The position numbers were made by a program, and so were the translations under genes. The notes below the pieces were generated by a model, which was not told the origin of the DNA, searched no databases, and worked only from the letters and a program-made list of their open reading frames with translations. Shown one piece after another: positions 1 through 9,862 of a DNA stretch of 9,862 nucleotides (positions within the stretch are counted from its first letter, which is position 1; every line of letters starts with the position of its first letter). The DNA is from Alphaproteobacteria bacterium (GTDB taxonomy: Bacteria; Pseudomonadota; Alphaproteobacteria; UBA8366). The stretch covers positions 1 to 9,862 of the forward strand of contig JABJCS010000305.1 of assembly GCA_018665505.1 (NCBI GenBank), in the 5' to 3' direction.

Positions 1-993
1 AACACTTTGGCTTCCCGGCGTTACGATCATGCGCACGCCGGGGGCAACTTGGCGGCCGGCCATTATCTCGGCTGCGATGGCGAAATCCTCGATCCGGCCA
101 TTGGCACAAGACCCGATAAAGGCTTGGTCGATTTTTGTCTCGGATAGCTCGGTCGCCGGGCAGGCATTGTGCGCGACTTTGTGTGGCAAGACCACCAATG
201 GCTCCAAGTCCGACACATCAATCCGGATTGTCTGTTCATACGTTGCGTCGGGATCAGGGTCGACCGGCTCATACGGTTTCGACGCCCGGCCATCGAGATA
301 CGAGGCTAGAACGTCATCGTGGCGGAATAGTGAAAATTCCGCCGAGAGCTCCGCCGAGAGCGTCGCCAGGGTAAATCGCCCCTGCATCGGCATGGCGGAA
401 ATGGTGTCGCCGTCCCATTCCAGATTGCGGCCTGGAAAGGCTCCGTGAATATGGGCAATGTGATGCAGGATATCGCGGGCATAGACACGCTCGCCAAGAT
501 CGCCGTCGAGGATCAGCTTCACGGTCGGCCCGACCATGTACCACGCCTGCCCCTTGCAGAGCGCATACATCATATCCGCCAAGCCCAAGCCGCGCGCAAG
601 GCAGTTGAGGGCACCTGAGGAGCAAGAATGCGAATCGTCACAGGCGAGCGTCATTCCGGGGAGCGCCAATCCATCTTCGCCCAAGACCACATGGGCGATG
701 CCATGCCGCCCTTCGTCATAGAATTTTTCGATACCGAACTTGTCAACGAATTGACGCATCCGTTTCATCGCGTTGGCGGCGGCAATGCTCGGTGCCGGGA
801 CGGTGTGGTCCGCGACAACGACTATCTTGTCCGGATCGAATACTCGGGTCGGCGTCTGATGTCCGCCAGTGATGCCGAAGACGATATCCAGGTCGACGAC
901 AAGGTCCAGATCGGCCATGACGATATCGCCGGGCGCGACGGATTTTTGTTCCGAATGCGCGGCGAGAATTTTCTCAGTAATTGTGTGTCCCAT
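1..993 (-). CDS. Aconitase/3-isopropylmalate dehydratase-type large subunit (LeuC-like), partial
   Basis: The first 331 residues are present; the C-terminus lies beyond the left edge. The family uses a [4Fe-4S] cluster to dehydrate and rehydrate hydroxy-acids such as isopropylmalate, homocitrate or 2,3-dimethylmalate. Recognisable blocks are DHTVPAPS (like the DHNVPT of LeuC), GIAHVVLGEDGLALPGMT, DDSHS (like GDSHT) and FIGSCANGRIEDF near residues 292-304, whose Cys296 should be the first cluster ligand. The other two ligands, a CxxC further on, are outside the window. That cysteine position fits the short, archaeal-type LeuC of about 420 residues. The ATG start is preceded by AGGG eight bases upstream, inside the end of the preceding gene, from which it is separated by only 5 bp, so the two are surely co-transcribed. 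The block after DDSHS (SCSSGALNCLARGLG) is unlike ordinary LeuC. I therefore do not call this leucine-biosynthetic leuC; the substrate is unknown. Confidence 0.85.
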   Translation of the reverse strand, partial: MGHTITEKILAAHSEQKSVAPGDIVMADLDLVVDLDIVFGITGGHQTPTRVFDPDKIVVVADHTVPAPSIAAANAMKRMRQFVDKFGIEKFYDEGRHGIAHVVLGEDGLALPGMTLACDDSHSCSSGALNCLARGLGLADMMYALCKGQAWYMVGPTVKLILDGDLGERVYARDILHHIAHIHGAFPGRNLEWDGDTISAMPMQGRFTLATLSAELSAEFSLFRHDDVLASYLDGRASKPYEPVDPDPDATYEQTIRIDVSDLEPLVVLPHKVAHNACPATELSETKIDQAFIGSCANGRIEDFAIAAEIMAGRQVAPGVRMIVTPGSQSV

Positions 994-998
994 GAAAG

Positions 999-2408
999 CT
1001 ACCCTGCGTCGAAGCGCAAGAACCGGGTGACAGGCTCCAGCTCTTCCAATTCGCGGAAAGTCGATAGAAGCGAGCTCAGCTCCGTGCTCTCCGCCTCATT
1101 CAATCTTCCAGCCACACAGTCGGCGAATTTCGCAATACGATCAGCCTCGTCGAACGGATCGTCGATTGTGCCTCGAGGATGGGCTCGAGTTGTCTCCAAC
1201 ACACGGCCGTCCTTTAAACGCACGGTCACTTCATGATCCGGCGGGGTCGTCGCCGCGTGTTCCATCTCGACCGGAAACGCATCCATGGTGATGCGGGGGA
1301 TCAGCGCCCGCAGTTCCGGGCGAAAGACGGCTTCCGGCGCAAAATCGGCGATGCGTAGATGATCCTGCACCAGACCAAGCGCCACGCAATATTGCATCGA
1401 GAATTTCGCCTCACGGTCGGTTTGCGGGTCGTCGTAGGAGAGGTTCCGCTTGTTGGAACTGCCGACGACCGTATGGACGCTGTCGACTTCATCCGCCGTG
1501 AACCCATGTTCGCGCCGCAGGTCGAGCACCGCGTCGAGGCATTTATGGGTCGAAGCGCAACAAGGGTGGCGCTTGGGGACGATACCATGTTCCAGAATCG
1601 CCAACTCCTCACCGAATCCTTCCAGAGACTTCTCCCACCCGGGTGGAAAATTGCCACCGAACAGCTCGAGAAAGCCCATCGGTGCTTCCAAAACTTCCAT
1701 CCGACCTTCTAGACCCGCGGCCGCGAGTTGCGCCGAGGTCACCGCATGCTGGGCGGAGAGTCCCGCATGAAAGGATTTCGCCATCGAGCCGAACTGCGCT
1801 TTCGGCCCGCACGCCATCGACGTGCCGAGGCTAAGCGCATGCGCCATACCCAGGCGGTCAAGGCCGAGTAGCCGCGCGCACGCCCCCGCCGTTCCGATAC
1901 CGATAATGGTCGAGGTCGAATGCCAACCGATATTGTAATGCGACCAATTCACACCCCGCCCCAAGGCCATTTGGATTTCAAACCCAACGATATAGGCATC
2001 GACCAATTGCTGACCGCTCGCCCCGATCGCCTCGCCCAGCGCCAAAAGCGCCGGCACCTGAACTGCAGAGGTATGCCCCAACACCACTTGGACGTTGTCG
2101 TCATAATCCAGCGCATGGGCCGCCGTACCATTCGCCATCGCAGCCCAGGGGGCGGGCAACTTCTCGGTTTGCCCCGCGACCGAGGACGGACCGCTGCCCC
2201 AAGCGGACACACCGCGCCGTACATTCGCCGGACTGGCATCATCCGCTCCCGCGATCATGCAAGCGACCGTATCTCCGAAGGCATGTGCTGCCCGTTCGAG
2301 CGCCAGTTCCGGCCAATCCGGCGAGACGTCACCGGCCCAATCGGCCAATTGTTTCAGGACAGGTTCCGTCGCGTCGTTTCCAACCGATGTTGCTTGATCG
2401 AGCGCCAT
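999..2408 (-). CDS. MmgE/PrpD family protein (2-methylcitrate dehydratase / cis-aconitate decarboxylase superfamily)
   Basis: A complete protein of 469 residues, the usual length for this family. Members are cofactor-free dehydratases or decarboxylases acting on tricarboxylic and related acids: 2-methylcitrate dehydratase PrpD, cis-aconitate decarboxylase and iminodisuccinate epimerase. Family blocks in order are NGTAAHALDYDD (93-104), GWHSTST (161-167), KSFHAG (211-216), KRHPCCASTH (279-288), AKFSMQY (about 334-340) and AHPRG in the C-terminal domain. The first part is the helical domain and the rest the lid domain. The start is ATG, preceded by a strong GGAGG seven bases... upstream (6 bases of spacing). 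The stop lies 5 bp before the LeuC-like gene and the start lies 69 bp after the amine oxidase. No prpB or prpC is visible, so a methylcitrate-cycle role is not supported. Pairing with an aconitase-type large subunit suggests the two act on neighbouring steps of one acid pathway; this is inference. Confidence 0.92.
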   Translation of the reverse strand: MALDQATSVGNDATEPVLKQLADWAGDVSPDWPELALERAAHAFGDTVACMIAGADDASPANVRRGVSAWGSGPSSVAGQTEKLPAPWAAMANGTAAHALDYDDNVQVVLGHTSAVQVPALLALGEAIGASGQQLVDAYIVGFEIQMALGRGVNWSHYNIGWHSTSTIIGIGTAGACARLLGLDRLGMAHALSLGTSMACGPKAQFGSMAKSFHAGLSAQHAVTSAQLAAAGLEGRMEVLEAPMGFLELFGGNFPPGWEKSLEGFGEELAILEHGIVPKRHPCCASTHKCLDAVLDLRREHGFTADEVDSVHTVVGSSNKRNLSYDDPQTDREAKFSMQYCVALGLVQDHLRIADFAPEAVFRPELRALIPRITMDAFPVEMEHAATTPPDHEVTVRLKDGRVLETTRAHPRGTIDDPFDEADRIAKFADCVAGRLNEAESTELSSLLSTFRELEELEPVTRFLRFDAG

Positions 2409-2414
2409 GATAAT

Positions 2415-2419
2415 CCTCC
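2415..2419 (-). promoter_or_regulatory. Ribosome binding site of the MmgE/PrpD gene
   Basis: The minus strand reads GGAGG, then ATTATC, then ATG. This is a full Shine-Dalgarno match at good spacing, and it fixes the start at 2408. It is the strongest ribosome binding site in the window, so this gene is probably translated independently of the amine oxidase upstream. Confidence 0.75.
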
Positions 2420-2437
2420 AAAATTCTTAGCAATAAG

Positions 2438-2459
2438 TATGGCGCGCAAAGCCGCCATA
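2438..2459 (-). repeat. Intercistronic hairpin between the amine oxidase and MmgE/PrpD genes
   Basis: TATGGCG (2438-2444) and CGCCATA (2453-2459) are perfect inverted 7-mers around an 8-base loop. On the minus strand the hairpin is followed by CTTATTGC, not a clean T-run, so a strong terminator is unlikely. It may be an mRNA stability or processing element, or chance. Confidence 0.35.
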
Positions 2460-2477
2460 TCGAACACCAATGCTCAC

Positions 2478-3749
2478 TCACGAGGCTCCGTTAAGCCGAC
2501 GGATGACACGCTCCGCGGTCTCGACACCTGAGTTGTGGGCACCATGCACGGTGCCATACGCGTTGACCGCGTGAGCTTCGCCCGCGAAATAGAGGCGCTC
2601 GCCGACAGGCTCCGCCAGCGTGAACCGATCGTCCGCATAACCCAAACGCGCTGTCGAGTAACTGCCGCGAATATGCGGGTCTTCGCACCATCCGGTCGCT
2701 TTCGTGGCGGTGATTGCATTTCGGATATCGGTGCCGAACGCATCGACCAGGCGGTCGACCGCAAACGCGGTCATCTCGTCTTCCCCGATCTTGGAGATCG
2801 ATCTGGCAAACTGGCCCGCCATATAGGCGACGGCGATATTCTCATCGAACGGGCGTATCTGGAACCGTACCGCCTCGTTCGTCGCGTGAACGTAGGCAAC
2901 ATGCGCATCGTCCAACCCGAAGACATCGCGGTCGAATGCAATCGCGACTTTCTCCGCCTCACCGAGCGGTATGTTTGTGAAGGCCTCGACGAGCGGACCG
3001 GGGAGGCGCGGCGCAAACCGTATCGCGTCCGCCGCCAGGACATTGTTCGAGACCGTGACAATGACAGCTTTCGCGCGCAGCGTGCCGCCCGAAGTCTCAA
3101 CCACTACATCCGTGCCCGACCAATCGATCCCCCGCACGGAGGTTGAGAGAGAAAGAGGAATACCTTCACCGTATCGCGCCAATAAAGCGCCGTAACCGCA
3201 ACGCACTCGGCGGTTTCCCGTATCGTCCAGATAGTGATAATCGTCGAAGGCGGAGCTCCGCTCCGGCTCCATGCCGGAGAGTGCCGCATACCAAGACTCG
3301 AACATTGGGCGAAATTGGAAGTGATCGGGCACCGCATCCGAGACCGCTACATCTTCCGCGGCGACGCCCAATCTTTGGATGCGGTCGAAAACGAGGTCAC
3401 AATAGGCTTCGTAATCGCGAACGTATCCCGCATCCGCCCATCCCTTCTCGGTCCATATCCGCTTACCTTCGGCAACTGGCTCCAGCGTAATTTCTTGGGC
3501 GGTGGCAAACTCCGCGAAAAAGTTGCGCCCTTGATCGTGCAACCAATGCGCCCCTTGGTCCCACGCGATGCCTACGCTCTCGTCATCCGTATAGGCGCGG
3601 CCACCGATCCGGTCCTTTGCTTCCAGCACAACTACCACGAGACCGACATCGCACAGAGTGCGCGCAGCGGAGAGTCCCGCCGCCCCCGCGCCGACAATCA
3701 CGACATCCGGCTCCCCCGACACGTCCGTTCCTTCCCGCAAATGTGACAT
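2478..3749 (-). CDS. FAD-dependent amine oxidase (flavin monoamine/polyamine oxidase family)
   Basis: With the ATG at 3749 the protein has 423 residues. The N-terminus carries the Rossmann FAD motif [11 protein letters not shown] (16-26), followed by [11 protein letters not shown] (42-52), which binds the FAD ribose and phosphate, and DQGAHWLH (64-71), matching the GASWIHG block of polyamine oxidases. The C-terminus has LYFAGEAHA (386-394) and [11 protein letters not shown] (398-408), the second FAD-contacting block. Such enzymes oxidise amines to imines with release of hydrogen peroxide; the substrate cannot be read from the sequence. No cysteine lies in the C-terminal block, so FAD should be non-covalently bound. 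An in-frame TTG at 3812 would add 21 residues, but the Rossmann fold begins shortly after the ATG and a minus-strand TATATT lies between the two, so I prefer the ATG. No clear Shine-Dalgarno is visible. There is no signal peptide, so it should be cytoplasmic. It is the first gene of the leftward operon and diverges from msrA. Confidence 0.88.
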
Positions 3750-3835
3750 GGCCAAACGCGGCAAAACCTTGCCGATGGGCTCACCTATCCCCAATATACA
3801 AGCAGACAGCAAACGCAGGCACGGGAATATCGATC
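3750..3835. promoter_or_regulatory. Divergent promoter region between the amine oxidase and msrA
   Basis: This 86-bp gap must hold the start signals for two divergent transcripts. On the minus strand TATATT (plus-strand 3793-3798) matches five of six -10 positions and would give a 5' leader of roughly 35-40 bases for the amine oxidase; its -35 is poor. On the plus strand TTGCCG (3769-3774) and TATACA (3795-3800) are a weak pair with a long 20-base spacer. Because both -10 candidates overlap, the two promoters may compete. No operator palindrome was found. Confidence 0.35.
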
Positions 3836-4495
3836 ATGTTTTTCACATCGCCCAAAAAATTGGAATTACCAACCGCCGAGACGGCCCTGCCGGGACGTAG
3901 CGCCGAGATGCCGGTGCCGGCGAGCCATTTCGTAAACAAGAACCCGCTGAAAGGCCCGTTCCCGCAAGGTACCGAGAAAGTCATTTTCGGCCTCGGGTGC
4001 TTCTGGGGAGCCGAACGCGTCTTCTGGCAAACGGAAGGTGTCTTCTCGACATCCGTCGGCTACGCCGCCGGCATCACGCCGAATCCGACCTATGAAGAAG
4101 TCTGTTCAGGTCGCACCGGCCATAACGAGGTTGTCCTGGTGGTCTATCACCCGATGAAAGTGTCGTTTCAAACTCTGCTCGGAAAATTCTGGGAAGGCCA
4201 CAATCCGACCCAGGGGATGCGCCAAGGCAACGATATGGGCACGCAGTACCGGTCGGGCATTTACGTCTATTCGGACGCGCAAAAAGCCGCTGCCGAAGCA
4301 TCCCGCGCCGCCTATCAAGCGGAACTCGCCAAGGCCGGGCATCCGGATATCACGACGGAAATCCTCGACGCGCCGGAGTACTACTACGCTGAAGATTATC
4401 ACCAGCAGTATTTGGCGAAGAACCCGTCCGGCTATTGCGGCCTCGGCGGCACCGGCGTGACGTGCCCCGTGGGCATTGGTGTCGCAGCAGAGTAG
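3836..4495 (+). CDS. msrA: Peptide-methionine (S)-S-oxide reductase MsrA
   Basis: A complete protein of 219 residues, close to the 212 of Escherichia coli MsrA. The enzyme reduces methionine-S-sulfoxide in oxidised proteins and is recycled by thioredoxin. The catalytic motif GCFWG holds the nucleophile Cys55. Further blocks are [43 protein letters not shown] and AEDYHQQYL. The resolving cysteines are Cys201 and Cys210 in [13 protein letters not shown], the three-cysteine mechanism of the enterobacterial type. The N-terminal extension of about 45 residues ahead of [11 protein letters not shown] is as in E. coli and has no signal peptide. The ATG at 3836 is chosen because homology begins there; a weak GGGA lies about nine bases upstream. 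The longer open frame upstream overlaps the divergent gene and is not credible. The gene converges with the CULT-domain gene, with only 7 bp between the stop codons. No msrB is in the window. Confidence 0.96.
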
Positions 4496-4502
4496 CGCCG
4501 CT

Positions 4503-4868
4503 CTATCCAGGCTTTCTCATCGTCAGTTTCGGCTTCACCAGACCGAAGAAGACACCGGTACCCTCGAAGCGCCAACCGAGGTGCGTGGCACACCCGCCAC
4601 AGAACGCGATCCGCCAGGCATGGCCATTGAACCAAGAGAATTCAGTTGTGGCCTCCCCCGGCGCGTCGGCCCCCGGCGCTTCCTTGAAGCAAAGAACCCG
4701 GAACAAAATTCCGGCCGGATTAAAGAGGGTGTGTTCGTGCGCGCCGTCGATTGTCATGCGCCAATCTGTCCGCGTGACGAAGTGCCCGCAGGCAGCGCAA
4801 TAAATTTCGCTCGCCTCTTCTTCCCTGACGTCGTCTTCGATGAGCGTGTCTTCGGAGTCTTTAAGCAT
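4503..4868 (-). CDS. Single-domain CULT protein (cereblon thalidomide-binding-domain homologue)
   Basis: A protein of 121 residues that is a single CULT domain (beta-tent fold), the fold of the ligand-binding domain of eukaryotic cereblon and of Magnetospirillum gryphiswaldense MsCI4. Zinc ligands are visible as CAAC (Cys24, Cys27) and CGGC (Cys90, Cys93). The family block EHTLFNPAG (45-53, with Asn50) is present. The aromatic cage that binds glutarimide and uracil-type ligands is complete: Trp79 in EFSWF, Trp85, Trp99 in HLGWRFEG, and Phe101. From memory, MsCI4 has Tyr at that last position and human cereblon has Phe402. Length and cysteine positions agree with the start at 4868. There is no signal peptide or membrane segment, and no Lon-like or DDB1-binding part. 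The bacterial function is unknown; in eukaryotes the pocket reads C-terminal cyclic imides on damaged proteins. No Shine-Dalgarno precedes the ATG. It is convergent with msrA. Confidence 0.9.
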   Translation of the reverse strand: MLKDSEDTLIEDDVREEEASEIYCAACGHFVTRTDWRMTIDGAHEHTLFNPAGILFRVLCFKEAPGADAPGEATTEFSWFNGHAWRIAFCGGCATHLGWRFEGTGVFFGLVKPKLTMRKPG

Positions 4869-4873
4869 GCAGC

Positions 4874-4879
4874 AGTATA
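4874..4879 (-). promoter_or_regulatory. Candidate -10 box of the CULT gene
   Basis: The minus strand reads TATACT, five of six matches to the sigma-70 -10 consensus, ending five bases before the ATG. If used, transcription would start at or within a base of the start codon, giving a leaderless mRNA, which fits the absence of a Shine-Dalgarno sequence. No good -35 is seen at 16-18 bases; that region falls at the edge of the palindrome at 4897. Confidence 0.35.
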
Positions 4880-4896
4880 ACGCAACGGAGAGTCAT

Positions 4897-4957
4897 ACTT
4901 CGACAGGATCAGAATGAGGTGTTTGCGTGCAAGACCTCACCCTGAGCTTGTCGAAGG
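4897..4957. repeat. REP-like extragenic palindrome (CTTCGACAAGCTCAGG family)
   Basis: Two 24-base arms, 4897-4920 and 4934-4957, are inverted copies matching at about 18 of 24 positions around a 13-base loop. The right arm, read on the minus strand, begins CCTTCGACAAGCTCAGGG, a sequence I recognise as a dispersed extragenic repeat in many alphaproteobacteria. It lies directly after the stop codon of the leftward hydrolase operon and 28 bp upstream of the CULT gene. As RNA it would fold into a long stem, and it may protect or end the hydrolase mRNA. The mismatches are concentrated in the left arm, as if one half has decayed. Confidence 0.7.
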
Positions 4958-4967
4958 GCGAGCGAAC

Positions 4968-5816
4968 CTAGCCGAAGTTCCGCTCGAGGAAATCTACCAC
5001 ACCGCCGGTAAACGCGTCGTTGCGGTCTCCGGCAACCATGTGGCCGGCTTCGGCAACGTCGACGAATTCGGCGTGCGGGACCAGTCGTTTGAAATCCTGA
5101 ACGTTCTCCAGACTTACCACGTCGCTGCTCCCGCCACGCACCAATAGAGTTGGAATCTTGATCCGGGACGCAGCCTCACTGATTTCCTTCGATGCTACTT
5201 CGTCATGCGGGTGGCGGCGGTCGAGGAATTTCGGGTCCCAATGCCAAAACCAACGGCCGTTCTCGCCGATCCGCAGGTTCTTCTTCAGTCCACTGACGTC
5301 CTTCGGGCGGGAGCGATGCTCGCGATATTCAGCGACCGCGTCCGCGGCATCTTCCACGGTCTCGAACCCGTCCGGATTTCTGTTCATGAATGCAAGGATC
5401 CGCTCGACCCCCTTGGTCTCGATCTTCGGCGTGATATCCACCAACACCAAACCACGGCAGAGGTCTGGCGCACCGGTGCCGACGACGAATGTTGCAGTTC
5501 GGCCGCCAAGCGACGCGCCGACGAGGACGGCCTTACGGCCGAGCTTCGCCAAGACGACATTGATATCGGCGACGAAGTCGTGCGCTTCGTAATCGCCCGC
5601 CGCCGACCAACCGCTATCACCGTGCCCCCGCAGATCGATGCTGAGGGTGCGCCACCCTTTCTCCGCCAAAAGCCGGGCCGCACCGCCCCAGGAATGTCGG
5701 GTTTGGCCACCGCCATGCATAAACAGGATTGGGTCCGCCGCCGGATCGCCCCAAGCGTCGGCAATCAAAGTGACGCCGCCCGACGCCTCGAATTTGATTG
5801 TCTCCGCTTCCATCAC
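4968..5816 (-). CDS. Alpha/beta hydrolase, second copy of a tandem pair
   Basis: A protein of 282 residues with the alpha/beta-hydrolase fold. The oxyanion-hole motif is FMHGGGQTRHSW (32-43). The nucleophile elbow is GASLGG with Ser102, and the likely acid and base are Asp232 (GGSSDVVS) and His259 (AGHMVAGD). RGHGDSGW (63-70) is the usual strand-4 motif. The cap segment holds KDVSGLKKNLR and WHWDPKFLDR, both nearly unchanged in the neighbouring paralogue. Reaction and substrate are unknown; the family covers esterases, C-C bond hydrolases and lactonases. I chose the GTG at 5816 because MMEAETIKF then aligns end to end with MTEAKTIEF of the paralogue. An ATG directly follows at 5813 and is equally possible. 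Either start overlaps the TGA of the upstream gene, so translation is probably coupled. There is no signal peptide. It is the last gene of the leftward operon. Confidence 0.9.
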   Translation of the reverse strand: MMEAETIKFEASGGVTLIADAWGDPAADPILFMHGGGQTRHSWGGAARLLAEKGWRTLSIDLRGHGDSGWSAAGDYEAHDFVADINVVLAKLGRKAVLVGASLGGRTATFVVGTGAPDLCRGLVLVDITPKIETKGVERILAFMNRNPDGFETVEDAADAVAEYREHRSRPKDVSGLKKNLRIGENGRWFWHWDPKFLDRRHPHDEVASKEISEAASRIKIPTLLVRGGSSDVVSLENVQDFKRLVPHAEFVDVAEAGHMVAGDRNDAFTGGVVDFLERNFG

Positions 5817-6676
5817 TCCGCCGCATGCTCCGCAAAGGTCTGGCCGAGAAAATCGACCACCGCGTCGGTGAAAATGTCGTTCTTGTCGCCCGCCACCATA
5901 TGCCCGGCATCGGCCACATCGATGAATTGTGCGGTCGGCAGAAGCGTGAGGAAATCCTGCACCCCTTCCGGGCTGACCACATCGCTGCTACCGCCCCGGA
6001 TCAGCAATGTCGGCACCTTGATGTTGGGTGTGGCGATACGAACCCGGTCAATATGCATCGGATCGTTGCGGTCCTTGCGGTCAAGATATTTCGGGTCCCA
6101 ATGCCAATACCAGCGCCCATCATCCTTCAGCCGCAAATTCTTCTTCAGCCCGCTGACGTCTTTTGGCCGGGACCGGTGATGGCGATACGCCGAGACCGCA
6201 TCCGCCGCCTCTTCCAGATTTGCAAACCCATCGAGATTAGCGCGCATGAACTGCTGAATGCGCGCAACTCCCGCGGCCTCGGTCTTGGGTGCGATATCAA
6301 CCAAGATCAACGCCGTGGTCAGGTCTTGCGATCCTTCGCCGAGCGCCATCAGCGCGGTGCGCCCGCCAAGCGATGCGCCACAAACCACCGCCTTGCGCCC
6401 GATTTGCTTCTGCACCGCGTGAAAGTCAGCAGTGAAGTCGTCCAACTCATAGCTGGCGGAAGGCGACCAGCCGCTGTCGCCGTGGCCGCGATGATCCATG
6501 CTGATCGTGTACCAGCCCCGCTTGGCAAGCGCCGCCGCGGCACCTCCCCAAGCATGCCGGGTTTGGCCGCCGCCATGCATGAACAATATCGGATCGTTGG
6601 ACGGATCGCCGTAGATATCAGCAGCGATCGGGAATCCTTCAGCGGATTCAAACTCAATAGTCTTCGCTTCGGTCAT
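5813..6676 (-). CDS. Alpha/beta hydrolase, first copy of a tandem pair
   Basis: A protein of 287 residues, paralogous to the next gene downstream: by eye about 170 of 281 aligned positions are identical, without gaps except at the C-terminus. The catalytic layout is the same: FMHGGGQTRHAW oxyanion hole, RGHGDSGW, nucleophile serine in GASLGG, acid in GGSSDVVS and histidine in AGHMVAGD. The cap motifs KDVSGLKKNLR and WHWDPKYLDR are shared. Most differences fall in the first strands, around the helix after the nucleophile, and between LDRK and the acid (residues about 200-220), where substrate choice may differ. A C-terminal tail of about six residues, AEHAAE, is absent from the other copy. The ATG at 6676 has only a weak GAGA upstream. 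The gene lies 78 bp after the amidohydrolase, with a terminator-like hairpin between them. Substrate unknown. Confidence 0.9.
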   Translation of the reverse strand: MTEAKTIEFESAEGFPIAADIYGDPSNDPILFMHGGGQTRHAWGGAAAALAKRGWYTISMDHRGHGDSGWSPSASYELDDFTADFHAVQKQIGRKAVVCGASLGGRTALMALGEGSQDLTTALILVDIAPKTEAAGVARIQQFMRANLDGFANLEEAADAVSAYRHHRSRPKDVSGLKKNLRLKDDGRWYWHWDPKYLDRKDRNDPMHIDRVRIATPNIKVPTLLIRGGSSDVVSPEGVQDFLTLLPTAQFIDVADAGHMVAGDKNDIFTDAVVDFLGQTFAEHAAE

Positions 6677-6704
6677 GAACAGTCTCGTCCCATTGCCCCG
6701 GTCA

Positions 6705-6729
6705 ACAAAGAGGCGGGCCTAAGCCCGCC
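6705..6729 (-). terminator. Intrinsic-terminator-like hairpin after the amidohydrolase
   Basis: On the minus strand GGCGGGC, loop TTAG, GCCCGCC is followed by TCTTTGTT. A 7-bp all-GC stem with a tetraloop and a T-rich tail is a plausible rho-independent terminator. The tail is interrupted by C and G, so partial read-through into the hydrolase pair is likely; this would lower, not abolish, hydrolase expression. Confidence 0.6.
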
Positions 6730-6754
6730 CGAAGTGTCGAACACTGGGAGGTTA

Positions 6755-7897
6755 TTAACTCATCAACCCGTAAAACTTACCGGCGTTCTCACAGGTGATC
6801 TTGTGGATTTGATCCGCCGACAATCCGGCGAACTGCTCTTCGATATATTTATCTGAATCAGGCCACACACCATCCCCATGTGGATAGTCCGAGCCCCACA
6901 TCAATGTCTCAAGGCCAATATCGTCGATCATGCGGGCGCCGATCATGTCATATTGGAATGTCGCCTTGCATTGACGCTTCCAATAATCGCTCGGCTTCAT
7001 CTTGAGATTGAGGTCGTGGAAGCGGTCTTCCCATTCGAAATCCATCCGGTCGAGCGCATAAGGCAACCAGCCGATACCGCTTTCGCCCAAGGCGATACGC
7101 ACATTCGGATAGGTCTCCAAGACACCGCCGCCGATCACCGCCGCGACAATGTTTATCAGATGCATCTGAAAGCCCGAGACGACGGTAAAGATCGCCGCTC
7201 GGCGGGTCATTTGATCGTAATCACCAAATTTATCGATCGGGACCGCCGGAAATGTGTGGAAATGCAGCGGCAAGCCGGTTTCGTTCACGGCCTCCCAAAT
7301 CGGCTTCCACATCGGATGATACATCGGCTCCATATCCCAGGAGCACGATAGCTCGAGTCCCTTCAAACCAAGATCGGCCGCCCGGTAAATTTCCTTTGCC
7401 GACGCATCCGGATCGCCATACGGCAGACAGGCCAGCGGAATTTGCCGGTCCGGGTATTTCAGGAATTCCGCCGCCAACCAATCGTTATAGATGCGGTACA
7501 TCTCATTCGCGGCGTCGTGATCTTGCAGTTTCGAGGCAGCCCCCAGAATACCGTACATCACCTCCGCGTCAACATTGTCGCGCTCCATGTCCTTGAGCCG
7601 AAGTTCCGGCGTCGAGACCCGGCGAATGTCCTTCTTACCGTCATCATAGAGGCCGGTCGCCGCCATTAAATCAGCCCGCGCGTGGGTTCCCGGAATATAC
7701 TTCGCACCCGCCGGGCCCAAGCCATTCTTCAAGCCGAAAGACGTGCCATTCTTGCAGGTCCAATACGGGCCGTCCGGACCGTCGGTGACATACGGCATCC
7801 GATCCTTCATGGCGGAGGCGGCCTCGCTCGTGAACAAGTCGGGCGGCATCCAGCACATATCGATGTGGCAATCCGCCGAAATACGCTTGTAATCCAT
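6755..7897 (-). CDS. Amidohydrolase family protein (PF04909 type, ACMSD/LigW-like)
   Basis: A complete protein of 380 residues with the metal-dependent TIM-barrel amidohydrolase-2 fold, whose members decarboxylate or hydrolyse aromatic and related acids using one divalent metal. Visible metal and catalytic positions are ADCHID (Asp9, His11, a DxH version of the N-terminal HxH), LHFHTF (His212/His214), LGESGIGWLP (Glu272) and WGSDYPH (Asp337), in the expected order. The last two motifs are hallmarks of the group that includes aminocarboxymuconate-semialdehyde decarboxylase and gamma-resorcylate decarboxylase. The exact substrate cannot be deduced. The ATG at 7897 is preceded by GAGGGG with 10 bases of spacing. 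There is no signal peptide. It is the first gene of the leftward group; the two alpha/beta hydrolases follow, a combination suggestive of breakdown of a ring-derived or amide/ester compound (inference). It diverges from the trp leader. Confidence 0.92.
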   Translation of the reverse strand: MDYKRISADCHIDMCWMPPDLFTSEAASAMKDRMPYVTDGPDGPYWTCKNGTSFGLKNGLGPAGAKYIPGTHARADLMAATGLYDDGKKDIRRVSTPELRLKDMERDNVDAEVMYGILGAASKLQDHDAANEMYRIYNDWLAAEFLKYPDRQIPLACLPYGDPDASAKEIYRAADLGLKGLELSCSWDMEPMYHPMWKPIWEAVNETGLPLHFHTFPAVPIDKFGDYDQMTRRAAIFTVVSGFQMHLINIVAAVIGGGVLETYPNVRIALGESGIGWLPYALDRMDFEWEDRFHDLNLKMKPSDYWKRQCKATFQYDMIGARMIDDIGLETLMWGSDYPHGDGVWPDSDKYIEEQFAGLSADQIHKITCENAGKFYGLMS

Positions 7898-8001
7898 CGC
7901 GGTCAGTCCCCTCGGGAGTAAATGTCCTGCCAGTGACGTATAACGCGATTGAGCCTTGAACAGGGAAAGGTCCGGACAACTTCGCGCCCACCAAATCCCA
8001 A
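7898..8001. other. Intergenic region upstream of the amidohydrolase
   Basis: The minus-strand ribosome binding site GAGGGG (7908-7913) lies here. GTTATACG on the minus strand (around 7938-7945) is a weak -10 candidate without a convincing -35. I see no operator palindrome, small gene or repeat in the rest of this stretch. Confidence 0.4.
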
Positions 8002-8033
8002 TTGACCGTCGCGCGGCTTTATGGCTCTATAGC
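8002..8033 (+). promoter_or_regulatory. Candidate promoter of the trp leader
   Basis: TTGACC (8002-8007) is a good -35. The -10 is either TCTATA (8026-8031, 18-base spacer) or TATAGC (8028-8033, 20-base spacer). Either places the start of transcription at about 8038-8040, that is at or next to the A of the trpL start codon, so trpL may be leaderless. No Shine-Dalgarno precedes trpL. From memory, leaderless trpL is described in Sinorhizobium meliloti. Confidence 0.5.
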
Positions 8034-8039
8034 GCCATC

Positions 8040-8093
8040 ATGAGAGACACATTTGCGATTACGAAATCAAATTGGTGGTGGCTGCGTTCATAA
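8040..8093 (+). CDS. trpL: trp operon leader peptide with three consecutive Trp codons
   Basis: The open frame encodes [17 protein letters not shown], 17 residues, ending in TAA. Codons 12-14 (8073-8081) are TGG TGG TGG. It lies 126 bp upstream of trpE(G) and just before alternative hairpins and an intrinsic terminator, the arrangement of rhizobial and Azospirillum trpE(G) leaders. Its role is to sense charged tRNA-Trp: when tryptophan is scarce the ribosome stalls at the Trp run and frees the downstream antiterminator segment. The ATG has no Shine-Dalgarno and probably sits at the very 5' end of the mRNA. A chance occurrence of WWW in frame with a start and stop, directly before a terminator and trpE, is very unlikely. 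Confidence 0.93.
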   Translation: MRDTFAITKSNWWWLRS

Positions 8094-8160
8094 AACGGCG
8101 GCCCAAACTCTTATGTGTGAATTCGATGGCTGCCGGAACACGGGCAGCCATTTGTTTTTT
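8080..8160 (+). promoter_or_regulatory. Tryptophan attenuator: mutually exclusive hairpins 1:2, 2:3 and 3:4
   Basis: Segment 1 is GGCTGC (8080-8085), overlapping the last Trp codon. Segment 2 is CGGCGGCC (8096-8103). Segment 3 is GGCTGCCG (8128-8135). Segment 4 is GGCAGCCAT (8143-8151). Segment 1 can pair with 8098-8103 (6 bp, one G-U), segment 2 with segment 3 (8 bp, one G-U), and segment 3 with segment 4 (9 bp plus the T-run). Segments 1 and 3 share the core GGCTGC and compete for the same partner. A ribosome stalled on the Trp codons covers segment 1, so 2:3 forms and transcription continues into trpE(G). A ribosome that reaches the stop codon covers or frees segment 2 such that the 3:4 terminator forms. 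Confidence 0.85.
8126..8160 (+). terminator. Rho-independent terminator of the trp leader (attenuator stem 3:4)
   Basis: ATGGCTGCC (8126-8134) and GGCAGCCAT (8143-8151) form a perfect 9-bp stem with an 8-base loop, followed by TTGTTTTTT (8152-8160). This is the strongest terminator in the window. Termination here would release a leader RNA of about 120 bases, comparable to the rhizobial rnTrpL small RNA. Confidence 0.92.
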
Positions 8161-8219
8161 CGACGTCGGCATCGCTCGGGGCTCGGACGGTCGAGGAAGA
8201 CTTGAAGGAAGCTGATGCC

Positions 8220-9862
8220 ATGACGAATATGGAAAATAACGACTTTACCACCAAGGGCGGCGTCACAGTGCGCCGTACCACGGAAACCGAAACCTATGAA
8301 GGCGCGCGCATGCTGTTGGTCGACTCGCTCGACTCGCATCGCGGCGTCCTGCTTTCCTCCGACTTTGAGTATCCGGGTCGATACACGCGTTGGGATATGG
8401 GCTTCATCGATCCTCCGGTGGAGGTCTCCGCAATAGGCCGCGCCGCGCGAGTGCGGGCGCTCAGCGACCGCGGTCGGATACTTGTCGATGCCGTTGCTAA
8501 ACGTTTGCCAGAATTGGACTTCCTTGAGAGTCACGCGCTAACGGACGACGGTTTTACCGTCCAGATCAAGCAATCGACCGAGCGCTTCCCCGAAGAGCAA
8601 CGCAGCAAGCAGCCCTCGACCTTCTCCTTGGTACGCGAATTCCTGGATTTCTTCAGCGCGCCGCAAGAAGAAGCTTTCTTCGGCCTCTACGGATCATTCG
8701 GCTATAATCTGGCGTTCCAGTTCGAGCCGCTGGACCGCAAACAGAATCTCGACGGTGATCAGCGCGATCTACTGCTCTATCTGCCGGACCGCTTGCTCCT
8801 GGTCGACCATCAACGCGGCGAGGCGCTGTGGCATAATTACGAGTTCGAAGTCGACGGTCACTCGACCGCAGGCATGGCGCGGCGCGGCCCCGTGGAAGAA
8901 TTCAAATTCGCCGATCCCGCACCGACAGCGAGCGATCACCAGCCCGGCGAATACGGTGTGACGGTCAGCAAGGCCAAGGAATACTTCAAGTCCGGTGACT
9001 TGTTCGAAACCGTCCCCGGCGTAAACACCTGGCAGCCGGTCGAGGAGCCCCCTTCGGTCATCTTCCGGCGGTTGATGAAGGTCAATCCGGCCCCCTACGG
9101 CTTCTTCATGAATATTGGCGAACAAGAATATCTCGTCGGCGCTTCGCCTGAAATGTTCGTACGGGTCGACGGTCGTCAGGTCGAGACCTGCCCGATTTCC
9201 GGCACCATCCGACGCGGCACCGATCCGATCCATGACGCCAGTCAAATCCTGACCTTGCTGAACTCGAAGAAGGACGAGTCGGAGCTTACCATGTGCACCG
9301 ATGTCGACCGTAACGATAAATCTCGCATCTGCGAGCCGGGATCGGTGAAGGTTATCGGACGGCGTCAGATCGAGATGTATTCGCGGTTGATCCACACGGT
9401 CGACCACGTGGTCGGCACGTTGCGATCGGAATACGACGCTCTCGACGCGTTCCTCTCGCACGCCTGGGCGGTCACAGTCACCGGTGCGCCGAAGAAATGG
9501 GCAATGCAGTTTATCGAGGATCATGAACGCTCGCCGCGTCGCTGGTATGGTGGCGCCGTCGGAGCGGCCTTCGCCAACGGTAATATGAACACCGGCCTCA
9601 CCTTGCGGACGATCCAGTTCAAGGACGGCATCGCCTCAGTCCGCGCGGGAGCCACGCTATTGTTCGATTCCGACCCGAACGAGGAAGAGAACGAAATTCA
9701 TCTGAAGGCCTCGGCTTTCCTCGATGCGATCAGCAAGCCGACCCCGGTGGGCCATAACGCGGAAACACCGATGCAAGCGCAGACCGGTGCCGGCAAACGC
9801 ATCCTGCTGATCGATCACGAGGATTCCTTCGTCCACACTTTAGCGAACTATTTCCGCCAGAC
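8220..9862 (+). CDS. trpE(G): Fused anthranilate synthase TrpE(G), partial at the right edge
   Basis: 547 complete codons are present. The enzyme converts chorismate and glutamine to anthranilate, the first step of tryptophan synthesis. Residues 1-515 are the TrpE part: the N-terminal regulatory region contains RGVLLSS, which may correspond to the Trp-binding LLES of TrpE; the chorismate-binding half contains GDLFETVPG (259-267), CPISGTIRRG, DESELTMCTDVDRNDKSR (about 353-370), TVTGAPKKWAM (about 419-429) and RAGATLLFDS. A linker of some 12 residues (HNAETPMQAQTGAGKR) leads to the glutamine amidotransferase (TrpG) domain, which starts at ILLIDHEDSFVHTLANYF (528 on); its catalytic Cys-His-Glu is outside the window. 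The ATG at 8220 has AAGGAAG upstream (8205-8211, 8-base spacing). A second ATG at 8229 is possible. The fused form and its wording are those of rhizobia and Azospirillum. Expression is controlled by the attenuator upstream, and probably by feedback inhibition. Confidence 0.96.
   Translation, partial: MTNMENNDFTTKGGVTVRRTTETETYEGARMLLVDSLDSHRGVLLSSDFEYPGRYTRWDMGFIDPPVEVSAIGRAARVRALSDRGRILVDAVAKRLPELDFLESHALTDDGFTVQIKQSTERFPEEQRSKQPSTFSLVREFLDFFSAPQEEAFFGLYGSFGYNLAFQFEPLDRKQNLDGDQRDLLLYLPDRLLLVDHQRGEALWHNYEFEVDGHSTAGMARRGPVEEFKFADPAPTASDHQPGEYGVTVSKAKEYFKSGDLFETVPGVNTWQPVEEPPSVIFRRLMKVNPAPYGFFMNIGEQEYLVGASPEMFVRVDGRQVETCPISGTIRRGTDPIHDASQILTLLNSKKDESELTMCTDVDRNDKSRICEPGSVKVIGRRQIEMYSRLIHTVDHVVGTLRSEYDALDAFLSHAWAVTVTGAPKKWAMQFIEDHERSPRRWYGGAVGAAFANGNMNTGLTLRTIQFKDGIASVRAGATLLFDSDPNEEENEIHLKASAFLDAISKPTPVGHNAETPMQAQTGAGKRILLIDHEDSFVHTLANYFRQ

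What the first reader, a model, noticed from the sequence alone, without database searches (positions are those of the whole stretch)
4503..4868. Bacterial cereblon-like CULT protein with a human-type aromatic cage
The 121-residue protein keeps both CxxC zinc pairs (24/27 and 90/93) and the ligand cage Trp79, Trp85, Trp99. The fourth cage residue is Phe101. From memory, the studied Magnetospirillum MsCI4 has Tyr101 and human cereblon Phe402, so this homologue may mimic the human pocket more closely. The native ligand and role of free-standing bacterial CULT proteins are not settled.
Basis: partly seen in the sequence, partly recalled or inferred. Interest (0 to 1): 0.75.

Follow-up and report, generated by a model that had tools for sequence, protein, structure and literature searches.

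The report
Ordinary bacterial cereblon-like CULT protein
The gene encodes a small bacterial protein of the same family as the drug-binding part of human cereblon, the target of thalidomide; it is real, but the 'human-like' residue that made it look special is the commoner form among the bacterial relatives looked at.

Summary
On the minus strand, 4503-4868 encodes a 121-residue single-domain CULT (cereblon-like) protein with both CxxC pairs and the cage Trp79/Trp85/Trp99/Phe101. By sequence it matches MsCI4 (E about 1e-30) and animal cereblon chains (E 2e-11 to 9e-10); its predicted model superposes on both. Phe101 is the commoner state: 104 of 193 aligned rows have Phe, 84 Tyr. The two states swap about 30 times on a poorly resolved tree. 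A Phe-cage bacterial CULT was already solved as the MsCI4 Y101F mutant, 4v32, described as having a chemically identical cage; [quoted passage not shown] Overall the protein is less human-like than MsCI4: 31 of 96 against 36 of 96 identities. It is a new member of a known kind. My guess at its job is to read a cyclic-imide or uracil-like group, possibly on damaged proteins; this is inferred. A side lead is fresher: in 6 of 28 sampled genome loci, not in the window, a rhodanese gene follows CULT directly.

The parts
4503..4868 (-). CULT (cereblon-like) gene, 121 aa, single domain, ATG start
4788..4799 (-). first CxxC zinc pair, Cys24 and Cys27
   Evidence: Cys in 189 and 186 of 193 rows
4590..4601 (-). 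second CxxC zinc pair, Cys90 and Cys93
   Evidence: Cys in 188 and 189 of 193 rows
4632..4634 (-). cage Trp79 (human Trp380)
4614..4616 (-). cage Trp85 (human Trp386)
4572..4574 (-). cage Trp99 (human Trp400)
4566..4568 (-). cage base Phe101 (codon TTC; Tyr101 in MsCI4, Phe402 in human, number by counting from Trp400)
3617..4495 (+). neighbour: peptide methionine sulfoxide reductase MsrA, convergent with the CULT gene, 7 bp between the two stops (the ORF as listed is longer than the enzyme domain)
   Evidence: same arrangement in L001
4968..5816 (-). neighbour upstream of CULT on the same strand, 99 bp away: alpha/beta hydrolase
   Evidence: another gene stands there in L001

Best explanation
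It is a single-domain CULT protein of a bacterium, probably an alphaproteobacterium near Rhodospirillaceae. The two CxxC pairs hold one structural zinc at the apex of the beta-tent fold. Trp79, Trp85, Trp99 and Phe101 form the aromatic cage, which receives a ring with an imide-type edge (glutarimide, uracil or similar) and fixes it by two backbone hydrogen bonds at residues 77 and 79. With Phe instead of Tyr at 101 a third hydrogen bond is missing, so affinity should be somewhat lower and the binding mode the same, as in the MsCI4 Y101F mutant. In the cell it most likely acts as a stand-alone reader of such a group, plausibly C-terminal cyclic imides on damaged proteins. Shown here: gene, family, fold by prediction, residues. 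Shown by others for MsCI4: cage, hydrogen bonds, uridine and thalidomide binding, effect of Y101F. Inferred: zinc and ligand class in this protein, the cellular role, and the organism's placement. The confidence given is for family, fold and cage; for the damaged-protein role it is about 0.4.
Against: No ligand has been measured for this protein. Bacteria lack the ubiquitin ligase that makes cereblon a degradation receptor (established knowledge). Among the window proteins scanned against Pfam there is no ATP-dependent protease and no protein-isoaspartate methyltransferase, so the damaged-protein role has no support from its neighbours beyond MsrA; and MsrA next to CULT was seen only in the closest relative, L001, of 28 loci.
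Confidence: 0.9

Rival explanations
1. The protein is a sensor or carrier of a free small molecule (uridine, uracil or another lactam or imide metabolite) rather than a reader of damaged protein ends.
For: MsCI4 binds uridine and deoxyuridine in the way of thalidomide, and uridine with comparable affinity; thymidine and cytidine do not bind (PMC4449219 passages; 4v31 with deoxyuridine).
Against: [quoted passage not shown] No pyrimidine gene stands out in the window: the two alpha/beta hydrolases match the RutD model (pyrimidine utilisation) only far below its cut-off (26.1 and 24.6 of 238.5 bits).
Confidence: 0.35
2. The Phe101 form is a functional subclass with a human-like ligand range, distinct from the Tyr101 form.
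For: Tyr101 adds a hydrogen bond and affinity; the label is clustered on the tree more than in any of 500 shuffles.
Against: Phe and Tyr mix within clades; about 30 changes on the tree, 4 to 5 forced by starred branches alone. The published Y101F mutant keeps the binding mode.
Confidence: 0.07
3. It belongs to another zinc-ribbon or beta-tent family (Yippee/Mis18, MsrB) and the cage is coincidental.
For: Pfam's best hit is Yippee-Mis18, below its cut-off (17.2 of 26.6 bits); MsrA lies next door, and MsrB shares the fold (PMC4287342, part 1 of 6 read).
Against: The best sequence and fold matches are cereblon CULT chains (all 46 rows; the 50 rows shown in each); the three tryptophans align exactly.
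Confidence: 0.01

Closest known systems
MsCI4 (cereblon isoform 4, Magnetospirillum gryphiswaldense; 4v2y and the Y101F mutant 4v32)
   Same: Single-domain CULT, same zinc pairs, same three tryptophans at the same residue numbers, 48 of 97 core residues identical; the Y101F mutant has the same four cage residues.
   Different: Tyr101 in the wild type, Phe101 here; three residues fewer in the loop after residue 105 (alignment).
Thalidomide-binding (CULT) domain of human cereblon
   Different: No LON domain, no DDB1-binding part; 31 of 96 core residues identical; human His378, His353 and His357 are Phe77, Ala52 and Phe56; human Val388 is Ile87 (353, 357 and 388 by counting).
'Cereblon family protein' / 'CULT domain-containing' entries of bacteria in public databases
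   Same: Same length and domain; 102 relatives by single-sequence search and 2332 by profile (the best 120 listed), a few of them already named so by NCBI, nr or UniRef.
   Different: Nothing of note; the eight nearest full-length ones (P0003-P0010, 76-88% identical) carry Phe101.

Membership tests
CULT domain family (bacterial group) | Significant sequence similarity to known CULT domains | tested here: met
   E 7.5e-31 to MsCI4 Y101F, 2e-11 to 9e-10 to animal cereblon chains
CULT domain family (bacterial group) | Two CxxC motifs for zinc | tested here: met
   Cys24/27 and Cys90/93; zinc itself not measured
CULT domain family (bacterial group) | Three cage tryptophans | tested here: met
   Trp79, Trp85, Trp99 aligned with MsCI4 and human
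CULT domain family (bacterial group) | Beta-tent fold | tested here: met
CULT domain family (bacterial group) | Protein consists of the CULT domain alone | tested here: met
   121 aa, domain from about residue 19 to 118; residues 1-15 have pLDDT under 50
CULT domain family (bacterial group) | Binds thalidomide or uridine | not testable with these tools
   needs purified protein
Full cereblon (CRL4 substrate receptor) | LON domain and DDB1-binding segment before the CULT domain | tested here: not met
   121 aa only, no LON match in Pfam
Human-type pocket as a distinct bacterial class | Phe at the cage base is rare in bacteria and marks a clade | tested here: not met
   104 Phe and 84 Tyr of 193 rows; about 30 changes on the tree
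Yippee/Mis18 | Passes Pfam PF03226 cut-off | tested here: not met
   17.2 bits against 26.6; 2 of the 102 relatives do carry a precomputed PF03226 label

The most novel reading that the evidence does not exclude
Bacterial CULT proteins work with a dedicated rhodanese in some lineages (direct CULT-rhodanese gene pairs) and sit beside stress or oxidative-damage genes in others (MsrA here and in L001, BatD-type operons elsewhere), so the ancestral role of the cereblon fold may lie in handling chemically damaged proteins. Phe/Tyr swaps at the cage base would then tune affinity for the damaged end.
Probability: 0.1. Interest if true: 0.7.

Novelty: new member of a known kind. Interest (0 to 1): 0.2.

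Why it matters
As a single protein it matters little: it is one more Phe-cage bacterial CULT domain. It could serve as a natural Phe101 homologue for ligand studies, where the Y101F mutant of MsCI4 or other humanised variants have been used. The wider point is that the role of stand-alone bacterial CULT proteins is, as far as I could see, still open, and conserved gene pairs (CULT with rhodanese) give a testable way in.

Tried and rejected
Whole genome of the window: none held. Mobile elements: no relative in 72,556 plasmid records or 50,697 phage records by tblastn, none confirmed in viral contigs, where only one peptide pattern was used. NCBIfam: no family for the protein. Function from neighbours: the block MsrA, amine oxidase, MmgE/PrpD, aconitase-family protein is shared with L001; in the DNA held for the other 27 loci the MsrA, MmgE/PrpD and aconitase clusters do not recur. 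The amine oxidase fell into no cluster because another frame was picked for L001; Pfam names it in both. BatD lies directly upstream of CULT in 4 of 28 loci (L031, L033, L034, L040; Pfam), but these four are one branch of the tree (SH-aLRT 91, not starred), and the CULT ORFs there were taken from the most upstream start, so the overlap of 88 to 208 bases is not to be trusted. Promoter and terminator scans round the gene: nothing above chance. A link between rhodanese and the Phe or Tyr state: none (the six loci have 2 Phe, 4 Tyr). Limits: genome searches scored at most 11 candidates per genome, so their tallies are lower bounds; the 193 rows lean to the query's neighbourhood (only the best 120 of 2332 were listed). 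Of the 193 rows, 6 with many gaps were dropped before the tree (P0052, P0078, P0084, P0094, P0098, P0103), and database rows 85% or more alike to a kept row were dropped too, leaving 166. The Ser and Cys at column 101 come from database sequences whose ends do not match (P0056, P0103); L001_g equals P0010 over the tree's columns.

Full report
What is there. The stretch 4503-4868 encodes, on the minus strand, a 121-residue protein that starts with ATG. It carries Cys24/Cys27, Cys90/Cys93, Trp79, Trp85, Trp99 and Phe101. The finding's coordinates and residues are right; it did not give the strand. The gene is real: 102 database proteins, from 38% to 88% identical, and a 77%-identical copy in L001, a contig titled 'MAG: Rhodospirillaceae bacterium isolate SP8 141447'. 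Against L001, 92 of 121 residues agree without a gap, codon-position differences are 17/11/61 and dN/dS is about 0.07, with dS near saturation.

The special claim. MsCI4 does have Tyr and human cereblon Phe at that place. But among 193 aligned rows (163 proteins: the window's own and 162 from the database; 28 genome loci; MsCI4; human) position 101 is Phe in 104, Tyr in 84, Ser, Trp and Cys in one each, and a gap in 2. In the 28 genome loci it is 19 Phe and 9 Tyr. On a tree of 166 rows, built without that column, the two states need 30 changes; starred branches alone force 4 to 5. The tree is poorly resolved (86 of 162 inner branches open), so 30 is rough, but the mixing is clear; against that, the label is still clustered (0 of 500 shuffles as low). 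The window's own clade is 12 Phe and 1 Ser of 13 rows, and the Ser row is a database sequence whose C-terminal part does not match (P0056).

The Phe form is also not new to structural biology. 4v32 is the Y101F mutant of MsCI4 with thalidomide. PMC8900816 (sections 12 and 15 and passages seen; [quoted passage not shown] Beyond that residue the window protein is less like human cereblon (31 of 96) than MsCI4 is (36 of 96); human His378 is Phe77 in both, and human His353 and His357 align with Ala52 and Phe56 (numbers 353 and 357 by counting along the human domain).

How it probably works. From MsCI4: the cage takes a glutarimide ring and holds it by backbone hydrogen bonds at residues 77 and 79; uridine and thalidomide bind, thymidine and cytidine do not (passages). 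For eukaryotic cereblon, C-terminal cyclic imides are now reported as natural degrons (passages and reference titles). I infer that the window protein reads the same kind of group. Whether it reads protein ends or a free metabolite I cannot tell; bacteria lack the ligase that makes cereblon a degradation receptor.

Surroundings. Downstream and convergent lies MsrA, then an amine oxidase, an MmgE/PrpD protein and an aconitase-family protein; the same block, in the same order and orientation, follows CULT in L001. Upstream, the window has two similar alpha/beta hydrolases and an amidohydrolase, then a chorismate-binding enzyme on the other strand; L001 has another gene just before CULT. No relative was found in plasmid or phage records, none confirmed in viral contigs. 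CULT genes were found in 21 of 398 genomes of the phylum draw, 7 of 43 of the order and 4 of 385 of the class draw around L001's genome, one per genome; the draws overlap, and the first and third are lower bounds. The 20 phylum hits other than L001's genome lie in one unnamed order, where 20 of 48 genomes have it.

A side lead. In 6 of the 28 genome loci (L032, L037, L038, L041, L042, L052; all in that unnamed order, 6 of its 20) a rhodanese of 139-141 residues, the other five 73-82% identical to L032's, begins directly after the CULT stop on the same strand: overlapping it by a few bases in L037, L038 and L052, 12 bases on in L032, about 30 in L041 and L042. Pfam's rhodanese model passes its cut-off in all six. 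The eight genomes checked have 4 to 12 rhodanese matches each, so chance adjacency in six is unlikely, though I ran no formal test. On the CULT tree these six fall in three places, with the caveat on resolution. In 4 of the other 22 loci the DNA held downstream of CULT is short (375 to 2207 bases), so a partner further off would be missed there. No paper in the held library names both cereblon and rhodanese. The window itself has no such rhodanese.

Verdict. A confirmed but ordinary member of a known family; its highlighted residue is the commoner state among the relatives examined.

Noticed in passing
L032:3005-3430, L038:3649-4074, L037:7360-7785, L041:7351-7770, L042:7361-7780, L052:4235-4654: A conserved rhodanese gene directly downstream of CULT, same strand, in 6 of 28 genome loci, overlapping the CULT stop in three. 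A candidate functional partner of CULT in one unnamed order.
   Followed up: partly
L031:7471-9423, L033:5190-6920, L034:5205-6920, L040:4986-6830: BatD-domain genes directly upstream of CULT in four related loci (Pfam PF13584), with a von Willebrand/TPR gene before it (Pfam run on L031 only; the others by BLAST cluster). The name 'Bat aerotolerance' is recalled.
   Followed up: partly
window 4869-4967: The gap upstream of CULT holds an imperfect hairpin with the motif CCTTCGACAAGCTCAGG (one copy in the window, 0.01 expected); it folds better than most shuffles (z -2.88, 4 of 200 as good). It resembles REP-like repeats common in proteobacteria (recalled).
   Followed up: partly
window 4968-6676 (minus strand): Two neighbouring alpha/beta hydrolases that look like a tandem duplication (shared DNA repeats 860 bases apart).
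   Followed up: no
L001:5163-5996: In L001 the gene just before CULT, ending 4 bases before its ATG, looks like a QueE-type radical SAM protein (by eye; Pfam gives only a borderline 4Fe-4S domain hit).
   Followed up: no
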